Positions 1 to 64,000 of a stretch of DNA of 64,000 nt are shown here, piece after piece. The position numbers and the translations under genes are program-made. The DNA lies in contig JAJCZB010000071.1 of NCBI GenBank assembly GCA_029262595.1, positions 1-64,000 on the forward strand. The letters run 5' to 3'. The number at the start of each line of letters is the position of its first letter. The stretch's first letter is position 1. The DNA comes from Candidatus Babelota bacterium (GTDB lineage: Bacteria; Babelota; Babeliae; Babelales; Vermiphilaceae). A model generated the notes under the pieces. It made no database searches. It was not told the origin of the DNA and was given only the letters and a program-made list of their open reading frames with translations.

Positions 1-30
1 ATAGCTTGTAAGCATCTCAGTCAGCCATGG

Positions 31-417
31 GTGATGGCGGGTCATGGTCTCAGTTTCGAAGATCTCAAGACGATTGAGCAAATAATTCTTGACACGACGG
101 CGCCCCATACGGCCACAATCTTGGCATCTGAATTGGTCATAGATCTCGATCTGATGGGCTTCGAGGCTCCTTGGGATACATATTGCCAGATCCAGCGTAA
201 AGTACGCTTAGAATTGGCGCCAGGTACCTTCACAGCCATGGGAGATAACGTCAAGAGTCAAGAATCCCGTAAGTGGTGTGAGGGGCGTAAAACGTTCCTG
301 GAAAGTTATATGAAGCGGGATCCATTCTTTTATCATGACGGTTGTTTTGACACGCGAACAGCGTTGGAGAATATGGGTCGAGAATGCGAGATGCTGCAAA
401 AGGGTGAAATGCTTTGA
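31..417 (+). CDS. Hypothetical phage protein, start uncertain
   Basis: About 127 residues with no domain I recognise. The frame is open back to base 1 of the window, so the true start may lie upstream. Inside the window GTG at 31 or ATG at 34 are the only candidates, and neither has a clear Shine-Dalgarno. The stop overlaps the TTG start of the next gene, which suggests translational coupling in a run of small early-type phage genes. Function unknown. Confidence 0.6.
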   Translation: MMAGHGLSFEDLKTIEQIILDTTAPHTATILASELVIDLDLMGFEAPWDTYCQIQRKVRLELAPGTFTAMGDNVKSQESRKWCEGRKTFLESYMKRDPFFYHDGCFDTRTALENMGRECEMLQKGEML

Positions 418-794
418 CTGGATTGTCTATAGTTTTCAATGACCATCCTACGTATGACGACGTTCTTCGCGCCAGTCTGAGTAATCATTACATAGTAGCT
501 CGGGTTCGAGTCAAGGAGTATCAAGATCAGCTAGAGCAATTTGCGGAAGCTGAGCTTGAAGCGCAAATGCGTATCCTCGCAGCTGAGATTTCAGATGAAC
601 TTGTACCCTGCATTATATTTTTACGTGATCCATCAGATATGACTGAGAAGGAATTTAGAGTGACTGCGAGTCATACGTTCCAGAATCCTTCTCCGGTTTT
701 CTTGGCTGACATAAAAGCTTTCCAAGCGAGTCACATACGAAAGTTGCAGGAACGTAGACGAAACAGGGAGCAAGGCAATGGCCAAGAAGGTTAG
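414..794 (+). CDS. Hypothetical phage protein
   Basis: A 126-residue protein of unknown function. The TTG start overlaps the TGA stop of the upstream gene, with AAGGGTG a few bases upstream as a plausible ribosome site. The C-terminus is very basic (RKLQERRRNREQ) and could touch nucleic acid. The end of the gene overlaps the start of the zinc-ribbon gene at 778. I see no catalytic motif. Confidence 0.65.
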   Translation: MTGLSIVFNDHPTYDDVLRASLSNHYIVARVRVKEYQDQLEQFAEAELEAQMRILAAEISDELVPCIIFLRDPSDMTEKEFRVTASHTFQNPSPVFLADIKAFQASHIRKLQERRRNREQGNGQEG

Positions 795-1104
795 TAAGAA
801 AACTATCGATAGGTCCGTTTTGGTACCGGCGACTCACGGTAGAGTTTACAAGTGTAAGAAATGCGGTGAAGAAGCCAAGGTCGCGGGTTTTGTGGATTTT
901 CCTGAAGAGCGGCCGTGTTTAACATGTTCGGCTGAGTTAGAGGAAGGTATGCCCCTGGTCATGATGAAGGGGAAGAAGATGAGCTCCGAAATGCGGAGTC
1001 TCTTCAAAGCCAATCCTAATATTACTGTGCGAACCAATCCTTATCCAGAAGGAACACCATCGCCTTTTGAGGGCGTAGAAGAAACACCTATGACGAAAGA
1101 GTAA
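778..1104 (+). CDS. Small zinc-ribbon-like hypothetical protein
   Basis: A 108-residue protein with a CKKC pair near residue 26 and a CLTC pair near residue 48, spaced as in a four-cysteine zinc ribbon. The N-terminus is lysine-rich and the C-terminus is a Pro/Glu/Thr-rich tail. It overlaps the previous gene by 17 bases. Zinc binding is inferred from the cysteine pairs; a role in nucleic-acid or protein binding is a guess. Confidence 0.7.
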   Translation: MAKKVSKKTIDRSVLVPATHGRVYKCKKCGEEAKVAGFVDFPEERPCLTCSAELEEGMPLVMMKGKKMSSEMRSLFKANPNITVRTNPYPEGTPSPFEGVEETPMTKE

Positions 1105-1107
1105 TAC

Positions 1108-1614
1108 GTGACGATGACAGTTCCTCATGGCGATCGCGCTAATCGTGCGCTGAACAGTATTGAATCCGGGGAACGTGCAGAGAAGGCGGTTCAGACTGTG
1201 TTTGATTTGGCCGAGCCTGATATCGAGATCAAGTCATGTTGTTATGAATACTACCGTGTTGTTATAAAGTCCCAGCAGTTGGCAGCGAGGCGTGAATCTG
1301 GCAAGATCTATTGTATCGTTCTTTACCATCGGCCACGCCGAACATTTGACGGCAAGCGGCTCCATACGCGGACACTGAAGCAGGCCTTCAATGACAATCT
1401 CACTTTCTACTTCATTCATGCTGAGGATCTGTGGAAGATCATTTTCGACAACGATATTCCAGCCAAGGCTGTTCGATATGAAAACTACCATCACGTCCCT
1501 CTGCGCTTGATTCGGGAGAAGTTGGGTGAGTGCGAAGAGCGTAAGATGAAGAATAAGAAGCTGGCGTTTGTTTATGGCACACCGCCAGATCCTTTAGACC
1601 TTGTGCCGTTTTAG
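1108..1614 (+). CDS. Hypothetical phage protein
   Basis: A 168-residue protein starting at GTG 1108 or ATG 1114 in the same frame, three bases after the previous stop. It is mixed alpha/beta in composition, with a basic segment in the last 40 residues. I recognise no family. Position and spacing place it in the same leftmost operon. Confidence 0.65.
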   Translation: MTMTVPHGDRANRALNSIESGERAEKAVQTVFDLAEPDIEIKSCCYEYYRVVIKSQQLAARRESGKIYCIVLYHRPRRTFDGKRLHTRTLKQAFNDNLTFYFIHAEDLWKIIFDNDIPAKAVRYENYHHVPLRLIREKLGECEERKMKNKKLAFVYGTPPDPLDLVPF

Positions 1615-1623
1615 GAGGTAGAC

Positions 1624-1890
1624 ATGGAAGAGGTTATTACGCCGAGGAAACCGTTGGAAATCTTTGCACAGCGGTGCGAGATCCGGTTGCAGGAGAATGA
1701 CTCACGTAAAGGTGAGCGCGGTTGGTTGGAAGGAACGCCAGGCCAGTTGTATGAGTGTTTGCAAAAACAAGTCGCACAGCTTGGTCGATCTCTGATTGAT
1801 GGAAAAGGTATTGGACTCGAAGGTATTCAACGCCAGTGTGCTGATGTTGGCAATCTGGCCATGATGATCAATGACAAGATGGACCACTAA
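1624..1890 (+). CDS. MazG-like / dATP-dGTP diphosphohydrolase N-terminal-type protein
   Basis: An 88-residue protein preceded by a strong AGGAGG. The pattern of an early Glu-rich helix, an ENDSRKGERGW turn, and a C-terminal ADVGNLAMMINDKM helix resembles the small all-alpha proteins annotated in phages as dATP/dGTP diphosphohydrolase N-terminal domains (MazG-like fold). Family members hydrolyse nucleoside triphosphates; activity here is inferred. The motif match is by eye and the protein is short. The downstream ATG overlaps its stop codon. Confidence 0.5.
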   Translation: MEEVITPRKPLEIFAQRCEIRLQENDSRKGERGWLEGTPGQLYECLQKQVAQLGRSLIDGKGIGLEGIQRQCADVGNLAMMINDKMDH

Positions 1891-2267
1891 TGCCACTAAC
1901 CGATTGGAAAGATTCAAAAGGTAATGTTCCGGAGCAGATGGTTCCGCCTGATGACATCATCTCCTACGAGGTGAGAAATCATGAAGCATATCCTTTCTCT
2001 GTTCGTCTTCCGAATCCTCCGGCATACAAGCGTGGCGTAAAACTTCGGCGTTACAATGTAGATGTACTCTTTCTGCATCATAAGTTGTCCTTCATTATGA
2101 CAGCTAAAAATGGTCATGATGTTCGAGCGTATGTGGAGGCACTCAATCTGGCGCATCCAGAAACAGCAGTCCAGAAATGGACGTGTTCACGATTGTGTGA
2201 GGCCCAATGGTGGAACCGTTGGTATTACCGACTTAAGGTGAAATGGCGCAGGAGGAAATGGAAATGA
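1890..2267 (+). CDS. Hypothetical phage protein
   Basis: A 125-residue protein that starts in an ATG overlapping the previous TAA. It is Pro/Tyr-rich in the middle and strongly basic at the end (KVKWRRRKWK). No recognised domain. Its stop overlaps the ATG of the next gene (ATGA), so the three genes around it are probably translated together. Confidence 0.6.
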   Translation: MPLTDWKDSKGNVPEQMVPPDDIISYEVRNHEAYPFSVRLPNPPAYKRGVKLRRYNVDVLFLHHKLSFIMTAKNGHDVRAYVEALNLAHPETAVQKWTCSRLCEAQWWNRWYYRLKVKWRRRKWK

Positions 2268-2686
2268 GCTTTTGCAACACATTTAAACTTCAAGAAGACG
2301 GCGAAGTATCGTCAGCCTTGGCTGTGATTAATGCTCTCCGTTGGCACTTGTATGGTCGGTTGACAAAGGATGATGTCGAAGAGGCTACGCTAAATGATAT
2401 CTGGGGCAATGATGGCATGAAAATAGTTCAGAAGGTTGTGGCTGCATCTCCAAGGTTGGACGGATCAGATGATCATTCCTCTACGTATGATGCAAATATT
2501 ATAGTGTGGAACTCGCTTATAGATGTGTTTAGAGATATGCCTGAGCGGCACTATCCATTGTGGCGGAAATTCAAGATGCAGTTCATGTCTTTTCCAGACC
2601 AAGATCTTGTTTTGGATGAGGGTGAAAGAATTAATTTGCATTATCACATAAAGAAGTGGCTTGACTTCTTATTGCAGCGCGCGTAG
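2264..2686 (+). CDS. Hypothetical phage protein
   Basis: A 140-residue protein. I chose the ATG at 2264 because GGAGG at 2251-2255 is correctly spaced for it, whereas an in-frame ATG at 2243 lies upstream of that site. It forms an ATGA overlap with the preceding stop. Composition is acidic and mostly helical. Function unknown. Confidence 0.65.
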   Translation: MSFCNTFKLQEDGEVSSALAVINALRWHLYGRLTKDDVEEATLNDIWGNDGMKIVQKVVAASPRLDGSDDHSSTYDANIIVWNSLIDVFRDMPERHYPLWRKFKMQFMSFPDQDLVLDEGERINLHYHIKKWLDFLLQRA

Positions 2687-2758
2687 ATTTCTCTTTAGGT
2701 TGCTATCCGGGTGGATAGCGAACGAATATATTTCTGGTACGACCTAAGGAGGTTGATC

Positions 2759-4084
2759 ATGGATCGCATCGATTCAGCATTGCATTTTCCACGTTTAGTT
2801 TACGACGGCACAGTTCCTTTGGAACATCCGAACAAGAAGTTTGGAGAGAGCCGGCAGGCATATCGGCTTGAATGGCCAGATAATGCCGAGAAGCCTTGTT
2901 TGCCTGATAAAATGCGCAAGCAGGTAGATGGTCTAATTTACATCCCATCGGGCGAGTACATACGTTCCATCCGCCACTATTCAATGTTGGCTCAAGCGGA
3001 ACGACTTCATCGAATACAAAAAGCAGATACTGTTATTCGAGACCGCACTTTGAAGGTTTCGCAGGCAGCTGCCAATACCGCTTTTGCTCTGCTCGCTGAT
3101 TGTGTCTATGACGCGGACACGAATTATTACAGCCGTAAACCTGAAGATATTTTGATTGAACATCTTTTACGCTATCGGTTTTGGTTGAATCATCTTTACA
3201 CAACGGGTCGAGGCTTAGTTCATGATCATGCTGGATTGGATAGGTTGGAATCGTATGCAGATGTTATGAATAAATCCCAGGGGCTGAGTGACAATGAGGA
3301 AGCAAGGCGTTTCGCTGTATGTGGTTTTCTAAATTTGATCGAAGTGTTTGAAGCAGCTAGAGAGCCGAAAGTTATTTCTTCACGAGTATCTGGACCGTAT
3401 GTTCCCTTGGACATTGCTCCTTTTGATGATGAGCCGAGTGATGCTGCGTGTAATCCTGAACCTGAGGAAGAAATACCCGGACCAGTACAGCATGAACTTT
3501 GGCACAACACGGTCTTTCCAGCTAAGAGGATTTATAACGCACTTGGCATGGAGCTGAATGAGTTCAAGCAGCTAGCTGCTGATTATGGAATTGTGCCCTA
3601 TGCTTATTGCTTTTGGAACACGAAGTTTAATCTCAACCAGATCAATTATCTGATGGGGAATAAATACAGTGATCCAACTGCGTTGATTGAAGATCTGCGT
3701 CAAGGTCATCTGCATAGGGATATAGCTTTCCAAGCTCCGAATAATTCGGATCACTCTAAGCCTGTGGATTATTCAGATGTTGACTGGCGGAGAAAGTATA
3801 CATTGGCCGAAGTTTACATTGCCATGGGTCGTCCAGATTGGAAAGCGTTTGAAAGGAATTTGGAAAATCAGTTGGGTATAACCATTGACAACAAATGGGA
3901 TGAAACAGAAGCACCTCGGAATGATGACAGTCCTGAGTACGTAAATTTGAAATTGACATGTCGGGCAATCAATATCCTTTGTTGCGAACCTTATCATAAT
4001 CCCAAAGCCCTTCGTGTAGGTTTACGGGGGCACACGTTGCCAACTTTCATGGTGGAAGGTAAACCGGAGAATACGCCTTCGTAA
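2759..4084 (+). CDS. Large hypothetical phage protein
   Basis: A 441-residue protein. The start at 2759 follows AAGGAGGTTGATC, a near-ideal ribosome site; an in-frame GTG at 2711 would add 16 residues but lacks one. A conserved-looking central half is followed by an acidic linker (about residues 220-255) and a C-terminal segment. No family recognised. It is the largest gene before the terminator at 4257. Confidence 0.7.
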   Translation: MDRIDSALHFPRLVYDGTVPLEHPNKKFGESRQAYRLEWPDNAEKPCLPDKMRKQVDGLIYIPSGEYIRSIRHYSMLAQAERLHRIQKADTVIRDRTLKVSQAAANTAFALLADCVYDADTNYYSRKPEDILIEHLLRYRFWLNHLYTTGRGLVHDHAGLDRLESYADVMNKSQGLSDNEEARRFAVCGFLNLIEVFEAAREPKVISSRVSGPYVPLDIAPFDDEPSDAACNPEPEEEIPGPVQHELWHNTVFPAKRIYNALGMELNEFKQLAADYGIVPYAYCFWNTKFNLNQINYLMGNKYSDPTALIEDLRQGHLHRDIAFQAPNNSDHSKPVDYSDVDWRRKYTLAEVYIAMGRPDWKAFERNLENQLGITIDNKWDETEAPRNDDSPEYVNLKLTCRAINILCCEPYHNPKALRVGLRGHTLPTFMVEGKPENTPS

Positions 4085-4152
4085 AAAGTTTGAGAATTGT
4101 TGTTGATTCTGTCACGCTTCTGCGTTATAGATGGTAGGTAAGGAAAAGAACG

Positions 4153-4230
4153 ATGTATATGAAACCCATAGCTGCGAATATCGAACGTCAACCAGTGCAT
4201 ACACTGGTCGACGGTAGAACATTCACGTAA
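4153..4230 (+). CDS. Possible 25-residue peptide
   Basis: A short frame (begins MYMKPIAANIE) with AAGGAAAAG seven bases upstream of its ATG, lying between the last large gene and the terminator. It contains the CCAGTG-CATA-CACTGG inverted repeat. Only the ribosome site supports it; chance is possible. Confidence 0.3.
   Translation: MYMKPIAANIERQPVHTLVDGRTFT
4192..4207. repeat. Perfect 6-bp inverted repeat
   Basis: CCAGTG and CACTGG separated by CATA. It could be an operator or a small RNA hairpin. It sits 50 bases upstream of a strong terminator and inside the possible 25-residue frame. Confidence 0.4.
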
Positions 4231-4256
4231 CTATGGGATCTTGATAAGAATAGCCA

Positions 4257-4292
4257 AACCCGGCGGATCCCAAAAAGGTCCGCCGGGTTTTT
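4257..4292 (+). terminator. Rho-independent terminator
   Basis: An 11-bp GC-rich stem (AACCCGGCGGA with TCCGCCGGGTT) is followed by a run of five T. It separates the leftmost hypothetical operon from the tRNA cluster. Confidence 0.9.
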
Positions 4293-4317
4293 GCGTTTGC
4301 AGGAGGTATGAAAACAA

Positions 4318-4393
4318 CGGGGTGTAGCTCAGATGGCAGAGCGCGGCGTTTGGGACGCTGAGGCCGGGATCTCGGAATTCCCCACCCCGACCA
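4318..4393 (+). tRNA. tRNA-Pro(TGG)
   Basis: Acceptor CGGGGTG pairs perfectly with CACCCCG and encoded ACCA ends it. The D-arm is canonical. The anticodon loop TTTGGGA on a CGGCG/CGCTG stem gives TGG. The T-loop (CTCGGAA) is non-canonical and its closing pair is a T-T mismatch. Confidence 0.85.
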
Positions 4394-4401
4394 AATTATG
4401 T

Positions 4402-4476
4402 TGAGAGGTCGTCTAACTGGTAGGACACAGCACTCTGAATGCTGGAATCGGGGTTCGAATCCCTGCCTCTCAACCA
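4402..4476 (+). tRNA. tRNA-Gln(CTG)
   Basis: Acceptor TGAGAGG with CCTCTCA, then ACCA. Anticodon stem CAGCA/TGCTG encloses CTCTGAA. The T-loop TTCGAAT is canonical, and T1-A72 is typical of Gln tRNA. Confidence 0.92.
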
Positions 4477-4481
4477 AACTT

Positions 4482-4555
4482 GCTGGTGTAGTTCAGGAGC
4501 AGAACGACTGTCTTGTAAACAGTAGACGCGGGTGCAATTCCTGCCACCAGCTCCA
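4482..4555 (+). tRNA. tRNA-Thr(TGT)
   Basis: Acceptor GCTGGTG/CACCAGC with a TCCA end. Anticodon stem ACTGT/ACAGT encloses CTTGTAA. The T-loop is TGCAATT, with G in place of the universal T55. Confidence 0.9.
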
Positions 4556-4567
4556 AGAAAGTGAACA

Positions 4568-5146
4568 ATGATTTCGGAGAAGCACAAAGTTTTGGTACTG
4601 AACAAAGGCTGGACGCCTATCGCGGCCACCAGTGCGCGTCGAGCATTGTCGATTGTTATCCGCGGGCTCGGGTTCATCCTCGACAAGAACTACCAGCCAT
4701 TGGACTGGGTGTCTTGGGTAGAGGGGCATACGGTAGGAGGAGACGTCGATGTTGACGAACGATGTTTTATCCGAACAGGAAAGGGTTGGATCGAGTGTCC
4801 GACTGTCATCACGCTGTCCAGATTTGGAGACATGCCTAAGCGTAAGGAACAGTATTCCAGGCGTGGAATCTATGGTCGAGACAGGGAGCAGTGCCAATAT
4901 TGCGGAACTTTCCCTAAAGGTCGTGATCTTACGATTGATCATGTTTTACCGCGCTCGAAAGGCGGTAAATCCGCCTGGGAGAATTGTGTTGTTTGTTGCC
5001 AATCTTGTAACACAAAGAAGGGTAACAGGTTGCTTGAAGAGATCGATATGCGGTTGCAGAGGAAACCGAAGCGTCCTGAGAAGTACGAAGCGATTCTCGG
5101 AGACAACATTCGGCCAGAATGGACACCGTTTGTTGGTAAGAAATAA
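4568..5146 (+). CDS. HNH endonuclease
   Basis: A 192-residue protein. The C-terminal half carries an HNH/zinc module: CQYC, then TIDHVLPRSKGG (catalytic His), then an N-containing SAWENCVVCCQSCNTKKG, matching McrA-like HNH nucleases. The N-terminal 80 residues belong to a domain often seen in bacterial and phage members of this group. It sits between tRNA genes, as homing-type or stand-alone nucleases often do in phage tRNA clusters. The target site is unknown. The start ATG lies 12 bases after the tRNA-Thr CCA. Confidence 0.88.
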   Translation: MISEKHKVLVLNKGWTPIAATSARRALSIVIRGLGFILDKNYQPLDWVSWVEGHTVGGDVDVDERCFIRTGKGWIECPTVITLSRFGDMPKRKEQYSRRGIYGRDREQCQYCGTFPKGRDLTIDHVLPRSKGGKSAWENCVVCCQSCNTKKGNRLLEEIDMRLQRKPKRPEKYEAILGDNIRPEWTPFVGKK

Positions 5147-5150
5147 ATGA

Positions 5151-5225
5151 TGGGGAATGGGGTAATTGGTAGCCCGCTGGGTTTTGATCCCGGAAGTCTA
5201 GGTTCGAGTCCTAGTTTCCTAACCA
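5151..5225 (+). tRNA. tRNA-Gln(TTG)
   Basis: Acceptor TGGGGAA with TTTCCTA (two wobble pairs), then ACCA. The anticodon loop TTTTGAT on CTGGG/CCCGG gives TTG. The T-loop TTCGAGT is canonical. It begins four bases after the HNH stop codon. Confidence 0.9.
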
Positions 5226-5236
5226 GCTCTTTGACA
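5226..5236 (+). promoter_or_regulatory. boxA-like antitermination motif (or -35 element)
   Basis: GCTCTTTGACA resembles the boxA of bacterial rRNA leaders (core GCTCTTTAACA), which loads NusB/S10. It lies directly between two tRNAs. The same bases contain TTGACA, so a promoter -35 is the alternative. Related motifs occur at 9069 and 12988. Confidence 0.4.
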
Positions 5237-5254
5237 TTTGAACTTTTTGCAAAT

Positions 5255-5328
5255 GCACCCGCGGTCTAACGGCGAGACGCCACGTTGCCAACGTGGAAAA
5301 CCGAGTTCAATTCTCGGCGGGTGCTCCA
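5255..5328 (+). tRNA. tRNA-Gly(GCC)
   Basis: Acceptor GCACCCG/CGGGTGC with TCCA (T73, as in bacterial Gly). Anticodon loop TTGCCAA on CCACG/CGTGG. The T-loop TTCAATT is canonical. Confidence 0.92.
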
Positions 5329-5335
5329 AGATTTT

Positions 5336-5464
5336 GGGGGCAAATGCCAGATAGGATTACATTGCCTGTTAAGCAAAGGATCTGGGTTCGAATCCCAGTG
5401 CGGCCGTTCGGTCGTATGGTGTAATGGTAACACTTTTATATCTTATCGATTTTTCGTTGCTCCC
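5336..5464 (+). ncRNA. Y-RNA-like RNA A with a circularly permuted tRNA-like module
   Basis: An outer stem of GGGGGCAA (5336-5343) with TTGCTCCC (5457-5464) and an inner stem of GATAGGAT with ATCTTATC (5440-5447) match the other Ro-type elements here. Between them, in order, are: an anticodon-like hairpin TTGC-CTGTTAA-GCAA (Asn-type loop), a canonical T-arm (5382-5398), a 7-bp acceptor stem TGCGGCC/GGTCGTA closed by GTTC (5399-5416), and a canonical D-arm (5419-5433). This is a tRNA body permuted so that the acceptor end is a hairpin, so it cannot be aminoacylated. Bacterial YrlA Y RNAs are known to mimic tRNA; assignment to that class is inferred from the stems and the Ro60 gene at 10904. 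Confidence 0.75.
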
Positions 5465-5473
5465 GTCCAAAAT

Positions 5474-5552
5474 GGGGCCTGGGACTGCTCGGGGTGGTCG
5501 TCTCCCTTGCAAGGAGAATTTCAGCTCGGTTCGAATCCGAGAGGCTCCACCA
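5474..5552 (+). tRNA. tRNA-Ala(TGC)
   Basis: Acceptor GGGGCCT/AGGCTCC with ACCA. Anticodon loop CTTGCAA on TCTCC/GGAGA. The T-loop is canonical. The D-arm is slightly long. Confidence 0.9.
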
Positions 5553-5557
5553 TTTTT

Positions 5558-5633
5558 ATTTCCGTCGCTTAATTGGATAAAGCATTACCTTGCGAAGGTA
5601 AAGCTGATGGTTCGAGTCCATCCGGAAATGCCA
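5558..5633 (+). tRNA. tRNA-Arg(GCG)
   Basis: Acceptor ATTTCCG/CGGAAAT, then GCCA. The anticodon loop TTGCGAA on TTACC/GGTAA reads CGC-type codons. The T-loop is canonical. Confidence 0.9.
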
Positions 5634-5637
5634 TTAT

Positions 5638-5712
5638 AGGTCGTTCGTCTAATGCATAGGACCCTGGTTTTCGAAACCAGAGATGAGGGTTGGAATCCTT
5701 CACGACCTACCA
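5638..5712 (+). tRNA. tRNA-Arg(TCG)
   Basis: Acceptor AGGTCGT/ACGACCT with ACCA. Anticodon loop TTTCGAA on CTGGT/ACCAG. The T-loop is TTGGAAT, with G at position 56. Confidence 0.9.
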
Positions 5713-5720
5713 AACCTGTT

Positions 5721-5794
5721 ATGCAAACATTTGTGGATCCTAAGGCTCCGCCAGCAGGAAGAGCTGAATAACGCGTTGGTGAGAATGTTTGCAT
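5721..5794 (+). repeat. Perfect 11-bp inverted repeat enclosing an unassigned 52-base segment
   Basis: ATGCAAACATT (5721-5731) and AATGTTTGCAT (5784-5794) are perfect complements. They enclose a GC-richer segment that does not fold as a tRNA by eye. It may be a small structured RNA or a processing element between two tRNAs. Confidence 0.5.
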
Positions 5795-5801
5795 TGTTAT
5801 T

Positions 5802-5873
5802 GCTTCTCCTGAGTGCGTCAGCCTCGCCCCTGGTACGGGTGAAGAGCGGGTTGGACTCCCGCGGGAAGCTCCA
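5802..5873 (+). tRNA. tRNA-Thr(GGT)
   Basis: Acceptor GCTTCTC/GGGAAGC with TCCA, the same T73 as the other Thr tRNAs here. The anticodon loop CTGGTAC on CGCCC/GGGTG gives GGT. The D-arm is short. The T-loop TTGGACT has G56. Confidence 0.8.
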
Positions 5874-5874
5874 T

Positions 5875-5949
5875 GCCGACGTAGTTCAATTGGCAGAACA
5901 TCGCTCTCGTAAAGCGAAGATGCCGGATCGTTCCCGGCCATCGGCTCCA
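5875..5949 (+). tRNA. tRNA-Thr(CGT)
   Basis: Acceptor GCCGACG/CATCGGC with one C-A mismatch, then TCCA. Anticodon loop CTCGTAA on TCGCT/AGCGA. The T-loop ATCGTTC starts with A54. It is one base from the upstream tRNA. Confidence 0.85.
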
Positions 5950-5954
5950 TTTAT

Positions 5955-6032
5955 CGTGACCTCCTTGCGCGGGCTGGCATTAGAACGGACAACCCAGAGA
6001 CGTACGATATACTGACGTCTAGGTCACGGCCA
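5955..6032 (+). other. tRNA-like sequence without an assignable anticodon
   Basis: A 7-bp acceptor-like stem CGTGACC/GGTCACG is followed by GCCA, and the 78-base length fits a tRNA. The interior gives no canonical D-, anticodon or T-arm; only GACGT/ACGTC near the T-arm position pairs. It may be a degenerate tRNA, an intron-disrupted one, or another RNA that copies a tRNA end. Confidence 0.35.
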
Positions 6033-6112
6033 ATTTACTTCTACACTCCGATAGGTTTATTGGGACCAATGACTCGTTGAGTGATGAAGGAGGGTTCTTC
6101 GGAGCCCGTTAT

Positions 6113-6186
6113 CCACTCGTAGCTCAATAGCAGAGCAACCGGCTGATAACCGGTAGACGGGAGTGCGATTCTCTCCGAGTGGACCA
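6113..6186 (+). tRNA. tRNA-Ile(GAT)
   Basis: Acceptor CCACTCG/CGAGTGG with ACCA. Anticodon loop CTGATAA on ACCGG/CCGGT. The T-loop TGCGATT has G55. Confidence 0.9.
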
Positions 6187-6192
6187 TACTTT

Positions 6193-6268
6193 ACCGCTGT
6201 CGTTCAACTGGACAGGACTACCCACTTCTAATGGGTCAATCAGGGTTCGAATCCTTGCAGCGGTGCCA
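6193..6268 (+). tRNA. tRNA-Arg(TCT)
   Basis: Acceptor ACCGCTG/CAGCGGT with GCCA. Anticodon loop CTTCTAA on ACCCA/TGGGT. The T-loop is canonical. Confidence 0.9.
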
Positions 6269-6271
6269 TTT

Positions 6272-6346
6272 GGTTCGCAAGCATTCAAAGTGATGCACTC
6301 GGCTTTTAACCTTGGGAACATGGGGCAGTACCATGGCGAACCACCA
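6272..6346 (+). tRNA. tRNA-Lys(TTT), anticodon stem imperfect
   Basis: Acceptor GGTTCGC/GCGAACC with ACCA. The anticodon loop is CTTTTAA, but the CTCGG/CCTTG stem has two internal mismatches. The T-loop is GGCAGTA, the same unusual loop as tRNA-Lys(CTT) at 7451. It may be degraded or may need modification to fold. Confidence 0.75.
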
Positions 6347-6353
6347 TCATTGT

Positions 6354-6430
6354 TTACCGGGAGCAGCATTAGAGACTGCGGCCGCCTGTTAAGCGGAGGA
6401 AAGTGGGGGCAGATCCCACCCGGTAAGCCA
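6354..6430 (+). tRNA. tRNA-Asn(GTT)
   Basis: Acceptor TTACCGG/CCGGTAA with GCCA. Anticodon loop CTGTTAA on a CCGC/GCGG core. The T-loop is GGCAGAT, non-canonical. Its anticodon arm resembles the hairpin in Y-like RNA A. Confidence 0.85.
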
Positions 6431-6437
6431 AGATTAT

Positions 6438-6512
6438 GCTCAGGTAACTCAGTGGCAGAGTGCCTCTTTTACACGGAGGTGGCCGAAGGTTCGAGTCCTT
6501 CTCTGAGCACCA
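6438..6512 (+). tRNA. tRNA-Val(TAC)
   Basis: Acceptor GCTCAGG/TCTGAGC with ACCA. Anticodon loop TTTACAC on CCTCT/GGAGG. The T-loop TTCGAGT is canonical. Confidence 0.9.
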
Positions 6513-6658
6513 TTTTCTGCGCGTGAAAGATATCGAGGAGTCTTCCGGCTAAAATAGGAGGACAATCCTTTACCACCTCGTCGCTGCTTGTCGTAAAGCG
6601 GTATTTGGATCGTGAGTAAGCACTTGCCGGTGTGCAAGCAGAGAAACCGGCATAATCA
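6513..6658 (+). other. Unassigned 146-base gap in the tRNA cluster
   Basis: No tRNA or convincing frame. CCTTTAC near 6577 can pair with GTAAAG near 6592, around CTCGTCGC, which faintly recalls the 3' half of the Y-like RNAs. CTTGC/GCAAG pairs near 6632. I cannot assign it. Confidence 0.3.
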
Positions 6659-6733
6659 GGCCCTATCGTCTACTGGCTAGGACACCAGATTCTCAATCTG
6701 GAAAACAGGGATCGATACCCTGTAGGGTCACCA
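6659..6733 (+). tRNA. tRNA-Glu(CTC)
   Basis: Acceptor GGCCCTA/TAGGGTC with ACCA. Anticodon loop TTCTCAA on CCAGA/TCTGG. The T-loop ATCGATA has A54. Confidence 0.88.
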
Positions 6734-6737
6734 TCTT

Positions 6738-6814
6738 TACCCTGTAGCATAATTGGATAGTGCAACGCTTTCCTAAAGCGTGTTGTGTGGGTTCGAGTCC
6801 CACCAGGGTAGCCA
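6738..6814 (+). tRNA. tRNA-Arg(CCT)
   Basis: Acceptor TACCCTG/CAGGGTA with GCCA. Anticodon loop TTCCTAA on ACGCT/AGCGT. The T-loop is canonical. Confidence 0.92.
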
Positions 6815-6861
6815 GCTTGACATTCGAACTTCCTCGGGTACCATACTTATAAGGAGTTTGG

Positions 6862-7371
6862 ATGAGCAATAGAAAACAATGTTTGCTGTATGCGGTAGAT
6901 GCCGGTTACACGGTAGATCGTAAAGGCATCGTAACTTCCCCGACGGGGTACATCCCAAAGGTATATCCTACAAGCACAGGGTATGATTGTTTCGGTATTC
7001 AAAATAGGACATTGGGATTGAGGGGCAAAGTTACCGTACATAGACTTCAGGCGTATACGAAGTTTGGCGATCTTATATTTCAAAAGGGTATTCAGGTCCG
7101 TCACTTGAATAATGATAAGCAGGACAATTCCTGGGAGAATATATCCATAGGTTCACCGAGGCAAAATGCATTCGATACACCCGCAGATGTTCGTCAACAG
7201 CGATCTATGGCTGGAGGACGGAAACAACGAAAACTTTCAGATAAGCAGTTCGAGCGTTTCATGGAAGACCGTAGAAAAGGAATGTCTTTGAACAAGCTCG
7301 CAAAGAAATACAAGATGGCCAAGTCTACAGCTTACTACATTCTCTCAGGTAAAACCTACATTGACATGTAA
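6862..7371 (+). CDS. HNH homing endonuclease with C-terminal helix-turn-helix
   Basis: A 169-residue protein with AAGGAG upstream of its ATG. The N-terminal half has the phage HNH homing layout: VHRLQAY, then VRHLNNDKQDNSWENISIGS (His and Asn of HNH), then an NAF segment. The last 50 residues, rich in Lys and ending KKYKMAKSTAYYILSG, look like a recombinase-type helix-turn-helix that would set target specificity. It is a free-standing gene between tRNAs, and nearby tRNAs may be its insertion target (inference). Confidence 0.85.
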   Translation: MSNRKQCLLYAVDAGYTVDRKGIVTSPTGYIPKVYPTSTGYDCFGIQNRTLGLRGKVTVHRLQAYTKFGDLIFQKGIQVRHLNNDKQDNSWENISIGSPRQNAFDTPADVRQQRSMAGGRKQRKLSDKQFERFMEDRRKGMSLNKLAKKYKMAKSTAYYILSGKTYIDM

Positions 7372-7376
7372 ACAAT

Positions 7377-7448
7377 GGCGCTGCTGCATGGTGCAGACCC
7401 GCCTCTCATAAGGGTGGAGGATTGGATCGTTACCAATCAGCGCTACCA
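7377..7448 (+). tRNA. tRNA with CAT anticodon (Met or Ile2)
   Basis: Acceptor GGCGCTG/CAGCGCT with ACCA. Anticodon loop CTCATAA on CGCCT/GGGTG. The D-arm is short (CTGC-ATGGT-GCAG) and the T-loop ATCGTTA has A54. The CAT anticodon may be elongator Met or, if lysidine-modified, Ile. Confidence 0.8.
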
Positions 7449-7450
7449 TG

Positions 7451-7525
7451 GGCTCTAAAGCATATCAAGCGATGCACCCGGCTCTTAACCGGGGGAACAC
7501 GGGGCAGTACCGTGTGGAGCCACCA
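7451..7525 (+). tRNA. tRNA-Lys(CTT)
   Basis: Acceptor GGCTCTA/TGGAGCC with ACCA. Anticodon loop CTCTTAA on a perfect CCCGG/CCGGG stem. The T-loop is GGCAGTA. It looks paralogous to tRNA-Lys(TTT). Confidence 0.9.
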
Positions 7526-7529
7526 TCTT

Positions 7530-7559
7530 GTGTAAAGTAAAACGCGATATACTTTACAC
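7530..7559. repeat. Perfect 10-bp inverted repeat
   Basis: GTGTAAAGTA (7530-7539) and TACTTTACAC (7550-7559) around a 10-base loop, between two tRNAs. No T-run follows, so it is not a standard terminator. A processing hairpin or operator is possible. Confidence 0.55.
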
Positions 7560-7592
7560 TATTCACTTAGTGTCTTGTTTGCTTTACGCAAC

Positions 7593-7667
7593 GTGCCCAT
7601 AGTGTAACAGCAGCACGGTCGCCTCATTAGCGGTAAAGTCCGGGTGCAAATCCTGGTGGGCACACCA
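7593..7667 (+). tRNA. tRNA with CAT anticodon (Met or Ile2)
   Basis: Acceptor GTGCCCA/TGGGCAC with ACCA. Anticodon loop CTCATTA on GTCGC/GCGGT. The T-loop TGCAAAT has G55. It is the second of three CAT tRNAs; identity needs tilS/MetRS determinants. Confidence 0.85.
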
Positions 7668-7674
7668 CACTCAC

Positions 7675-7751
7675 GGGGGTGAGGATAAAGAGTCGAATCG
7701 CCGGCCTGTCACGCCGGAGCAAAGCGGGTTCAAGTCCCGTCACCCTCGCCA
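7675..7751 (+). tRNA. tRNA-Asp(GTC)
   Basis: Acceptor GGGGGTG/CACCCTC with GCCA (G73, as usual for Asp). Anticodon loop CTGTCAC on CCGGC/GCCGG. The T-loop TTCAAGT is canonical. Confidence 0.9.
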
Positions 7752-7795
7752 TCTTAAAACGTTCCTGTAGATGAGCACCGGAATGAAAGCATCGC

Positions 7796-8050
7796 ATGGA
7801 ATTGCCTTCACAACTGGCTCTACGCCATCGGGAGCTGCTGCGACAGCTACTTGATGACAATGATGCCCTGGTAGATATGCCCTCTTGCCACGCTTCCACT
7901 CGTATTGTGAGTGCCGCGAGGCTTCGAAAAGCCGCCCTTATGTTAGTTGAAGATATCGACAATGCTTTCAAGCATGCGGCGGCTGGTAATCCTGAGATGA
8001 GAAAACTCATTGAGGATGCTGAGAAGAGAGCTCGTGATACGATGAAATAA
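7796..8050 (+). CDS. Small helical hypothetical protein
   Basis: An 84-residue frame whose stop TAA ends exactly one base before tRNA-Glu starts. Composition is alpha-helical and charged, ending in a lysine. The ribosome site is weak and ATG 7796 is the only start after an in-frame stop. No family recognised. Its exact fit between two tRNAs is the main support. Confidence 0.5.
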   Translation: MELPSQLALRHRELLRQLLDDNDALVDMPSCHASTRIVSAARLRKAALMLVEDIDNAFKHAAAGNPEMRKLIEDAEKRARDTMK

Positions 8051-8125
8051 GGCCTGCTCGTCTACTGGCTAGGATCCCACCCTTTCAAGGTGGAGAACAG
8101 GGATCGAAACCCTGGCAGGCTACCA
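8051..8125 (+). tRNA. tRNA-Glu(TTC)
   Basis: Acceptor GGCCTGC/GCAGGCT with ACCA. Anticodon loop CTTTCAA on CCACC/GGTGG. The T-loop ATCGAAA has A54. It is abutted by coding genes on both sides. Confidence 0.9.
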
Positions 8126-8127
8126 TT

Positions 8128-8454
8128 ATGGATGATGACCGTAAGAAAAAACCGTTCAACCCTGGCCGCACTGTGATGCGCCCAAAGCAACCTCAATGGT
8201 TCGGCAGGGTTTGGTATAAATATCTTACGGAAGAGTTCGCCACCGATTACCATTTCATGCACTTGATCGGTTTCATGATAATGGCCGCTACAGTGGTCAT
8301 GGTTTTATCCGATCGAGAATTACCGAATCAGTGGTGGATGCTCGTTTCAGGTGTTATGAGTTATTATTTCATCCGTTCAGACAAATCGAATTCAAGCGTT
8401 AGCGATAAAAAGAATGATGACGAGGATCAAGATCCTCCGATATTCCCGTCTTAG
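8128..8454 (+). CDS. Small membrane protein
   Basis: A 108-residue protein starting two bases after a tRNA CCA. Two hydrophobic segments, about residues 44-62 and 68-82, form a hairpin with both charged ends probably on the same side. The C-terminal tail is acidic. A holin-like layout is conceivable, but nothing specific supports it. The final G of its stop codon is base 1 of tRNA-Val(GAC). Confidence 0.7.
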   Translation: MDDDRKKKPFNPGRTVMRPKQPQWFGRVWYKYLTEEFATDYHFMHLIGFMIMAATVVMVLSDRELPNQWWMLVSGVMSYYFIRSDKSNSSVSDKKNDDEDQDPPIFPS

Positions 8455-8528
8455 TCCGCATAGCTCAATGGAAGAGCGTTACCATGACAAGGTAGAGGTT
8501 GTTGGTTCAAGTCCAACTGTGGACACCA
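8454..8528 (+). tRNA. tRNA-Val(GAC)
   Basis: Acceptor GTCCGCA/TGTGGAC with ACCA. Anticodon loop ATGACAA on TTACC/GGTAG. The T-loop TTCAAGT is canonical. Its first base is shared with the upstream stop codon. Confidence 0.9.
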
Positions 8529-8534
8529 TTTTAT

Positions 8535-8613
8535 GTCCAGTGAGGAGCGAAGTAGTCGAGCCGGCAGACTGTGAATCTGTCTCAAGCGGGTGCAAGTCCC
8601 GTCACTGGTCCCA
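8535..8613 (+). tRNA. tRNA-His(GTG)
   Basis: Anticodon loop CTGTGAA on GCAGA/TCTGT. The G at 8535 can pair with C73 (8610), the histidine identity pair, though a T-T mismatch lies at 1-72. The T-loop TGCAAGT has G55. CCA is encoded. Confidence 0.82.
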
Positions 8614-8719
8614 TATTTTTTGCATTTTATTTGTGCAAAATCGTTGAAAACTGTCCGGCCTTCACACTACAGAGTAGGGAGATGTAACACGTCTCGTCTT
8701 GGTAGTGAAAGGAGGAAAC

Positions 8720-8905
8720 ATGGGCAGGATTAAGGACATTGGACCCCTTCGAAAGATCATCCATATATCCTACGTTGGGGATCATTGGTTCGCGAAGGAC
8801 AAGGCTATGCTTGAGTGCGGGCATCGTGTGTGGACACATGCCGCTTTTCGAACGCGATGTTGGAAATGTAAAAAAGGAATTTCGAAAGAATTTGATTTGC
8901 AATGA
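8720..8905 (+). CDS. Small cysteine/histidine protein
   Basis: A 61-residue protein. ATG 8720 is chosen because AAAGGAGGAAAC immediately precedes it. It has CGH near residue 33 and CWKC near residue 50, which could bind one zinc. The C-terminus is basic. No family recognised. It sits between tRNA-His and the 9038 terminator. Confidence 0.6.
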   Translation: MGRIKDIGPLRKIIHISYVGDHWFAKDKAMLECGHRVWTHAAFRTRCWKCKKGISKEFDLQ

Positions 8906-8924
8906 GTTCAGATGACAGTAAGGT

Positions 8925-8999
8925 ATGAGAACTATGAAAGCATTGTTTACAAGTTATTTACTGTCACTCTGGGGATGCTCCCCAGGAGTCGGTGCGTAA
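8925..8999 (+). CDS. Possible 24-residue lipoprotein-like peptide
   Basis: A short frame with a basic start, a hydrophobic stretch and an LWGC sequence resembling a lipobox. It overlaps the perfect CTGGGGA/TCCCCAG hairpin at 8969-8985, so the hairpin may be the real feature. The ribosome site (AAGG) is weak. Confidence 0.25.
   Translation: MRTMKALFTSYLLSLWGCSPGVGA
8969..8985 (+). repeat. 7-bp GC-rich hairpin
   Basis: CTGGGGA and TCCCCAG with a three-base loop. No T-run follows. It lies 50 bases upstream of a true terminator. Confidence 0.5.
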
Positions 9000-9037
9000 C
9001 TGTGTAAGCTTAAAGAAATAGGCTCATCACCCGAAAG

Positions 9038-9062
9038 CACCGACCGCAAGGCCGGTGTTTTT
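9038..9062 (+). terminator. Rho-independent terminator
   Basis: CACCG-ACC-GCAA-GG-CCGGTG hairpin followed by TTTTTGTTTT. It ends the unit carrying the 8720 gene. A boxA-like motif follows directly. Confidence 0.8.
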
Positions 9063-9068
9063 GTTTTA

Positions 9069-9079
9069 GCTCTTTGATA
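9069..9079 (+). promoter_or_regulatory. boxA-like motif
   Basis: GCTCTTTGATA, nearly identical to the copy at 5226, sits upstream of tRNA-Leu(TAG) and just after a terminator. Confidence 0.35.
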
Positions 9080-9094
9080 TTTACGTGCATATGT

Positions 9095-9177
9095 GCCGCT
9101 GTGGTGGAATGTAGACACGCTTGGCTTAGACCCAAGTGCCTTCGGGCGTGGGGGTGCAAATCCCTCCAGCGGTACCA
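9095..9177 (+). tRNA. tRNA-Leu(TAG)
   Basis: Acceptor GCCGCTG/CAGCGGT with ACCA. Anticodon loop CTTAGAC on CTTGG/CCAAG, with a class II long variable arm containing TTCG. The T-loop TGCAAAT has G55. Confidence 0.9.
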
Positions 9178-9184
9178 AATCAAT

Positions 9185-9215
9185 TGCATTAGACTTATAC
9201 GTGTAGTCTAATGCA
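9185..9215. repeat. Perfect 11-bp inverted repeat before the HNH gene
   Basis: TGCATTAGACT (9185-9195) and AGTCTAATGCA (9205-9215). The right arm ends three bases before the ATG at 9219, which otherwise lacks a ribosome site, so the hairpin may influence translation. Confidence 0.55.
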
Positions 9216-9218
9216 TAT

Positions 9219-9653
9219 ATGAAAACTTGCTCTAAATGTGCAAAGTCTTTGAAGGAAGACGCTTTCCCTTACAGAAACAAAGCTAAGGGAACACGCCAGA
9301 GTGCGTGCAAGGAATGCTTAGCTGTTGCGGTACGAGCTCATTATCATGCGAATAAGAGTGCGTACAAAGCTCGGAATAAAGTGAAGAATAAGATTCACCG
9401 ACAAGATACCCGAGCGCGTTTGAAACAGTATCTTACTGAGCATCCATGCGTGGACTGCGGCGAGAGTGATCTAGCGGTCTTAGACTTCGATCACGTTAAA
9501 GGCAAGAAGGAATTCAGCATTGCTCAAGCGCAACGTTTGGGCGTGAGTGCTGCACGGTTGGCTCGGGAAATAGCTAAGTGCGAAGTTCGCTGTGCCAACT
9601 GTCATCGCCGGAAAACAGCCGCAGAACGTGGATGGTTCCGGGGTGAAGAATAA
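9219..9653 (+). CDS. HNH endonuclease with N-terminal zinc finger
   Basis: A 144-residue protein. It has a CSKC...CKEC pair at residues 4-34, a basic linker, then HPCVDCG, LDFDHVKGKK (catalytic His) and CANCHRRKTA, a standard zinc-stabilised HNH core. It is the third HNH gene in the tRNA cluster. A perfect hairpin replaces the usual ribosome site upstream, so translation may be inefficient or regulated. Confidence 0.85.
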   Translation: MKTCSKCAKSLKEDAFPYRNKAKGTRQSACKECLAVAVRAHYHANKSAYKARNKVKNKIHRQDTRARLKQYLTEHPCVDCGESDLAVLDFDHVKGKKEFSIAQAQRLGVSAARLAREIAKCEVRCANCHRRKTAAERGWFRGEE

Positions 9654-9667
9654 TTCCAATAACATAT

Positions 9668-9743
9668 GGCCGACAACGCAAAGACTCGAGCGATTCGCCT
9701 GCAAAACGAAAATTACAGGGTGGGAGTCCCTGGTCGGCCTCCA
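9668..9743 (+). tRNA. tRNA-Cys(GCA)
   Basis: Acceptor GGCCGAC/GTCGGCC with TCCA (T73, as in bacterial Cys). Anticodon loop CTGCAAA with a C-A mismatch closing it. The T-loop TGGGAGT is unusual. The 76-base layout is otherwise complete. Confidence 0.82.
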
Positions 9744-9744
9744 T

Positions 9745-9814
9745 ACACCGGCCTCTAGGAGGACATTGGATTCCAAACCCAATTAGCGGGGAGCGTTACC
9801 TCGACGGTGTGCCA
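9745..9814 (+). tRNA. tRNA-Trp(CCA)
   Basis: Acceptor ACACCGG/ACGGTGT (one mismatch) with GCCA (G73, as in Trp). Anticodon loop TTCCAAA on TTGGA/CCCAA. At 70 bases the D-arm is reduced. The T-loop is AGCGTTA. Confidence 0.75.
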
Positions 9815-9819
9815 TATTC

Positions 9820-9893
9820 GCGCTTGTCGTCTAACAGAAAGACTCCTGCCTTCCAAGCAGGCAATCGGGGTGCAATTCCCCGCAGGCGCTCCA
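9820..9893 (+). tRNA. tRNA-Gly(TCC)
   Basis: Acceptor GCGCTTG/CAGGCGC with TCCA. Anticodon loop CTTCCAA on CCTGC/GCAGG. The T-loop TGCAATT has G55. Confidence 0.9.
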
Positions 9894-9894
9894 T

Positions 9895-9978
9895 GGGGGT
9901 GCTATCGTTGTGAGAAACCAGTTGGGTTGTAGCCCCGACGCCATTGGCTAGGCGGTTTGATTCCGTACACCCTCACCA
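9895..9978 (+). tRNA. tRNA-Tyr(GTA)
   Basis: Acceptor GGGGGTG/CACCCTC with ACCA. Anticodon loop TTGTAGC on TTGGG/CCCGA. The long variable arm fits class II Tyr. The T-loop is TTTGATT. Confidence 0.85.
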
Positions 9979-9985
9979 GAATTAT

Positions 9986-10061
9986 GTGGACGTAGCTCAG
10001 GAGTAGAGCACCGGGGTGAAGTTCCGGGTTGTCGGGGGTGCGATTCCCTCCGTCCACACCA
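9986..10061 (+). tRNA. tRNA-Phe(GAA)
   Basis: Acceptor GTGGACG/CGTCCAC with ACCA. Anticodon loop GTGAAGT on CCGGG/TCCGG. The T-loop TGCGATT has G55. Confidence 0.88.
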
Positions 10062-10063
10062 GA

Positions 10064-10107
10064 TTTACTACTAATTTGACACAAACTAGTAGCAAATTAG
10101 TAGTAAA
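10064..10107. repeat. Perfect 15-bp AT-rich inverted repeat
   Basis: TTTACTACTAATTTG (10064-10078) and its exact complement (10093-10107) flank a 14-base loop. It starts two bases after the tRNA-Phe CCA and ends seven bases before tRNA-Leu(CAA). No T-run follows. Confidence 0.65.
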
Positions 10108-10114
10108 CAACAAT

Positions 10115-10197
10115 GCCCGCGTGGCGGAATGCAGACGCGCTGAGCTCAAACCTCAGTTCCTTCGGGAGTGTGAGTGCAAGTCTCACCGTGGGCACCA
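10115..10197 (+). tRNA. tRNA-Leu(CAA)
   Basis: Acceptor GCCCGCG/CGTGGGC with ACCA. Anticodon loop CTCAAAC on CTGAG/CTCAG, with a long variable arm. The T-loop TGCAAGT has G55. Confidence 0.92.
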
Positions 10198-10298
10198 TAC
10201 TAAAGGCAGCGGAACGTATAGATTTCTTATTATAGTTTAGCGCCTTAAATGAAAATATAGGTTTCCTTATTTCAATTTGGGAGCTGAAACGAACACAT

Positions 10299-10381
10299 GG
10301 CCGGATGGCGGAATGCAGACGCGCTGCGTTGAGGGCGTAGTTCCTACGGGAGTGAGGGTTCAAGTCCCTCTCTGGCCACCA
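10299..10381 (+). tRNA. tRNA-Leu(GAG)
   Basis: Acceptor GGCCGGA/TCTGGCC with ACCA. Anticodon loop TTGAGGG on CTGCG/CGTAG, with a long variable arm. The T-loop is canonical. The 100 bases upstream (10198-10298) hold nothing I can assign. Confidence 0.9.
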
Positions 10382-10388
10382 TATTTAC

Positions 10389-10476
10389 GGAGGGTACCTT
10401 GCCATTGGGTGCGTAATCGGTCTTGAAAACCGTGGGAGTGTAACAGCTCAGGGTTCGATTCCTTTACCCTCCGCCA
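10389..10476 (+). tRNA. tRNA-Ser(TGA)
   Basis: Acceptor GGAGGGT/ACCCTCC with GCCA (G73, as in Ser). Anticodon loop CTTGAAA on a CGGT/ACCG core, with a long variable arm. The T-loop is canonical. Confidence 0.9.
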
Positions 10477-10485
10477 TTTTGAAAA

Positions 10486-10606
10486 TTGCCGGCGAATGCC
10501 AGTAAGGATTACATTGGTGAATAGGCAATGAAATAGTTGCTTTAGGAGGTTCAAGTCCTTCATTCTCTATGAGAAAAGTATCTTTACGCTTCTTCGTCGC
10601 CGGTAA
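10486..10606 (+). ncRNA. Y-RNA-like RNA B
   Basis: A 10-bp outer stem of TTGCCGGCGA (10486-10495) with TCGCCGGTAA (10597-10606) contains GGCGAATG, which fits the GNCGAANG Ro-binding signature of bacterial Y RNAs. The inner stem is GTAAGGAT/ATCTTTAC. Between them are a GGCAA/TTGCT hairpin, a T-arm (GGAGG-TTCAAGT-CCTTC) and a short TTCTC/GAGAA stem in the capped-acceptor position. The D-arm is missing, so this is a reduced version of RNA A. Family assignment is inferred. Confidence 0.72.
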
Positions 10607-10615
10607 GCAATATAT

Positions 10616-10691
10616 GCCCGCGTAGCCCAAAAGCAGAGGCAACGAGCTTAAACCTCGTACAGTGCAGGTGCAAGACCTGCCGCGGGTACCA
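10616..10691 (+). tRNA. tRNA-Leu(TAA) lacking the long variable arm
   Basis: Acceptor GCCCGCG/CGCGGGT with ACCA. Anticodon loop CTTAAAC on ACGAG/CTCGT gives TAA, the Leu UUA decoder. The variable region is only ACAGT, whereas bacterial Leu tRNAs are class II. The T-loop TGCAAGA has G55. Charging identity is therefore uncertain. Confidence 0.8.
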
Positions 10692-10696
10692 TTTTT

Positions 10697-10784
10697 GGAG
10701 GCATGGCAGAACGGTATTGCAGCACCCTGCTAAGGTGTAGTCCGGGTAAAACCGGTGTTGGTTCGAATCCAACTGCCTCCGCCA
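10697..10784 (+). tRNA. tRNA-Ser(GCT)
   Basis: Acceptor GGAGGCA/TGCCTCC with GCCA. Anticodon loop CTGCTAA on GCACC/GGTGT, with a long variable arm (CCGG/CCGG). The T-loop is canonical. Confidence 0.92.
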
Positions 10785-10803
10785 TTATTTCTTTCAAAGG
10801 TGA

Positions 10804-10831
10804 TTGACAAGGGTCACTCACCGGATACACT
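10804..10831 (+). promoter_or_regulatory. Probable sigma70-type promoter of the Ro60 gene
   Basis: TTGACA (10804-10809) and TACACT (10826-10831) are 16 bases apart, just after the last tRNA of the main cluster and about 70 bases before the Ro60 start. Confidence 0.5.
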
Positions 10832-10835
10832 GTCA

Positions 10836-10886
10836 GGCTTGGTAAAAATTATTTCCAAGCCATTGTCCCGGAATGTTTCGTCCGGG
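10836..10886 (+). promoter_or_regulatory. Structured 5' leader of the Ro60 gene
   Basis: Two hairpins, GGCTTGG/CCAAGCC (10836-10861) and CCCGGA/TCCGGG (10867-10886), lie between the promoter and the GAGGAGG ribosome site. Neither is followed by a T-run. An autoregulatory site for Ro60 is a possible role. Confidence 0.45.
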
Positions 10887-10903
10887 GGAGGAGGTAGACA
10901 CTC

Positions 10904-12562
10904 ATGGCTAACAAGTCAATTTTCAACACCCAGCGCGGTGCAACGCACCGACAGTATGGCGAGTCCGTAGCGACCGTCGACACCGTTAATGAAGCAGGCG
11001 GAAAGGCCTACGACATGACGGACAAGCACGCATTGGCGCAGCTCGCGTCAACGGGTTGCTTTGGTCAGACGTTTTATGTCGGAGCTCGTGATCAGCTGGA
11101 CAAGGTCAAGGAATTAGCGGCTCGATGTGATAGTGAGTTTCTTGCAAAGCTCGCGGTATATGCTCGTTCGCAGGGTTACATGAAGGACATGCCCGCAGTA
11201 ATGCTCGGTATTCTTTTCGCTCGTGTACCTGGCGCAAAGTATGAGAACGGGGATGTGAATCCTAACTTTATTGAGGGTGAGGATCCTCAGAAGGTGTCAG
11301 CATTGTTCCGTGCGATCTTTATGGTCGTGATGGATAACGGCCGTATGTTGCGAAACTTCGTTCAGGTCGTTCGATCTGGAGCGCTTGGGCGTAAGTCTTT
11401 CGGTACTTCGGGCCGTAAGATGATCCGTCAGTGGCTAAACGATCGCAGCTACTGGAAGCTTTTCCAGGAGGCTGTTGGTAATGATCCATCGATGGCCGAT
11501 GTTATCAAGATGGCGCGGCCAAAGCCAAAGGATGCTGAGCAGCGTGCGTTGTTTGGGTACATCACGGAAGATGACCGAGCTGAGAGCTGGGATCGTGAGG
11601 CTTTGCCTCAGTTCATCAAGGATTTCGAGGCTTTCAAGAAGGATCCAACGAAGGAAGTACCTGATGTTTTCTTTGAGCGGTTGACGGCTCTCAATTTCAA
11701 GTTGGAGAAGCGTCACTGGTTGGAGATTGTTCAGAAGGCAAGCTGGTTCCAGTCATTGAAGAGCTTGAACATTTTCCAGAAGAATGGTGCGTTGGATCAC
11801 GATGAGATCACGAAGATTTTGGCGGATCGTTTGAAGGATCTTGAGTTGGTAAAGAAGGCGAAGGTCTTCCCTTACCAGATCTTTGTGGCTTATCACGCAG
11901 CGCAGGGATTGCCGAAGAAGATTATGAATGCCTTACAGGATGCGCTTGAGGCGGCAACGGAAAACATTCCAGCTTACGAGGGTAAGGTTCTTGTTTTCCC
12001 TGATGTTTCAGGATCGATGTCTTGGGGCAGTGTGACGGGTTCGCGGACGTCGTCAATACGATGTGTTGATGTGGCTGCGTTGATTACCGCTTCGATTATG
12101 CGAACGAATGATGAGGCGGAAGTTTACCCATTCGACACGCGTCTGCACGATGCCACGTCCTTGAATGGACGCGACTCTGTAGCGACAAATGCAGAGAAGC
12201 TTTCACGCTTCGGCGGTGGAGGTACAGATTGTTCGTTGCCATTGGCGGCCATAAACCGTGCTGGTAAGAAGGCGGATTTGGTAATCTATGTTTCGGACAA
12301 TGAGTCTTGGGTTGATCGTGGAGGCTACGGCCATACCGGAACCATGGAAGAGTGGTCGAAGTTCAAGCGCAACAATCCAAATGCGAAGTTGGTTTGCATT
12401 GATTTGCAGCCTAACACCAGCATGCAGGTTCGTGATACTGTGGACATCTTGAATATCGGTGGCTTCTCGGATGCAGTGTTTAAGGTTATCGATGCTTTCT
12501 TGCGAGGCGGCACCGATGGAGAACACTGGGTACAGGAAGTTGGAAAGACACAAATAGGATAG
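10904..12562 (+). CDS. Ro60-like TROVE/vWA RNA-binding protein
   Basis: A 552-residue protein, close to the length of bacterial Ro60 (Rsr). Residues of about 10-340 form the helical TROVE ring region. Residues of about 358-545 form a von Willebrand A domain with a full MIDAS: DVSGSMS (D367, S369, S371), GGGGTDCS (T441) and VSDNES (D465). Ro60 proteins bind Y RNAs on the outer ring surface and misfolded RNA ends in the cavity, and tether PNPase or other effectors. GAGGAGG precedes the ATG. Y-RNA-like genes follow directly and a tmRNA comes next, which strongly supports a working RNP module. The host-side partner is unknown. Confidence 0.95.
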   Translation: MANKSIFNTQRGATHRQYGESVATVDTVNEAGGKAYDMTDKHALAQLASTGCFGQTFYVGARDQLDKVKELAARCDSEFLAKLAVYARSQGYMKDMPAVMLGILFARVPGAKYENGDVNPNFIEGEDPQKVSALFRAIFMVVMDNGRMLRNFVQVVRSGALGRKSFGTSGRKMIRQWLNDRSYWKLFQEAVGNDPSMADVIKMARPKPKDAEQRALFGYITEDDRAESWDREALPQFIKDFEAFKKDPTKEVPDVFFERLTALNFKLEKRHWLEIVQKASWFQSLKSLNIFQKNGALDHDEITKILADRLKDLELVKKAKVFPYQIFVAYHAAQGLPKKIMNALQDALEAATENIPAYEGKVLVFPDVSGSMSWGSVTGSRTSSIRCVDVAALITASIMRTNDEAEVYPFDTRLHDATSLNGRDSVATNAEKLSRFGGGGTDCSLPLAAINRAGKKADLVIYVSDNESWVDRGGYGHTGTMEEWSKFKRNNPNAKLVCIDLQPNTSMQVRDTVDILNIGGFSDAVFKVIDAFLRGGTDGEHWVQEVGKTQIG

Positions 12563-12571
12563 GAGTAATTT

Positions 12572-12705
12572 GGGGCTGAATGCAGGTAGGAATACATTTG
12601 AGGAACCGTGTGTCGGAGGTTCGAATCCTCCCCGTACCTTTTAGGTAGGGTAGCTCAGTTGGCAGAGCAGCGGTATATGACATCTTACCGCTCTTCGTCG
12701 GCCCC
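12572..12705 (+). ncRNA. Y-RNA-like RNA C with a permuted tRNA-like module
   Basis: It begins nine bases after the Ro60 stop. The outer stem is GGGGCTGA (12572-12579) with TCGGCCCC (12698-12705), and the inner stem is GGTAGGA with TCTTACC. Inside are a canonical T-arm (GGAGG-TTCGAAT-CCTCC), an acceptor CCGTACC/GGTAGGG closed by TTTTA (one G-G mismatch), and a canonical D-arm (GCTC-AGTTGGCA-GAGC). The order T-arm, acceptor, D-arm is permuted relative to a tRNA. GCGGTA/TACCGC near the 3' end could form an alternative hairpin that competes with the inner Ro stem. The class is inferred from the shared stems and position. Confidence 0.78.
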
Positions 12706-12727
12706 TTGCTTCTACTTTTGGATAATT

Positions 12728-12793
12728 ATCTTTGGTACAAATCGTTGGCCTTCGCGCGTTGCGAGGAACCCAAATGCCGCCAAGGAATACATT
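12728..12793 (+). ncRNA. Possible permuted Y-like RNA stem
   Basis: AAATGCCGCCAAGGAATACATTG (12772 onward) resembles the 5' half of the Y-like RNAs, but its pairing partner TCTTTGG (12729-12735) lies upstream, not downstream. The outer stem TCTTTGG/CCAAGGA is 7 bp, an inner TTGG/CCAA follows, and a CCT-CGC/GCGAGG hairpin closes the end. It is either a permuted member of the family or a decayed copy. Confidence 0.35.
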
Positions 12794-12843
12794 GACAAAA
12801 CCTCTTGAATAAGGAGAAAGTCGATGACATGATGTGAAACAGT

Positions 12844-12902
12844 TGGGCGAATGCAGGTAGGAATACATTTGCAATATGAATCTTACCGATCTTCGTCGCC
12901 CA
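12844..12902 (+). ncRNA. Compact Y-RNA-like RNA D
   Basis: A 59-base element with outer stem TGGGCGA (12844-12850) and TCGCCCA (12896-12902), carrying GGCGAATG, which fits the bacterial Ro-binding signature. The inner stem is GGTAGGA/TCTTACC. The loop is short and has no tRNA-like module, so it would bind Ro60 without a tRNA-mimicking effector arm. Confidence 0.7.
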
Positions 12903-12918
12903 CTTTAAATAAACAATT

Positions 12919-12985
12919 GGCCGAATGCCTTTCTTGGACTACATTATCTATAACAATGACCCGTCTAAGATGTTTTTCGTCGGCC
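12919..12985 (+). ncRNA. Compact Y-RNA-like RNA E
   Basis: A 67-base element with outer stem GGCCGA (12919-12924) and TCGGCC (12980-12985), and an 8-bp inner stem TCTTGGAC/GTCTAAGA with compensatory changes relative to RNA D. It contains GCCGAATG. No tRNA-like module. It ends 18 bases before the tmRNA. Confidence 0.68.
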
Positions 12986-12987
12986 TA

Positions 12988-13000
12988 GTTCTTTGAAAAC
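12988..13000 (+). promoter_or_regulatory. boxA-like motif before the tmRNA
   Basis: GTTCTTTGAAAAC closely matches boxA-type sequences of bacterial rRNA leaders and spacers, which promote antitermination on untranslated RNA. It ends three bases before the tmRNA. Confidence 0.45.
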
Positions 13001-13003
13001 AAT

Positions 13004-13408
13004 GGGGATGACAGGTTTCGACTGGACAGTAATGTCCGGAGGAAGCGTGCCGCGGTTGATCACCACCCGCGTTACCAAGATGATCAAAAACTGTAAACGG
13101 CAACGTTCACAACATGAGTGATTACACTCGTCCACTCGCTCTCGTAGCGTAAATGGGCTGGCCCGCCGGAGCCAACAACTTCTGACTAGCCGTATCTTGG
13201 GCGAGGTGCTGAGCCAACAAAGATCAAGGTCAAGAGTCGGTAATAAAACCGCATACACCCCGTAACTTGACACTGAAACTGAGGGGTTTGGGCGAAGCGA
13301 GGATGCTGCTATCCGACGTGGGTCTGAAATTGGGAAAAGCAGATACGCACGTAGAAGAGCCGGTCAGATTGATCTAGGACGCGAGTTCGATTCTCGCCAT
13401 CTCCACCA
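13004..13408 (+). ncRNA. ssrA: tmRNA (ssrA)
   Basis: The 5' end GGGGATGACAGGTTTCGAC is the tmRNA hallmark, and the 3' end GAGTTCGATTCTCGCCATCTCCACCA is a canonical T-arm with CCA. Acceptor GGGGATG pairs with CATCTCC. At 405 bases it is a normal one-piece length. The tag frame runs from GTA (13093) to TAA (13150-13152) and encodes VNGNVHNMSDYTRPLALVA, ending in the hydrophobic -LVA typical of ClpXP-directed tags but starting with Val instead of Ala. tmRNA rescues stalled ribosomes and tags nascent chains; host SmpB would be needed, as none is seen here. Confidence 0.95.
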
Positions 13409-13420
13409 TCTTGAGGATGT

Positions 13421-13657
13421 ATGATGAGTCAGCATGCCATTAGAGCAGAAGACAAAGACAATGTTTCGTCATCTCAGAAATATAGGCTAAAGGTCTATAT
13501 TAAAGACGATAGAGTTGTTCTTTCCGTTGGCGGCGAAGAATACATCTTTATGAGTGAATATGAAGCGTATGAACTGGGCACAAAGTTGATTGACATACAT
13601 GATAAGGTTGACTACAACTTGTATGAAGATGTTCTTGCTGCTCAAAAGGAAAATTGA
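13421..13657 (+). CDS. Small acidic hypothetical protein
   Basis: A 78-residue protein (77 if ATG 13424 is used, which is better spaced from GAGGA at 13413). It begins 12 bases after the tmRNA CCA. The middle looks beta-stranded and the C-terminus helical and acidic. No family recognised. Its position between tmRNA and initiator-like tRNA suggests it is carried on the same transcript. Confidence 0.65.
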   Translation: MMSQHAIRAEDKDNVSSSQKYRLKVYIKDDRVVLSVGGEEYIFMSEYEAYELGTKLIDIHDKVDYNLYEDVLAAQKEN

Positions 13658-13667
13658 TCTTTATCCC

Positions 13668-13760
13668 GCCATCACGCCGGTTGGCAAGGTACTAGCTACA
13701 AAAGGCAAATGACTTCGGTCTAAAGGGTGTACAACCATACGGGAAGCTAGTCAGTGACGG
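13668..13760 (+). ncRNA. Candidate structured RNA
   Basis: Nested pairings are visible: CCG..TCAC with GTGACGG, a GCC-GGTT-GGC hairpin, ACTAGCT with AGCTAGT, a GAC-TTCG-GTC tetraloop hairpin and GGT/ACC. There is no coding frame. It lies in the RNA-rich unit between the 13421 gene and the last tRNA. No known class recognised. Confidence 0.4.
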
Positions 13761-13812
13761 AATGAAAATTCATGGGGCCTCGTCCAGAAGAATATGGCCC
13801 CACCCAAATTGA

Positions 13813-13888
13813 CGCGGGTTGGAGAAGAAGCCATCTCGCCAGCCTCATAAGCTGGAGATCGGGGGTGCAAATCCCTCACCCGCCACCA
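13813..13888 (+). tRNA. tRNA-Met(CAT), initiator-like
   Basis: CGCGGGT/ACCCGCC leaves C1-C72 unpaired, and A11-T24 is present; both are bacterial initiator features. Anticodon loop CTCATAA on CCAGC/GCTGG lacks the usual three G-C pairs of initiators. The T-loop TGCAAAT has G55. CCA is encoded. Initiator identity is probable, not certain. Confidence 0.8.
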
Positions 13889-14030
13889 AGCTGCAGGGCA
13901 TCCTTTTCGGAGGACGCCAGGTTGAGCTGGATCTTCGGATCCTGGGAGCGATGTGTGGGAATGTCGCCTGCGGTTAATCACCCCTGCTGCTCTGACAGTA
14001 GGTTGCGGCCCGAAAGGGTGCGTTATTGAG
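13889..14030 (+). other. Unassigned hairpin-rich segment before the terminator
   Basis: About 140 bases with several stem-loops, such as GGATC-TTCG-GATCC and GGCATCC-TTTTCG-GAGGACGCC, and no frame with a ribosome site. It ends in the 14031 terminator, so it may be the 3' part of a transcribed structured RNA. No class recognised. Confidence 0.35.
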
Positions 14031-14388
14031 AGGGCGCTCTGCAGGGCGCCCTTTTCTTTTTGACCTTCTTGGCAACTTTTATGTGAGGGAGCCACTTTGT
14101 GCGCCATTCGGTTTCGTCGAACGGCCAGATACCATACACAAAGTTCCTGGCGGCGTTAGCGGCACTTCTCGGATAGCTTTTTATGTCATCAGCACCAACT
14201 GTCTTTGTTGGTGATTCTGGGTGAATCAGGGAAGGTTTTAACCCTTCAAAGTGAATGAGATCCTTTTCAAGCTGATCATAGTGGAAATCGCTTATGAGGG
14301 GTCTGTGATGGCAGTAATACGCACATCGGTGAATTAAGACCTCCATACACAGACGTGTATAGGAGGCACGGTTAAGTCTTCGCGCCAT
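14023..14388 (-). CDS. NAD-dependent DNA ligase Ia-domain-like protein
   Basis: A 121-residue protein, the only confident minus-strand gene. It contains LISDFHYDQLEKDL followed by HPESPTKTVGAD, matching the N-terminal Ia (NMN-binding) region of bacterial LigA, but no adenylation lysine motif, OB, HhH or BRCT domain follows, so it cannot be a full ligase. It may be a stand-alone Ia domain acting in NAD-related chemistry, or a remnant. ATG 14388 follows GGGAG on its strand. Its last codons lie inside the bidirectional terminator at 14031-14061. Confidence 0.65.
   Translation of the reverse strand: MARRLNRASYTRLCMEVLIHRCAYYCHHRPLISDFHYDQLEKDLIHFEGLKPSLIHPESPTKTVGADDIKSYPRSAANAARNFVYGIWPFDETEWRTKWLPHIKVAKKVKKKRAPCRAPSQ
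14031..14061. terminator. Terminator closing the RNA cluster
   Basis: AGGGCGC with GCGCCCT (7 bp) followed by TTTTCTTTTT on the + strand. It overlaps the 3' end of the minus-strand ligase-domain gene and so separates convergent transcripts. Confidence 0.85.
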
Positions 14389-14398
14389 GGTAATCTCC

Positions 14399-14413
14399 CG
14401 GTTCTGTAAACCG
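14399..14413. promoter_or_regulatory. Small palindrome in the divergent intergenic region
   Basis: CGGTT-CTGTA-AACCG lies midway between the divergent starts at 14388 (minus) and 14429 (plus). It could be an operator for either gene; evidence is limited to symmetry and position. Confidence 0.3.
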
Positions 14414-14428
14414 TTTGCGAGGATACAT

Positions 14429-14953
14429 ATGCCAACACCATCAGTCCAGGCCATTCGGAATTCTGCTTTCTTTGCTAAGGCCATCGCAGCTAAGTATGCA
14501 GATCTAGGGGCGTCAGATAAAGCAGCGGCTAAACAGCGTCTTATAACTGAGTTTTGTTTAGATCCATCGAGACCTGCAAACCAGTTATCTACAGCGAATC
14601 GGGATCATCTGATGGGTGGTCTTTTGCTGTTGATGGCAGAATTCGATATTGGAGCGTCATCTCGAGAGGTCATTTTGACTTTTCCAGACACGCTACCTGC
14701 GGGTACGTCGGTAAACATTCAAACAGGCGTGTACGCTGGAGGTGGTCCTGCCTCGATCGATGGTCCAAGTTTGGAGCTCCCGCCGACAGGTGAAGCGTTT
14801 GTTGATGAAGGTTTCATAATCGTAGCCCACAATGGTCAGATATTGAACAAAGGTAAGATCTTAGGTGAGGATGAGGCACAATGGGTGTCCCTTACAGAGA
14901 TCGCTTTCGATCGAGATATTTTGAGCGGGAACACAATCGGAATCCGCTTGTAA
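14429..14953 (+). CDS. Virion-associated protein, paralogue group N
   Basis: A 174-residue protein. ATG 14429 follows GAGGATAC; an earlier in-frame ATG has no ribosome site. The N-terminal 70 residues are helical and share a pattern (SxANRDxLMGGLLLLMAEFD) with the proteins at 44735 and 45435. The C-terminal half (VNIQTGVY ... HNGQILNKG ... WVSLTEIAFD) matches the C-terminus of the next gene. Shared modules suggest virion structural parts; the exact role is unknown. Confidence 0.7.
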   Translation: MPTPSVQAIRNSAFFAKAIAAKYADLGASDKAAAKQRLITEFCLDPSRPANQLSTANRDHLMGGLLLLMAEFDIGASSREVILTFPDTLPAGTSVNIQTGVYAGGGPASIDGPSLELPPTGEAFVDEGFIIVAHNGQILNKGKILGEDEAQWVSLTEIAFDRDILSGNTIGIRL

Positions 14954-14962
14954 GGAACGCAT

Positions 14963-16066
14963 ATGCCAAGATATGAACAACGTACCCAGGTAAAGAATAG
15001 TCGGGTGTATGATGATACACTTACGGTAGATAGTACGTTAGAGACTCCAGCGGCTGCGAATGAGAACGCTGAATTTGATTTGAATGCACTTCGCTCGGTG
15101 TTGTTGAATCTCAAAGGTCAAACGAATTGGTTTGACGCTATTCAGAACGGCTTCAATCTTCAGGCAATACATGACAAGATACTGTGCTTTCGGATGGTTA
15201 TGCGTCCGACTGGAGCCAATGCTTCGAATTTTACGATAGCCGGCGGGCCTGATCCAGGTGTGTTGGTGGATGCTTCTCTCTTTGAAGGTGGAGCAGGGAC
15301 AATAGGTGTGGGTGCCGGATCCGTTGAGGACGGAGGGTATACTGCGGCGCTGGAAGCTAACTTTACTATCGCGGGAACGCTTGGTGCAGGATTGTCCACG
15401 ATTGTGGATTCTGACGGTACACTCCTGAATACGGTGTCTATTCTCGATGCTGCTACCAATGATCATGTGGATACAGCGGCTGGCGAACAAATCTTCGGTT
15501 TACTCCATGCGTTGACAGGTTCAGCTGATGGTGTAGCGATCGCGGCCGCAGCATCAGAGAATCTTCAGATCAGCTTTGTTTTCATCGATAAAGCCACAGA
15601 TGTTATCACGGCTACAACTTTGCCTGATGCAACATACCATTTCGCACCTACTCGCCAGCGTAACTTTCAGTCTATGAACCGCGGTATGGTTCTTAACGAT
15701 GGAGCCTTGCCAAGTATCATTGATCCAAGTGGTCAGGGGACGAAACTTCCGATCCGAGAATTCGATATTCCTGTTGGACCTGCTGTTACGGCTAATGATG
15801 TGTTGAACATCCAGACAGGAGTTTTCACAACTTTTGGCGCAACTGCAGTTGTCCATTCGGTAGGATTACCCGTTCTTCCGGCTTCAGGCGCTGCTTTTGT
15901 GGAAGATTCCCGTGTACGTGTTCTTGTGAATGGACAAGAACTTTCTAAGGGTGTGAATGCTGCGGCTAACAGAGATGTGTATTGGTTATCCGCGACGACG
16001 TTAGCTTTTGAGTTTGAATTGTTTGGTAGGAATACGATTCATATTGAATCTCCTGCATCCTTCTAG
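14963..16066 (+). CDS. Virion structural protein
   Basis: A 367-residue protein rich in Gly, Ala, Thr and Asp, typical of beta-structured phage virion proteins. Its last 95 residues (VLNIQTGVF ... VNGQELSKG ... YWLSATTLAFEFEL) repeat the C-terminal module of the 14429 protein. AAGGAACGCAT precedes the ATG. Capsid decoration or fibre component is likely; no specific family recognised. Confidence 0.7.
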   Translation: MPRYEQRTQVKNSRVYDDTLTVDSTLETPAAANENAEFDLNALRSVLLNLKGQTNWFDAIQNGFNLQAIHDKILCFRMVMRPTGANASNFTIAGGPDPGVLVDASLFEGGAGTIGVGAGSVEDGGYTAALEANFTIAGTLGAGLSTIVDSDGTLLNTVSILDAATNDHVDTAAGEQIFGLLHALTGSADGVAIAAAASENLQISFVFIDKATDVITATTLPDATYHFAPTRQRNFQSMNRGMVLNDGALPSIIDPSGQGTKLPIREFDIPVGPAVTANDVLNIQTGVFTTFGATAVVHSVGLPVLPASGAAFVEDSRVRVLVNGQELSKGVNAAANRDVYWLSATTLAFEFELFGRNTIHIESPASF

Positions 16067-16074
16067 GAATACGT

Positions 16075-18276
16075 ATGGCCAGTCCACTTGAAATGACTAC
16101 GCAGGTCAAAGGCGGCAAAGAGCTGCTGGAAACTGTCATCGGCAATCGCTTAGTGAGCGCAACGGTGGCGCAATTGGGTGGTCTCGAGATAAGTGTCACA
16201 AATATGACAATGTGGTTGGTTGGTGTTTTTGAACAGCCGGCAGATGTCCCATCAATATTCCTTACGGATGCCTCTACGAATTATGTGCATGTTACAAGTG
16301 CGAACCCTGACGTTGTGACGGTAACAACGGTTCCGCCCACTGGTGATTTTGTGTTGTTGTCCGTGATTGTTACAGCGGGTGGAGTGGTTACCCAGCAGAC
16401 AGATCCGATAATTGCACCTGGCTCGGACACAGTAGCGGAGGCTATCCTTACTGGAAATTTCATTCACGTATTTAATCAAGAACAATTTGATACACATTAC
16501 ACAGATGTAAATACACCTAAGGCGTTGATTCTTCATCCGAAGGCTACACCTTATGATTTACCAAGTAATGCGCTTCTTTCCGCGGTGACAATGGTCGCTC
16601 TTTCAAAGACATCTCCTGTAACTATCCAAGGTGCCATACCGGCTAATCCATTGACGTTTGGGGCCGGAGAGTTGACGTTGAAGAGCTTGTTGGTTGGTTC
16701 GGGAATGACCGTTTCAGGTGGTGGTGTGTATCTGGACAGTTGTTCTTCTGGACTTAGCGGAGTTATGGATTTTGTAGGTGGGGTTTCGATCATCAATGAC
16801 TGCGCCTTTTTAGGAGTGTTTAATATTACAGGGGCTACGGCCCTTGTTCGGGTACAAGGCGCTTCAACTTTTCAATCTTTGGGAAATACAATATCCGCAG
16901 GATCTTTGTTCTTGGATCAGACAACCATGTTGAACACTTTAGGTGTTGGTCCTTATTGGGATGTGACCGGATCGACAGCTACATTTGGATGTAGAGATGT
17001 GCGAATATTAGGAGGCATTCCGGCTCAGGGTATTATTCGTTGCAGTGCAGGAATTTGTATGGCCGATGGGGTTTCTTATCTTGGTGCTGGGACAACAAAT
17101 CCAATGTTTGTTCAGTCTGGATCAGGTGTCCTTGAAGTTGGCCATTACAACCGAGGATTATCGACGGGTGAGTTTACAGGGAATATCAAACCATTTTTTG
17201 AGAATAGCGCATCAAGGTTGTTTACCAATTTTGAGCAGTCACCCAAGATTGACGGCACTGTAGTTCAGACCAATGATAATGGTGAAATTGGAACATGGTC
17301 GAACCTTACTGCTGCAATTGCGGTTGAGGATGGTGTAACTGCGGCGTTATTTCCAGGGACGGGTTCGGGTAATGTATTGTACATGGGTGCGGATGAACAA
17401 TTTGCAGCTATCGAAATGGTAATTACGGTAGCGGCTGTTTTGGGTGCCGGCGTTATCATTCCTGAGATTTGGAATGGTGTGAGTTGGTCTCGAGCTAATT
17501 TAATGATAGCGGATCGTGAGGCTCCGCACGATCAGTATGGTCTGGATGGCCTAACTCGAGTTGGTTCAGAAATCATTCGAATCGATCCACCGGTTACGTG
17601 GGTAGCAAAAGCACTTGACGGTATAACTAAGTTCTGGCTCCGATTCCGCATCAATACTGCCATAACAACAGTTCCTGAGGGTGACTTCATCCGAACTCAT
17701 AAGAGTAAAGTATTGATTTCGAACAATGGAGTTCCTCAATATATCGGCACATCGTTGTTCAAGCGAGAGTTGCCCTTTCACGTAGGTTTTCTCCAAACGG
17801 ATTTTCCAGGTTTTCCAATGGGAAACCACACGATAACTTACGCTATTACGGCGGGCGTTGATGGGTTGTTTAACACTTTTGTGGATACTCAATTCGATAT
17901 TACAGGGAGGAACTTCTTTGTTCCTGAGGGATTGAATACTGCAACACCGTTAGAATTGATCGTAAATTGGTCAGTAGATGCAGATGTGGCGGCCGGCGAT
18001 GTAGAGTTTGAATTGTCATATTTGGTCAGTACGTTGTCAGACATATTGGATGGTACGGGGTCTACATCTGATTTGGCTGATATCACAACTGTTCCATTGA
18101 ACTCAGCGAATTCAAAATTTCAAACTGTGTTTCCCATAACCATACGTGGTGCTATTCCAGGGGATATATTGGCACTATCTTTATGGCGAGATGCCACCGT
18201 TGGCAATGTTGATGATACATTGGCCTCCAATGTTTATCTCGAAGCGGTTCAATTGGTGGGAAGTTTCTGGAGGTAG
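16075..18276 (+). CDS. Large virion/fibre protein
   Basis: A 733-residue protein. The central part (about 150-400) has Gly/Ser-rich short strands with regular turns, consistent with a parallel beta-helix like tail spikes. The C-terminal 330 residues contain mixed beta segments. It continues the same operon with a nine-base gap. Host adsorption role inferred from composition and neighbourhood only. Confidence 0.65.
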   Translation: MASPLEMTTQVKGGKELLETVIGNRLVSATVAQLGGLEISVTNMTMWLVGVFEQPADVPSIFLTDASTNYVHVTSANPDVVTVTTVPPTGDFVLLSVIVTAGGVVTQQTDPIIAPGSDTVAEAILTGNFIHVFNQEQFDTHYTDVNTPKALILHPKATPYDLPSNALLSAVTMVALSKTSPVTIQGAIPANPLTFGAGELTLKSLLVGSGMTVSGGGVYLDSCSSGLSGVMDFVGGVSIINDCAFLGVFNITGATALVRVQGASTFQSLGNTISAGSLFLDQTTMLNTLGVGPYWDVTGSTATFGCRDVRILGGIPAQGIIRCSAGICMADGVSYLGAGTTNPMFVQSGSGVLEVGHYNRGLSTGEFTGNIKPFFENSASRLFTNFEQSPKIDGTVVQTNDNGEIGTWSNLTAAIAVEDGVTAALFPGTGSGNVLYMGADEQFAAIEMVITVAAVLGAGVIIPEIWNGVSWSRANLMIADREAPHDQYGLDGLTRVGSEIIRIDPPVTWVAKALDGITKFWLRFRINTAITTVPEGDFIRTHKSKVLISNNGVPQYIGTSLFKRELPFHVGFLQTDFPGFPMGNHTITYAITAGVDGLFNTFVDTQFDITGRNFFVPEGLNTATPLELIVNWSVDADVAAGDVEFELSYLVSTLSDILDGTGSTSDLADITTVPLNSANSKFQTVFPITIRGAIPGDILALSLWRDATVGNVDDTLASNVYLEAVQLVGSFWR

Positions 18277-18278
18277 CT

Positions 18279-18878
18279 GTGTCTGAAGAGGTTCAAACTC
18301 AATATGTATTTCTTGACGCTACAGGTATTGTTGTGGCGAATAGTCCGCAGGATCTACCGCTTACGCAATCCAAAGTAGTGGCTTCAGGTGCGGTTTTGAA
18401 GATTGCAGGAGCACCTATCGCGGTAAAATATAGGGGTCAACCGAACTCTGATATTTACCATCAGAAGACGTCGGGCGACGGAACGGATATTTCGCATTAT
18501 GCTGTGCTGGAATATATCGAATGGGAGAAAGCACGTCGTTATGCTCAAATAGATGCAAAGACGGATGAGCTCATAAAAGTAGGGTTTACTCATGATTCTA
18601 AGCAGTTCTCATTATCTTTGGCAGCTCAGTCGAATTGGAATGGCTTAATTACGGCTTTCAAGGCAGATCTCATTACGGATCCTGCTGACTTTCCTTTTCA
18701 TGTGACGACTTTAGATAACGATGATTACGCTATTCCAGACGGGACAGCTCTATTGACGATAGGCGGGTTGGTCTTAGGGACAGTGAGTGCGCATTTGACA
18801 TCTGGACGAATACTCAAGAAGGCAATTCTTGATGCTACGACTATGGCGGAGATTGCCTCGGTAGTAGATGACCGATAG
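18279..18878 (+). CDS. Fibre-associated protein with DUF4376-like segment
   Basis: A 199-residue protein starting at GTG after TGGAGGTAGCT. Residues of about 85-195 (ARRYAQIDAKTDELIKVGF, then an SLAAQSNWNGL segment) resemble the DUF4376-type domain found in phage tail-fibre assembly or tail-fibre proteins. It follows a large putative fibre gene, so a chaperone or fibre-tip role is reasonable. Family match is by eye. Confidence 0.6.
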   Translation: MSEEVQTQYVFLDATGIVVANSPQDLPLTQSKVVASGAVLKIAGAPIAVKYRGQPNSDIYHQKTSGDGTDISHYAVLEYIEWEKARRYAQIDAKTDELIKVGFTHDSKQFSLSLAAQSNWNGLITAFKADLITDPADFPFHVTTLDNDDYAIPDGTALLTIGGLVLGTVSAHLTSGRILKKAILDATTMAEIASVVDDR

Positions 18879-18915
18879 AGCTTGATTATTTCTTACCATA
18901 GGCTATGTTACATGC

Positions 18916-19191
18916 ATGGCTGAGCCCTATGCAAAATTTAATTATACGTGCGATCCTGTTCCACCGGGTCATGGCACTTTGAGTTTTGACACGCTCGAGG
19001 CTGTAGGTTCCGTGTTTGAAAATAAGCTTTATTCAGAGACCACGCGTATTTCAATTTCGGAAATTCGAATAGGTGATAGATTTTTGGTAGAGGATACGAC
19101 ACAGCCTTATATTCTTGAAGTGATTGGTCGTTTACGCGATCTTCGTCTAGAAGAAGGTGTTATTTTTACTGTGTTCGTTCGAAAATATTGA
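18916..19191 (+). CDS. Hypothetical protein
   Basis: A 91-residue, mostly beta protein with no recognised family. The ATG is weakly preceded by a ribosome site. It follows the fibre-associated gene and precedes a gene ending in a terminator, so it belongs to the end of this operon. Confidence 0.6.
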   Translation: MAEPYAKFNYTCDPVPPGHGTLSFDTLEAVGSVFENKLYSETTRISISEIRIGDRFLVEDTTQPYILEVIGRLRDLRLEEGVIFTVFVRKY

Positions 19192-19203
19192 AAAGGGAAA
19201 ACA

Positions 19204-19833
19204 ATGAATGATCAATTCGATTTAAAAAGTTACCAAGAACGAATGGGGACTGGACAGGCCGCTGCCATGGGAGGGTCGTCCAATGTCGTGCCTCCAGAGT
19301 ACGATCCGTCTGTAAGCTTGGTAAAGTATTATAATTCGCCGCATTGCAATGACTCTTTTTGTCCTGCGGTTCTTGCTGAGGAGCAGCCTCCGGGCTACAA
19401 CCCTCATGATGAGTTCATCAAGCATTTTGAGGAATCTGTCAGGATCCATCCACATCGTTACAATCTGAATTCCAAGTTGGTTGTGCGTAAGTCCCCAGAC
19501 GGTATTATTGAGCACCCGATCACTCCATGGGGAGATGCTGAGGTTCTCATTGGTCATGTCGTTTATGATCAGCACGGGAGACTCACAGCGCTTTATGGAA
19601 AGCCCTCCCAGCAGAGCGTGCATCGTGCGGTAGATATGGCCATCAAACGGCTTATGGATCTAGATGCAAATCCAAGTGTGCAGGCGGCATATGATGCGGC
19701 GGCTCCACAGCTGGACGACCCAGTGTCAAATGACAGTCGGGTGGATGATCGAGTTCCTCCGTTTCAGGGTGTGCGCTTGATTGTTTCTGGATACGACCGC
19801 CAGCCGGATAACTTACTTGTTTGTATCATATGA
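19204..19833 (+). CDS. Hypothetical protein
   Basis: A 209-residue protein with AAAAGGGAAAAC upstream of its ATG. It has a proline-rich N-terminal region with two short Cys/His stretches (HCNDSFC), then a compact domain with IGHVVYDQHGRLTALYG. No family recognised. A strong terminator follows at 19848. Confidence 0.65.
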   Translation: MNDQFDLKSYQERMGTGQAAAMGGSSNVVPPEYDPSVSLVKYYNSPHCNDSFCPAVLAEEQPPGYNPHDEFIKHFEESVRIHPHRYNLNSKLVVRKSPDGIIEHPITPWGDAEVLIGHVVYDQHGRLTALYGKPSQQSVHRAVDMAIKRLMDLDANPSVQAAYDAAAPQLDDPVSNDSRVDDRVPPFQGVRLIVSGYDRQPDNLLVCII

Positions 19834-19847
19834 TCTCGATATGGTTG

Positions 19848-19882
19848 GAAGCGGGTCAATTTGACCCGCTTCATTTATTTTA
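19848..19882 (+). terminator. Rho-independent terminator
   Basis: GAAGCGGGTC and GACCCGCTTC form a 10-bp stem with loop AATTT, followed by ATTTATTTT. It isolates the downstream Tad2-like gene. Confidence 0.88.
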
Positions 19883-19892
19883 GGAGGTAGAC

Positions 19893-20144
19893 ATGAATTT
19901 CGGTGATGCAATTGAAGCAATGAAGAACAACGAGCGCGTTGGTCGCCCCGGCTGGAATGGGAAAGGAATGTACCTTGCGTACGTGACTGACTGGTCATTC
20001 AGTCATCCTGAGACACCTAATGGTCGCACGGCCGAGGAACTCCCACACCAACCTTTCATTGTCATGAAAACAGCTCAGGATATGTATGTCCCCTGGCTTG
20101 CTTCTCAATCGGACATGCTTGCTGAGGACTGGGAAGTCGTCTAG
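19893..20144 (+). CDS. DUF2829 / Tad2-like Thoeris anti-defence protein
   Basis: An 83-residue protein with TAGGAGGTAGAC upstream. It has the complete DUF2829 pattern: an N-terminal MNFGDAIEAMKNNERVGRPG, then WNGKGMYL, then HQPFIVMKTAQ and a C-terminal VPWLASQSDMLAEDWEV. DUF2829 proteins include Tad2, which sequesters the cyclic ADP-ribose-type signal of Thoeris and so blocks ThsA activation. The length is normal and no key segment is missing. Ligand binding here is inferred. It sits directly after a terminator, so it may have its own control. Confidence 0.85.
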   Translation: MNFGDAIEAMKNNERVGRPGWNGKGMYLAYVTDWSFSHPETPNGRTAEELPHQPFIVMKTAQDMYVPWLASQSDMLAEDWEVV

Positions 20145-20190
20145 AAGCTGATTCTTTCAAAATTTCGGTATACCGTTCCCGGAGGTAGAG

Positions 20191-20544
20191 ATGCCAACGG
20201 GGACTGACGAAATGTTATGCACACTTCATCTGGTAGGCGGACCATTTGATGGTTTGGATCTACGTACGAGTACGGATCCTGCTGATTTTGAAAAGTTCTT
20301 TGTTTGGACGTCTGATTTACTGGGTATGGTTTATGTGGCTACTCCAGAGATGTTCTCTTACTTCTTAAAAGCTCAAAAAGTTGATTCTCAGGCAGTAGAG
20401 CTTTATAGTTTTCAGAGTCTCAGTTCTGTGTTGTCGCCATCGGGGAATTCTTGTTCTGCGGACTTCATCCATAGAAATACCATTGCTATTGTTTCACAAT
20501 TATCCACAGATGAAATAAACAAGCTAGCTAGGCGTAAGTCGTAA
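20191..20544 (+). CDS. Hypothetical protein
   Basis: A 117-residue protein with GGAGGTAGAG upstream. It begins with a beta segment containing VGGPFDGLDL, a motif common in uncharacterised phage proteins. No known function. Its place beside a Tad2-like gene makes an accessory or counter-defence role worth testing, but nothing in the sequence shows it. Confidence 0.6.
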   Translation: MPTGTDEMLCTLHLVGGPFDGLDLRTSTDPADFEKFFVWTSDLLGMVYVATPEMFSYFLKAQKVDSQAVELYSFQSLSSVLSPSGNSCSADFIHRNTIAIVSQLSTDEINKLARRKS

Positions 20545-20558
20545 GTTATAGTGTCCAT

Positions 20559-20966
20559 ATGGAAGAAACCCCACCAATCGACATGCAAATAGAGATGTTA
20601 AATGCACAGGTATTTTGGGGTATCGACCTCAGTGGTCATGACTTGACTGAAGCTTTGATCAACGATTGGGAAAACTATTACGCCATTCAGCTGGGTATAG
20701 ATCCTTCGAAATCAGATTACGCGGATAAACGAAAAGCTGCTGTAGATGATTCTCAGTGTTTGTTTCTGTATCGAGGATTGCCTGGGAATTACACTTATCA
20801 TGTAGCAATTGATGACTCTCTTTTCACATCTGAAGATGACGGGATAACGATGTTATCCTCTTGTGTGGAGCACCCTCAGTGGACAATAAATCTGAAAAGA
20901 TTCTGTCAAGTTCTGAATATTGCGTGGAGCGAGCCAAGATGGTACCTCGCAGCGTACGCTGAGTAG
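20559..20966 (+). CDS. Hypothetical protein
   Basis: A 135-residue acidic protein with no recognised family. The ribosome site is weak. It lies between the Tad2-like gene group and the large tail genes, with 34 bases to the next start. Confidence 0.55.
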   Translation: MEETPPIDMQIEMLNAQVFWGIDLSGHDLTEALINDWENYYAIQLGIDPSKSDYADKRKAAVDDSQCLFLYRGLPGNYTYHVAIDDSLFTSEDDGITMLSSCVEHPQWTINLKRFCQVLNIAWSEPRWYLAAYAE

Positions 20967-21000
20967 TTAAAACGCTACTGGAAGCTGCGAGGATAAAGCT

Positions 21001-23640
21001 ATGGCAATAGAAGAACTCGACTGGTCAAAACTGTGGGACAACCTTGCCTCGGTGTTCCGTTTACAGTTGGATGATGAAGACCAGAAGCTGATGCAGGACT
21101 TCTGGGAAGGCTTGATGCGTTCCTCGGATGATGCGCTGATTCAGCTTCAGCAGTATAATAGTTCAAAAAGTGTAAACTTTGCTCCAACGCTAATCCTCAA
21201 GACGTGGCTCAACTTTGATATAAATTGGGATCCCACGGATGCAGTTCACGCTCATTCGAAAAATGAATTCTTCATGTCGCCCGGTCAAACAGAAATCCAA
21301 TTGGATTTCCGGGCTGAGGATATTGACACTACGATTTATGTTCAAGGTGCTGAGCAATCGTTCGATGGTGTACCCATAGAACTCGATAATACAGGGACTG
21401 AAACCATTGTGCGCTTTGGGCAACCTTTCTTAGGTGGTGAAGTAATAATCATTCATACGCTTAAGAAGAAATTGAAGGTTGAGTTTCAAGGCGATGGGAT
21501 TACCTCTGTAATCCTTTTCGGGGGTGCTTCTGACAAGGATACGGTTGAAATAAAGATGAACAATATCTCGCTGATCAGTGGGATATTGGTTGGTAGCCAA
21601 TCGGTTACTTTCCGTGGTGGGCTGAAGAATGGTGATGTGGTACGTATCCTGCGGGGTGATCAACTTCACTCTATTGTGGCTACAGAAGGGCTCACACAGG
21701 TAGATACACCTTTCCCACTAGATGTTGTGGATACGAAGGTTTTTATCAACGGCTTAAGTCCGTCTGAAATGTCGATCGAGGATGATCGGGTCGTATTTTT
21801 CAATGCCCCGAGAGTGGGCGATAAGATCGAGATAATCGCCACGTTGATTGACGAGCATAATCATCAGATTCTTGATTTCGTGTATCCGTCTGATGGAGCG
21901 CAGTCTTTGACGTTGCCTGTTCCGCCGCGGACAGAAAATAACGTAGAAACGGCTGATTCGCCCGTATTGCTCTTCGTGGGTGGTTATCTGCAACCTAAGT
22001 CCAGGTATGCCCTTCAGGGGTCTCAGATCCTCCTTCCTGCGGCTCCAGAAGGTACTCGTGCGGTCATTCAATGGACTACATTAGAGCAATCAGGTCATAG
22101 GCATGATCTGGGTGATGTAACAAGCACGGAAATCGGTACAAATTTTGTTTTCGAAGACGAGATTCAGGCTCCTCTTGTGACCGTAGATGGTTTGGCCCTT
22201 TCCGAAGGTATAGATTACATCATCACCGGTGAGTTGAACCAGATTGTTGTTTTCAATCAACAGATGCCTGAGAACACCCGTGTGAAGGTTCAAAGCAAAA
22301 CTCCGGCTTTCACCTTTGTGGCCGCGACAGGTTTTCCAAGTGAGGTTAGGTCAGCTGATTGCATCCAAGACGGTATAGATTTGCCTGAGACGGTATTGCT
22401 CAGCGGTGAAGGTTTCGACATTATCGACGGTCAATTGTTCTCCCAGGCTCGTTTGGAACCTGTGTGGTTCAAGAATGCTTTGGTTGATGAGCAAACAATA
22501 CAAAACAACTTTGCGCCGTTTACGATATTCGATCAGGTTGAGTCCTCAGAAGAGTTTACGCTTCTTGTACGAGCTATGATTGCAGCTTTCGTTCTAGGCC
22601 CTCGCACGAGTGTCGTGGAGAACTTTGCTCGAGTTATTTTTGGATTGCCTTTCGTCGACGGCCATGGCGTGGTGCTGAATGTTGTCACGGACAAACTCCA
22701 GAACATCACCACGGTGACTGTCGAATTTTCGAATCCCGGCATAGTGGATATTGAGCTTCCACGAGGTATTCGAGCTTCGGTGAAGCCTGGCGATATCGTC
22801 ACTCCCCTGCAATCTTTGGCTACGGGTGTTACGCTGTTGGACAGTTCGTCTAATTGGCTAGAACGCTTTCCTTGGTTGTTATATGCCCTGGAAGAGCGCT
22901 CTCCAACCTTCCAACCTGCCTCCCATATTGGTCGTGGTGTTCAGGTAACTTCAGACCGTACCATGACTTACAACACACCGGTTACTCGTTTGGATATGGT
23001 TGGCCCCTTAGATTTACCTGAAGGTCTCCGTAAGGGGGACAGGGTATCTTTCTGGGATGGTGTGACCACATTTGTGAATATCGTAGCTTCTGTGTCTGAG
23101 GATAGGCGTACGGCGTTTCTTACGGATCATTCATTGCTTACAGTTCCAGGGAATGGGACTGCGGTTACGGTGACATTTACATATCGCGTGCGTCCAGGGT
23201 TGGACGCGGGTTGGTTCTTGGATCAGGCGGATCAGGGCTATATTGATGAGATGAATCAAAGGCTCTTTGATCTGTTCAAGACCTTCTTGTTTGCCGTAGA
23301 GGTCGATGCGGCACTGTTGAAAGACAGTGCGGCTATGCAAAACTTGATTGAGTTTTTAGATAGTGTTAAAGCGGCAGAAACGGATTATATTCTTTTTGCG
23401 CGACTTGGGAGCTCAGGTTTCGGTGGAGGTACGGGCAGTGGACCTCTTGGTGACGGTGACGGTTTGCTCTCAGGAGGCGAAGACGATGCCGGTATCCTTG
23501 ATGATGCTGCTATTTTGGTGACAGAACTTGAGGCGCCCGTTCTTCCGGGAGTAGGCGGTGTAGGATTTACGCCATCTGTAGGTTATTTGTATGCAGGTTT
23601 TGGGTTCAGTGATTTTGCTTACGTTGGGCCAGCACCGTAA
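21001..23640 (+). CDS. Large tail/baseplate-type virion protein
   Basis: An 879-residue protein. The N-terminal 80 residues are helical (WSKLWDNLASVFRL ... FWEGLMRSSDDALIQLQQYN). Then a long series of beta domains follows (about 85-450), with repeated segments such as DTTIYVQG, DTKVFINGL and LVTVDGLALSEG, each followed by an RV/IVxF strand. A C-terminal helical part (about 730-790) leads to a Gly/Asp-rich tail. Likely a tail or baseplate-fibre connector; no specific family recognised. CGAGGATAAAGCT precedes the ATG. Confidence 0.65.
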   Translation: MAIEELDWSKLWDNLASVFRLQLDDEDQKLMQDFWEGLMRSSDDALIQLQQYNSSKSVNFAPTLILKTWLNFDINWDPTDAVHAHSKNEFFMSPGQTEIQLDFRAEDIDTTIYVQGAEQSFDGVPIELDNTGTETIVRFGQPFLGGEVIIIHTLKKKLKVEFQGDGITSVILFGGASDKDTVEIKMNNISLISGILVGSQSVTFRGGLKNGDVVRILRGDQLHSIVATEGLTQVDTPFPLDVVDTKVFINGLSPSEMSIEDDRVVFFNAPRVGDKIEIIATLIDEHNHQILDFVYPSDGAQSLTLPVPPRTENNVETADSPVLLFVGGYLQPKSRYALQGSQILLPAAPEGTRAVIQWTTLEQSGHRHDLGDVTSTEIGTNFVFEDEIQAPLVTVDGLALSEGIDYIITGELNQIVVFNQQMPENTRVKVQSKTPAFTFVAATGFPSEVRSADCIQDGIDLPETVLLSGEGFDIIDGQLFSQARLEPVWFKNALVDEQTIQNNFAPFTIFDQVESSEEFTLLVRAMIAAFVLGPRTSVVENFARVIFGLPFVDGHGVVLNVVTDKLQNITTVTVEFSNPGIVDIELPRGIRASVKPGDIVTPLQSLATGVTLLDSSSNWLERFPWLLYALEERSPTFQPASHIGRGVQVTSDRTMTYNTPVTRLDMVGPLDLPEGLRKGDRVSFWDGVTTFVNIVASVSEDRRTAFLTDHSLLTVPGNGTAVTVTFTYRVRPGLDAGWFLDQADQGYIDEMNQRLFDLFKTFLFAVEVDAALLKDSAAMQNLIEFLDSVKAAETDYILFARLGSSGFGGGTGSGPLGDGDGLLSGGEDDAGILDDAAILVTELEAPVLPGVGGVGFTPSVGYLYAGFGFSDFAYVGPAP

Positions 23641-23658
23641 AACGTTTTCGAGGTAAAT

Positions 23659-25437
23659 ATGGATAGGGTAATTTGGACACAATTTGAGCAGTTCACCTTC
23701 GAAGACGGAAATCGTCTAAATGATTTTCCGCAGACCTACTTCAAGGAGTTGATGAAGGCCTTCTCCGGCGATAAGGAGGATTGGCTAGGTGGACTAGGTC
23801 CAGGGTTTGACCCTACAGCTACAGGTTTATCAGGGACGGATCTATCGGTTGACATCCCCGCACAATACTTCGGGGCTGGCGGCTTGGTGTCTCGTCAACC
23901 TGATGAAACCATCTTGTTATTGGATGGTGGCGCTCAGAAGAAGTATTGGCTTTACTTCGTCATTACCGAACAGGATGTTACCGAGAGCCGTACCGTGGTG
24001 AATCCGGTAAATGCCACGATTGCCCCAGCCAACTTGGTTGTTCGGAAAATTGAAGCTCGTGCGCTTGAGATAGTAGTTTTAGACCCGTTAGATCCTGAGG
24101 CTGCGCCTAATATTGGAGATCCTCTTTCATCAGATCCTACACGGATAATTATCGGCGTCACGCTTTACCGTTCATATACTTATACGCCAAGTGTTTTCCC
24201 ACCAGATTCTGGCCCAGATGATCCGGGACCCGTCGCGGTAACTCCAGGCTTTGCCACATTGACAGGCCACGCGGCCAGTCACGTTGATGAGTCTGGCGGT
24301 CCAACTGCGGATAGGATAGCTTTTCCAACTAATGTCGCTCGCGGTATGATGCCCGCTCGTTCTTTACCCTATCTGCAAAATTCACTCATTGATGTTGTTT
24401 CTGCAAATGCTGCTTTGACGGCAGCTTTGTCAGGTTCAAATACCGGAGCAGTTAATCCGGGAGATCTGTCCAATTTTGAAATTTACCCGACTGCGCCTAA
24501 GACGGTTACAATCAATCTCGTGTTGGATCCAGATTGGATCACTGTAGGTGGTAGTGGGTTGACCCTCGTGATAGCTCCAAACTTGGATGCGCCTAATGGT
24601 GTGGTTCCACCGAATCAGATCAAGTCGGAAGTTATCACTCTTGTAAATAGTCTTATCCCACCTCCAGTATCAAGTGCTCCACCGCCAAATCCGATTGATT
24701 CCACCAATTACTTTACGGATTTTATCCCGTTGGATAATGGATCAGGGAAGCCTGAAGGAACACGAGTTTTCGGGACAGGTGATGGGGCTACGTACACATA
24801 TAACAATTATCCGAATAATCCTGATGTTGTTGGACCATTTCCAAATGTCAATTCCGATTGGATGCACGATGATTTCAAGGGTGTATTCCGAATATCGGTT
24901 GTTGGAAACAATAGGAACGCGGGCCATATTCGTTTCGCTACAAAAGTAAGAGCGACCTCAGGTAATGTGGTAGCCGCTCGAATGTGTCATGCAGATTTCA
25001 TTTCTGGGAGTTTTGTAGCTCAGGAGATTGTGTTTGGGCTTATGCAATCGATGAATGGTAATACAACAGCGCCAATGGTTACAGGGGATCACCATGCTAT
25101 TTTTCGGATTGTTAACGGTACGGTAGAGTCAGCGATAAAGAATTTCGCAGGGCCGGATAACATTATCGGTTCCACATCTGTTACGGCAGGTGTTTTGAAT
25201 GATTATCGTATCGAATTCAACGGAACTTTTGTTGATTTCTTCTTAAATGGATCTTTGTTCGCGAGTCATAGTGCTGCCGGTTTTGCAGGTATTCCCATGT
25301 TTTGCAGTTTTTCGGCGCACCAGAAAGGGTCTAGTAATGTGGGTCGTGGGTGCATTGATTACATGATGGATGCTGGGCCTGCTCAAGTGAACACCCGCGA
25401 TATGACTGATGTTATAACTGCTTTGTCGACATTGTAA
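23659..25437 (+). CDS. Virion protein with C-terminal lectin-like domain
   Basis: A 592-residue protein. The N-terminal 200 residues form one unit, followed by HAASHVDESGGPTADRI, a motif common in phage tail proteins near trimeric fibre bases. After a proline-rich linker (about 325-345), the last 240 residues look like a concanavalin/LamG-type fold, with NDYRIEFNGTFVDFFLNG as a typical strand pair. Receptor binding is inferred. CGAGGTAAAT precedes the ATG. Confidence 0.65.
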   Translation: MDRVIWTQFEQFTFEDGNRLNDFPQTYFKELMKAFSGDKEDWLGGLGPGFDPTATGLSGTDLSVDIPAQYFGAGGLVSRQPDETILLLDGGAQKKYWLYFVITEQDVTESRTVVNPVNATIAPANLVVRKIEARALEIVVLDPLDPEAAPNIGDPLSSDPTRIIIGVTLYRSYTYTPSVFPPDSGPDDPGPVAVTPGFATLTGHAASHVDESGGPTADRIAFPTNVARGMMPARSLPYLQNSLIDVVSANAALTAALSGSNTGAVNPGDLSNFEIYPTAPKTVTINLVLDPDWITVGGSGLTLVIAPNLDAPNGVVPPNQIKSEVITLVNSLIPPPVSSAPPPNPIDSTNYFTDFIPLDNGSGKPEGTRVFGTGDGATYTYNNYPNNPDVVGPFPNVNSDWMHDDFKGVFRISVVGNNRNAGHIRFATKVRATSGNVVAARMCHADFISGSFVAQEIVFGLMQSMNGNTTAPMVTGDHHAIFRIVNGTVESAIKNFAGPDNIIGSTSVTAGVLNDYRIEFNGTFVDFFLNGSLFASHSAAGFAGIPMFCSFSAHQKGSSNVGRGCIDYMMDAGPAQVNTRDMTDVITALSTL

Positions 25438-25439
25438 AT

Positions 25440-25937
25440 ATGAGTAAACTTGAAGTCATCGGTACTTTTACAATAAGCAATTCCAATGGGATTGTTTATG
25501 AGAAAAAGAATCTCTTTGTAGATAAGGGGTTCGAGGTAATCGCACGTTTGTTTGGAGGTAAGTTTGACGAAGTTTCTGTAGGTTTCATGCAAATAGGCAC
25601 AGGCGGAGATCTAGACAATACCGGTTTTGACACGGGCTTGCAAAACGCACCCGATGAAGCGGACACAGAGATTAGACAGATCATTTTCGAGAAAGCTGTG
25701 TTGAGTGTTACGAATCCGACTCCTACGCGAGTTCGTTATGAAACTTTTTTGAATACTTTTGAGTCAAATTCGAATCTGATAAATGAGTTTGCTCTGGTTA
25801 CTTTGGATAGAACTATGATATCCCATGTTGTAACAGATCCGGATCCAGGTCTTGGCGGTAGAGCTGAGCGTTTTGAGAAATCTCCCGGAGCTTTTATCAC
25901 ACTTGCATGGGAATTACAGTTTGATCCTTGCCCATAG
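25440..25937 (+). CDS. Hypothetical virion-associated protein
   Basis: A 165-residue protein starting three bases after the previous stop, so coupled translation is likely. It is mostly beta-structured, with a VGFMQIGTGGDLDNTGFDTG segment that recalls phage proteins with a Gly-rich nucleation motif. Probably part of the tail assembly series; no family recognised. Confidence 0.6.
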   Translation: MSKLEVIGTFTISNSNGIVYEKKNLFVDKGFEVIARLFGGKFDEVSVGFMQIGTGGDLDNTGFDTGLQNAPDEADTEIRQIIFEKAVLSVTNPTPTRVRYETFLNTFESNSNLINEFALVTLDRTMISHVVTDPDPGLGGRAERFEKSPGAFITLAWELQFDPCP

Positions 25938-25947
25938 GATGTGAAGA

Positions 25948-28323
25948 ATGGCCCAACAGTTACAAGATTCGTTCCATGATCCTCTGACCGCTAAGTTGCG
26001 GAATCAGCGATTTTCGTTGATTGAAGCCGGTGTGTACCAAGGCTTCTTCATCAAGGTTAGCGATCTGAATGCTGGGGCTATTGATCTTATTCGAGGTATT
26101 GAGGGTTCGAGTATTTTACATACCAAGGAAGGTATAACCGTTCTTGAGGACGGTGATCTATTAGAAGTGCTTTCGCCTCAACCTGCGAACAAGATATTTC
26201 CACGTCGGGATCTTATTGTTGCAGAATATGTTTTCTCAAATGACACCAGTATCCCGGCTACTTATAAATTGATTACTGGTGTACCTGCGACGGATGCGGT
26301 AGACCCCCTGCCTGAGAACGACAATCAGATCATTATCGGTTCGATTGAAATTCCGGCGAATAGTTTGAGTTCAGTTGTCCTGTCCAATGACAATGTACGC
26401 TTAGCCCCGCGTGCTCCTGATGTACGAGGTGTAGAGCTCGCGCCGTTAAAAGCGGTAGTTGATCCAAATAACAGTCTCCGAGTGCTATTCTATCCTGGTA
26501 AATACCCTTCGTCTGATAATACCCAGATCTTGGAATTTCTAGGAGGTTTTGGTGATGTCGTTGATGCGTTAGTACCTATCAATGGTGAACGGGTAATAGT
26601 TTTCGGTGTTGATGATGACGGTGATATTGTTGTCGTTGAAGATGTTTCTGATTTTGATGCTGTTACTGACGCCAATGCTTCGATCTTCTTATTGGTGGCA
26701 GCTCGCGCTACAAAAGACATTACCGGAACAATCACACTGATCGCGGAATTGCGAGACTTGCGTGTTCCCATTGGTAGATTGGGTGATGTAGCGGTTGAAC
26801 GCTTATCATGGGAACAACTACTCGGCGATTCATCCTTTTTGAATATGAAGGTTCAACTGTTCAACGATGATGACAGTATTTATACACCACCTTCAGGCCT
26901 GAATGCCGATGTACCGGGCGACCCTAAGATAGACGGTGTAGAAACGGGGGATGGTTCAGGTAATTCAACGGTTGTAGTTACTATCGACCGGTCTACTAGT
27001 TCGTTGATCATCGACGCTTCTGCAGCGTCACCTGTGGGCGGTCAAGATGTAACGGTAAAGCTGAATGATTTCTTAGCGGATTCACCGTTCAACTTCTCTA
27101 ATTTTACATTGATCGGTGATAGCGATTTTGTTATTGATTACACGTACGCTTCTACGGCGAATCCAGCTGTGGATTCGAGTTTCACTTCCGTACCGCAGCA
27201 GAGTGCTCCTCCGGGGGACGCTACTATTCAGGAGTCACCTGCTGTTTTGTCGACGTTCATCCCGCGTTTGCATATTGACGGAGCACAGTTTGCTTCAGGG
27301 CCGGTAACCATCCGTGCCCTGGGCTTACTGGCCAATTTGGAATCGGCTGCACAGACTAAGTTCTTGGCGTTGTCTAACGCTAGCACCCAAGTGGAAAAGA
27401 ATGTACGAAATCTTGTAGGTAATCCCTTCATGGTTTGGAGCCGTCCAGACAATAATGGAGACATTCCAGATTTGGCGGATTCGGGAACACCGATCGCTTA
27501 CGCCCTTGATGGTTCTGATCCTGCGTGGAGTGCTTTCGAGAATCAGTTCGGTCCAGACGGTTGGTTTATGGTAAATCCAGTTGCCGTTGGAGGTTTATCT
27601 GCTTTGGCAACACGGCCAGTGGATCCAGGTGTAGGATTGCAACCGACGCTTCGTTTGGATTCTATTGCAGGTACAGGCGCTATTCTTTTGGAATATCCGA
27701 TAGCTGCAGGTGCGCAATATACAGGTCAGCAGGTATCTTTTGCGCTGACTTTCTCAGCACCTAGTTGGGCGCCAGGTCCTGCTAAGGAAATATTCATAGA
27801 GATTGTGCAACACAATGCCAGTGGATCTACGACAAGCTTAGGTAAGAAGTTTTTGGCATCGAATCTTCCGAATCAACGTGTTGTTGTTCAATCCACTGCT
27901 ATCACGAATACGGCTATCGCTATAGGGTTGCGTGTGAGCATGCAAGCTGCTTCAGGTCCGATTATAACATTGCAGGATCCAATGGCTGCTTGGGGATCAT
28001 TCACAGATCTTCTATTTGTTCCGTCAGTGGATCCCTTTGCGGCTGCGGAGAGATATTACGAACGAGGCAGACTAACTAGTGGGGATTACGCCATATCGGG
28101 ATCTCAAGTTTCCCGGTCGTTACCTGTGGTTCGTAAGCATTTGGAGATGGGTACGATAAGGAACAGTATTATAACTTCGTTCAGTGAGAGTCTTGATTCT
28201 GAAACTGTAGGTGAGATCGACACTGAGCGTCAGTTCAAAATAGCAGCTTCAGTAAAGAATACCGGCGATTTTCTGTTTGACGTTATCTACGAGTCGGCCC
28301 TTATACCGGAAGGATTTAGATAA
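25948..28323 (+). CDS. Large virion/fibre protein
   Basis: A 791-residue protein. The first 270 residues resemble a baseplate- or tail-attached domain (SSILHTKEGITVLEDGDLLEV, then PRRDLIVAEYVFSND). The middle is beta-rich, and residues of about 510-700 look like a carbohydrate-binding jelly roll. Its stop overlaps the start of the next gene. Adsorption role inferred. Confidence 0.65.
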   Translation: MAQQLQDSFHDPLTAKLRNQRFSLIEAGVYQGFFIKVSDLNAGAIDLIRGIEGSSILHTKEGITVLEDGDLLEVLSPQPANKIFPRRDLIVAEYVFSNDTSIPATYKLITGVPATDAVDPLPENDNQIIIGSIEIPANSLSSVVLSNDNVRLAPRAPDVRGVELAPLKAVVDPNNSLRVLFYPGKYPSSDNTQILEFLGGFGDVVDALVPINGERVIVFGVDDDGDIVVVEDVSDFDAVTDANASIFLLVAARATKDITGTITLIAELRDLRVPIGRLGDVAVERLSWEQLLGDSSFLNMKVQLFNDDDSIYTPPSGLNADVPGDPKIDGVETGDGSGNSTVVVTIDRSTSSLIIDASAASPVGGQDVTVKLNDFLADSPFNFSNFTLIGDSDFVIDYTYASTANPAVDSSFTSVPQQSAPPGDATIQESPAVLSTFIPRLHIDGAQFASGPVTIRALGLLANLESAAQTKFLALSNASTQVEKNVRNLVGNPFMVWSRPDNNGDIPDLADSGTPIAYALDGSDPAWSAFENQFGPDGWFMVNPVAVGGLSALATRPVDPGVGLQPTLRLDSIAGTGAILLEYPIAAGAQYTGQQVSFALTFSAPSWAPGPAKEIFIEIVQHNASGSTTSLGKKFLASNLPNQRVVVQSTAITNTAIAIGLRVSMQAASGPIITLQDPMAAWGSFTDLLFVPSVDPFAAAERYYERGRLTSGDYAISGSQVSRSLPVVRKHLEMGTIRNSIITSFSESLDSETVGEIDTERQFKIAASVKNTGDFLFDVIYESALIPEGFR

Positions 28324-28928
28324 TGCCATTAGTCAGACCAATACCCGGAACAGATAATGCTTTCGAAAAGATCCCGACGTCGGGTGATGCGGTACGTTTT
28401 GTAACTGCTCAGCAGGGAAAGCGTCACTTAGTTCAGCTGACGGACAGTGCCCCCAATGCGGCGGCGCGGAACATCGATATTACGGGTGATCCGATATTTA
28501 CATTACCTTTCGATTATCTTTTCGGTGTGCGCCAGCTTGAAGTATTCGAGTTGGACTCCACGACATTTGTGGCTGATAGGTTGGTGGAAAAGACCGTATA
28601 TGATGAAGCCAATGCCGGCGTATTGACTACGGTAGCCGTTCCTCCTGCAGCAGCTCCATATTTTGAGGAAGTTTCTAAAGATCAGGTAAGGATAATCAAT
28701 CCCACTAACACCACAGATGCAGCGGGTAGCATTTATCTCTTTGCTGTTCCACACACATCATTGCCCGCCGAGAATGAAAATCGGGTGGTGGTAGCACCTC
28801 AACCAGACAGTCAAGGTTTACGTCTCAAAGGCTTAGGTGATGGTATTGTGTTCAAAGATTCGAACGGTGTGGAATACATCCTGACTATTACGACCGGCGG
28901 TCGTGTGGCAGTGAACCCTGTGCTATGA
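28323..28928 (+). CDS. Virion-associated hypothetical protein
   Basis: A 201-residue protein with its ATG overlapping the preceding TAA. It is beta-rich, ending in a short hydrophobic strand pair (VEYILTITTGGRVAVNPV). Close coupling to the 25948 fibre gene suggests they act together. No family recognised. Confidence 0.6.
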   Translation: MPLVRPIPGTDNAFEKIPTSGDAVRFVTAQQGKRHLVQLTDSAPNAAARNIDITGDPIFTLPFDYLFGVRQLEVFELDSTTFVADRLVEKTVYDEANAGVLTTVAVPPAAAPYFEEVSKDQVRIINPTNTTDAAGSIYLFAVPHTSLPAENENRVVVAPQPDSQGLRLKGLGDGIVFKDSNGVEYILTITTGGRVAVNPVL

Positions 28929-28940
28929 TTTTGAGGTGTT

Positions 28941-29918
28941 ATGAGCGAGTTTGTTGCAACAGATCAAGCGGTAAACCTCTTCGTGAATGGCGGCTTTGAT
29001 GAAGCCACACCCGAAGGATTGGAACCTATTGCCTGGCAGATATTGGATGCTCGTCCTCGTATTCCTGCGGTTACAGGTGGTGCTGTAGATTGTGTACCTA
29101 ACGATATAGATTCACTTGCTACTGGATCCCTTTTCGAGCTTCTCAGCGAAGCTCAAGAACGCCCAGGGCATAGAAATTTTCTGCGTTTTGTCGTGAACAC
29201 CAAACAAACCGTCACCCTTCTTTACCAGACTGAGAATCTATCCTCGAGCATGGATCTTAGAAGGGATGGCTTAGAGTATGCCCGTTGGTGGGGAGCTAAG
29301 TCTACGATTGGTCTTAGTCTAAAAGTAAATGACGGCGGTGTTCGTGTGACGATCACTTTGGAAGATAAGCAGGCTGTACCTGTTGCTATCCAGAGTGTGG
29401 ATCTCGGACGTTCCTTCAATCGCAATTGGGTACGCTTGGTTGCGAATTTTGATGAGGTTGTAGCTGCAGGCACAGGCGAACCTTCACGGTGGAAGATTGA
29501 AATTGAAGCGTTGGACAATCGTCCAGCTGAAGTAGACATGTCAGCTTTTCAGTGGATCCAGGGAGAATATACTGAGGCGCCTTTTACTGGTGATGCTTCA
29601 TATGATTTCATTCCTCGTGAAACAATTGTCATCGTAGCTGGTCCTAATTGTCCGTTAGGGACACGTAAATTGGTTGAAAGCGCTAGCGAAGAAATATTGG
29701 ATCGTGTGCTTATGGCGGGCGCTACGGTATTGGATCTTCGAGGGGAAGAGTTCCACGAACATGAGACTGAAAATAGTATAGGGCATGCAACGCGGCCTGC
29801 AGAAAGAGGCGGTGGGGGGAACCAGTGGATCCCAGGTAATGTTTTTCATACACATACAACAAGCCAAGCGGTCAATCGTCCTATGACCCGAGCTGTGACG
29901 TTGTGTGTAAAACTTTGA
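28941..29918 (+). CDS. Tail protein with C-terminal HxH tip, copy 1
   Basis: A 325-residue protein. The N-terminus begins a jelly-roll-like module with NLFVNGGFDEA, shared in pattern with the proteins at 30503 (NLLRNGDFSRF) and 32563 (NLLQNPAFRRV). The last 60 residues carry FHEHETENS and FHTHTTSQ, with a final CVKL strand. Paired HxH motifs bind iron in the T4 long-tail-fibre tip; metal binding here is inferred. Part of a three-gene paralogous set. Confidence 0.65.
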   Translation: MSEFVATDQAVNLFVNGGFDEATPEGLEPIAWQILDARPRIPAVTGGAVDCVPNDIDSLATGSLFELLSEAQERPGHRNFLRFVVNTKQTVTLLYQTENLSSSMDLRRDGLEYARWWGAKSTIGLSLKVNDGGVRVTITLEDKQAVPVAIQSVDLGRSFNRNWVRLVANFDEVVAAGTGEPSRWKIEIEALDNRPAEVDMSAFQWIQGEYTEAPFTGDASYDFIPRETIVIVAGPNCPLGTRKLVESASEEILDRVLMAGATVLDLRGEEFHEHETENSIGHATRPAERGGGGNQWIPGNVFHTHTTSQAVNRPMTRAVTLCVKL

Positions 29919-29927
29919 GGTAGACTA

Positions 29928-30506
29928 ATGCGAACTGTTCCAGTTTTGTTTCTTGATGCCGATGACACGATACGCAAGGGGTACGGTACTACCGGAGCGT
30001 TTGTGAATACGCCAGATGCGGTTGATTTATTCGATGATGTAGCTGTTGGAATATACCGTTGGCTTTATGCAGGTTATGCTATTAATTGGTATGACGATAT
30101 TCCCGAGAAAGGCCCTTCAGCCGTTATTGCTATTGTCAGCAATCAGGCCGGTGTTGAAAAGGGGCATGTTGATTTAGACATGGCTAAGCAAGTGAGCGGA
30201 GAGACAGCTTCCCAGCTGTATGATGTCGTGAAGGAAGAGGTCGCTAAACATGGACAATTAGACGGTTTTAAGATTGATGTGTTTCATTCTTTCGCGCCAC
30301 AGGACAGACACCCTGTTCGTAAGCCTGCATCGGGTCTTGCCGCTGTTATCGCAGATCGCATGCTGCTTGCATGGGATATCGCCCCTGATTGGGACAAGTG
30401 CCATATGGTTGGCGATAGAGAAGACGATTCGGGTTTCGCTACCAATGTGGGAATTGGATTTTCATGGGCACATGATTTCTTTAAAAGAGAAAAGGTAACA
30501 GCGTGA
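29928..30506 (+). CDS. HAD-superfamily phosphatase
   Basis: A 192-residue protein with all four HAD motifs: FLDADDTI (D10, D12, T14), IVSNQAGVEKG (motif II Ser), a Lys in RKPASGLAA, and MVGDREDDSGFA (motif IV acids). The layout without a large cap resembles the HAD-IIIA group that includes polynucleotide 3'-phosphatases and GmhB/HisB-type phosphatases. The substrate is not predictable. It is unusual in being placed between two tail-tip paralogues and overlapped by the next gene. Confidence 0.82.
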   Translation: MRTVPVLFLDADDTIRKGYGTTGAFVNTPDAVDLFDDVAVGIYRWLYAGYAINWYDDIPEKGPSAVIAIVSNQAGVEKGHVDLDMAKQVSGETASQLYDVVKEEVAKHGQLDGFKIDVFHSFAPQDRHPVRKPASGLAAVIADRMLLAWDIAPDWDKCHMVGDREDDSGFATNVGIGFSWAHDFFKREKVTA

Positions 30507-32566
30507 TAATTGCGACTCCAAGCGCAGGTAAAAACCTTCTCCGTAATGGAGATTTCAGTCGGTTTGGGACTAACCTGACCGATGAAGATTATCTTGCCGC
30601 TTGGGATATTGGGGATGCAGCACCGGCTATTCACGCGACAACAGAAGCGGGTGATCCTATTTCTAAGTTGACATTGGCCGGTGATACGATAACTCAGGAT
30701 TTCTTTCCAGAATGGATCTTCCCTTCTATAAAAACATTCACACTGGCTTCCGTCGGATTTGTTGGAGGAAATGCGGTATTTACGGCAACGGGTACGGATA
30801 CTATTTCTTTTACGGATACATGGGACGGTGTGTCTCGAACGGTAGGTTTGCAGGTCGGTGACATAATTCAATTCCAGGGCGATCTCGCCGATTCAGGTCG
30901 ATATCGAATAATCAACATTATTGGCTTGGCCATTACAGCTGAACCTTTTCAGTTCGAGACACCGCCAGCTGAAACATCGGTTGTTGGAAGCATTACCCGT
31001 TCTTTACCTTTGTATCGTATCTTGATTACATCGCGTTGGTTGAGAGAGAGTGGTTCGCCTCAACCATCTCCTGAGTTATTATTGGTGTTCAATGAAACAA
31101 TTCCAACGGGGTCTATCCTTACGCCAGATCTCCGAAATGGGTCTGCAATAAACAACATAGCTCAAACTACGAATTGGCTTCAGGAGATAGCTGTTTTCGA
31201 TCAGGAATTAGTTTTCCCGCCACAGGAGATGCAGTTTCAGGTGTCCAATTCTGGAGCTGAGATTGCAAATGTCGGTTTGCACTTGGGAGATCTTGCATCT
31301 TTCGAGGATGGAGATTTGGACTTTGTAGATCATGGTGTAGATCATGAGAATATGGTAGATCCCCGTGGAGCTATGCGTTTCTATCGTGATGATCGAACTG
31401 AGCGTGAAAAGTTCATAGATTACGAGATGGAAGTAGCTTCGGGGCAAAAAGTCACAGGTGCAGGAGTTGCTACGGCCACAGGTGTTTTTGACGCTACCCG
31501 GAATATCACTGTTCTCACACTTTCTGCGTTTCCTGCGATGATGGAAACAGAACGTCTTGTTGTGTCACCTGGTCTTGGGTTGTTAGTGGATATAGGTGGA
31601 TTTCAAACGACGTGGCCCATTGTGAAGATGGAATTTCCAGTTATTGAAGTACCGGGAGACCTTACAGATATTTACGGAGCGCCGGCAGATCTTCGATTAG
31701 TGTATGGTGGTTTTCTTACTTACGACGCTCCGAAGACAGGTTCTATGCAGGTGGCTGCCCATGGAGCTGCAGATCTTCTTATTGCAGACGGTGATCGTTT
31801 TCGAATTGTTACTGAAGAGGGGGCTCTCACTTTTGTTTACGTAGCCGGTGTAGGCGACGTGGTGATTGGTGTAGGAACATCTTCCGTCACAGATGTTCGA
31901 GATAATACGATAGCGGCTATTAATGCGAATCAAGCAACGCTCGGTGTATTCGCACAAGAGAGTGGTCCTGACCGGATATCATTGATTTCAGATACTACGA
32001 TAGCTGTGTTGACTGAAACGACTGAAGCGGGGGCTATCGTAATAAATGGACTTGGCCATGTTCTTCCAACGTTTGTCGAAGCAGAGGATTTCGAAACTGT
32101 TGATGAGGTAGCTGGAACTGTTCTGCTGGGCGTTGATGCGCCTATTGCGGTGGGTGACCTTTTAGAAATAACGGCACTTTTTGACGGTCAAGGCGATGAG
32201 CTTGCTGGAACGTTTGATATTACGGCATCGATAACGGCACCTCGTATTGTTCGGATAAGTACGATCAATAGTGATCAAGAGATAGTGAAGCTGGTTCAAG
32301 TTGACGGTTCTGCTTTACCTGCAGGTTGGTTTACGCAGAATGGCGGTAATCCTGGGACTGGGGTCGGTAATGATCGTTTGAATCGTTTCCGTATTTACAA
32401 GAACATTTTTGCCCATGATCATATCACTACGAGCAGTACGGCAGTCGAACAAACAAAGGAAGGTGATGATGGGCATAAGAGAACGGCTTCGCCAAATCAC
32501 GTTCATGATCTTATAGCCGGAGGTGCTCCGACCCATTTCAATATTCGTATGGGGGAGAGATTATGA
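30503..32566 (+). CDS. Tail protein with C-terminal HxH tip, copy 2
   Basis: A 687-residue protein with a GTG start inside the HAD gene's stop. It has an N-terminal NLLRNGDFSRFG module, a long beta region (about 100-600), and a C-terminal tip with FAHDHITTSS, then NHVHDLIAG and a final MGERL. It is the longest of the three HxH paralogues and ends in a four-base overlap with the third. A host-receptor tip role is inferred. Confidence 0.68.
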   Translation: MIIATPSAGKNLLRNGDFSRFGTNLTDEDYLAAWDIGDAAPAIHATTEAGDPISKLTLAGDTITQDFFPEWIFPSIKTFTLASVGFVGGNAVFTATGTDTISFTDTWDGVSRTVGLQVGDIIQFQGDLADSGRYRIINIIGLAITAEPFQFETPPAETSVVGSITRSLPLYRILITSRWLRESGSPQPSPELLLVFNETIPTGSILTPDLRNGSAINNIAQTTNWLQEIAVFDQELVFPPQEMQFQVSNSGAEIANVGLHLGDLASFEDGDLDFVDHGVDHENMVDPRGAMRFYRDDRTEREKFIDYEMEVASGQKVTGAGVATATGVFDATRNITVLTLSAFPAMMETERLVVSPGLGLLVDIGGFQTTWPIVKMEFPVIEVPGDLTDIYGAPADLRLVYGGFLTYDAPKTGSMQVAAHGAADLLIADGDRFRIVTEEGALTFVYVAGVGDVVIGVGTSSVTDVRDNTIAAINANQATLGVFAQESGPDRISLISDTTIAVLTETTEAGAIVINGLGHVLPTFVEAEDFETVDEVAGTVLLGVDAPIAVGDLLEITALFDGQGDELAGTFDITASITAPRIVRISTINSDQEIVKLVQVDGSALPAGWFTQNGGNPGTGVGNDRLNRFRIYKNIFAHDHITTSSTAVEQTKEGDDGHKRTASPNHVHDLIAGGAPTHFNIRMGERL

Positions 32567-33492
32567 CTGCATTGAACATGGGTCTCGATCGAGGAAGAAA
32601 CCTTCTACAAAATCCGGCATTTCGACGTGTGTTGGAACGTCCGATACTGGCAGATGGCCCCGGACCAAATCGTAAGAAAGCTTTACGCTCGCCTCAATTT
32701 TCATCTGTCATAACAGTACGTGAAAATTCGGAGTCTTTGTCAGGTTTCACGGTTACGGCTGAAAAGGCTCGGTTGATAATAAATCCTTTGGATGCTGAGG
32801 GTGTACCTGAGTTCCCACCGCATGGTCAAACAATGTTGGTAGAAACTATAGAGGGTAACACGGTAGTGCTTTCACAAAAGATTGCTGAACCTTGGGCTTT
32901 GTTGGGAAACAAGGTCACTCTTTCGTTGTTTTCAAAACAGAATTCGGGTGATGTAGCCTGGACATTAGGTATTCGAAATTCTAGCAATGTGGAAGTGGCT
33001 CTTGAAACGTTTCACACCATTCATGATGGATCGTATGTGCAGCATGACCGCGCATTAGACGTTCCGTTCGATTGGGAAGATCTTGAATGGTTTGTGCGTT
33101 TTGAGGGTTCGGGATCGGCTTTCTTTGCAGCGCCGATCTTGTACTTAGGGGAGTACGCCCAGCCCGTGTTTACCGATGAGGCCTTACAGTCTCAACGAAC
33201 AACTGTTCTTTCAGTAGGCGACAGTTGTCCGGTTGGTTACCGGGAAGTCTGCGAAGTAGAAGATGCAAACTTGAGGGCGATGGTTGGAGATTCTGAGGTC
33301 TTCGAAGATCGTTTGTCTATAAAAGAAGGAGATTCGCTTCATGAGCATGGAGGATTTACGACAACGGCACGAGGGACCAACACTATTGTGCAACGTAAGT
33401 TTAAGTCATGGGGCTTGTCTCACAAACATAAGGTCAAAGAGGCCGATCAGACACCTTTGAGTTTCACACTAAGAGTATGTGAACGTCTATGA
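32563..33492 (+). CDS. Tail protein with C-terminal HxH tip, copy 3
   Basis: A 309-residue protein overlapping the previous stop (ATGA). It has an N-terminal NLLQNPAFRRV module, a jelly-roll-like middle, and a C-terminal LHEHGGFTTT and LSHKHKVKEA followed by RVCERL, the same ending as copy 2. This is the third copy of a probable metal-binding tail-tip family. Confidence 0.68.
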   Translation: MTALNMGLDRGRNLLQNPAFRRVLERPILADGPGPNRKKALRSPQFSSVITVRENSESLSGFTVTAEKARLIINPLDAEGVPEFPPHGQTMLVETIEGNTVVLSQKIAEPWALLGNKVTLSLFSKQNSGDVAWTLGIRNSSNVEVALETFHTIHDGSYVQHDRALDVPFDWEDLEWFVRFEGSGSAFFAAPILYLGEYAQPVFTDEALQSQRTTVLSVGDSCPVGYREVCEVEDANLRAMVGDSEVFEDRLSIKEGDSLHEHGGFTTTARGTNTIVQRKFKSWGLSHKHKVKEADQTPLSFTLRVCERL

Positions 33493-33779
33493 GTAGATTG
33501 CGCGCCCACGTTTTTCTGGAATTCGAGCATGATAATGGGGAAATAAAAGACAGTGATGTTCAGATTTATTGGTCAGATGATGACGGATCTTACCATAAGG
33601 ACGACCGATTCGTTCGTAAGCTGGCTATGTTTCTCGATCGAGAATCGCCCCAGAAGAAGCAGAACTCGATTCGAATAGTATTCGAAGACGAGATGGTTGA
33701 ACATTTACAGGAATATGAGGAGTTGGAACCCGTGGATGACGAAAACCTGCAAGATGATTACGATGAGGGTGAAGAATGA
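33489..33779 (+). CDS. Small acidic hypothetical protein
   Basis: A 96-residue, strongly acidic protein, ending in a run of Asp/Glu. It overlaps both neighbouring genes by four bases. It may be a DNA-mimic-like or binding partner protein, but no family is recognised. It marks the switch from tail genes to nucleic-acid enzymes. Confidence 0.6.
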   Translation: MSRLRAHVFLEFEHDNGEIKDSDVQIYWSDDDGSYHKDDRFVRKLAMFLDRESPQKKQNSIRIVFEDEMVEHLQEYEELEPVDDENLQDDYDEGEE

Positions 33780-34231
33780 CACGATGCACGCATAACGCCG
33801 CGGCAGCACATCTCAGTATCTTTGAAAAGCATGCCGAGCTTGGAAAAGAACACGAGAAGCGCTATGAACTTGAGGAGCTCCCGTCCAACGCAGGGAAGGG
33901 TGTTCGGATTCGTCAAGGTATGCTTGCGGACGGTGAGCGTGGTTACGCTCGCATTCGTGAACAAGGTAAAAAATATACTTCGACATTGAAGTTCTTTCCC
34001 AAAAATCATGAAGCTGAAACTGAGATTTCAAAGGAAATATTCGACGCTTTGTGGCCTAAAACTACTCGTAAACAAACAAAGATGCGCCACAAGATCCATA
34101 CGGCGGATAATAACGATTGGATTGTTGATGTTTTCGAGGACGGTAAAATTGTGGCTGAGGTTGAACTTCCTCGATCCAATGGTAAGGTCCATATTCCGAT
34201 GCAATTTCGTGTAAAGAAAGAAGTCACCTAA
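33776..34231 (+). CDS. CYTH-domain (triphosphate tunnel) protein
   Basis: A 151-residue protein. The order RYELEELP, then VRIRQGML (R44, R46), YARIREQGKK, TSTLKF, TKMRHKI and WIVDVFEDGKIVAEVELP follows the beta strands of a CYTH tunnel, with alternating Arg/Lys/Glu facing the lumen. CYTH enzymes hydrolyse triphosphates (tripolyphosphate, thiamine triphosphate) or cyclise ATP. The N-terminal ExExK signature is imperfect, so the activity is open. It overlaps genes on both sides. Confidence 0.7.
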   Translation: MTRCTHNAAAAHLSIFEKHAELGKEHEKRYELEELPSNAGKGVRIRQGMLADGERGYARIREQGKKYTSTLKFFPKNHEAETEISKEIFDALWPKTTRKQTKMRHKIHTADNNDWIVDVFEDGKIVAEVELPRSNGKVHIPMQFRVKKEVT

Positions 34232-34761
34232 TGGCTAAAGGCCCCGACAGGATCAGCACTGAAGAATTCCAGCAGCTGATCAAAGGTGGGGCAGTCATAC
34301 GCCAAAAAGGTGGAAAGAAATCTCAGCGGTCTAGACCGAAACACCACGACTATCGTAAAATTCTTGTTGCGTCTGGTGAAGTTCCGACAGATCATGTAAA
34401 GGTCCGGGTGGAAACCAAATTACCCTCGTTGAACCACGCTTACGGTAATAATAAGAAGACGGGTCGTGGAAGGTTTCTTACCAAACAAGCCAAGGCTTAT
34501 AAAAAGCTTTTGATTGAAAACACGGCGGGTCTTATTTCGGAATCAAAATGGTACTTTTTACAACTCACTTTAGGTTTCCCGCTTGAATCAAAGGGTGAAC
34601 CCGTAGAGCGAGATTGGGATAATTTTCCGAAACTGACGCAAGATGCTATATGTGAAAAATTAGGGATCAATGATTGTCGGATTAAGAAAGCAGTTGTTGA
34701 GAAGGTAGATTCTGAAGTTGAATATGTTGAGGTAGATTTATGGACATGGCCGCGCCACTGA
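34231..34761 (+). CDS. RusA-like Holliday junction resolvase
   Basis: A 176-residue protein. A basic 55-residue extension precedes the RusA core: LPSLNHAYGNN, then FLTKQAKAYKKLL, then RDWDNFPKLTQDAICEKLG and INDCRI. The acidic set D128, D130, D138 and D148 matches RusA's metal-binding aspartates. RusA enzymes are dimeric resolvases that cut Holliday junctions. The usual length is about 120, so the N-terminal basic arm is extra. It overlaps the glutaredoxin-like gene by 22 bases. Confidence 0.82.
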   Translation: MAKGPDRISTEEFQQLIKGGAVIRQKGGKKSQRSRPKHHDYRKILVASGEVPTDHVKVRVETKLPSLNHAYGNNKKTGRGRFLTKQAKAYKKLLIENTAGLISESKWYFLQLTLGFPLESKGEPVERDWDNFPKLTQDAICEKLGINDCRIKKAVVEKVDSEVEYVEVDLWTWPRH

Positions 34762-35093
34762 CTCTGTTGTTTGTAGATAAGTGCCCTTACTGTGACGAAG
34801 TAAAACCGCAGGTGAAGGCTATTCTGGAAGGGACAGGCATTGAGCTAGATATTCGTAAGCCTAAGATCCAGGAACACAAAGAACTAAATCTGCCAGGGTT
34901 TCCTTCTTTGGTAATAGACGGTGAAGATGGGAATTTAGTATTGAACGGGTCCAAACTTGGAAAAGTTTTATCGGCTCTTGTGCCTTTTATTAAGGCTGAT
35001 ATTTTGGCAGGAAAGAAACCGAATATGAAAAGATTGCTTGTCGATGCGAGATTTCGCTTGAAGGAAGTCGAAGAGGCCGTATCCTCAGAATAG
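34740..35093 (+). CDS. Glutaredoxin-like protein
   Basis: A 117-residue thioredoxin-fold protein with CPYC at residues 15-18 and the cis-proline loop PGFPSLVIDG. Glutaredoxins reduce disulfides, for example in ribonucleotide reductase, which fits phage nucleotide metabolism. A helical C-terminal extension of about 35 residues follows the core. It starts within the RusA-like gene. Confidence 0.8.
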   Translation: MDMAAPLTLLFVDKCPYCDEVKPQVKAILEGTGIELDIRKPKIQEHKELNLPGFPSLVIDGEDGNLVLNGSKLGKVLSALVPFIKADILAGKKPNMKRLLVDARFRLKEVEEAVSSE

Positions 35094-35136
35094 TATCAGT
35101 AGACGGGAACCGGGAGAATTCATGTCTTTTGCACGG

Positions 35137-35153
35137 CCCTCAGATCGAGGGCG
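35137..35153 (+). repeat. 6-bp hairpin before gene 35156
   Basis: GCCCTC-AGATC-GAGGGC ends two bases before the ATG at 35156. A short 13-residue frame with a better ribosome site (ATG 35122) overlaps it. This arrangement could couple or restrain translation of the next gene. Confidence 0.4.
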
Positions 35154-35155
35154 CC

Positions 35156-35479
35156 ATGATTAGAAGTTGTTTACGTAAACGAAGACTCGCACGGCGAAAG
35201 CATTTGCGAAATTTTCTTGCGGCGTACAAGGTACTCCGGCAGTTGTATACCTCTAAATCGCTGGATCGTTTTTATTACGCAATTCAGGTGAAGTGGTTAG
35301 GCGATGAAATAACCACTGAAAGATACGGCGGTCGTATTTTCGGTTACAAGATAACCCCAAAGTCCCGAGGATGGGATGATTTTTCGGTTCGACATATTTC
35401 TAGAGAGTTTGGTCGATGCGCTCTTCCTTTGGCGCTAGAGAATAAGGCCCTAGAGAAATGGGAGGCTATGAATGTTTGA
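35156..35479 (+). CDS. Small basic hypothetical protein
   Basis: A 107-residue protein with a very basic N-terminus (RKRRLARRKHLRNF). ATG 35156 has no clear ribosome site and follows a hairpin; TTG 35129 in the same frame is the alternative. No family recognised. It overlaps the next gene by eight bases. Confidence 0.55.
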   Translation: MIRSCLRKRRLARRKHLRNFLAAYKVLRQLYTSKSLDRFYYAIQVKWLGDEITTERYGGRIFGYKITPKSRGWDDFSVRHISREFGRCALPLALENKALEKWEAMNV

Positions 35480-36212
35480 AATTATCAGCATTGTGGCTTT
35501 CTTTACTGCAGCTGTTGCTCTTGGGGGAACCTTCTATCTCAGAAAGGTAAAGAACGCGTATATTGTAGCTTTGAAAGAACAGCATGCGCTGGACTTGAAG
35601 GTTTTGCAGGGGGAAATAGGTAAGTTAAAAAGTGATCTTACGAAGGCTGAAAAAGATCGAGAAAAAGTCCAAGAAAATTACGATTCTTTTCGACAGGATT
35701 TACCCAGTGTATCAGTGATGAAAAGCGTCATCAAGAAGATGGACGTTTTGATGACGCTGGGAAGTTTGACGGAGCGGGAAGCTCGAGCGTTGAAAGAATT
35801 ACTGGATCAACTTACATTTTATCAGACGTCAATTATTCCAGCAGCGCCGCCCACACGGGAAGAGGGCGAGGTTGAAAAAACTGAAATTTCAGATCCGAAG
35901 AAGGCTAAGTCCAAACCGACAGCCGCGGATATAGAGAATATCCAAGGTAATGTGTTTGACAATATTGATCGGAATTTCAATCCGGCAACCGGTAAGTACG
36001 ACAACCAAAAGAATAGAGGTAAGGTAGGCTGGGGATCTGATAAGGCGCCGCCTGATCCGAATTCGAGTGATACGCGGGAGGTTGTCGAAGGAATGGATGT
36101 GTCTAAGCCGCTAAAATCCGGCGATGTGGATAAGAACATCGATCCTAATATAGGTTTTCATGTGACTGAATTCGAATCTGAGGAGGCAGAAGATGGCGAA
36201 CAAGAAATTTGA
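35472..36212 (+). CDS. Membrane-anchored coiled-coil protein
   Basis: A 246-residue protein. Residues 4-23 form one transmembrane segment, residues of about 35-80 a charged coiled coil, and the last 120 residues are polar and acidic. The topology resembles an inner-membrane anchor with a long cytoplasmic or periplasmic tail. An i-spanin is conceivable but nothing specific supports it. It overlaps the SNase gene by 20 bases. Confidence 0.65.
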   Translation: MFEIISIVAFFTAAVALGGTFYLRKVKNAYIVALKEQHALDLKVLQGEIGKLKSDLTKAEKDREKVQENYDSFRQDLPSVSVMKSVIKKMDVLMTLGSLTEREARALKELLDQLTFYQTSIIPAAPPTREEGEVEKTEISDPKKAKSKPTAADIENIQGNVFDNIDRNFNPATGKYDNQKNRGKVGWGSDKAPPDPNSSDTREVVEGMDVSKPLKSGDVDKNIDPNIGFHVTEFESEEAEDGEQEI

Positions 36213-36636
36213 ATACGAAGCTGTTGTTCTTCGTTGGGTAGACGGAGATACGGTAGTTTTACAGATTATTCTAGAGGATAAAGGTTTTGGGATGTTGGAA
36301 GTTTACCAACCTCGAAAACCACATTATCGTTTGATGGGTGTGAATACACCTGAGAAGCGCCCTCATAAATCCAAGCATACAGATGCGGATGGAAATTTTG
36401 ATGAGGAAAGTTTCGAGAATGAAAAGAAACGCGCTCTTGATGCTCAGAAGTTTTGTGAAGAGTATGCACCTGTCGGTTCAAAAGTGTACGTGAGAACTTA
36501 CCTTGACGAAGAAGGGAAATTTGGACGTCCATTGGTGGACTTGTATGCCGACAATGACTATGATGGCGGCGCGGGTACGAATAGTCTCAATAAGAGATTG
36601 CTCGACGCAAAGCATGCTGTAAAGTATGACACATAG
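36193..36636 (+). CDS. Staphylococcal-nuclease-like protein
   Basis: A 147-residue protein with the SNase pattern VVLRWVDGDTVVL, YRLMGVNTPEKRPH and FGRPLVDLY. R46, E54 and R112 align with catalytic Arg35, Glu43 and Arg87. The calcium ligand Asp40 is replaced by Asn51, which may weaken or alter metal use. No signal peptide, so it would act in the cytoplasm. It lies in a block of nucleic-acid enzymes. Confidence 0.82.
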   Translation: MANKKFEYEAVVLRWVDGDTVVLQIILEDKGFGMLEVYQPRKPHYRLMGVNTPEKRPHKSKHTDADGNFDEESFENEKKRALDAQKFCEEYAPVGSKVYVRTYLDEEGKFGRPLVDLYADNDYDGGAGTNSLNKRLLDAKHAVKYDT

Positions 36637-36645
36637 ATTGACTTA

Positions 36646-36741
36646 GAACCGGGAAACAATTGAGTGAACTTTGGGTCTGTCGTTCGCGACAACCCATTGC
36701 GACCCCGATGTGTGAATCTTCCCGGTTCCGCACATCGGGGT
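36646..36741 (+). ncRNA. Structured leader with three interleaved perfect helices
   Basis: Helix 1: GAACCGGGAA (36646-36655) with TTCCCGGTTC (36719-36728). Helix 2: ACCCCGATGTG (36702-36712) with CACATCGGGGT (36731-36741). Helix 3: GGGT-TGTCG with CGACA-ACCC around TTCG (36673-36695). Helices 1 and 2 cross, giving a pseudoknot or a two-state switch. It ends six bases before the RNase H start. No known riboswitch class recognised. Confidence 0.6.
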
Positions 36742-36747
36742 TCGTCA

Positions 36748-37242
36748 TTGGCGAAAGAACTTCATATTTACTGTGATGGTGCGACGTATCATAATGGACG
36801 GCCTGACTGTCGAGCAGGCTGGGGATTGGCTTCTACGATATACGAAGGTTTTTACCAGTGTATCAATAAGGAGATGTTTGGTCCGGTGGTGACTGTGAAA
36901 GAACATGCGGAATATGTAGGCGCAGAGAAACAGAGTAATCAGACGGGTGAATTGACAGCTATGTTTTGGGCGCTACAAATGGCCGCGCGGGTAAAGAATG
37001 GACTAGCTATAAAAATCTATTCGGATAGTCTCTACGCTTTGAATCTTACCCAGCTGAAATGGGATGCAAAATGTAATCTATTGTTAGCCAAGAATTGTTA
37101 CCGAGCGTACAATGAGAATCCGAATAAAAGAAGGATTTCTTTCCACCATGTGAAGGGTCATTCTGGAGATACTTTCAACGATTTAGCCGATGGTCTTGCA
37201 AAAGAAGGGGTTTGGTCCCTGAAAACTACGAGGAGGAAATAG
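36748..37242 (+). CDS. Ribonuclease H type 1
   Basis: A 164-residue protein from TTG 36748, chosen because it begins where homology begins; an in-frame GTG at 36664 lies inside the structured leader. The catalytic DEDD set is complete: D10 (YCDGA), E68 (GELTA), D93 (YSDSL) and D145 (NDLAD), plus the VKGHSG loop with H138. It cleaves RNA in RNA-DNA hybrids, for example primers during replication. The stop overlaps the start of the exonuclease gene. Confidence 0.88.
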   Translation: MAKELHIYCDGATYHNGRPDCRAGWGLASTIYEGFYQCINKEMFGPVVTVKEHAEYVGAEKQSNQTGELTAMFWALQMAARVKNGLAIKIYSDSLYALNLTQLKWDAKCNLLLAKNCYRAYNENPNKRRISFHHVKGHSGDTFNDLADGLAKEGVWSLKTTRRK

Positions 37243-38021
37243 TGATACCGTTACCGAAAGAGATTATCTGTTTTGATTTGGAAACCACGGGTCTCCGTGC
37301 TCAAGACGGGCACGATGTAACTGAGATTGGGATGGCGTACCAGAATGCTCAAGGAGAGATTGAAACTCAAGGGGCTGTCCTCTTGGAAACGGAACATGTC
37401 CTAGAAGACATCATTATTGAGCTGACGGGGATCACCTACGAACTTCTTGATTCAGAAGGTAGACCTCCTGAATTTGCTTACAAGAAATTTTGCGAAATGG
37501 TTTCGGAGTTGAAGTGTCCTCTGGTCGGGCACAATATTCTCCGCTTCGATTTGCCGTTCTTGAAGATAAATATCGAACGTCTTCAGGAAAAAGACGGTAT
37601 TCGAGATGATTGGAAGGACAGTATAAAACCGGAGTATTTCGAGATTGAGGCCGGTAAGAATTGCTTCTATGACACTCAGGGAATGTTAGGTGCATGGGTT
37701 GCTAAGAAGAAGCGCGGGATGGATTTGCAATATAAAGACGATTGCATTGAAAAATTCGCAACAGGTTTTATCCGAAGCGTGAAAGGCGGATGCCGTGTGT
37801 TGGATGCCACCGGTGGACGTGATGAGAAGAAAAATGTGGAGGTCCAAGGGTATTTCGATATTGAGCAACGCGGGGCTCACAGAGCCATGCCTGATGTCCT
37901 CATGACCCTAGATATCTACAATACCCTTCGTGAAGAGCTTCCAGCTCTATATCCGGGTGTTTTTGAGCTAGTTGATAGTGTTGAAGACGCTTTGATGCCG
38001 TTCGCAGAAGTCAGTTCCTAA
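37242..38021 (+). CDS. DEDDh 3'-5' exonuclease (DnaQ-like)
   Basis: A 259-residue protein. GTG 37242 is chosen for the GAGGAGG site upstream and overlaps the RNase H stop. Exo I FDLETTG (D12, E14), Exo II GHNILRFDLPFL (D103) and Exo III GAHRAMPDV (H213, D218) are all present. It degrades single-stranded DNA or RNA 3' to 5', and could proofread or act with RNase H. An insertion of about 70 residues separates Exo II and III. A terminator follows. Confidence 0.88.
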   Translation: MIPLPKEIICFDLETTGLRAQDGHDVTEIGMAYQNAQGEIETQGAVLLETEHVLEDIIIELTGITYELLDSEGRPPEFAYKKFCEMVSELKCPLVGHNILRFDLPFLKINIERLQEKDGIRDDWKDSIKPEYFEIEAGKNCFYDTQGMLGAWVAKKKRGMDLQYKDDCIEKFATGFIRSVKGGCRVLDATGGRDEKKNVEVQGYFDIEQRGAHRAMPDVLMTLDIYNTLREELPALYPGVFELVDSVEDALMPFAEVSS

Positions 38022-38032
38022 AACATTCCGTA

Positions 38033-38066
38033 AAACGCTCTTAGCACTAAGCGAAAGGGCGTTTTT
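38033..38066 (+). terminator. Terminator immediately before gene 38067
   Basis: AACGCTC with GGGCGTT around a 16-base inner loop, then TTTTT. The ATG of the next gene follows the T-run directly, with no ribosome site, so the next gene may depend on read-through or on leaderless initiation. Confidence 0.7.
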
Positions 38067-39260
38067 ATGGCAATGAAATTATTAGCGAATGGTGCTCCCG
38101 ATGCAATCGTTGGCGCACTTTTTACTTACACGTTTGAGGTTATAAAGGCTCAAGGCGCTGTTACGTGGTCTTTGGTGGCAGGTTCTCTACCTCCGGGACT
38201 ATTGCTCAGTTCAGCGGGTGTGCTCTCTGGGACACCAACAACGGTTTCTCGGGATACGTACACTATTGAGGTCACGGATACTGTTGATACCCTTCAACTT
38301 CAGATAAATCAACGAACATTCCCTTCAGATTTCTTTCGAGCAGAACGTTTCCTCACGGACCCCCGTCTGCAGGAAATTTTCAATATCATCAAGGATACGG
38401 CCGCCAATCGTAATGAGGTGGAACGTATATTTTCTACTCGGAGCGATACGCCCCTGGCCGATAGAGAATATGCCTTAGACGCCGAAGATTCTCGCTTGTT
38501 ATCGTTTGATACCCTTCCACCCATCTCTGATGTTGATGCTGGTCTGCGGCACGTATTGACCTTACTCCAGAGCTTTTTGGCTAAGCCATTTGCTATGCAG
38601 TCAGCCGCTTTGGTAGATGGGGCTGTAGATTTCACGGATGAAGGCAGCGGTGTTGCTTCATTCCTTTTCGGAAGTGGCTCGTTGTGGTTCGGTCTTAATA
38701 CAGATACGGATGCTGCGGGAGCTCGTGCGAAGTTCCGCCTTACAGATCCTGTGACTGAGGACGAGTATACGGACAAGGATGATGAGGCCTTGGTTATCAC
38801 TCGAATTGAGGACGGTACTGCTACGGAAATAGATCCTTTGGCAAATCCTGCTCAGGTTGATTCCGATGGTTTCTTTGCAGGTACCGGGCCAATAAAGGTG
38901 TTTATTGACTTCGATGGTGTGGCTGGGACGGATCCGAATGTTTATATCCCCCTGCAATCGAATACTAATATTGTCGTTCAGTACGCTGTACGTCAGACTC
39001 TTGATAATTTCGACACAGATGCCCTATTCAATAAGGTGAATGTTACCGGTGAGGTTGATTCAGACATCATCAAGAAGATCACTGAAATGATGGGCGTGCC
39101 TTTTTCTGATCCTTCGCCGTCCACAATTGGACGCGCGATTCAGATATTTGACAAGGTTATAAACAGCGGTGCGGCTACGCCATCCGATGGTGATATCCTT
39201 GTTTACGATGCCATCTCGGATGAGTGGCAGAACATAAACTTCTTTTCGGTGACACCATAA
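38067..39260 (+). CDS. Virion protein with N-terminal Ig-like (He_PIG) domain
   Basis: A 397-residue protein. Residues of about 8-80 form a putative-Ig domain (ITWSL-type strand, SLPPGLLLSSAGVLSGTPT). The rest is beta-rich, with a helical C-terminal section containing an IFDKVINSGAATPSDGDILVYD segment typical of fibre attachment. Ig-like domains on phage virions bind cell-surface sugars weakly. The start lies at the end of a terminator. Confidence 0.68.
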   Translation: MAMKLLANGAPDAIVGALFTYTFEVIKAQGAVTWSLVAGSLPPGLLLSSAGVLSGTPTTVSRDTYTIEVTDTVDTLQLQINQRTFPSDFFRAERFLTDPRLQEIFNIIKDTAANRNEVERIFSTRSDTPLADREYALDAEDSRLLSFDTLPPISDVDAGLRHVLTLLQSFLAKPFAMQSAALVDGAVDFTDEGSGVASFLFGSGSLWFGLNTDTDAAGARAKFRLTDPVTEDEYTDKDDEALVITRIEDGTATEIDPLANPAQVDSDGFFAGTGPIKVFIDFDGVAGTDPNVYIPLQSNTNIVVQYAVRQTLDNFDTDALFNKVNVTGEVDSDIIKKITEMMGVPFSDPSPSTIGRAIQIFDKVINSGAATPSDGDILVYDAISDEWQNINFFSVTP

Positions 39261-40093
39261 TGGCCCTAATAGCAAATTTAGATTCTGCACTGCTTGGTGA
39301 TGTTGATGTGAGTTTCACACTCAACGCTCCGTCTATTACGGCTACGTTATATGCTGTAGATCCGCTCACTGGAATAGTTTTAGGTCAAGATTCGGGAATT
39401 AGTCCACTTTCCGTCACATCCCTTCCTCAGGACCGAGACTTGCATTTTACGGTGGTTGGGTTCGATATATCAGGCAACGTTTCAGATGTTTCGAATACGA
39501 TTGTGTTGAATTCCAATAGTTGGGGTGATGTAAAATGCACATATATTGTCACAGATTCACGTTCTGATGCTACGGAATACCGGTTGTACGATGACAACAC
39601 GGCCGTACTCCTGAACACTTCTCCTGTAAACATGTTGCAAGATTGCACGGTATACGCCAGTGAAGGTGATGCTGACGAAGTTCAATATCGTGTTGAGCAT
39701 GTTGTGAAGAATATTGAAGAATTGGGTCAGTGTCGGTCTAGATCTCGTCATAACCACCCTACGTGCCTTTTGACGTGGAACGCTACTGATTTGATAGGCG
39801 ATCCTCGAATGCAAGGCCGCTTTGAGCTCATAGCCCGGTTTCCGCGTGTTCGAGATCGTTTGGCGAATCATGAACCTTATCTGCATAGAGGTGTATTTTT
39901 CCATCGCCAGTCGATAGTTATTGTGCCAGGTAGAGAGGGACTGTGCGGAGCATACCTGCCTTGGGATTTGCCAATCACTATTCAAGCAAGAGAATACGGT
40001 TTACAAGCTGATTTTGTTGTTCCAAGACAGGCAACAGCAGATCTTGATACGTTGACATTGGTTCCTCATTTCCAAGGACCGGCCAACGCATAG
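39260..40093 (+). CDS. Virion-associated protein
   Basis: A 277-residue protein. ATG 39260 overlaps the previous stop. The N-terminal 95 residues look like an Ig/FNIII-type sandwich (DISGNVSDVSNTIVLN), followed by a domain with two Cys and a His-rich stretch (RSRSRHNHPTC). Likely a virion adaptor; no specific family recognised. Confidence 0.62.
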   Translation: MALIANLDSALLGDVDVSFTLNAPSITATLYAVDPLTGIVLGQDSGISPLSVTSLPQDRDLHFTVVGFDISGNVSDVSNTIVLNSNSWGDVKCTYIVTDSRSDATEYRLYDDNTAVLLNTSPVNMLQDCTVYASEGDADEVQYRVEHVVKNIEELGQCRSRSRHNHPTCLLTWNATDLIGDPRMQGRFELIARFPRVRDRLANHEPYLHRGVFFHRQSIVIVPGREGLCGAYLPWDLPITIQAREYGLQADFVVPRQATADLDTLTLVPHFQGPANA

Positions 40094-40103
40094 GAGCTTT
40101 TGA

Positions 40104-40562
40104 ATGGATGATAGTTTGATTAAATTGGCTAAGGCCGTAATGCCTGATCTTGATATGGGCGATTTGGTCATTCGAGATCGTGGCGATCTGGGTGTAGATA
40201 TCGACTCCAAGTTTGGACAGGACCATTCTTTTGTGAATGCTATGGGCGCTAATAAATTAGGCGAGTGGCTGATTGCGCGTAAACATGCGCGCCGTCATGA
40301 GTCTTTTGAACAATTGATTCGTCGGAAACAGGCTGCCTTTGTGACACCGCCAGGCGATATGGATCGTATGCGACGAGCGAGTGAATCTCCTACGCTTATG
40401 GAGCTATTTCGCAGCAATCCAGAACGCTTTAATCAACATGTAGTAAAGCCAAATGAAATGTCGAATATGGCTAGGGCTTTGATCCGTGGAAATATCCCAG
40501 CTCGACGTCAGAGACCTGCTTCGGATGAAGAAGTGCAACAGGCATTGTTGGGAGGCAAGTAG
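40104..40562 (+). CDS. Hypothetical protein
   Basis: A 152-residue helical protein with many Arg and Met residues. AGGAGCTTTTGA precedes the ATG. It contains no recognised family. Its place among small assembly-type genes suggests a head or tail assembly factor, but this is context only. Confidence 0.6.
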   Translation: MDDSLIKLAKAVMPDLDMGDLVIRDRGDLGVDIDSKFGQDHSFVNAMGANKLGEWLIARKHARRHESFEQLIRRKQAAFVTPPGDMDRMRRASESPTLMELFRSNPERFNQHVVKPNEMSNMARALIRGNIPARRQRPASDEEVQQALLGGK

Positions 40563-40879
40563 TGGCTTTGTTGGATCCACCAATCGTAGCTTTTATAACA
40601 TCTACACGGTCGTCAGTGGCCTTTTCTCACCAAATCGCGGCGTTGGCCGATGAGACTTTGGTGCAACTTTACAACGTTACGGATAACACTGTTGATTTCA
40701 ATGGAGGATTCACTGGAGTATCCATAAACATTTCGGATTTAGACGGGTTACTGCCCAATAAACGTTATGTAGCGACTTTTCAATCGAATAACAGTTCAGA
40801 TGAGTTCTCTGAAGAGATTGTTCCGATTGGGTTCTTTACCGAATTTGAAGATAACACCGCGTTTCCGAGGGTGGAGTAA
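40562..40879 (+). CDS. Small Ig/FNIII-like virion protein
   Basis: A 105-residue protein with a GTG start overlapping the previous TAG. A single beta-sandwich-like unit with DLDGLLPNKRYVATFQSN resembles a fibronectin type III strand pattern. It overlaps the next start. Surface attachment role inferred. Confidence 0.6.
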   Translation: MALLDPPIVAFITSTRSSVAFSHQIAALADETLVQLYNVTDNTVDFNGGFTGVSINISDLDGLLPNKRYVATFQSNNSSDEFSEEIVPIGFFTEFEDNTAFPRVE

Positions 40880-41910
40880 TGGCAACAGCAGTTCAGCGGC
40901 CAGATGGCAAGGTTGATATAGCTTACGACCTGTGTAATCCCACATTGGCGGATGGTGATTTGGTAACTTTCGATTATTCAATGTCTGGAACCTTTACCGA
41001 TGCTCGAAAGATGTCTCAGGCTAAGTTTGACGGTTTACACGAAGGTGTATTTGACTTAGAGCATGATACACCGGCCGTAGCCCATTCTTTTGTTTGGGAT
41101 GCTGCGCGAGATCTTAAAGATCTTGGATTGGAAAATTTCGTCGGGACTATACCTATTCGTCTTGCATCCAGAATTGGACTCGCTGTTTCCCCCTTTCTGG
41201 AATTGAACGTAACTTTAGATCTTTCGGAAGCGGATACTCAAACTTTTCCGCCACCGGTTGTTTTCCCAGGTCAAACTCTTACGGTTCAGCATGCATTTTT
41301 TGATGGCGGTGTACCTATAGATCCTGCAACTGTGGAAATAACTGATGTAACGGATCCTTCAGGGGCTGTCCCTGCGAACATTGTTGGTTTGTTGCCTATA
41401 GTTGGAACGATGGTATCGGCGGGGGTATACAGTTTTGACATTCCCCTGTTGGCGGGAGCTGTCGAAGGAACTTATCGATATACGATCGATGCTAGTGATC
41501 CGGGAGTTTCACCTTTTACCTGGCAAACCCAAATTATACGAAATTTTGTTGTTGCTGGACCAAATACCAATGCTGAGTCTTGCGATATAACTACGGATGG
41601 TTGCGTACTTTATGGGACATTGGTAGATGCCGGCGGTCGTCCATTGGCGAATTCTCCGATAAGTGTTTCATATTCAACGGAGCGTGAAAGTTTCACGAAT
41701 ATTTCCCGTAGACCGGTTGTTGTCGGCACTGATTCAAACGGATTCTTTTGTGTCGTAGTTCTGAGGAATGTATTTCTTCACATATATTCGAGTGAATTTC
41801 CGTATTCAGAGAAAATCAAGGTACCTGATGCGCCCAGTGCGGAGTTTCGTTCTATTCAGACGAATCAGCCAGCTGTGTTACCCAGGGATCAATTTGGGAA
41901 CCCAATTTAA
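40879..41910 (+). CDS. Virion protein with carboxypeptidase-regulatory-like domain
   Basis: A 343-residue protein of consecutive beta domains. Residues of about 115-225 form an Ig-like unit. The last 95 (VLYGTLVDAGGRPLANSPI ... TDSNGFFCVVV) match the carboxypeptidase regulatory-like fold often used as a spacer on surface proteins. It overlaps the start of the next gene. Confidence 0.62.
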   Translation: MATAVQRPDGKVDIAYDLCNPTLADGDLVTFDYSMSGTFTDARKMSQAKFDGLHEGVFDLEHDTPAVAHSFVWDAARDLKDLGLENFVGTIPIRLASRIGLAVSPFLELNVTLDLSEADTQTFPPPVVFPGQTLTVQHAFFDGGVPIDPATVEITDVTDPSGAVPANIVGLLPIVGTMVSAGVYSFDIPLLAGAVEGTYRYTIDASDPGVSPFTWQTQIIRNFVVAGPNTNAESCDITTDGCVLYGTLVDAGGRPLANSPISVSYSTERESFTNISRRPVVVGTDSNGFFCVVVLRNVFLHIYSSEFPYSEKIKVPDAPSAEFRSIQTNQPAVLPRDQFGNPI

Positions 41911-42806
41911 TGCCACGTCCCTCTTTACGTCAGATATTTTTGGACCCCGTGTTCGCACGAGAGAGGCTCTTGAAGCTGCAGCAGCCGCGTAGCGTTCCTG
42001 TCATGGAACGCATCCGTAAGCATTTGAAAACGCTATACAAAGACCCTAAGAATATTCCGGCTGCCGCTATGGATATGGCCCCTTTTGGGGCAATGATGAC
42101 GACATTGGCCATCCCAGCTCTTCTTAGGCATAAGTCTCCCAGTAATGTGGGTGGTTTTCTCGGAGGCTTTCTCGGTGGAAATATTATGCAACGGGCAGGC
42201 ATAAGAGCCAGTTTGGCAGGTGGGGCTGCCGGCGATATTGTTGGTAGATCGCTAGGTAAATTGTTGGAAAAGGGTAAGAAACGCAGGGCGAATGATGTGT
42301 ATCGAGCTGGTCCAATGGCTGTGCCTGGTCGAGTTCAAGATTTAGCTGGAGGAACTCCTTTTATTCACACAGCTGGCATAAAGGCAGTGGTTAAGAGGGC
42401 CAATCAAGAGCGGCGTACGATATTCAATCAAGGATCGGCATCTTATAGCCCAGATGATGCGGCTACTCCGATGGGTATGGATCAGAGCGACAAGATACCT
42501 TATGAGGATCAGGGCGCTGAGGATAGACCGGGTAGTGGGGATGTGGATCAATCTGGCCGCCGGCGAGGTCTTCGGACTATCCACACGTTTGGTGGTCCGA
42601 ATGCCGACACGCCTACGGGTACTGATGGAGCTCAATCTCCACAAAGTTTTACTGCATTTTCGGATCAGCAGGGTACAGAATTTTCTCAGCTTACGAATCC
42701 TCGGTATTACACCAGTACGGATATTCATAACGAGGAGCCCTCTGAGGACGAAAAGGGGGTATTTCAAGCTATGCCGAAGTCTCGTACGCCGGTATTGCGA
42801 TTCTAG
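41910..42806 (+). CDS. Glycine-zipper assembly-type protein
   Basis: A 298-residue protein. Residues of about 55-115 are hydrophobic and Gly-rich (GGFLGGFLGGNIMQRAG), able to form a glycine zipper in or at a membrane. The C-terminal half is polar and low-complexity. It could be an internal or ejection-type virion protein; no family match. Confidence 0.58.
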   Translation: MPRPSLRQIFLDPVFARERLLKLQQPRSVPVMERIRKHLKTLYKDPKNIPAAAMDMAPFGAMMTTLAIPALLRHKSPSNVGGFLGGFLGGNIMQRAGIRASLAGGAAGDIVGRSLGKLLEKGKKRRANDVYRAGPMAVPGRVQDLAGGTPFIHTAGIKAVVKRANQERRTIFNQGSASYSPDDAATPMGMDQSDKIPYEDQGAEDRPGSGDVDQSGRRRGLRTIHTFGGPNADTPTGTDGAQSPQSFTAFSDQQGTEFSQLTNPRYYTSTDIHNEEPSEDEKGVFQAMPKSRTPVLRF

Positions 42807-42836
42807 TTATACCGTTATTGTGATTTGGAGGATGTT

Positions 42837-43634
42837 ATGCCGGTTGGCGCTGTTGGAGAAGGTAAGAAAGTTTCTGAAGATAACTGGGAAGTCGGCAAAG
42901 ACGAAGCCGAGAAGTCCTACGGGAAAGCCGGCCCAAACGCCTCTAAAGAGCAGAAACAGAAAGTTTACGGGACCGCCATGATGATAGCGAAAAAACATCA
43001 ATCAGCTCACGGCCGAAGTGGTGGATCCGCTGGGCATAAGGCGGAACACAAAAAAGAAGGGTCTTTGATGCTAACTCTACCTGAAACATGGATGACGAAG
43101 GAAGCATTGGAAGCCAAGGATAACCCAATACTAGGTCTTGCGGCGCAGTTTGCTCAGCAGCAGCCCTCGCAAGCATTACCGCAGCTCGCAGAGATGCTAA
43201 CCCAGAAGGCCATTATGGACGTACAAGCCGCTCAACAAACAACGGACATGGTGAATGATCCTATGGAGACCGAGAATCAGAGTCTCGATCGCCAGTTGAA
43301 GAATCTCAAATTGAAGAAGGAGCTTCGTGAGATGCAGGCTGAAGATCAAGCTGCGATGATGCAGGCTCAACAAGCTGAAGAACAGCAACAGCAAGCGGCT
43401 CAGTTTGAACAGTTTCAAGCACAGCAGGGTGGCGGTGAAGAAGCTCCGGCTCCACAAATGGACATGGGTGGAGTTCCGGAAGAAATGATGGCCGGTGCTG
43501 GCGGCGGTGCCATGGCTCCAGAAGACATGGGCGCCCTTATGGCCGGAGGTGGCGGTGAAGCCCCCGGAGGTGGATTGCCTCAGGGAATGATGCGCCCAGA
43601 AGATTTCGCATCCATGTTGGGCGGAGGACAGTAA
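42837..43634 (+). CDS. Low-complexity scaffold-like protein
   Basis: A 265-residue protein. ATG 42837 follows TTGGAGGATGTT. The N-terminal 70 residues are basic and compact (SEDNWEVGKDEAEKSYGKAG). The middle is a Gln/Glu-rich coiled coil (about 105-200), and the end is a Gly/Met/Pro-rich disordered tail. The profile resembles scaffolding or capsid-interior proteins. It overlaps the next start. Confidence 0.6.
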   Translation: MPVGAVGEGKKVSEDNWEVGKDEAEKSYGKAGPNASKEQKQKVYGTAMMIAKKHQSAHGRSGGSAGHKAEHKKEGSLMLTLPETWMTKEALEAKDNPILGLAAQFAQQQPSQALPQLAEMLTQKAIMDVQAAQQTTDMVNDPMETENQSLDRQLKNLKLKKELREMQAEDQAAMMQAQQAEEQQQQAAQFEQFQAQQGGGEEAPAPQMDMGGVPEEMMAGAGGGAMAPEDMGALMAGGGGEAPGGGLPQGMMRPEDFASMLGGGQ

Positions 43635-44722
43635 TGGGTTGGAAATTAGCAGGTAAGATTATTGACCAATACGATGATCCTGAAATTCAGGATAATTTGG
43701 TCGCTATAAAAACTGCAGGGATCAGCATGGCTCAGCCTGCAGATTTCTTACCGGATAGTTTTTACGCGGTTTGTTTACATGGAAAGAATGGAAAGATTCA
43801 TCAAAAATTCCCTGTAGGCGAGCCTGAGTTGCTGAAAACATCGGCGGCTTACTATGTAAAGAATCGCGAAAACTTGCCTCGTGAAATTCGCCAGGCTGCG
43901 GCTTATTACATCAAAGAAGCTCTTGCACATTACGGTTTGCCCAAAGTGGCCGCTGTTGATGAAGATGCACCTTCAAGCGGTGTTTCTCGATACATTTACC
44001 CTGAAAAGATCGAGATTAGGCAGACAGGGATAAGTAAAGAAGCCGCATTTCGACAACTGACGGATAAATTCCATTCAGAATATGCCTTACTTCCTCCGGT
44101 TCAGCGGGTAAAGGCTGCTGCGATCATGATGAAGATAGGTGAGGAAATTGGAGAGGATGTTCCAGGATTCCTTTCGGAATATATACCGAGAGTTGAAGTC
44201 GGAACATTCTTCAAGCAGGCTTTGAAAGAGCGGCAGCGGATTTTGAATCTTGAGCGTAAGCAGGATGCCGTTACCGAACTTCAAACACTTTTCAAAGAGG
44301 CACATAATTCTCAGGAGGCCATCCAACTATTGTCGGCTTTTGATAGAGAGCATGGTCTCGATGATTACTCCAAGTTCATGGATCCATATCGGGCAGCTTA
44401 TGGAGGCTCGTCTTTGACGACGCCGAAGACTGCCACGCACTTTGGAGATATGACCGGAGAAGGCTCGGTAGAGCACAAGCTTCAGCGTCGGTATAAACTT
44501 GATTCATTGATCACCAATATGCGGTCTCGCCTTCAGGAGATATATGATGGTCAGACTGTAGATCGGATCACGGCCAATCCTGAAGCCTATTACGAGGAAG
44601 CCGGTGCAAATGAAAAACGTCTTCTCGATCAGTTGATGGATGAAGCTGTCGAAGGTGTGGATCGTAATAAGCCGGTTTATTTTGATCAAAAACATGACCG
44701 TATGAGTGTCAACGCTCAATAG
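43634..44722 (+). CDS. Hypothetical assembly-type protein
   Basis: A 362-residue helical protein. ATG 43634 overlaps the previous TAA. No catalytic motif seen. It lies between the scaffold-like gene and the isolated, highly expressed-looking gene at 44735, so a head assembly role is possible but unproven. Confidence 0.6.
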   Translation: MGWKLAGKIIDQYDDPEIQDNLVAIKTAGISMAQPADFLPDSFYAVCLHGKNGKIHQKFPVGEPELLKTSAAYYVKNRENLPREIRQAAAYYIKEALAHYGLPKVAAVDEDAPSSGVSRYIYPEKIEIRQTGISKEAAFRQLTDKFHSEYALLPPVQRVKAAAIMMKIGEEIGEDVPGFLSEYIPRVEVGTFFKQALKERQRILNLERKQDAVTELQTLFKEAHNSQEAIQLLSAFDREHGLDDYSKFMDPYRAAYGGSSLTTPKTATHFGDMTGEGSVEHKLQRRYKLDSLITNMRSRLQEIYDGQTVDRITANPEAYYEEAGANEKRLLDQLMDEAVEGVDRNKPVYFDQKHDRMSVNAQ

Positions 44723-44734
44723 AGGAGTTAAGAA

Positions 44735-45370
44735 ATGGTTTTCGACCCAAACAGTGTAACTCGCACGCCGCGTGATGGTTCTGCGTATGCAGACCTTATT
44801 ATTGACAAAGTGAACGCTTTGGCCCCTGCAGCCCAAACATCTGCTATTGCATTTTTGGGTACGCTAGGTTTGCCTGTGCCGGATCCACAGTCATCGGCTA
44901 ATCAGGACAATCTCCGAGTCAAACTCGCACAGTCACCGCGTGACATGTTAGTAGTTGGTTTGGTTGCCTTGCTGACCACGTTTGATGAACGTACAGGTCG
45001 CTTGGAAGTCACACTCTCTGCAGCCGACATGTTGGCTTTCGGTGCGGATACTGACCCAGAGGTCATCGCAATGGGCACTATGCCTGCGGGTGCGAAGGTT
45101 GTGTTGGCCTACGCGCGCAATAATGGCGAAGAAATGACTGGTCTTATTTCGCTTGCAAGTGAAATTGGTGATGCTGCGGCTGACGATAACATTCTGTCAT
45201 CAGGAGCTACTTTCTTGATTGATGCAGTCAATCAAATCTCAGCTTCACAGTTTCCAACTACACCTCACGCAGAGCGCGACGTCATATTGACATTGACGCC
45301 AGGTGCCAACTGGAGCTTGTTGACCGGTGGATCAGATGGCTTGACGGCCGTTGTTGTCTTCGAAAAGTAA
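44735..45370 (+). CDS. Probable abundant virion protein, paralogue group N
   Basis: A 211-residue protein with GAGGAGTTAAGAA upstream and its own strong terminator downstream, a layout expected of a high-copy virion protein. Codon choice appears more C-ending than in neighbours. The N-terminal 80 residues share the pattern ANQDNLRVKLAQSPRDM with the proteins at 14429 and 45435. Capsid, decoration or tail-tube protein are the options; none is recognisable. Confidence 0.65.
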   Translation: MVFDPNSVTRTPRDGSAYADLIIDKVNALAPAAQTSAIAFLGTLGLPVPDPQSSANQDNLRVKLAQSPRDMLVVGLVALLTTFDERTGRLEVTLSAADMLAFGADTDPEVIAMGTMPAGAKVVLAYARNNGEEMTGLISLASEIGDAAADDNILSSGATFLIDAVNQISASQFPTTPHAERDVILTLTPGANWSLLTGGSDGLTAVVVFEK

Positions 45371-45388
45371 GCAGGCCTCAAATGTTTT

Positions 45389-45420
45389 GGGAGCCTGTTA
45401 GTGCAGGCTCCCTTATAGTT
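45389..45420 (+). terminator. Rho-independent-like terminator
   Basis: A perfect 9-bp GC stem GGGAGCCTG/CAGGCTCCC with loop TTAGTG, followed by TTATAGTTT. The T-run is interrupted, so it may be partial. Confidence 0.75.
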
Positions 45421-45434
45421 TCCGGAGGTCTCGT

Positions 45435-45914
45435 ATGGACATCCCTCTAAGAGGACAAGATCGGGTTAGTCGAAATAATATTCGACAAGCTCAGCAAATC
45501 CTCGACACAATTGATGGGCTGACTGCTCAGGATCAGATAAATGCACGAGCATTATTGAAGTCCCAGCTGGGTCTGAACGTTGATACTTCAGTGATTCCTG
45601 CTCCTCAGGTTTTGTTGAAACTTTCAACATCACAACGCGATACGTTGGACTTAGCAATAGCTACTCTTCTCAATACGTATGATGTTGCAGATACGGGTGT
45701 TGGTCTTCCAGATGTGACTACGTTGGTAGTTGTTTCAAACGGTCAAACGGTATTTACACTTCCGTCTCTTCCCATTGTGGAAGCTAAGGTTTACATAAAA
45801 TACGGCGGACTTGTTCATGTCCAGCCGGCTGATTTCACAGTTTCAGGTACAACGCTTACGTGGGGTGGTAATCCTCCAACTGAAATCGGCGACGAGCTGG
45901 TGGTGTTCTTCTAA
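45435..45914 (+). CDS. Virion-associated protein, paralogue group N
   Basis: A 159-residue protein with CCGGAGGTCTCGT upstream. The N-terminal 85 residues repeat the helical module of 14429 and 44735 (LLKLSTSQRDTLDLAIATLLNTYD). The C-terminal half is a small beta unit (VEAKVYIKYGGLVHV ... LTWGGNPPTEIGDELVVFF) like a fibre-joining domain. Confidence 0.62.
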   Translation: MDIPLRGQDRVSRNNIRQAQQILDTIDGLTAQDQINARALLKSQLGLNVDTSVIPAPQVLLKLSTSQRDTLDLAIATLLNTYDVADTGVGLPDVTTLVVVSNGQTVFTLPSLPIVEAKVYIKYGGLVHVQPADFTVSGTTLTWGGNPPTEIGDELVVFF

Positions 45915-45926
45915 GGGACAAGAATT

Positions 45927-47540
45927 ATGGCACAATTAGAAACCAAATTTATTGAGGATCTTGCGGTTACCACTGCGAAGATCGACGCTTTGGCGGTGAC
46001 AACAGCCAAATTGGATAATAACTCTGTTAGCACCGCAAAGATCATCGATGGAAACGTATCTACGGTAAAGATCCAAGATGATGCTGTAACGGCGGACAAG
46101 ATTATTTCTTCGGCCTTGGGCACGCATATCTCTGGTGGCAGCGGTGTAACGATTGATGTAGATCTCGCAGCTGCTTTTGCGTGGACTGCGCTCCATACGC
46201 ATAACACTGTTTTGCCTCAGTCAAGTGTAGTTCCTTCGGCACCTCAAGATTTTACAACTAAGGCATATGTTGATGGTATAGCGCAAGGTCTCGATACTAA
46301 GGCGTCTTGCAGACTCTCATCGACAGCTGGCGATGGAAATATCGATATTGGGGTAGGTGGGAATGTCACATTAGATGGAATTGGGACAGCTGATCTCGAT
46401 CGCGTCCTTTTGATGTTTCAATCGGCTCCGGCTGAAAACGGTATATATGTTGTGAATGCAGCAGGAGCTTGGTCTCGTTCGGTTGATGCCGACACCTCTG
46501 CCAAGGTTACGGCAAATATGTACTGCTTCGTTTCCGAAGGAGTTACCCAGGCTGATAATGGGTACACATTGGTGACGGATGATGTAATTGTTCTGGATAG
46601 TACAGCTCTGACTTTCACAGCTTTTAATGGTTCGGCGTCCATTGTTGGAGGCGACGGCCTTGATAAGACGGGGAACGTTCTTTCAGTAAATGTTGATGAT
46701 TCCACGATCGAGATAAATGCGGATACACTTCGCGTGAAAGATCTTGGTATTACGGGTGCTAAGTTGGCGCTACTCGCAGTAGACACGGCGCAGTTAGCGG
46801 ATGATGCTGTGACGGCCGCTAAAATGAATGCCGATGTGGCTGGCGACGGTCTTTCACAAGACGGTAGTGGAGCCATGCAAGTAAATGCGGGGGACGGTAT
46901 TGATATCCTTGGTGATGCGGTCACAGTTGATGTGACAGATATTATCGATACCGCGGCAGGTCTCACTGAAGATGGCGCGAATAATATTCAGGTGAAGTTG
47001 GATCCAGCAGGCGGTCTTGGATTTGATGGCGGTGCAGCCGGCATTGAGATCAAGCCCGATATAACTACTGGCGGGGATGTCGCTCCTCTTTCTGTTCTTG
47101 CAGCAGGAGCCGGTATTGATGTGACAACGTTGGATGGCGATCATCTGACCATTGATTGGGTTCCTACGGAATACACGAGAGATGCTACACCAGCTGAAGC
47201 CGCAGATGTGATGGATCTTACGGCACACTTGAAAGGTATTGAGAATCAGCTGGCTACGATCGAGCAGGTCAAACCTGATATTCACACTATAACCGGCGGT
47301 GAGGATGCAGCAGGCTTCTTCACGTTGACGGTAACTCCGATAAACGCAGCTTCTGTGAGAATTTTCCCAACGGGAGGTCCTGCCCAGATAAGTAAACAGG
47401 CTCCAAGTTTGGGAGCAGAAACACCGGACTTTGATGTGTTGAATGGGAATGAACTTCACTTCAACAATAACGGCGCTGCCACTGGGTTGTCGGGGCTTTT
47501 GAGCACCGGTGATACGGTTAATGTTGTGCTACAGCAATAA
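45927..47540 (+). CDS. Tail fibre protein with heptad-like AVTTAKI repeats
   Basis: A 537-residue protein. The start has consecutive 11-residue repeats (LAVTTAKIDALAVTTAKLD ...), typical of trimeric phage tail-fibre shafts. Residues of about 100-230 contain the fibre motif VLLMFQSAPAENGIYVVNA, shared with the next two genes. Later DDAVTAAKM repeats resume the shaft. Trimerisation is inferred from these family patterns. Confidence 0.78.
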   Translation: MAQLETKFIEDLAVTTAKIDALAVTTAKLDNNSVSTAKIIDGNVSTVKIQDDAVTADKIISSALGTHISGGSGVTIDVDLAAAFAWTALHTHNTVLPQSSVVPSAPQDFTTKAYVDGIAQGLDTKASCRLSSTAGDGNIDIGVGGNVTLDGIGTADLDRVLLMFQSAPAENGIYVVNAAGAWSRSVDADTSAKVTANMYCFVSEGVTQADNGYTLVTDDVIVLDSTALTFTAFNGSASIVGGDGLDKTGNVLSVNVDDSTIEINADTLRVKDLGITGAKLALLAVDTAQLADDAVTAAKMNADVAGDGLSQDGSGAMQVNAGDGIDILGDAVTVDVTDIIDTAAGLTEDGANNIQVKLDPAGGLGFDGGAAGIEIKPDITTGGDVAPLSVLAAGAGIDVTTLDGDHLTIDWVPTEYTRDATPAEAADVMDLTAHLKGIENQLATIEQVKPDIHTITGGEDAAGFFTLTVTPINAASVRIFPTGGPAQISKQAPSLGAETPDFDVLNGNELHFNNNGAATGLSGLLSTGDTVNVVLQQ

Positions 47541-47555
47541 TAAGGCAAGAGGGCT

Positions 47556-49271
47556 ATGGCGAGCACGATTGAAGAAAAATTTGTAGTAGGATCTTTCGGC
47601 GGGATTATTGGCGCAGGAAATCTAAAACAGCCCGTTCGTGTGGCTTCGAATGTCCTCGTGGATACAGCCACAGGCGGTGAGATCTCGGTGGATGGTGTTG
47701 CTCTAACCACTGGAGATCGTGTTCTTCTAACCACTCAGGCCACCGCAGCTGCGAACGGTATCTACGTAGTCTCATCGGGTTCATGGTCAAGAGCTTCTGA
47801 CTTCGACGGTTCTTCAATAGGTGATGTTCTTGGGAATACATTGATTCCTGTAGAATCGGGTACATTGTTCGCCGGTAAGATGTTTCGATTACTGGGTAGT
47901 GGTGTTCTAGTTGTCACTGTTAACGACATGAACTTTGAGCTCTTAGACTTAGGAGCAAAACATTTTGACGCGATCGTTCTGGGTTCAGATAACGCCGCTA
48001 CGGACAAGATAAATATTGATGCAGCTATTGCAGCTGTAACCGCTTCAGCAACTGCGAAGAAGAGTATTCGTAGAGTTGGAACTTTTCGAATTGGGAATGC
48101 TGCATTAGCGGCATCTCCTCATGTTACTTTTGTGGATGAAGGTATTCTTTGGAATGTAGATACTACGGCACCCGCTGCATCCGCCTTTCACCGGGGAGCA
48201 GGTTGTGTTATCGAAGGGGCACATACCATTCGTAAGGAAGCGGGAACGCTCGGTTCCGGCGGGTTCTTTGATGGCGCTAAGTGGCACGATTTCCATATTG
48301 ATGTAACGGCCAATGACATTGGAACCTTAGCTGTGTGTTCTGAAAAAGGTGCCGAGATACGAGGTACCGCAGATAATGCTTCGGGAAACAATCACGTTAT
48401 CACAGTCAACGGGAGAGGTTCCAAAGTTTCTTATTACGGTATCGTTGATGAAACCGAGAGTGGTGGAACGGTAAATTTGAATGCCGAAGGTTGCGATTTC
48501 GAAGGAAGCTGTGAAACTTTAAATATGGACACGCAAACCACAGGTCGTGGTCGTGTGGTGAATCTTGTTCAAACAGGAGTGCTTAACGGTTCAGGTTGTT
48601 TTGAAGGTAATGTCAAAAATGTTTCGCAGACAGGTCTCGGTCAAGCAACGGTAAGTGGCTCGATCGGGAATCATACGCTCTCGTCAATATCTTCACGCGC
48701 TCACTTGAATTTTACTACTACGAGCCAGGATACGGTGATTGATTCGATCGCGTTGGCTGGTGGATCTAAGAAAGTGAGTATTACTGGCGTAGAGGCCGGT
48801 GATATACCAATCACTAACACTATGTCGAATTCAACATTAGAGCTGAATCTTACTACTGACACTGGTGAAACTTATACACAGCCTTTAACAATACCTCTCG
48901 GTAGTTCATCCGTGGGTCGGAACCGTGTGAAGATTCTTCGTTTACCTGGTTCGGGAATCAGTGCAGCTAATTCAAAATTGATTCTTATCGACGCTCGCTT
49001 CTGTCCAAATGTGGATGTTCAGCTAAAAGCCACAACTTCGGGTCTGGGTTCGGATGCGATTACGATCGGCGCTACCAATCTTTCGAGTGTATTTCACTGC
49101 ACCTTGGAGACGTCCGGTGACAGTGTAACAATTTTGGACGGTGCAGCTGGGAATACCATACATGTTTATTCCGACACCGCGCCGGTTATCGGAGCCACGG
49201 CAGCCTTGAACAATGCCGTGATATGGCACAACACTGACGATGGTTCAATAACGAACCTCGGCACGGCGTAG
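47556..49271 (+). CDS. Tail fibre / spike protein
   Basis: A 571-residue protein. The N-terminal 110 residues carry the fibre adaptor motif VLLTTQATAAANGIYVVSSG. From about residue 150 onward it has Gly/Asn/Thr-rich short strands with long regularity, consistent with a parallel beta-helix spike, ending with AVIWHNTDDGSITNLG. A receptor-binding or glycan-degrading role is plausible, but no catalytic residues are identifiable. Confidence 0.72.
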   Translation: MASTIEEKFVVGSFGGIIGAGNLKQPVRVASNVLVDTATGGEISVDGVALTTGDRVLLTTQATAAANGIYVVSSGSWSRASDFDGSSIGDVLGNTLIPVESGTLFAGKMFRLLGSGVLVVTVNDMNFELLDLGAKHFDAIVLGSDNAATDKINIDAAIAAVTASATAKKSIRRVGTFRIGNAALAASPHVTFVDEGILWNVDTTAPAASAFHRGAGCVIEGAHTIRKEAGTLGSGGFFDGAKWHDFHIDVTANDIGTLAVCSEKGAEIRGTADNASGNNHVITVNGRGSKVSYYGIVDETESGGTVNLNAEGCDFEGSCETLNMDTQTTGRGRVVNLVQTGVLNGSGCFEGNVKNVSQTGLGQATVSGSIGNHTLSSISSRAHLNFTTTSQDTVIDSIALAGGSKKVSITGVEAGDIPITNTMSNSTLELNLTTDTGETYTQPLTIPLGSSSVGRNRVKILRLPGSGISAANSKLILIDARFCPNVDVQLKATTSGLGSDAITIGATNLSSVFHCTLETSGDSVTILDGAAGNTIHVYSDTAPVIGATAALNNAVIWHNTDDGSITNLGTA

Positions 49272-49283
49272 GGATGACGGTTA

Positions 49284-50453
49284 ATGCCAACGTACACAGT
49301 CAAACCAGATTTCATGACCGGAGACTATCCGGGAGTAGATGGAACACGGCTCCAGAAGATTCCTGTTCGTGTTGCGTCCACGGGATTTAACATAGATATT
49401 ACGACTGGTGGATTTCTTACCGTTGATGGTGAGACGCTTGTTCTCGACGATCGTGTCCTCCTCAAAGATCAAACTGATCCAATTGAAAACGGCATTTATC
49501 TAGCCAAAGTGGGAACTTGGGTTAGAGCTGCAGATCATTCAACCACCACAGTTGGAGGTGTGAACGGCGGTTATGTTGTTCTCATTTCAGCAGGTGTGCT
49601 CAACGGAAATCGAACTTTCCGTTTGGACGGCCTGGTTACGATCACAGTCGATACAGATCCTGCAACTTATTCTTCATCTGGCGGTAGTGGAATTGGGGAT
49701 GCGTCTGATGTTCCACTTGTTCCAGGATCAGATGCGGAGCAGATTCTCGGGGCCAATGAAGTTCAAACGGCTTTGGATATTCTTGCTCAGATATCAACAA
49801 GTGAAGACTATACTCTTGAATCAGCAACTCTCATTGCTAATGGCGCTGCTTTCGCTGCTACAGGTGTGACACTCAATGCGGGCCAGCGAACCATAATCAT
49901 GTTGATCGCAAGTAAGGAATCAGCACCTTTTGCGGATGCCACCGACTTCGACGAGCTCTCGGAATTTACCATAGTCCACCGCGGGGATGTGGAACCCTTG
50001 ATTGAGCCGACTGCAGGAATATCTGCCGGCGATGTCAGTGTGGATCCAGAAGCTTTTGTTTCTGCAATTGCGGATATTATCAGTCTAGGAACTGGTTTCC
50101 CCATGGTGAGCTTAAGTGCCAATAACGATGGAGGTACGGGTGGCGTGGCGCTACTCACAGTTACTTCCGACGGAATAGTAAGCGTAGGCCACGATGACAA
50201 TGGAGGTGCCGCTGCAGGTAATGCAGTATTTGTAGTTTTCCAGCGGTTGGCTATTTCACCGAATGATCCGTTCTGGGATGTGTTTACACGCAATAACATT
50301 ATTGTTGAACCCTTCGATACATGGAATGACACCTTTTGGAATGCCTTCAGTAGATCGGCTGAAATTACCGAGCCGTTTGATACTTGGGGTGATGCATTCT
50401 GGGGTGGCCGGACTTCACAGCTCGCCGAAGATTTTGAAGGTGTGTGGCCGTAG
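49284..50453 (+). CDS. Type-A fibre protein with WxDxFW repeats
   Basis: A 389-residue protein. The N-terminus has the adaptor motif VLLKDQTDPIENGIYLAKVG. Residues of about 170-320 form a domain ending in VGHDDNGGAAAGNAVFVVF, shared with 52081 and 54835. The C-terminal 70 residues carry three FDTWxDxFW-type repeats, then DFEGVWP. First of three type-A genes interleaved with the lectin-like type-B array. Confidence 0.68.
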   Translation: MPTYTVKPDFMTGDYPGVDGTRLQKIPVRVASTGFNIDITTGGFLTVDGETLVLDDRVLLKDQTDPIENGIYLAKVGTWVRAADHSTTTVGGVNGGYVVLISAGVLNGNRTFRLDGLVTITVDTDPATYSSSGGSGIGDASDVPLVPGSDAEQILGANEVQTALDILAQISTSEDYTLESATLIANGAAFAATGVTLNAGQRTIIMLIASKESAPFADATDFDELSEFTIVHRGDVEPLIEPTAGISAGDVSVDPEAFVSAIADIISLGTGFPMVSLSANNDGGTGGVALLTVTSDGIVSVGHDDNGGAAAGNAVFVVFQRLAISPNDPFWDVFTRNNIIVEPFDTWNDTFWNAFSRSAEITEPFDTWGDAFWGGRTSQLAEDFEGVWP

Positions 50454-50467
50454 GGTAGGGAGAAAAT

Positions 50468-51157
50468 ATGCCAAGTATAGATTGGTCATCAAAAATAGGG
50501 ACAGGCGCTCTGTCTATCGTTGCACATGCTGACAATGTTAGCCCATCCTTGATCGCTTTCATGAGCGGTAGCACCATTGCTCTTGCTCAGTTTGAGAGTG
50601 TAACGGGAGGGGATATTGGTGATTCTAGCGTCTCTACAGAGTCGCGTTATTTATGTTCCACTAATGCCAGTGATTGTAGCCTTTTCATGGCTTTGCGTTC
50701 TCAGTCCACTGCTGAGGACTCAGATCGTTATGAATGTGAAATCCTTTACAATTTACCGGGCGGTGGTGGTGTCGGTGTTATTGCCGATGTTACAGCTATT
50801 GTTCGCAGAGTCAATTCAACTGTAGCTACTACGCTTGGGTCGGTTGATGTTACAGGACTCATTCCTTCCGGAATAACTTTGAGCGGGGGCGGTACGCCAT
50901 TTGGCGCTTTCGAAGACGATTACAATCGTTGGAAATTTGAGTGTGCCGACGTTAGCCCAGCGGAGGTTGCACTGCGTGTGTCTGTGGCTCCCAAAGGGAC
51001 AACGTCTTATACGACGTTATTGGAAGTGTCGGATACGTCTGGGTCTAGGTTCAACAATACAGTGACGCCGAGCCGCTCCAGGTTTGGGTCAATCATTAGA
51101 TCGCTCAGTAATAATCAGTTCAGAATTGATGATGTCCTCTTTGAGAGCTTGACGTAA
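50468..51157 (+). CDS. Type-B lectin-like array protein 1
   Basis: A 229-residue protein. It begins MPSIDW and shows the array signature: QSTAEDSDRYECEI, RVNSTVATT, a YNRWKFE strand, SRSRFGS and a final DDVLFESL. A concanavalin-like sandwich is inferred from the strand pattern. Tail decoration or receptor binding is likely. GTAGGGAGAAAAT precedes the ATG. Confidence 0.62.
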   Translation: MPSIDWSSKIGTGALSIVAHADNVSPSLIAFMSGSTIALAQFESVTGGDIGDSSVSTESRYLCSTNASDCSLFMALRSQSTAEDSDRYECEILYNLPGGGGVGVIADVTAIVRRVNSTVATTLGSVDVTGLIPSGITLSGGGTPFGAFEDDYNRWKFECADVSPAEVALRVSVAPKGTTSYTTLLEVSDTSGSRFNNTVTPSRSRFGSIIRSLSNNQFRIDDVLFESLT

Positions 51158-51168
51158 GGGAAGGGTAA

Positions 51169-51855
51169 ATGGCTGCAGTAGACTGGACAGGTCCAATCGG
51201 AACCGGCCCTTTGGCTGTAGTGACTGACGTAGATAACGTTAGCCCTACTGATGTCATGTTCTCTGATTTCGCTGGTGGAACTACAAAAACTCAATATGAA
51301 AACATTACAGGTGGTGACCAAGGCGATTCGGGCATAGAAGCTGAGATAAAGCTCGAATATGGGAATAACCAAGGAACAGGATTGTCTGCCTTTTTGGGTC
51401 TTCGCTCCCAATCGACTGCCGAAGATTCTGATCGTTACGAAGCTGAAATAAATTATCTACCTTCTGCGGGAGGTGGTGGTCCAGGTGCAATGGTCGCTCT
51501 TGACCTTTATATGCGCAGAATAAATTCGACGGTGGCTACCACGATAGCGTATAGGAGAATCGAACCTGCGGATTTCAATACCCACATACCTGCTGGAATA
51601 ATTGTAGGTGGCGATGCTGATTTCAATCGTTGGCGCTTTGATGTCAAAGATGGTGCAGCTGGAGAAACACGTTTACGTCTAATGATAGCGCCCAAAGCAA
51701 CTTCTTCATTTTCGACGCTTATGGAAGTGAGTGATACGGCTGCTGGAAGATTTGACAATTCAGTTACTCCGAGTCGCGGGCGATTTGGGGCGCTGACTCA
51801 AAAAGTGGTAATGGAAATGAGAATGGATGACGTTGAGTTCTTCAGTTTGCCATAG
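51169..51855 (+). CDS. Type-B lectin-like array protein 2
   Basis: A 228-residue protein, the closest paralogue of array protein 1. QSTAEDSDRYEAEI and RINSTVATT are almost identical, and both start with an IGTG segment and a DNVSP turn. Divergence is concentrated in the loops, as expected for duplicated receptor-contact proteins. Confidence 0.62.
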   Translation: MAAVDWTGPIGTGPLAVVTDVDNVSPTDVMFSDFAGGTTKTQYENITGGDQGDSGIEAEIKLEYGNNQGTGLSAFLGLRSQSTAEDSDRYEAEINYLPSAGGGGPGAMVALDLYMRRINSTVATTIAYRRIEPADFNTHIPAGIIVGGDADFNRWRFDVKDGAAGETRLRLMIAPKATSSFSTLMEVSDTAAGRFDNSVTPSRGRFGALTQKVVMEMRMDDVEFFSLP

Positions 51856-51863
51856 GAGAAAAA

Positions 51864-52073
51864 ATGACGGTAAAAATAAATGCGAACGAAGACATGGTTG
51901 GTCCAGAGGGAGTGCTTGATGTTAGTACGTACACCGCTAATGCTCCTGATGATGTTGAATATGTGGTGTCTGAGGGGAAAGTAATTCTGAAGAAACACCC
52001 TTCATACCCGAGTTGGGACCGCTACAGCGATCAAACTTGGTTGGATCTAGTAAACAGTATTGAAAATCCGTAG
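51864..52073 (+). CDS. Small hypothetical protein in the array
   Basis: A 69-residue acidic protein with AGGAGAAAAA upstream. No family recognised. It interrupts the A/B paralogue array and ends seven bases before a type-A gene, so it may be an adaptor or a fragment of one. Confidence 0.6.
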   Translation: MTVKINANEDMVGPEGVLDVSTYTANAPDDVEYVVSEGKVILKKHPSYPSWDRYSDQTWLDLVNSIENP

Positions 52074-52080
52074 GTAAAGA

Positions 52081-52905
52081 ATGACGAATCGCGCAGAACA
52101 AATGCTTCCAGTACGACTCCCCAGTGATACTGCGGCTGAGGCTTTGTTAGGTAATAAACTTGTAGCTGGTGCGCAATATTTCAGAACGTCTGATGGTGTT
52201 ATTCGTGAATATGATGGGACGGTTTGGGGTACGGTAGCCTCGGCTACGGTACTTGCTTACGGTGGATCTGGAGTCATCCCGAACGGAAAAGTGTTAGCCA
52301 GTGCTGGTTTTACACTTGTAAACGGTAACGAGTATTTAATCGCTATTGCTGCGAGTAACGATGCGGCGCCTATATTGGCTGCTGAAGTAGATGCCTCAGA
52401 TGACTTCAATATTGTAACTGAAAGTTTGGAGAATCCGTACGTAGAGTTTGTCACGGCACTGAACGCTGGAACGGTGAATCCTTTGCAAGAAGGTGTAGCT
52501 GCTGTTTCACTAAAGATGCAAACAGTAGGTATTGGGAATCGTGATATCGTAGCTGCCTTTGCTCTAAATGATTTGAACGGGGGCGTCATTATCTTGCGTG
52601 TGCGTAATGATGGTGAAGTATTGGTTGGTCATGAAAATAATGGTGGTGCTTCCTCAGGTAATGGAGCGTTTGTCATATATGGACAAGTTCCAGTCACCTT
52701 AGACCCGCCAGATGTTTTTACTCTCTTTGGTGAAACCCCTCTTGATACAGAGGAGTTTGACGATTGGTTTGGGTCGTTTTTCTCCGATCTCACTCCAACT
52801 GAAGAGGTTAATGAAGAGTTCACCGATTGGCATGGAAGTTTCTGGACAGGAAAAACTTACAACGTTCTTACGACTGAAGACTTTGAGACGGGTTGGCCTA
52901 CATAG
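52081..52905 (+). CDS. Type-A fibre protein with WxGSFW repeats
   Basis: A 274-residue protein. A central domain ending in VGHENNGGASSGNGAFVIYG matches 49284 and 54835. The C-terminus has FDDWFGSFF and FTDWHGSFWTGK repeats and a final FETGWP. Its N-terminus differs from the other type-A proteins (starts with a 60-residue segment containing YFRTSDGVIREYDGT). Confidence 0.65.
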   Translation: MTNRAEQMLPVRLPSDTAAEALLGNKLVAGAQYFRTSDGVIREYDGTVWGTVASATVLAYGGSGVIPNGKVLASAGFTLVNGNEYLIAIAASNDAAPILAAEVDASDDFNIVTESLENPYVEFVTALNAGTVNPLQEGVAAVSLKMQTVGIGNRDIVAAFALNDLNGGVIILRVRNDGEVLVGHENNGGASSGNGAFVIYGQVPVTLDPPDVFTLFGETPLDTEEFDDWFGSFFSDLTPTEEVNEEFTDWHGSFWTGKTYNVLTTEDFETGWPT

Positions 52906-52914
52906 GTAATTGAT

Positions 52915-53517
52915 ATGGCTGTAGAAGATTGGGATCAAGTTGGAACAGGACCGTTTCCGGTCATTGGTGATCCATTGTCTTTGGGGGATACATCAGATGT
53001 CTTCCAAGTTCTAACAAGTACCGATGTTTTCCTTCAATACGCTCCGGCTGGTGTAACTCACACAGACGAAAACTCGGGGATAATCCTCGACGCTAAACGC
53101 TTTGCGAGTACAAGTTCAGCAATTCTACAACTCGCACTCCGCGCTCAAGATGACACTGTGGCTGCTGACAGATACGTGTGCCAAATAATACTCAGTAACG
53201 GGACCGCAACCGCTTCTATAGTCAAGTATTTAGGAGGCTTGGTAGATTCGACTATGCTTGTGGCCACTCCTATATCCTATCCGCAGGGTCTGTCGACTGA
53301 GTATCAACGCTATAAGTTCGTGTGCATAACGAATCCGGTGGGCGGGGATGCGGAATTGAAGATTGATGTGTTCAATTTTACCACTCAGTTATTTGAGGAA
53401 ATCGGCCGAGGCACAGACGCGGCTACTCCTTTAGGTGCTGGTAGGATTAGGGCAGGTACGTTGAGTTCTAATAGAGAAATTCGTATGGATCGAATTATTC
53501 CACTAGCTTTGTCGTAG
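52915..53517 (+). CDS. Type-B lectin-like array protein 3
   Basis: A 200-residue protein beginning MAVEDWDQVGTG. It shows DRYVCQI, a YQRYKFV strand and a GRIRAG...RMDRI ending, the type-B signature. Somewhat shorter loops than proteins 1 and 2. Same inferred fold and role. Confidence 0.6.
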   Translation: MAVEDWDQVGTGPFPVIGDPLSLGDTSDVFQVLTSTDVFLQYAPAGVTHTDENSGIILDAKRFASTSSAILQLALRAQDDTVAADRYVCQIILSNGTATASIVKYLGGLVDSTMLVATPISYPQGLSTEYQRYKFVCITNPVGGDAELKIDVFNFTTQLFEEIGRGTDAATPLGAGRIRAGTLSSNREIRMDRIIPLALS

Positions 53518-53526
53518 GAAGACTGA

Positions 53527-54177
53527 ATGGCTTTTGCAGATTTTACTATCAGCGGTGCGGATGCGGGCAGCGTGCTCGCGATTGCCGGTACACCCACCCC
53601 ACCAAGCGGAACGTTGGCCGTCAGGTTTTTGGGTGAGGAGGAGATATTCCTCGAACGCACATCGATAGGGAACGTTCTAGATAGCTATATGGAGTTCCAT
53701 TACCTAAGAGTCCCGTCAACAAACACCGTGTCTATGACGGCGAACTTCAGGAAACAAGGAGCTTTGGTTACGGATGATAGATATGAGCTCAATGTTACGT
53801 TGAATTCTTCTCCGGGTACAGGGTTAGGGTTAGTAACTGCACTTAGATACAACAGTACAGTGGCATCTACCTTAGGCTACTTCCTCAATACCGTAGGTCT
53901 TGGCCTTCCTAGTGGCGATAGTTATACGACTGATTATGCGCGTATGCGGTTGAGCTGCGCGGATTTCACTGATTTTGCGGGAACACGGACTCGTTTAAGG
54001 ATGGAACTTTTCGATCCGGGTCCTTTGAATGACTTCGTTGAAGTGATGACTGTAGAAGATTGGGATCAAACAAACCGTATATCCACTTCTGGGCGCATGA
54101 CGATTGGCGGGGCAGGTAATAGTACCGCAGGTCGGCAATGGAGATTAGACGATTTGATATTCGGAACCCTTACGTAA
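53527..54177 (+). CDS. Type-B lectin-like array protein 4
   Basis: A 216-residue protein beginning MAFADF. Signature elements are DDRYELNV, RYNSTVASTLG, YARMRLS, a TRLRMELF strand, GRMTIGG and a terminal RLDDLIF. The NSTVA strand is shared with proteins 1, 2 and 5. Confidence 0.6.
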   Translation: MAFADFTISGADAGSVLAIAGTPTPPSGTLAVRFLGEEEIFLERTSIGNVLDSYMEFHYLRVPSTNTVSMTANFRKQGALVTDDRYELNVTLNSSPGTGLGLVTALRYNSTVASTLGYFLNTVGLGLPSGDSYTTDYARMRLSCADFTDFAGTRTRLRMELFDPGPLNDFVEVMTVEDWDQTNRISTSGRMTIGGAGNSTAGRQWRLDDLIFGTLT

Positions 54178-54187
54178 CGAGATTGAT

Positions 54188-54835
54188 ATGGCAAGTGGAG
54201 ACTGGAAACAATCTGGAGATGAGGGATACGGTACCGTATTTGGCCCCGGTTTGTTCATACAATCCGATGGTGTCACTCCTGAAATGTTTTTGATCCTGTC
54301 GGGTCCGCAGGACATCCAATACCAATTAGCTGCTGGTGGGTCAGATACGCTTATAGAAGATGGAGAGTTGGAATTTCTTCATCGTAGAATAGGTGGATCT
54401 ACCAGTACAGGAACCATGGGTATATCGTTCAGGGTTAAAGCTGATGCGTCAGATGCCGACAGATACAGAGTTTTGTTAACTACGTCCCTATTAGGGACCT
54501 CTGTTACACCGCAGCTGCAACGATTCAATTCGACTGTTCTCACCACTGTATCTGGTCCTGGTGCCATTCCTTACCCGGACGGGATAACCAATGGTAACGG
54601 ATGGCACAGGTTCCGGGTACGTTGGGCCGATACCCTCACCCCCGTCCCAGCCGTACGTATCGTGCTCGAAGTTTTTGATCCCGGCACCGGGTTGTTTTCG
54701 ACTCTCATAAAAGTGGATGATCCATCTGCTAGCCGTATAACAGGTGCAGGCCGAGTCAGGTTCGGTGGTTCAGATGGCGGATCAAGTGGGAGAGACGCGC
54801 TGATTGATAGCTTCATCGTAAGGAGCTTGAGCTAA
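54188..54835 (+). CDS. Type-B lectin-like array protein 5
   Basis: A 215-residue protein beginning MASGDWKQSG. It has DADRYRVLL, RFNSTVLTT, a WHRFRVRW strand, VRIVLEVF and GRVRFGGSDGGSS. Its stop overlaps the ATG of the next type-A gene, so the two are translationally coupled. Confidence 0.6.
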   Translation: MASGDWKQSGDEGYGTVFGPGLFIQSDGVTPEMFLILSGPQDIQYQLAAGGSDTLIEDGELEFLHRRIGGSTSTGTMGISFRVKADASDADRYRVLLTTSLLGTSVTPQLQRFNSTVLTTVSGPGAIPYPDGITNGNGWHRFRVRWADTLTPVPAVRIVLEVFDPGTGLFSTLIKVDDPSASRITGAGRVRFGGSDGGSSGRDALIDSFIVRSLS

Positions 54836-56295
54836 TGGCAGACTTAGGTGTATTTCCAAACGAAGCAGCCGCGGCGGCGGGGGCCAAGAACGGCATCCCG
54901 GTAGTCGGGGACTCCTACTTCGACTTTACCCTGCAACGCAAACGTGTTTTTGATGTGAACAAAGTATGGGTCACTCAAGATGCTCAGCCGGAATTTCAAT
55001 TGATTGCTTCTGGTATTGTAGCCAATGGTTCAGCTCAAGGACTCATTGACATATTGCAGGCTCTTCCCGCTAGAGTTGATTATCTAGTTACAGTAGCTGC
55101 AAGTGATGATTCGGCGTTGTTTACCATTGAAGAATTCGCTACCAAGGATCAAGTGACTTTTGTGTCGGATCGTTTTGGCGAACTTCTCATTGAACCCACC
55201 CAAGCGATAGTTGGAGGTAAGACCCAACCGTCCGTTGGTAGAGCCGTAGCTGCCGCATTTCAAATGAGTGAAACAGGGACTACTCAAGGAGTGCTGGCTA
55301 GTATTACTGCGCAATCAGACGTCAATGGTGGAACTGCCACACTCACTGTCAGTGCTGATGGACGTATTCAGATAGTTCATGATAATAATGGGGGGCTTGC
55401 CTCTGGCAATGCGGCCTTCCAAGTATATGGACGGCCTCCATTCGTCTTGGGCACAGACTTTTGGGCACAGTTCGGTGTGAACATCATCACTGATGACACT
55501 TTCGACGATTGGGGTGATGCATTTTGGGGAGGCAAGATTGTCGGGAATGAGATCACTACTCCGTTTGAAGGCTTCGGCGACACATTCTTTGATGGCAAGG
55601 CTGTGGCGAACGAGGTAACCGACAATTTTGATGGCTTTGGAGACACTTTTTGGGGCGGCAAGGTAGTGACCAATGAACTAGCGTTGGACCCCTTTGAGTC
55701 TGCAGTACACAGCGATACGCTATTTGAGGTGACATTAACCCCAAGTTCAGTAGCGACAGAAAATTTCGACGACTTCGGTAATACGTTGTTTGACGTGACA
55801 CTGACCCCAAGCTCAGTCGCCACCGAGAGCTTCGACGACTTTGGAGACACGTTCTGGTCGGGCAAGACCGAGGGTGTCCCTCAAGATACCGAGGATTTTG
55901 AACCGGCAAGCTGGCCCGGTACTATGGATGTTCACGAAGATACTGCAGGTGGCGCTTCAATAAGTGATGGAGATGCAGCCGCTGGAAACCGTGTCTTTGG
56001 GCAGCAGGCTATTGGAGCAGGCCCAACTGCCGATGCGATAATATTCATACAAAATATAGGAACAGGTCCTGTACATCTTGGAACGCCTACACTCAGTGGG
56101 ACTGACGCTGGGGAGTTCGGACTTGATACAACTGGATTTGTGAACGCGCTGAATCCAGGTCAGAGTACAACGTTTGAGGTATTCTTCGACCCAACAGCTA
56201 TTCAGGTGTCGGCGGCTACAGTGAATATAACGACGGATGATCCGGCTATTACTGGTGATTTCACTTTTGACTTATCAGGTGAGGGTATAGCCTAA
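54835..56295 (+). CDS. Type-A fibre protein with expanded WGDxFW repeats and ASH-like C-terminus
   Basis: A 486-residue protein. Residues of about 60-210 are the type-A domain ending VHDNNGGLASGNAAFQVYG. Residues of about 220-360 hold seven repeats of the form FDxFGDTFWGGK or FDDFGNTLFDVTLTPS. The last 115 residues (GNRVFGQQAIGAG ... ISGTDAGEF-type ... ITTDDPAITGDFTFDLSG) resemble an ASH/choice-of-anchor beta-sandwich. It has the largest repeat number of the three type-A genes. Confidence 0.68.
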   Translation: MADLGVFPNEAAAAAGAKNGIPVVGDSYFDFTLQRKRVFDVNKVWVTQDAQPEFQLIASGIVANGSAQGLIDILQALPARVDYLVTVAASDDSALFTIEEFATKDQVTFVSDRFGELLIEPTQAIVGGKTQPSVGRAVAAAFQMSETGTTQGVLASITAQSDVNGGTATLTVSADGRIQIVHDNNGGLASGNAAFQVYGRPPFVLGTDFWAQFGVNIITDDTFDDWGDAFWGGKIVGNEITTPFEGFGDTFFDGKAVANEVTDNFDGFGDTFWGGKVVTNELALDPFESAVHSDTLFEVTLTPSSVATENFDDFGNTLFDVTLTPSSVATESFDDFGDTFWSGKTEGVPQDTEDFEPASWPGTMDVHEDTAGGASISDGDAAAGNRVFGQQAIGAGPTADAIIFIQNIGTGPVHLGTPTLSGTDAGEFGLDTTGFVNALNPGQSTTFEVFFDPTAIQVSAATVNITTDDPAITGDFTFDLSGEGIA

Positions 56296-56296
56296 A

Positions 56297-56977
56297 ATGG
56301 CGTTTGGTGACTTTACACAAATTGGCGGCACTGATTTCGTTGCCTACGACCTCTCGGATATTCCTCCAGGTGGCTCTGGCACAAACGTGCTAGGGCTTGT
56401 GGATTCGACCGACGGGCAAGGTTTCACCAGCGACGAGGAAAATCACCTTCAAAGCGATGTCCTGGCCGCTTCCCAGACGAACGTGCGTATTAAGGCGTGG
56501 GTGAAGATGCTGTCGCATACTGGAGGAAGTTCGGCCAGGCGGACAGAGATGAAGTTCATATCCCACTGCCAAGACGACACACTCGGTGCGGACAGATATG
56601 AAGGACGTATTCGGCTCGTAGAAGCCGGCGGAGGCCCGCTCATGTCCGCGCAAATAGTGCGAGTGGACTCTGGTCAAGACGCCGTTCTTTCTACCACCTT
56701 GCAATTGGCAGATACGGTGCTCGTTCCCAATGCTCCGGATGACTGGAACTATTGGAGTTATGAGACATTTGTAGATAGCGGACAGACACATATACGCTTA
56801 CAAGTAGCATCCAGCGTTATCGCTACTCCGCAGATTATCCTGGAATGCATAGACGGCAGCGGCAATCAACATGGGGCGGGTCGCGTTCGGGTGGGCGGTA
56901 GGATAAACTTCACTAGCGGGTCAGATGTCAACTACAGACTTCTTGTGGATGACTTGGAATTGGACACCCTGACCTAA
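56297..56977 (+). CDS. Type-B lectin-like array protein 6
   Basis: A 226-residue protein beginning MAFGDFTQIGG. It carries GADRYEGRI, RVDSGQDAVLS, a WNYWSYE strand, THIRLQV and GRVRVGGRI. It starts one base after the type-A stop. Base composition is slightly more GC-rich than in array proteins 1-3. Confidence 0.6.
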   Translation: MAFGDFTQIGGTDFVAYDLSDIPPGGSGTNVLGLVDSTDGQGFTSDEENHLQSDVLAASQTNVRIKAWVKMLSHTGGSSARRTEMKFISHCQDDTLGADRYEGRIRLVEAGGGPLMSAQIVRVDSGQDAVLSTTLQLADTVLVPNAPDDWNYWSYETFVDSGQTHIRLQVASSVIATPQIILECIDGSGNQHGAGRVRVGGRINFTSGSDVNYRLLVDDLELDTLT

Positions 56978-56987
56978 GGAGATGTAG

Positions 56988-57692
56988 ATGGCAAATACAG
57001 ACTGGTTGGACATCGGAGATCATACGAGCGCGATAGCCAATGAAACTCATGGCGTCGGTGTGATGTTCGACGACGACGCGCAGAGCGGTGACGGTGTATT
57101 TGGCTGGAATGGCGGATCAGACGTATTGGACCCCTTATTAGCAGGGCCGGCATCATTCATTCAAAATGAATCTATAGGGACGGCAGGCGACGTCGGGGAC
57201 GTACGAATTCAAGTAAAGATGAAAATCAACAGAATAGCCAATGGGGGGTCAGGTAGGGACGCTGCCGCCCACCTTGTAGTTGGTGCTCAAAGTGACGTTC
57301 TTTTGGCAGACATGTACGAAGCCATGATCAATATGGATATCGGCGCTGCGGCACAAAATACGTTCGGTATGATAAGGCGTTGGAATAGTGGAGTAGCTAC
57401 AACTTTAGTGGCGACGAAACCCATACTCGGAGCCACATTCTTTTTGAATGGCCTCAACTCTTGGAATGACTACCGGTTCGAGCGAGCCGTGGTTAGTGGT
57501 CAAGTACACCTGCGTCTAACTATGTCGGACGATGGTTTTACGACCAAAAGAACCATTATGGAAACCATTGATGGGAGCGGTAGTGCCATAACCGGTGTCG
57601 GGAAAGTGCGTTTGGGTGCCACAATTGATAATGGCACGTTCCTCGGTGCCCAAGTGCTCATGGATGACCTTGACATTTCCACCTTGGCGTAA
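56988..57692 (+). CDS. Type-B lectin-like array protein 7
   Basis: A 234-residue protein beginning MANTDWLDIG, preceded by AAGGAGATGTAG. It has ADMYEAMI, RRWNSGVATT, a WNDYRFE strand, VHLRLTM, GKVRLGATI and a final MDDLDISTL. Confidence 0.6.
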   Translation: MANTDWLDIGDHTSAIANETHGVGVMFDDDAQSGDGVFGWNGGSDVLDPLLAGPASFIQNESIGTAGDVGDVRIQVKMKINRIANGGSGRDAAAHLVVGAQSDVLLADMYEAMINMDIGAAAQNTFGMIRRWNSGVATTLVATKPILGATFFLNGLNSWNDYRFERAVVSGQVHLRLTMSDDGFTTKRTIMETIDGSGSAITGVGKVRLGATIDNGTFLGAQVLMDDLDISTLA

Positions 57693-57704
57693 GGAGATAT
57701 TGAA

Positions 57705-58388
57705 ATGGCGAATACAGATTTTACTAGGGTGGAATATGTACCTGGGGCCGGAAATATTTCTGGCGGTGTTGTGTTCAGTGAAGAGGTTCAAAGCCCTCCA
57801 AATGTTCTTGTTGCTACGGTTGACAATGACACCACTGCTCCTAGTTACGTATGGTATCAATCGATAACCAATGGCGGTTCTGGGTTTGAGAATCATCAAG
57901 TTGACGTAAAGTCGATCCCCGAAAACGGCGCAGGCACAGATAATGACCAAATGGCTATGCTTCTGTGCGTCGGATGCCAAGGTGTAACGGGTAATGATGA
58001 TAGGTACGAATTCAGGCAAAATTTGAGTACCGATAACAGTATTATCAATCTCGCTGGGCAGAATCTTAACTATCTGGAAATCGTGCGGGTAGTCGGTGGT
58101 GTTGATACCGTCTTAATTCGCATGCCTCGTATATTGTTGCCCGGCGGTAATAAGCTTTGGAGGCGTTGGAGATTCCAGAAATTCACAGACGGAGCGGGCG
58201 TACGCCTGCGAGTAGAGTTTGCCCCAGACCCTTTCACCACCTTTACTACGGCATTGGAAACTGAAGATACTGATGCCGCGCGTATCGTTTCTCCCGGAGA
58301 AATTCGTGTTGGCGGAAGGGCAACCGGGCCTGCTTCTTTTTTTAACGGTGCGTTGTTCGACGACATACTCGTAGATTCGCTTTCATAA
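57705..58388 (+). CDS. Type-B lectin-like array protein 8
   Basis: A 227-residue protein beginning MANTDFTRVE, with AAGGAGATATTGA upstream. Signature strands are DDRYEFRQ, RVVGGVDTVL, WRRWRFQKF, VRLRVEF and GEIRVGGRA. The VGGVxT segment is shared with protein 9 rather than the NSTVA version. Confidence 0.6.
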   Translation: MANTDFTRVEYVPGAGNISGGVVFSEEVQSPPNVLVATVDNDTTAPSYVWYQSITNGGSGFENHQVDVKSIPENGAGTDNDQMAMLLCVGCQGVTGNDDRYEFRQNLSTDNSIINLAGQNLNYLEIVRVVGGVDTVLIRMPRILLPGGNKLWRRWRFQKFTDGAGVRLRVEFAPDPFTTFTTALETEDTDAARIVSPGEIRVGGRATGPASFFNGALFDDILVDSLS

Positions 58389-58395
58389 GAGAACC

Positions 58396-59055
58396 ATGGC
58401 AAACATTGATTGGGAAAATATCGAAGCAAGCGTCGGCGGGGTTACTCTAGCCGATGACTTTGTGACTTCTCCGAACGTGTTGGCGATAGGTGGAATGCGC
58501 ATTGGTAGTGGCGTAGACGTGTTTGGACAATTTCAGCATGTGACCGACGGCGTGTTGCTCAACCAACAATTGGAAACTTGGACACGCCAAGATCATGGGG
58601 CTCAAACAGATAACGAGGATGTGCATACCTTGTTGATTGTGGGAGCCCAGGGGAACTTGTTCGCAGACGATAGGTATGAAGTCGATATTTCATCCGACGT
58701 GGCGGCCTTGGGCGACCCGGTCAGTCTGGTACTAAAGAGAGTGATAGGCGGGGTACCGACTACGCTGTTCTCCGATGCGGCCTTTGTGCCGGCTAATGGC
58801 TTGTTCAACTTCACCAGATACCGCGTTCAAAAGGCTGAAGATACTACGGCTGGCGCTACCAGAGTACGCGTGCAGCAGTCGTCCGATGGCATTGCATTCG
58901 ACACGATAGTGGATTTTTCCGACACTGACGCGTCCAGGATAAATACTCCAGGATTTGCGCGATTAGGAAATGTGATCGATGGAGGTAGCGGTACGTCAGT
59001 TGAGCTGCTTAGGTCGTTCTTTGATAACGCCCAAGTGTCAGAATTGGTTATTTAG
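58396..59055 (+). CDS. Type-B lectin-like array protein 9
   Basis: A 219-residue protein beginning MANIDWENIE. It has DDRYEVDI, RVIGGVPTTLF, FTRYRVQKA, TRVRVQQ and GFARLGNVI. It is the last member of the array and the closest to protein 8. The following gene is unrelated. Confidence 0.6.
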   Translation: MANIDWENIEASVGGVTLADDFVTSPNVLAIGGMRIGSGVDVFGQFQHVTDGVLLNQQLETWTRQDHGAQTDNEDVHTLLIVGAQGNLFADDRYEVDISSDVAALGDPVSLVLKRVIGGVPTTLFSDAAFVPANGLFNFTRYRVQKAEDTTAGATRVRVQQSSDGIAFDTIVDFSDTDASRINTPGFARLGNVIDGGSGTSVELLRSFFDNAQVSELVI

Positions 59056-59063
59056 GAGAGATT

Positions 59064-59273
59064 GTGCAGCACGGAGAAGTATGGAAACCGACGCCAGGTA
59101 GCCCTCCTACGCAAGTGCAGTGTGGGTGTAGCAAGTTTCCAGTAAAACGCCACAAGGCTAAGGATGGTGATGTGTATTACTTTTTCCTTGATGGTAAAAA
59201 GGAAGTTATCCAATTGCCTCCTAATTGGAATCCTATTGAGGATGCGGTATGGCAGGCTCTTCCGGGAATTTAA
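59064..59273 (+). CDS. Small hypothetical protein
   Basis: A 69-residue protein with a GTG start after AGGAGAGATT. It has a CGC pair near residue 20 and a beta-hairpin with YYFFLDGKKEVIQLP. No family recognised. Confidence 0.55.
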   Translation: MQHGEVWKPTPGSPPTQVQCGCSKFPVKRHKAKDGDVYYFFLDGKKEVIQLPPNWNPIEDAVWQALPGI

Positions 59274-59295
59274 TCTGTATTCCATAAGGAGATTT

Positions 59296-59616
59296 ATGGG
59301 AAGAACAACGAATCTAATTCGTGACTTCCTTCGCCCTTTGGTAACGCCAGTGGCTTACTGGTGCGGAATTGGTAAAACAACAATTGCAAAAAACGATGCT
59401 GAAAAAGGGTGCCCCTTTATCGTGGTGGGGCTGATAGAAGGAATATCGGTAGAGGCATCCTTAGGCGGTAAAATAGTAGGTAAGAAAGATCATCGACACT
59501 ACGTAGCCTCATTTACGCCGATGGAGCTCAAAAGAGCAGTTGAGAGAACCGTGGAGAATGAGCATAACGTTCCTGATGAACTGAAAGGAATGATTTATGA
59601 TGCCCGGAAAAGATAA
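59296..59616 (+). CDS. Hypothetical protein
   Basis: A 106-residue protein with TAAGGAGATTT upstream of ATG 59296. It contains a GIGKTT segment that recalls a P-loop, but the protein is too short and lacks other NTPase motifs, so nucleotide binding is doubtful. It overlaps the next gene by 20 bases. Confidence 0.58.
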   Translation: MGRTTNLIRDFLRPLVTPVAYWCGIGKTTIAKNDAEKGCPFIVVGLIEGISVEASLGGKIVGKKDHRHYVASFTPMELKRAVERTVENEHNVPDELKGMIYDARKR

Positions 59617-59938
59617 ATACGAACCTGATGAATCTGAGCAGCGTCCTCTTGAAGATGAGGGTCCAGAATTGGATCCTGATGAGGACTGGGAAGAGGACTA
59701 TTGGGAAGAAGAGGATGAAGGCCCAGAAGTGATCATTATAGATCACAGTGGAGATTCAGCCTCTTCTGGCGATGATGATATGCCTTTCTGGCAAACTTTC
59801 ACACTATCTGTTGTAGGGCCGCTATTGTTGATTATAGTGGGAGCTTGGGCGAAGCGTAAATTTTCCAGTAAGTCAGCTTCAAATCCTGCAGAGGAAGACA
59901 GGCCAAAGTCTGAGAAAACACAATACCGAAGGCGCTAA
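59597..59938 (+). CDS. Acidic single-pass membrane protein
   Basis: A 113-residue protein. The first 60 residues are extremely acidic. Residues of about 67-86 form one transmembrane segment and the tail is basic. The charge asymmetry predicts a cytoplasmic C-terminus. A holin, antiholin or signalling role cannot be separated by sequence. It overlaps the next start. Confidence 0.62.
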   Translation: MMPGKDKYEPDESEQRPLEDEGPELDPDEDWEEDYWEEEDEGPEVIIIDHSGDSASSGDDDMPFWQTFTLSVVGPLLLIIVGAWAKRKFSSKSASNPAEEDRPKSEKTQYRRR

Positions 59939-60591
59939 TGGCTATTGATTGGTTTTCCATTCTGGGACAGGACAATAACGGCAAGGAAATAGATTGCCTC
60001 GTTTGTAATGTGTTGGAAGGAATGAAAACAATAGAAGGTTGGCCGGATCCAGATTTGGATGGTGAGGGACTTCGGCATATGATGCTAGATGAAGCCCGTT
60101 TGCATGGAATAGATCAGCCTTTCAGCGATCATGCGGCCAATGTGGTTGGTGCGATAAACGCGTTTGTGAATTCACCTAACTCTTTCATGGAGCATCCTCA
60201 AGCTTTCGAAAATTTTGTAATGACATTAGGTGGGCAAGCTCCAGATCCTGATGTTTACGAATTTCCAAGTTTGTCATTGATCGCTCGAGGTTTTGTCGAA
60301 ATGAAAAGAATAGCCGAGGTGTTAGGTATTCCTCTTGAGTTTGCCCCTGGTATAAGTGTATACGTATGTATGTTGGCAGGTAAAGAACACCTCGTAGGAT
60401 TACCTGAGGTTTTGGCTGATTTCGATTGTGAATCATCTATTTTGGATCAAGCCAAGACCAAGCAAGCTCGAGAAATGGCTAAGGTTCTGGTAGCTAGGCC
60501 TGGCGAATTTGAGGATCTGAGAGATTTTGAGGATCCAGAAACTTACTCGGCTGCTCGATTCGCAGATATAGAGGTGTATGCTCGTGGATGA
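59938..60591 (+). CDS. Hypothetical protein
   Basis: A 217-residue, acidic, mainly helical protein. ATG overlaps the preceding TAA. No family recognised. It lies between two small membrane-associated genes upstream of the lipoprotein and portal genes. Confidence 0.58.
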   Translation: MAIDWFSILGQDNNGKEIDCLVCNVLEGMKTIEGWPDPDLDGEGLRHMMLDEARLHGIDQPFSDHAANVVGAINAFVNSPNSFMEHPQAFENFVMTLGGQAPDPDVYEFPSLSLIARGFVEMKRIAEVLGIPLEFAPGISVYVCMLAGKEHLVGLPEVLADFDCESSILDQAKTKQAREMAKVLVARPGEFEDLRDFEDPETYSAARFADIEVYARG

Positions 60592-60862
60592 AATGGTGAA
60601 ACAAGCAATATTCGGCCTTCCCTCGAAGAATATGAGGCGCGCGCTCGGGTATAGTGAACATCATCCCTTAGAAGCGCTTTCATACGGAATTTTGACAGCC
60701 AGCGAACTCGGACATATGTCTAAATCGCAACACCCTGCGATAACCAAACTTTTACCCTTACTTTCGGCCGGCGTATTAGCTCGTTGGGGTTTGGGTCATG
60801 CACTTAAGGTTCCTCAAGTGCGTAAATCATTAAAAACACTGAAGAACACCCTCGGGAGGTAG
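60578..60862 (+). CDS. Small hydrophobic-helix protein
   Basis: A 94-residue protein overlapping the previous gene by 14 bases. A moderately hydrophobic segment (TKLLPLLSAGVLARWGLG, about residues 56-73) could contact a membrane. The C-terminus is basic. No family recognised; it is two bases before the candidate spanin gene. Confidence 0.52.
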   Translation: MLVDEMVKQAIFGLPSKNMRRALGYSEHHPLEALSYGILTASELGHMSKSQHPAITKLLPLLSAGVLARWGLGHALKVPQVRKSLKTLKNTLGR

Positions 60863-60864
60863 AT

Positions 60865-61398
60865 ATGCGTATTTTCGTTTTGGTAACTCTGATGTTCGCT
60901 ATGATAGGTTGCACCTCAACTCAACAATCAGCTGAAGACTTGGCCGAACGTCGGCGTTTGGAAGCCGAGAATAGAGAGCTAAGATCTCGGCCTCTCAATT
61001 TGGAGACAAAAGACGGTAAACTGGAGATCCCTCAGCCTTTACGTGTCACGATCGAGAATCCTGAGGATATAGGTGCAGCTGTAGGTGGCGCTCTGAATGG
61101 CCCGAAGGCACCTGTGAGCGACGACAAGCAAGAAGATGATGCTGAGGAGTCAGATGACAAAGAAGAAGGATTCTGGGCGTCTGTAGGACGTTGGATAAGG
61201 AACTTCGCCACAGCTATCACACTCACTTTATTAGGTGTAGGCGTACTCCTCTTCTTCTCCCTCTATAGAATCTTCTACTACCTCGATAAATTACCACCCC
61301 AAGGTGATTTGAACCAATTACGTGTGACCATCAAGAAGATTGATAAGTTCTTCCTGAACTGGGCCTACAAGCTTTATCGAATCCGTCATCCTGAATAA
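60865..61398 (+). CDS. Candidate unimolecular spanin (lipoprotein plus TM)
   Basis: A 177-residue protein. The N-terminus is a lipoprotein signal with lipobox AMIGC and lipidation Cys16, followed by a charged helical segment. A transmembrane segment lies at about residues 114-134, and a basic tail follows. An outer-membrane lipid anchor and an inner-membrane segment in one chain is the unimolecular spanin design (as in T1 gp11), which joins the two membranes in lysis. The tail after the TM is longer than usual. This implies a Gram-negative host. An alternative is a general membrane protein with a coincidental lipobox. Confidence 0.6.
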   Translation: MRIFVLVTLMFAMIGCTSTQQSAEDLAERRRLEAENRELRSRPLNLETKDGKLEIPQPLRVTIENPEDIGAAVGGALNGPKAPVSDDKQEDDAEESDDKEEGFWASVGRWIRNFATAITLTLLGVGVLLFFSLYRIFYYLDKLPPQGDLNQLRVTIKKIDKFFLNWAYKLYRIRHPE

Positions 61399-61436
61399 GC
61401 ATAAAACGTTTGCAACAAGGATAAGAGGGACTCGAT

Positions 61437-63368
61437 ATGGCTGGACCATCACCGTTATTTTCAGGCACTCCCGGCAATCGCCAGGACCTGTTGTCATTGC
61501 GCCAAAATTACCCTTCGCCCTTCTTCTCGTTATCCGATCAGTACATTCCTTCAACTATGAAAGAACTGTACAGATGGGCAGTATATGCTTATACAGTAAA
61601 TCCTCATGTTTACCAAACTGTTCGTAAAATGGCGGGTTACGTAACGACGGAATTGGTCTACTCCGGCGCCGGTAATAAATCCAGCAGTTTTGAAGCGTGG
61701 AAAAATCTGATGGAGCGGAAGCTCAAGGTGAAGCGAATGGAGAGAATGTATCTCCTCGACTACTTCACTTACGGGGCTGCTTACGCCATGGTTATGTTCC
61801 CGTACGAGCGATATCTCGAATGTCCAAGCTGTCAATCTAAGCACAAATTGGACAACGTCGATTGGGAGCCTCAGGATCTGGCCTTTATAGCACAATGCAC
61901 AAAAGACGGTTGTGATTACAAAGGCGAAATGAAAGCTCAGGATAGAGATGTCAAGAGCTATAACAAGCTCAAGCTGATTCGTCTGAATCCTCGATATATT
62001 GATCCGATTTATGAAGACATCACGGACAGTTATATGTACGTGTACGTCATTCCGAAATTTGTGGTGGCACGTCTGAAATCTCAAAACCCCGTAGTGTCAA
62101 AGACGTACATGTCGAAGATTCCTCTGGCGGTTATTGATGCGGTAAGAAAACAAGAGAATGTGAAGCTGGAAGAAGATCAGATTTTTCACTTCAAATGGGA
62201 CTCACTTTCACGGGACGACAACTCCCTTGGCGAAGTTCCACTCATGCCTATTTTCAAGTACCTGTGGTTATTCCACACACAATGGAGAGCTCAAGAAGCT
62301 CTAGCGGTCGAGAACATCAATCCTTGGTTGATGGTAAGTCCTGCTGCAGGTACTACTATTGATCCCATTAAGACGTACAACCTCCAACGTTGGAGGATTG
62401 AGATGCAGCGTAACATTGTTGCCTGGCGTCGGGATCCAAACCATATTGCCTTAGCCCCATTCCCGGTGAACCAGGTTCAGCTGCGCGGTGAATATCGCAA
62501 TCTAAACAATATGGATTCGATGAACATGATTGCGGACATGATGACCGTAGGTCTGGGCGTGACACCGTCTTTCCTCAAAGGTGGCGCATCATATTCGAGT
62601 GCTAGCGTTGAACTCCGGGTGCTTGAGAATGATTTTCGGAATGTAACCCTTTTGCTGGATGAGTTTATAGATTGGCTTACCAATCTTCTTCGTCGTTTTT
62701 ACAATCTTCCTGCTGAAAAAATACACCATCAAGAATTTAAGATGGCAGACGATATCCAGCAGAAGCAAACGGCAATGCAGGCGATGCAGGGTGGATTGAT
62801 TTCAAAAGAAACTACAGTAGCTGAATTGGGCTATAATGCTGAAGTTGAAGAAAAGAAGATTAATGAAGAACTGAAGTCTGAGAATAAAAAGATCAAGGTG
62901 CAAAATCTTGAGCAAATCAAAGCTCAGAATGAAGCGGCGCGTGAAAACTTCATTATGCAGACTGAGAGCATGGTTGTTCAGCAGCTTGCTCAGGAGAAAT
63001 TGACGGCCGGTGAAGTTCCTGATATTCGAGCTCTTTTTGAACAAGTCGGTAGAAATGAACATAAGAAAATAGCACCGGGTTCAGTAGATGTATCGGAAAT
63101 CGATATGGAACCTCAAGAGCAAGGACTATCCCCTGAACAAGTGGATATTCGAGCTCGCGCATTCCTTAGGGGTCGCGCATCTCCGACATTACGAGAAAAT
63201 GAGTTGATTCTGATGGAAGCGAATAACGCTACGCCTGAAGCGAAGCTGACGGCTAGACGGATTCGTGAACTTATGCGCGAGATGAAACAGCAAGCAGCAA
63301 ATACTGCAGCTCTTACTCCTGCGAAACAAAAACCAGGCAAACGCTCTGCCGGAACAGCGGTGGAGTAA
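61437..63368 (+). CDS. Portal protein with zinc-ribbon insertion
   Basis: A 643-residue protein, preceded by AAGAGGGACTCGAT. The helical stem and crown order of tailed-phage portals is visible: an N-terminal wing (YRWAVYAYTVNPHVYQTVRKM), the core with FHFKWDSLSR and LFHTQWRAQEALAVE, then a helical C-terminus with coiled-coil and Gln-rich parts. An unusual insertion near residues 128-158 carries CPSC and CTKDGC, a probable zinc ribbon. Portals form the dodecameric DNA gate at one capsid vertex. The identification rests on pattern rather than a named family match. Confidence 0.78.
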   Translation: MAGPSPLFSGTPGNRQDLLSLRQNYPSPFFSLSDQYIPSTMKELYRWAVYAYTVNPHVYQTVRKMAGYVTTELVYSGAGNKSSSFEAWKNLMERKLKVKRMERMYLLDYFTYGAAYAMVMFPYERYLECPSCQSKHKLDNVDWEPQDLAFIAQCTKDGCDYKGEMKAQDRDVKSYNKLKLIRLNPRYIDPIYEDITDSYMYVYVIPKFVVARLKSQNPVVSKTYMSKIPLAVIDAVRKQENVKLEEDQIFHFKWDSLSRDDNSLGEVPLMPIFKYLWLFHTQWRAQEALAVENINPWLMVSPAAGTTIDPIKTYNLQRWRIEMQRNIVAWRRDPNHIALAPFPVNQVQLRGEYRNLNNMDSMNMIADMMTVGLGVTPSFLKGGASYSSASVELRVLENDFRNVTLLLDEFIDWLTNLLRRFYNLPAEKIHHQEFKMADDIQQKQTAMQAMQGGLISKETTVAELGYNAEVEEKKINEELKSENKKIKVQNLEQIKAQNEAARENFIMQTESMVVQQLAQEKLTAGEVPDIRALFEQVGRNEHKKIAPGSVDVSEIDMEPQEQGLSPEQVDIRARAFLRGRASPTLRENELILMEANNATPEAKLTARRIRELMREMKQQAANTAALTPAKQKPGKRSAGTAVE

Positions 63369-63371
63369 TGT

Positions 63372-63839
63372 ATGAATGGTATCACTCCAGAGATGGCAGA
63401 GGCCTTATCAGGGGACGACCTTGATGGTGTAGCCGGCCTTCGAATGATCGATCTAATCGATATCAGTACCGCTTGGGGAAAAGACAAGTGGGCTTATTAT
63501 CAAGCTTCTCATGAACTTAAGCTCATAACGATCATCAGTTGGGAACTCAAAGGGCGCACCGATATCGTCTTGCACTATCGAGATCCGCGGATAAGCAAAA
63601 ATCTATGGCATGCTCGGTATGAAGTCAATCTCCGGAAGGCATACACCGCATCGAAAGATATCAGTAAAAATGATTCGTTTGAAGAAGATGTGTTATCGGA
63701 TCTAGGAGACGCTACCCCGCCTAAGAAGGTCGCAAAGAAGGTAAAAAAGAAGCCCGCGTCTAAGAAAAAAACTACGACTAAGAAGGTTTCGGCTAAAAAG
63801 GTAGTAAAGAAGGTGACAAAAAGTGACGGGAGTGCCTGA
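63372..63839 (+). CDS. Hypothetical protein with histone H1-like lysine tail
   Basis: A 155-residue protein. The first 110 residues are a compact alpha/beta unit of unknown family. The last 45 are almost only Lys, Ala, Thr, Val and Ser in KKVA/KKVKKK blocks, like bacterial histone H1-type tails. DNA or capsid-interior binding is inferred. It follows the portal gene by three bases. Confidence 0.7.
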   Translation: MNGITPEMAEALSGDDLDGVAGLRMIDLIDISTAWGKDKWAYYQASHELKLITIISWELKGRTDIVLHYRDPRISKNLWHARYEVNLRKAYTASKDISKNDSFEEDVLSDLGDATPPKKVAKKVKKKPASKKKTTTKKVSAKKVVKKVTKSDGSA

Positions 63840-64000
63840 TTCTTTCTCCATCCAAACAGTTTCCCCAACTCTTGGAGAGTGTTCGCCGTGCGGTGGAACG
63901 TTCATTCCCTATTCAATCGAATAAATATCGACTGGAAGTAACAAATCTTAAGTATTCCAATCTTGGACAAGCCAATTCTGTTCGTCGATATGCTCAAGCA
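63836..64000 (+). CDS. Possible start of a gene running off the window
   Basis: An open frame continues from about 63836 to the window end, with LEVTNLKYSNLGQANSVRRY-like protein sequence. The start codon is unclear (CTG 63836 after GGGAG, TTG 63872 or GTG 63893). Partial, so product unknown. Confidence 0.35.
   Translation, partial: MILSPSKQFPQLLESVRRAVERSFPIQSNKYRLEVTNLKYSNLGQANSVRRYAQA

What the first reader, a model, noticed from the sequence alone, without database searches (positions are those of the whole stretch)
5336..5464. Circularly permuted tRNA body inside a Y-like RNA
The order is anticodon-like hairpin, T-arm, acceptor stem capped by GTTC, D-arm, enclosed by the Ro-type double stem. 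All tRNA helices are perfect or wobble-paired, and the anticodon-like loop is CTGTTAA. This is a complete tRNA elbow that cannot be charged. It is far from the Ro60 gene, hidden among ordinary tRNAs, where a standard tRNA scan would misread or miss it.
Basis: partly seen in the sequence, partly recalled or inferred. Interest (0 to 1): 0.9.

Follow-up and report, generated by a model that had tools for sequence, protein, structure and literature searches.

The report
Ro60-binding Y RNA mimicking permuted tRNA
A phage-like contig carries, inside its tRNA gene array, a small RNA built to dock on the phage's own Ro60 protein and to imitate a whole tRNA cut open and rejoined in a different order, anticodon loop included; the RNA family is known, but I found the same anticodon-bearing form in many phages and bacteria and in no description I could read.

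Summary
Window 5336-5464 carries an 8-bp outer stem, an 8-bp second stem, an anticodon-type hairpin (loop CUGUUAA), a T arm, a 7-bp acceptor stem capped by GUUC, and a D arm, all perfect or wobble-paired. It is a divergent member of the known YrlA class of Y RNAs: full-length RF02553 match, 38.5 bits, below the curated cut-off. The window holds five Y RNAs (0.02 expected per shuffle), three directly behind a Ro60 gene at 10904-12562. ARAGORN misses it.

Comparison with 119 Y RNAs from viral contigs and bacterial genomes adds a general rule. About 40% carry a complete anticodon arm. The Ro60-binding stem interrupts the 5' strand of the anticodon stem between tRNA positions 28 and 29. Pairs 27-43 and 28-42, which span that interruption, form in 84 of 90 cells with compensatory changes; the tertiary 15-48 pair co-varies too. 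Anticodons are diverse and often start with A34, which argues against decoding.

Best reading: a Ro60-tethered tRNA mimic that engages tRNA-handling enzymes. Function is inferred. MFE folding of this RNA prefers another structure by 4-5 kcal/mol, and the key YrlA papers could not be read, so novelty is provisional.

The parts
5336..5464 (+). whole Y RNA (YrlA class, with anticodon arm)
   Evidence: RF02553 full-length match 5337-5466, 38.5 bits; descriptor hit, about 0.02 expected per shuffled window
5336..5343 (+). outer (Ro60-type) stem, 5' strand, pairs with 5457-5464
   Evidence: 8 of 8 pairs
5343..5347 (+). AAUGC, shared by all five Y RNAs of the window
5350..5357 (+). second stem, 5' strand, pairs with 5440-5447
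   Evidence: 8 of 8 pairs
5358..5362 (+). UACAU, shared Y-RNA motif between second stem and tRNA-like domain
5363..5375 (+). anticodon arm, local part: nt 29-31 UGC / 39-41 GCA, loop 5366-5372 CUGUUAA (anticodon-like GUU)
5376..5377 (+). nt 42-43 (AA), pair with nt 27-28 (UU, 5435-5436) across the Ro insertion
   Evidence: inter-half pairing shown comparatively
5382..5398 (+). T arm, loop UUCGAAU
   Evidence: 5 bp
5399..5416 (+). acceptor stem: 3' strand 5399-5405, cap GUUC 5406-5409, 5' strand 5410-5416
   Evidence: 7 bp
5417..5433 (+). U8, G9 and D arm, loop AAUGGUA; A15 (5424) faces U48 (5381), a Levitt-type pair
5434..5436 (+). nt 26 and nt 27-28
5440..5447 (+). second stem, 3' strand
5448..5456 (+). 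U-rich strand GAUUUUUCG opposite AAUGCC, before the outer stem
5457..5464 (+). outer stem, 3' strand
10486..10606 (+). second Y RNA in the tRNA array: T arm, hairpin at the anticodon position, short acceptor-like hairpin, no D arm
10904..12562 (+). phage Ro60 gene (552 aa)
   Evidence: Pfam vWA_Ro60 65.9 bits, TROVE 26.1 bits; the only vWA_Ro60 match in the assembly
12572..12705 (+). YrlA-type Y RNA with T, acceptor and D arms behind Ro60
   Evidence: RF02553 48.7 bits
12844..12902 (+). short Y RNA without tRNA-like domain
12919..12985 (+). short Y RNA without tRNA-like domain

Best explanation
It is a YrlA-class Y RNA of a phage that encodes its own Ro60. The outer and second stems with AAUGC/UACAU dock it on Ro60. 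The apical part is a complete tRNA mimic in circularly permuted order: anticodon loop, variable loop, T arm, capped acceptor, D arm. The Ro-binding stem enters the mimic by interrupting the 5' strand of the anticodon stem between positions 28 and 29, so a composite 5-bp anticodon arm can still form. The tRNA-like end most likely engages enzymes that recognise tRNA bodies (tRNA-modifying enzymes, PNPase or other RNases), tethering them to Ro60 or gating access to it; its capped acceptor would prevent use in translation. Shown here: sequence, helices, family match, linked Ro60, comparative support for the composite arm. Inferred: transcription, Ro60 binding, partner enzymes, function.
For: Full-length RF02553 match. 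Five Y RNAs of shared anatomy plus one Ro60 gene in the same 8 kb. In 119 filtered Y RNAs (61 viral, 58 bacterial), features not used for selection hold: 15-48 is G-C in 74 and A-U in 32 (109 of 119 paired, permuted 72%, 0/5000); 27-43/28-42 across the Ro insertion pair in 84/90 (permuted 60%, 0/5000), 52/52 in bacteria. In a 34-sequence alignment without the window, 99.9% of cells pair, covariation score 0.673 vs 0.163 shuffled, and the inter-half helix is 100% paired with changes on both sides. Anticodon-type hairpins with U33 and R37 in 22/71 viral and 36/80 bacterial RNAs; shuffles average 1.1 and 1.2, maximum 6. 52 of 62 bacterial loci hold Ro60 in the fetched stretch, the Y RNAs within 812 nt of it. 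[quoted passage not shown] A Listeria phage makes abundant RNAs upstream of an Rsr-like gene (PMC12282133).
Against: MFE folding of this RNA prefers another structure by 4-5 kcal/mol, although MFE finds the anticodon hairpin in only 17 of 52 related RNAs too. No near relative of this phage was found, so no covariation could be tested on this very locus. The score is below Rfam's cut-off, and tandem tRNAs elsewhere in the assembly reach 34.5 bits with the same model. In the viral set only 32/38 inter-half cells pair. No expression or binding data.
Confidence: 0.68

Rival explanations
1. Decoy for anticodon nucleases: the phage makes Ro60-bound RNAs that show a nuclease the anticodon arm and tRNA body, sparing real tRNAs or holding the nuclease next to a degrading machine.
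For: Complete anticodon arms with many different anticodons. Viral Y RNAs sit in tRNA arrays: 74% have at least 3 tRNA genes within 3 kb, against 7.5% of bacterial ones. Competitive inhibition of an anticodon nuclease by the YrlA tRNA-like domain has been suggested (PMC7790460). Jumbo-phage Ro/TROVE proteins are discussed with RNA repair (PMC7824862).
Against: Salmonella YrlA was not cleaved by the nuclease studied there (PMC7790460). No enrichment for one anticodon was seen, and non-natural A34 anticodons are common, which a substrate-specific decoy need not tolerate. Not tested.
Confidence: 0.2
2. Permuted tRNA gene: the RNA is a precursor opened at the acceptor cap and rejoined at 28/29 to give a working tRNA-Asn(GUU).
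For: All tRNA parts are present. ARAGORN calls tRNA-Asn on the rejoined sequence. NCCA follows the acceptor strand in 18 of 88 longer caps, 2.1 expected.
Against: The ARAGORN test does not discriminate: 42 of 52 are still called with a shuffled anticodon arm. This cap is the tetraloop GUUC without CCA. A34 occurs in 9/48 related RNAs against 51/1419 real tRNAs (Fisher 8e-5), so decoding does not look selected. The phage already has tRNA-Asn(gtt) at 6354-6430.
Confidence: 0.04
3. Degenerate or tandem tRNA remnants (a tRNA-Asn 3' half next to a 5' half) that look like a Y RNA by chance.
For: The permuted-domain model also matches ordinary tandem tRNAs, up to 33.6 bits in the window and 61.1 elsewhere in the assembly, against 38.3 here.
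Against: Acceptor strands pair 7/7 across a 4-nt cap; two 8-bp Ro stems and both Y motifs are present; the anatomy recurs in four other places of the window against 0.017 per shuffle.
Confidence: 0.04
4. Ordinary YrlA whose anticodon-like hairpin is accidental and not formed.
For: Only 4 bp; 2.4% of shuffles give such a hairpin; absent from the MFE; absent from the paralogue at 12572-12705 and from the enterobacterial YrlA in L011.
Against: The arm is far above chance across the family and the inter-half pairs co-vary; this RNA also has U27-A43 and U28-A42.
Confidence: 0.15

Closest known systems
YrlA (Y RNA-like A; Rfam RF02553), Salmonella rsr-yrlBA-rtcBA operon
   Same: Ro stem with AAUGC, UAC motif, T arm, capped acceptor, D arm in the same permuted order; partner Ro60/Rsr gene in the same genome
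   Different: Score below gathering; 15-nt insertion relative to the model that can form an anticodon arm; lies in a phage tRNA array
Y RNAs of mycobacteriophages and other actinophages
   Same: Phage-encoded Ro-like protein plus Y RNAs near tRNA genes; Rhodococcus phage Trina and Streptomyces phage Sham carry permuted domains with anticodon-type hairpins
   Different: Sequence motif around UAC differs; Ro60 only 22-26% identical
Myxococcus phage Mx1 YrlA (OR576727.2, L010:8255-8383)
   Same: Y RNA wedged between two tRNA-Pro genes, 11.6 kb from a Ro60 gene 44% identical to this one
   Different: No anticodon hairpin in that copy; a second copy at 8607-8710 has one (loop CUGGAAA) but no D arm
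Circularly permuted tRNA genes of algae and archaea (from general knowledge, not tested)
   Same: 3' half precedes 5' half, acceptor ends joined by a linker
   Different: Those mature to working tRNAs; here a Ro stem encloses the domain and the cap is a tetraloop
Permuted (two-piece) tmRNA
   Same: Permuted tRNA-like RNA
   Different: Has a tag reading frame; this phage has a separate one-piece tmRNA at 13004-13408

Membership tests
YrlA-class bacterial Y RNA | match to the family covariance model | tested here: inconclusive
   Full length, 38.5 bits, E 3.4e-7 in 331 nt, below gathering score 69
YrlA-class bacterial Y RNA | long stem joining 5' and 3' ends with conserved AAUGC and U-rich strand | tested here: met
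   8 + 8 bp, AAUGC, UUUUUCG
YrlA-class bacterial Y RNA | tRNA-like domain with T, acceptor and D arms in permuted order | tested here: met
YrlA-class bacterial Y RNA | Ro60/Rsr encoded in the same genome | tested here: met
   Ro60 at 10904-12562, only vWA_Ro60 match in the assembly
YrlA-class bacterial Y RNA | binds Ro60; tRNA-like end modified by tRNA enzymes or binds PNPase | not testable with these tools
   needs biochemistry
ordinary tRNA | contiguous cloverleaf recognised by tRNA scanners | tested here: not met
   no ARAGORN call; RF00005 24 bits, cut-off 29
permuted tRNA gene (matures to tRNA) | processable linker between acceptor ends and decoding-competent anticodon | tested here: inconclusive
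   tetraloop cap without CCA here; A34 excess in the class; processing not testable
Y RNA with complete anticodon arm (subclass proposed here) | 7-nt loop with U33 and R37 at tRNA spacing, pairs 27-43 and 28-42 across the Ro insertion | tested here: met
   this RNA has all; class-level statistics

The most novel reading that the evidence does not exclude
A large subclass of Y RNAs in phages and bacteria are complete permuted tRNAs, with the Ro60 handle set into the anticodon stem at 28/29. Phages keep sets of them with different anticodons in their tRNA arrays as Ro60-tethered bait that catches tRNA-attacking enzymes of the host.
Probability: 0.18. Interest if true: 0.87.

Novelty: new variant of a known kind. 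Interest (0 to 1): 0.62.

Why it matters
YrlA is described, in the texts I could read, as imitating the D, T and acceptor arms of tRNA. If a large share of these RNAs also carries a real anticodon arm, with the Ro60 stem inserted at one fixed point, then Y RNAs can be seen as tRNAs that were permuted and turned into handles for Ro60. That makes specific, testable predictions about which enzymes they bind (anticodon-arm modification enzymes, anticodon nucleases) and suggests why phages keep several of them in their tRNA arrays. It also means that phage tRNA annotation misses or misnames these genes, as in Streptomyces phage Sham, where part of one is annotated as tRNA-Ser.

Tried and rejected
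Near-identity search of the phage collection with 25 kb of the window: no match. A search for relatives of the upstream ORF 2711-4084 to test conservation of this locus: none. Rejoining the halves and asking ARAGORN: 52/52 called, but 42/52 with a shuffled anticodon arm, so the test was dropped as evidence. BLAST of rejoined sequences against 1419 tRNAs of the loci: the best match was often a different isotype, so origin from one isotype could not be shown. A covariance model of the permuted domain alone: finds this element (38.3 bits, second in the window) but also every pair of adjacent tRNAs, so it is not specific without the Ro stem. The 34.5-bit RF02553 match on contig 60 is two ordinary tandem tRNAs. 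The 'Escherichia phage' record OR845705 looks like an enterobacterial rsr-Y RNA-rtcB fragment (the rtcB part recognised by eye) and was used only as a bacterial example; the RtcB query cut from it was out of frame, so the RtcB counts are not used. Chen 2014, Sim 2018 and Sim 2020 are not held.

Full report
What was checked. The 129-nt element at 5336-5464 was read and every helix claimed was tested base by base. All pair perfectly or with G.U: outer stem 8 bp, second stem 8 bp, anticodon-type hairpin 4 bp with loop CUGUUAA, T arm 5 bp, acceptor 7 bp with cap GUUC, D arm 4 bp. ARAGORN finds 27 tRNA/tmRNA genes in the window but none here. Rfam's tRNA model gives a sub-threshold 24 bits, and the YrlA model (RF02553) matches end to end with 38.5 bits, below its curated 69, with a 15-nt insertion that covers most of the hairpin.

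Caveat on folding. The minimum-free-energy structure (-44.1 kcal/mol) keeps the outer stem, T arm and acceptor but not the second stem, the proposed D arm or the anticodon hairpin. The proposed fold is 4-5 kcal/mol weaker. MFE is a poor judge for this class: among 52 related RNAs it recovers the acceptor in 50, the T arm in 48, the D arm in 33 and the anticodon hairpin in 17. The structure therefore rests on comparison.

Neighbours. The gene at 10904-12562 is a Ro60 protein (Pfam vWA_Ro60 65.9 bits, TROVE 26.1 bits), the only vWA_Ro60 match in the 1.45-Mb assembly. A descriptor for Y RNAs hits five places, all on the + strand: the element, 10486-10606 (also in the tRNA array), and three behind Ro60 at 12572-12705, 12844-12902 and 12919-12985. 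Shuffled windows give 0.017 such hits. The first of the three behind Ro60 is a YrlA with 48.7 bits; the two short ones have the Ro stem without a tRNA domain. The contig looks like a large phage: tail-fibre and head-decoration matches and a DNA polymerase exonuclease subunit, HNH genes, a long tRNA array and a tmRNA.

Relatives. Phage Ro60 relatives are common (353 phage records). The closest named one, Myxococcus phage Mx1 at 44% identity, has a YrlA between two tRNA-Pro genes, 11.6 kb from its Ro60 gene. Pattern scans of viral contigs and of bacterial genomes followed by a parser that required outer stem, T arm, acceptor hairpin and D arm gave 71 viral and 80 bacterial complete permuted domains. 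Of the bacterial loci, 52 of 62 hold Ro60, never more than 812 nt from the Y RNA, which confirms that the descriptor finds real Y RNAs. Viral ones lie in tRNA arrays: 74% have at least three tRNA genes within 3 kb, against 7.5% of bacterial ones.

The anticodon arm. In 22 of 71 viral and 36 of 80 bacterial RNAs the stretch between UAC and the T arm holds a 7-nt loop with U33 and a purine at 37, closed by at least 3 bp, at the spacing found in tRNA; shuffles of that stretch average 1.1 and 1.2, never above 6. When hairpins are chosen by geometry alone, U33 is present in 18 of 21 and 32 of 36. The bases after the D arm (27, 28) pair with the bases after the local stem (43, 42), that is, across the inserted Ro stem: 52 of 52 cells in bacteria and 32 of 38 in viruses, with C-G/G-C, G-G/C-C and C-C/G-G exchanges; permuting partners gives 70% and 62% (0/5000 and 1/5000 as good). 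Base 15 pairs with 48 as G-C (74) or A-U (32) in 119 RNAs, permuted 72%, 0/5000. Neither was a selection criterion. Permutation does not remove shared ancestry, so these counts overstate independence. In a 34-RNA alignment that leaves the window out, 99.9% of cells pair and the covariation score is 0.673 against 0.163 for shuffles; there the local hairpin, T, acceptor and D helices were partly selected for, so the inter-half helix and 15-48 carry the weight. This element fits: U27-A43, U28-A42, A15-U48.

The remaining RNAs have the Ro stem at the anticodon loop, with the anticodon stem formed between the two halves (27-31 with 39-43: 69% paired against 41% permuted). The YrlA paralogue at 12572 and the enterobacterial YrlA lack the anticodon-loop hairpin. 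So the Ro handle enters the anticodon arm of a permuted tRNA at two kinds of place.

Is it a tRNA in disguise? Anticodons in the class are diverse, and A34 occurs in 9 of 48 against 51 of 1419 real tRNAs from the same loci (Fisher 8e-5); anticodon identity therefore does not look selected for decoding. CCA directly after the discriminator position is nevertheless over-represented in longer caps (18 of 88, 2.1 expected), most simply as a trace of origin from tRNA genes. A model of the permuted domain alone also matches adjacent ordinary tRNAs, which points the same way and shows that the Ro stem is needed for identification.

Function. [quoted passage not shown] A Listeria phage with an Rsr-like gene makes abundant RNAs just upstream that its authors think may be Y RNAs. 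From these and the anatomy I infer a Ro60-tethered tRNA mimic that engages tRNA-handling enzymes. A decoy role against anticodon nucleases is the most interesting sub-hypothesis and is untested.

Novelty. The class is known; phage members are known (Chen et al. 2014, as cited in PMC12282133). The anticodon arm, its composite closure across the Ro insertion, and its frequency were not in any text I could read, but the primary papers were not available. I therefore rate it a new variant of a known kind, provisionally.

Noticed in passing
window 10486-10606: A second Y RNA inside the tRNA array, between tRNA-Leu(gag) and tRNA-Leu(taa), with T arm and a hairpin at the anticodon position but no D arm; here the MFE does form the Y stems.
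   Followed up: partly
window 12844-12985: Two short Y RNAs with the Ro stem and no tRNA-like domain, directly behind Ro60.
   Followed up: partly
window 13004-13408: Phage-encoded one-piece tmRNA with tag GNVHNMSDYTRPLALVA, next to the Y RNA cluster; Mx1 also has Ro60, Y RNA and tmRNA together.
   Followed up: no
L367:5965-6026 (Streptomyces phage Sham, SEA_SHAM_97): Annotated as tRNA-Ser(cga), but the stretch is part of a permuted Y-RNA-like domain (loop CUGUGAA, T arm, capped acceptor, D arm).
   Followed up: partly
L068, L077, L028, L017, L232, L019, L051, L126: Viral Y RNAs whose tRNA-like domain has a long variable arm and a D arm that look like tRNA-Leu.
   Followed up: no
   Followed up: partly
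L011 (OR845705.1): Record named Escherichia phage ECO95 1-6-1 looks like an enterobacterial rsr, three Y RNAs and rtcB fragment, probably host DNA.
   Followed up: partly
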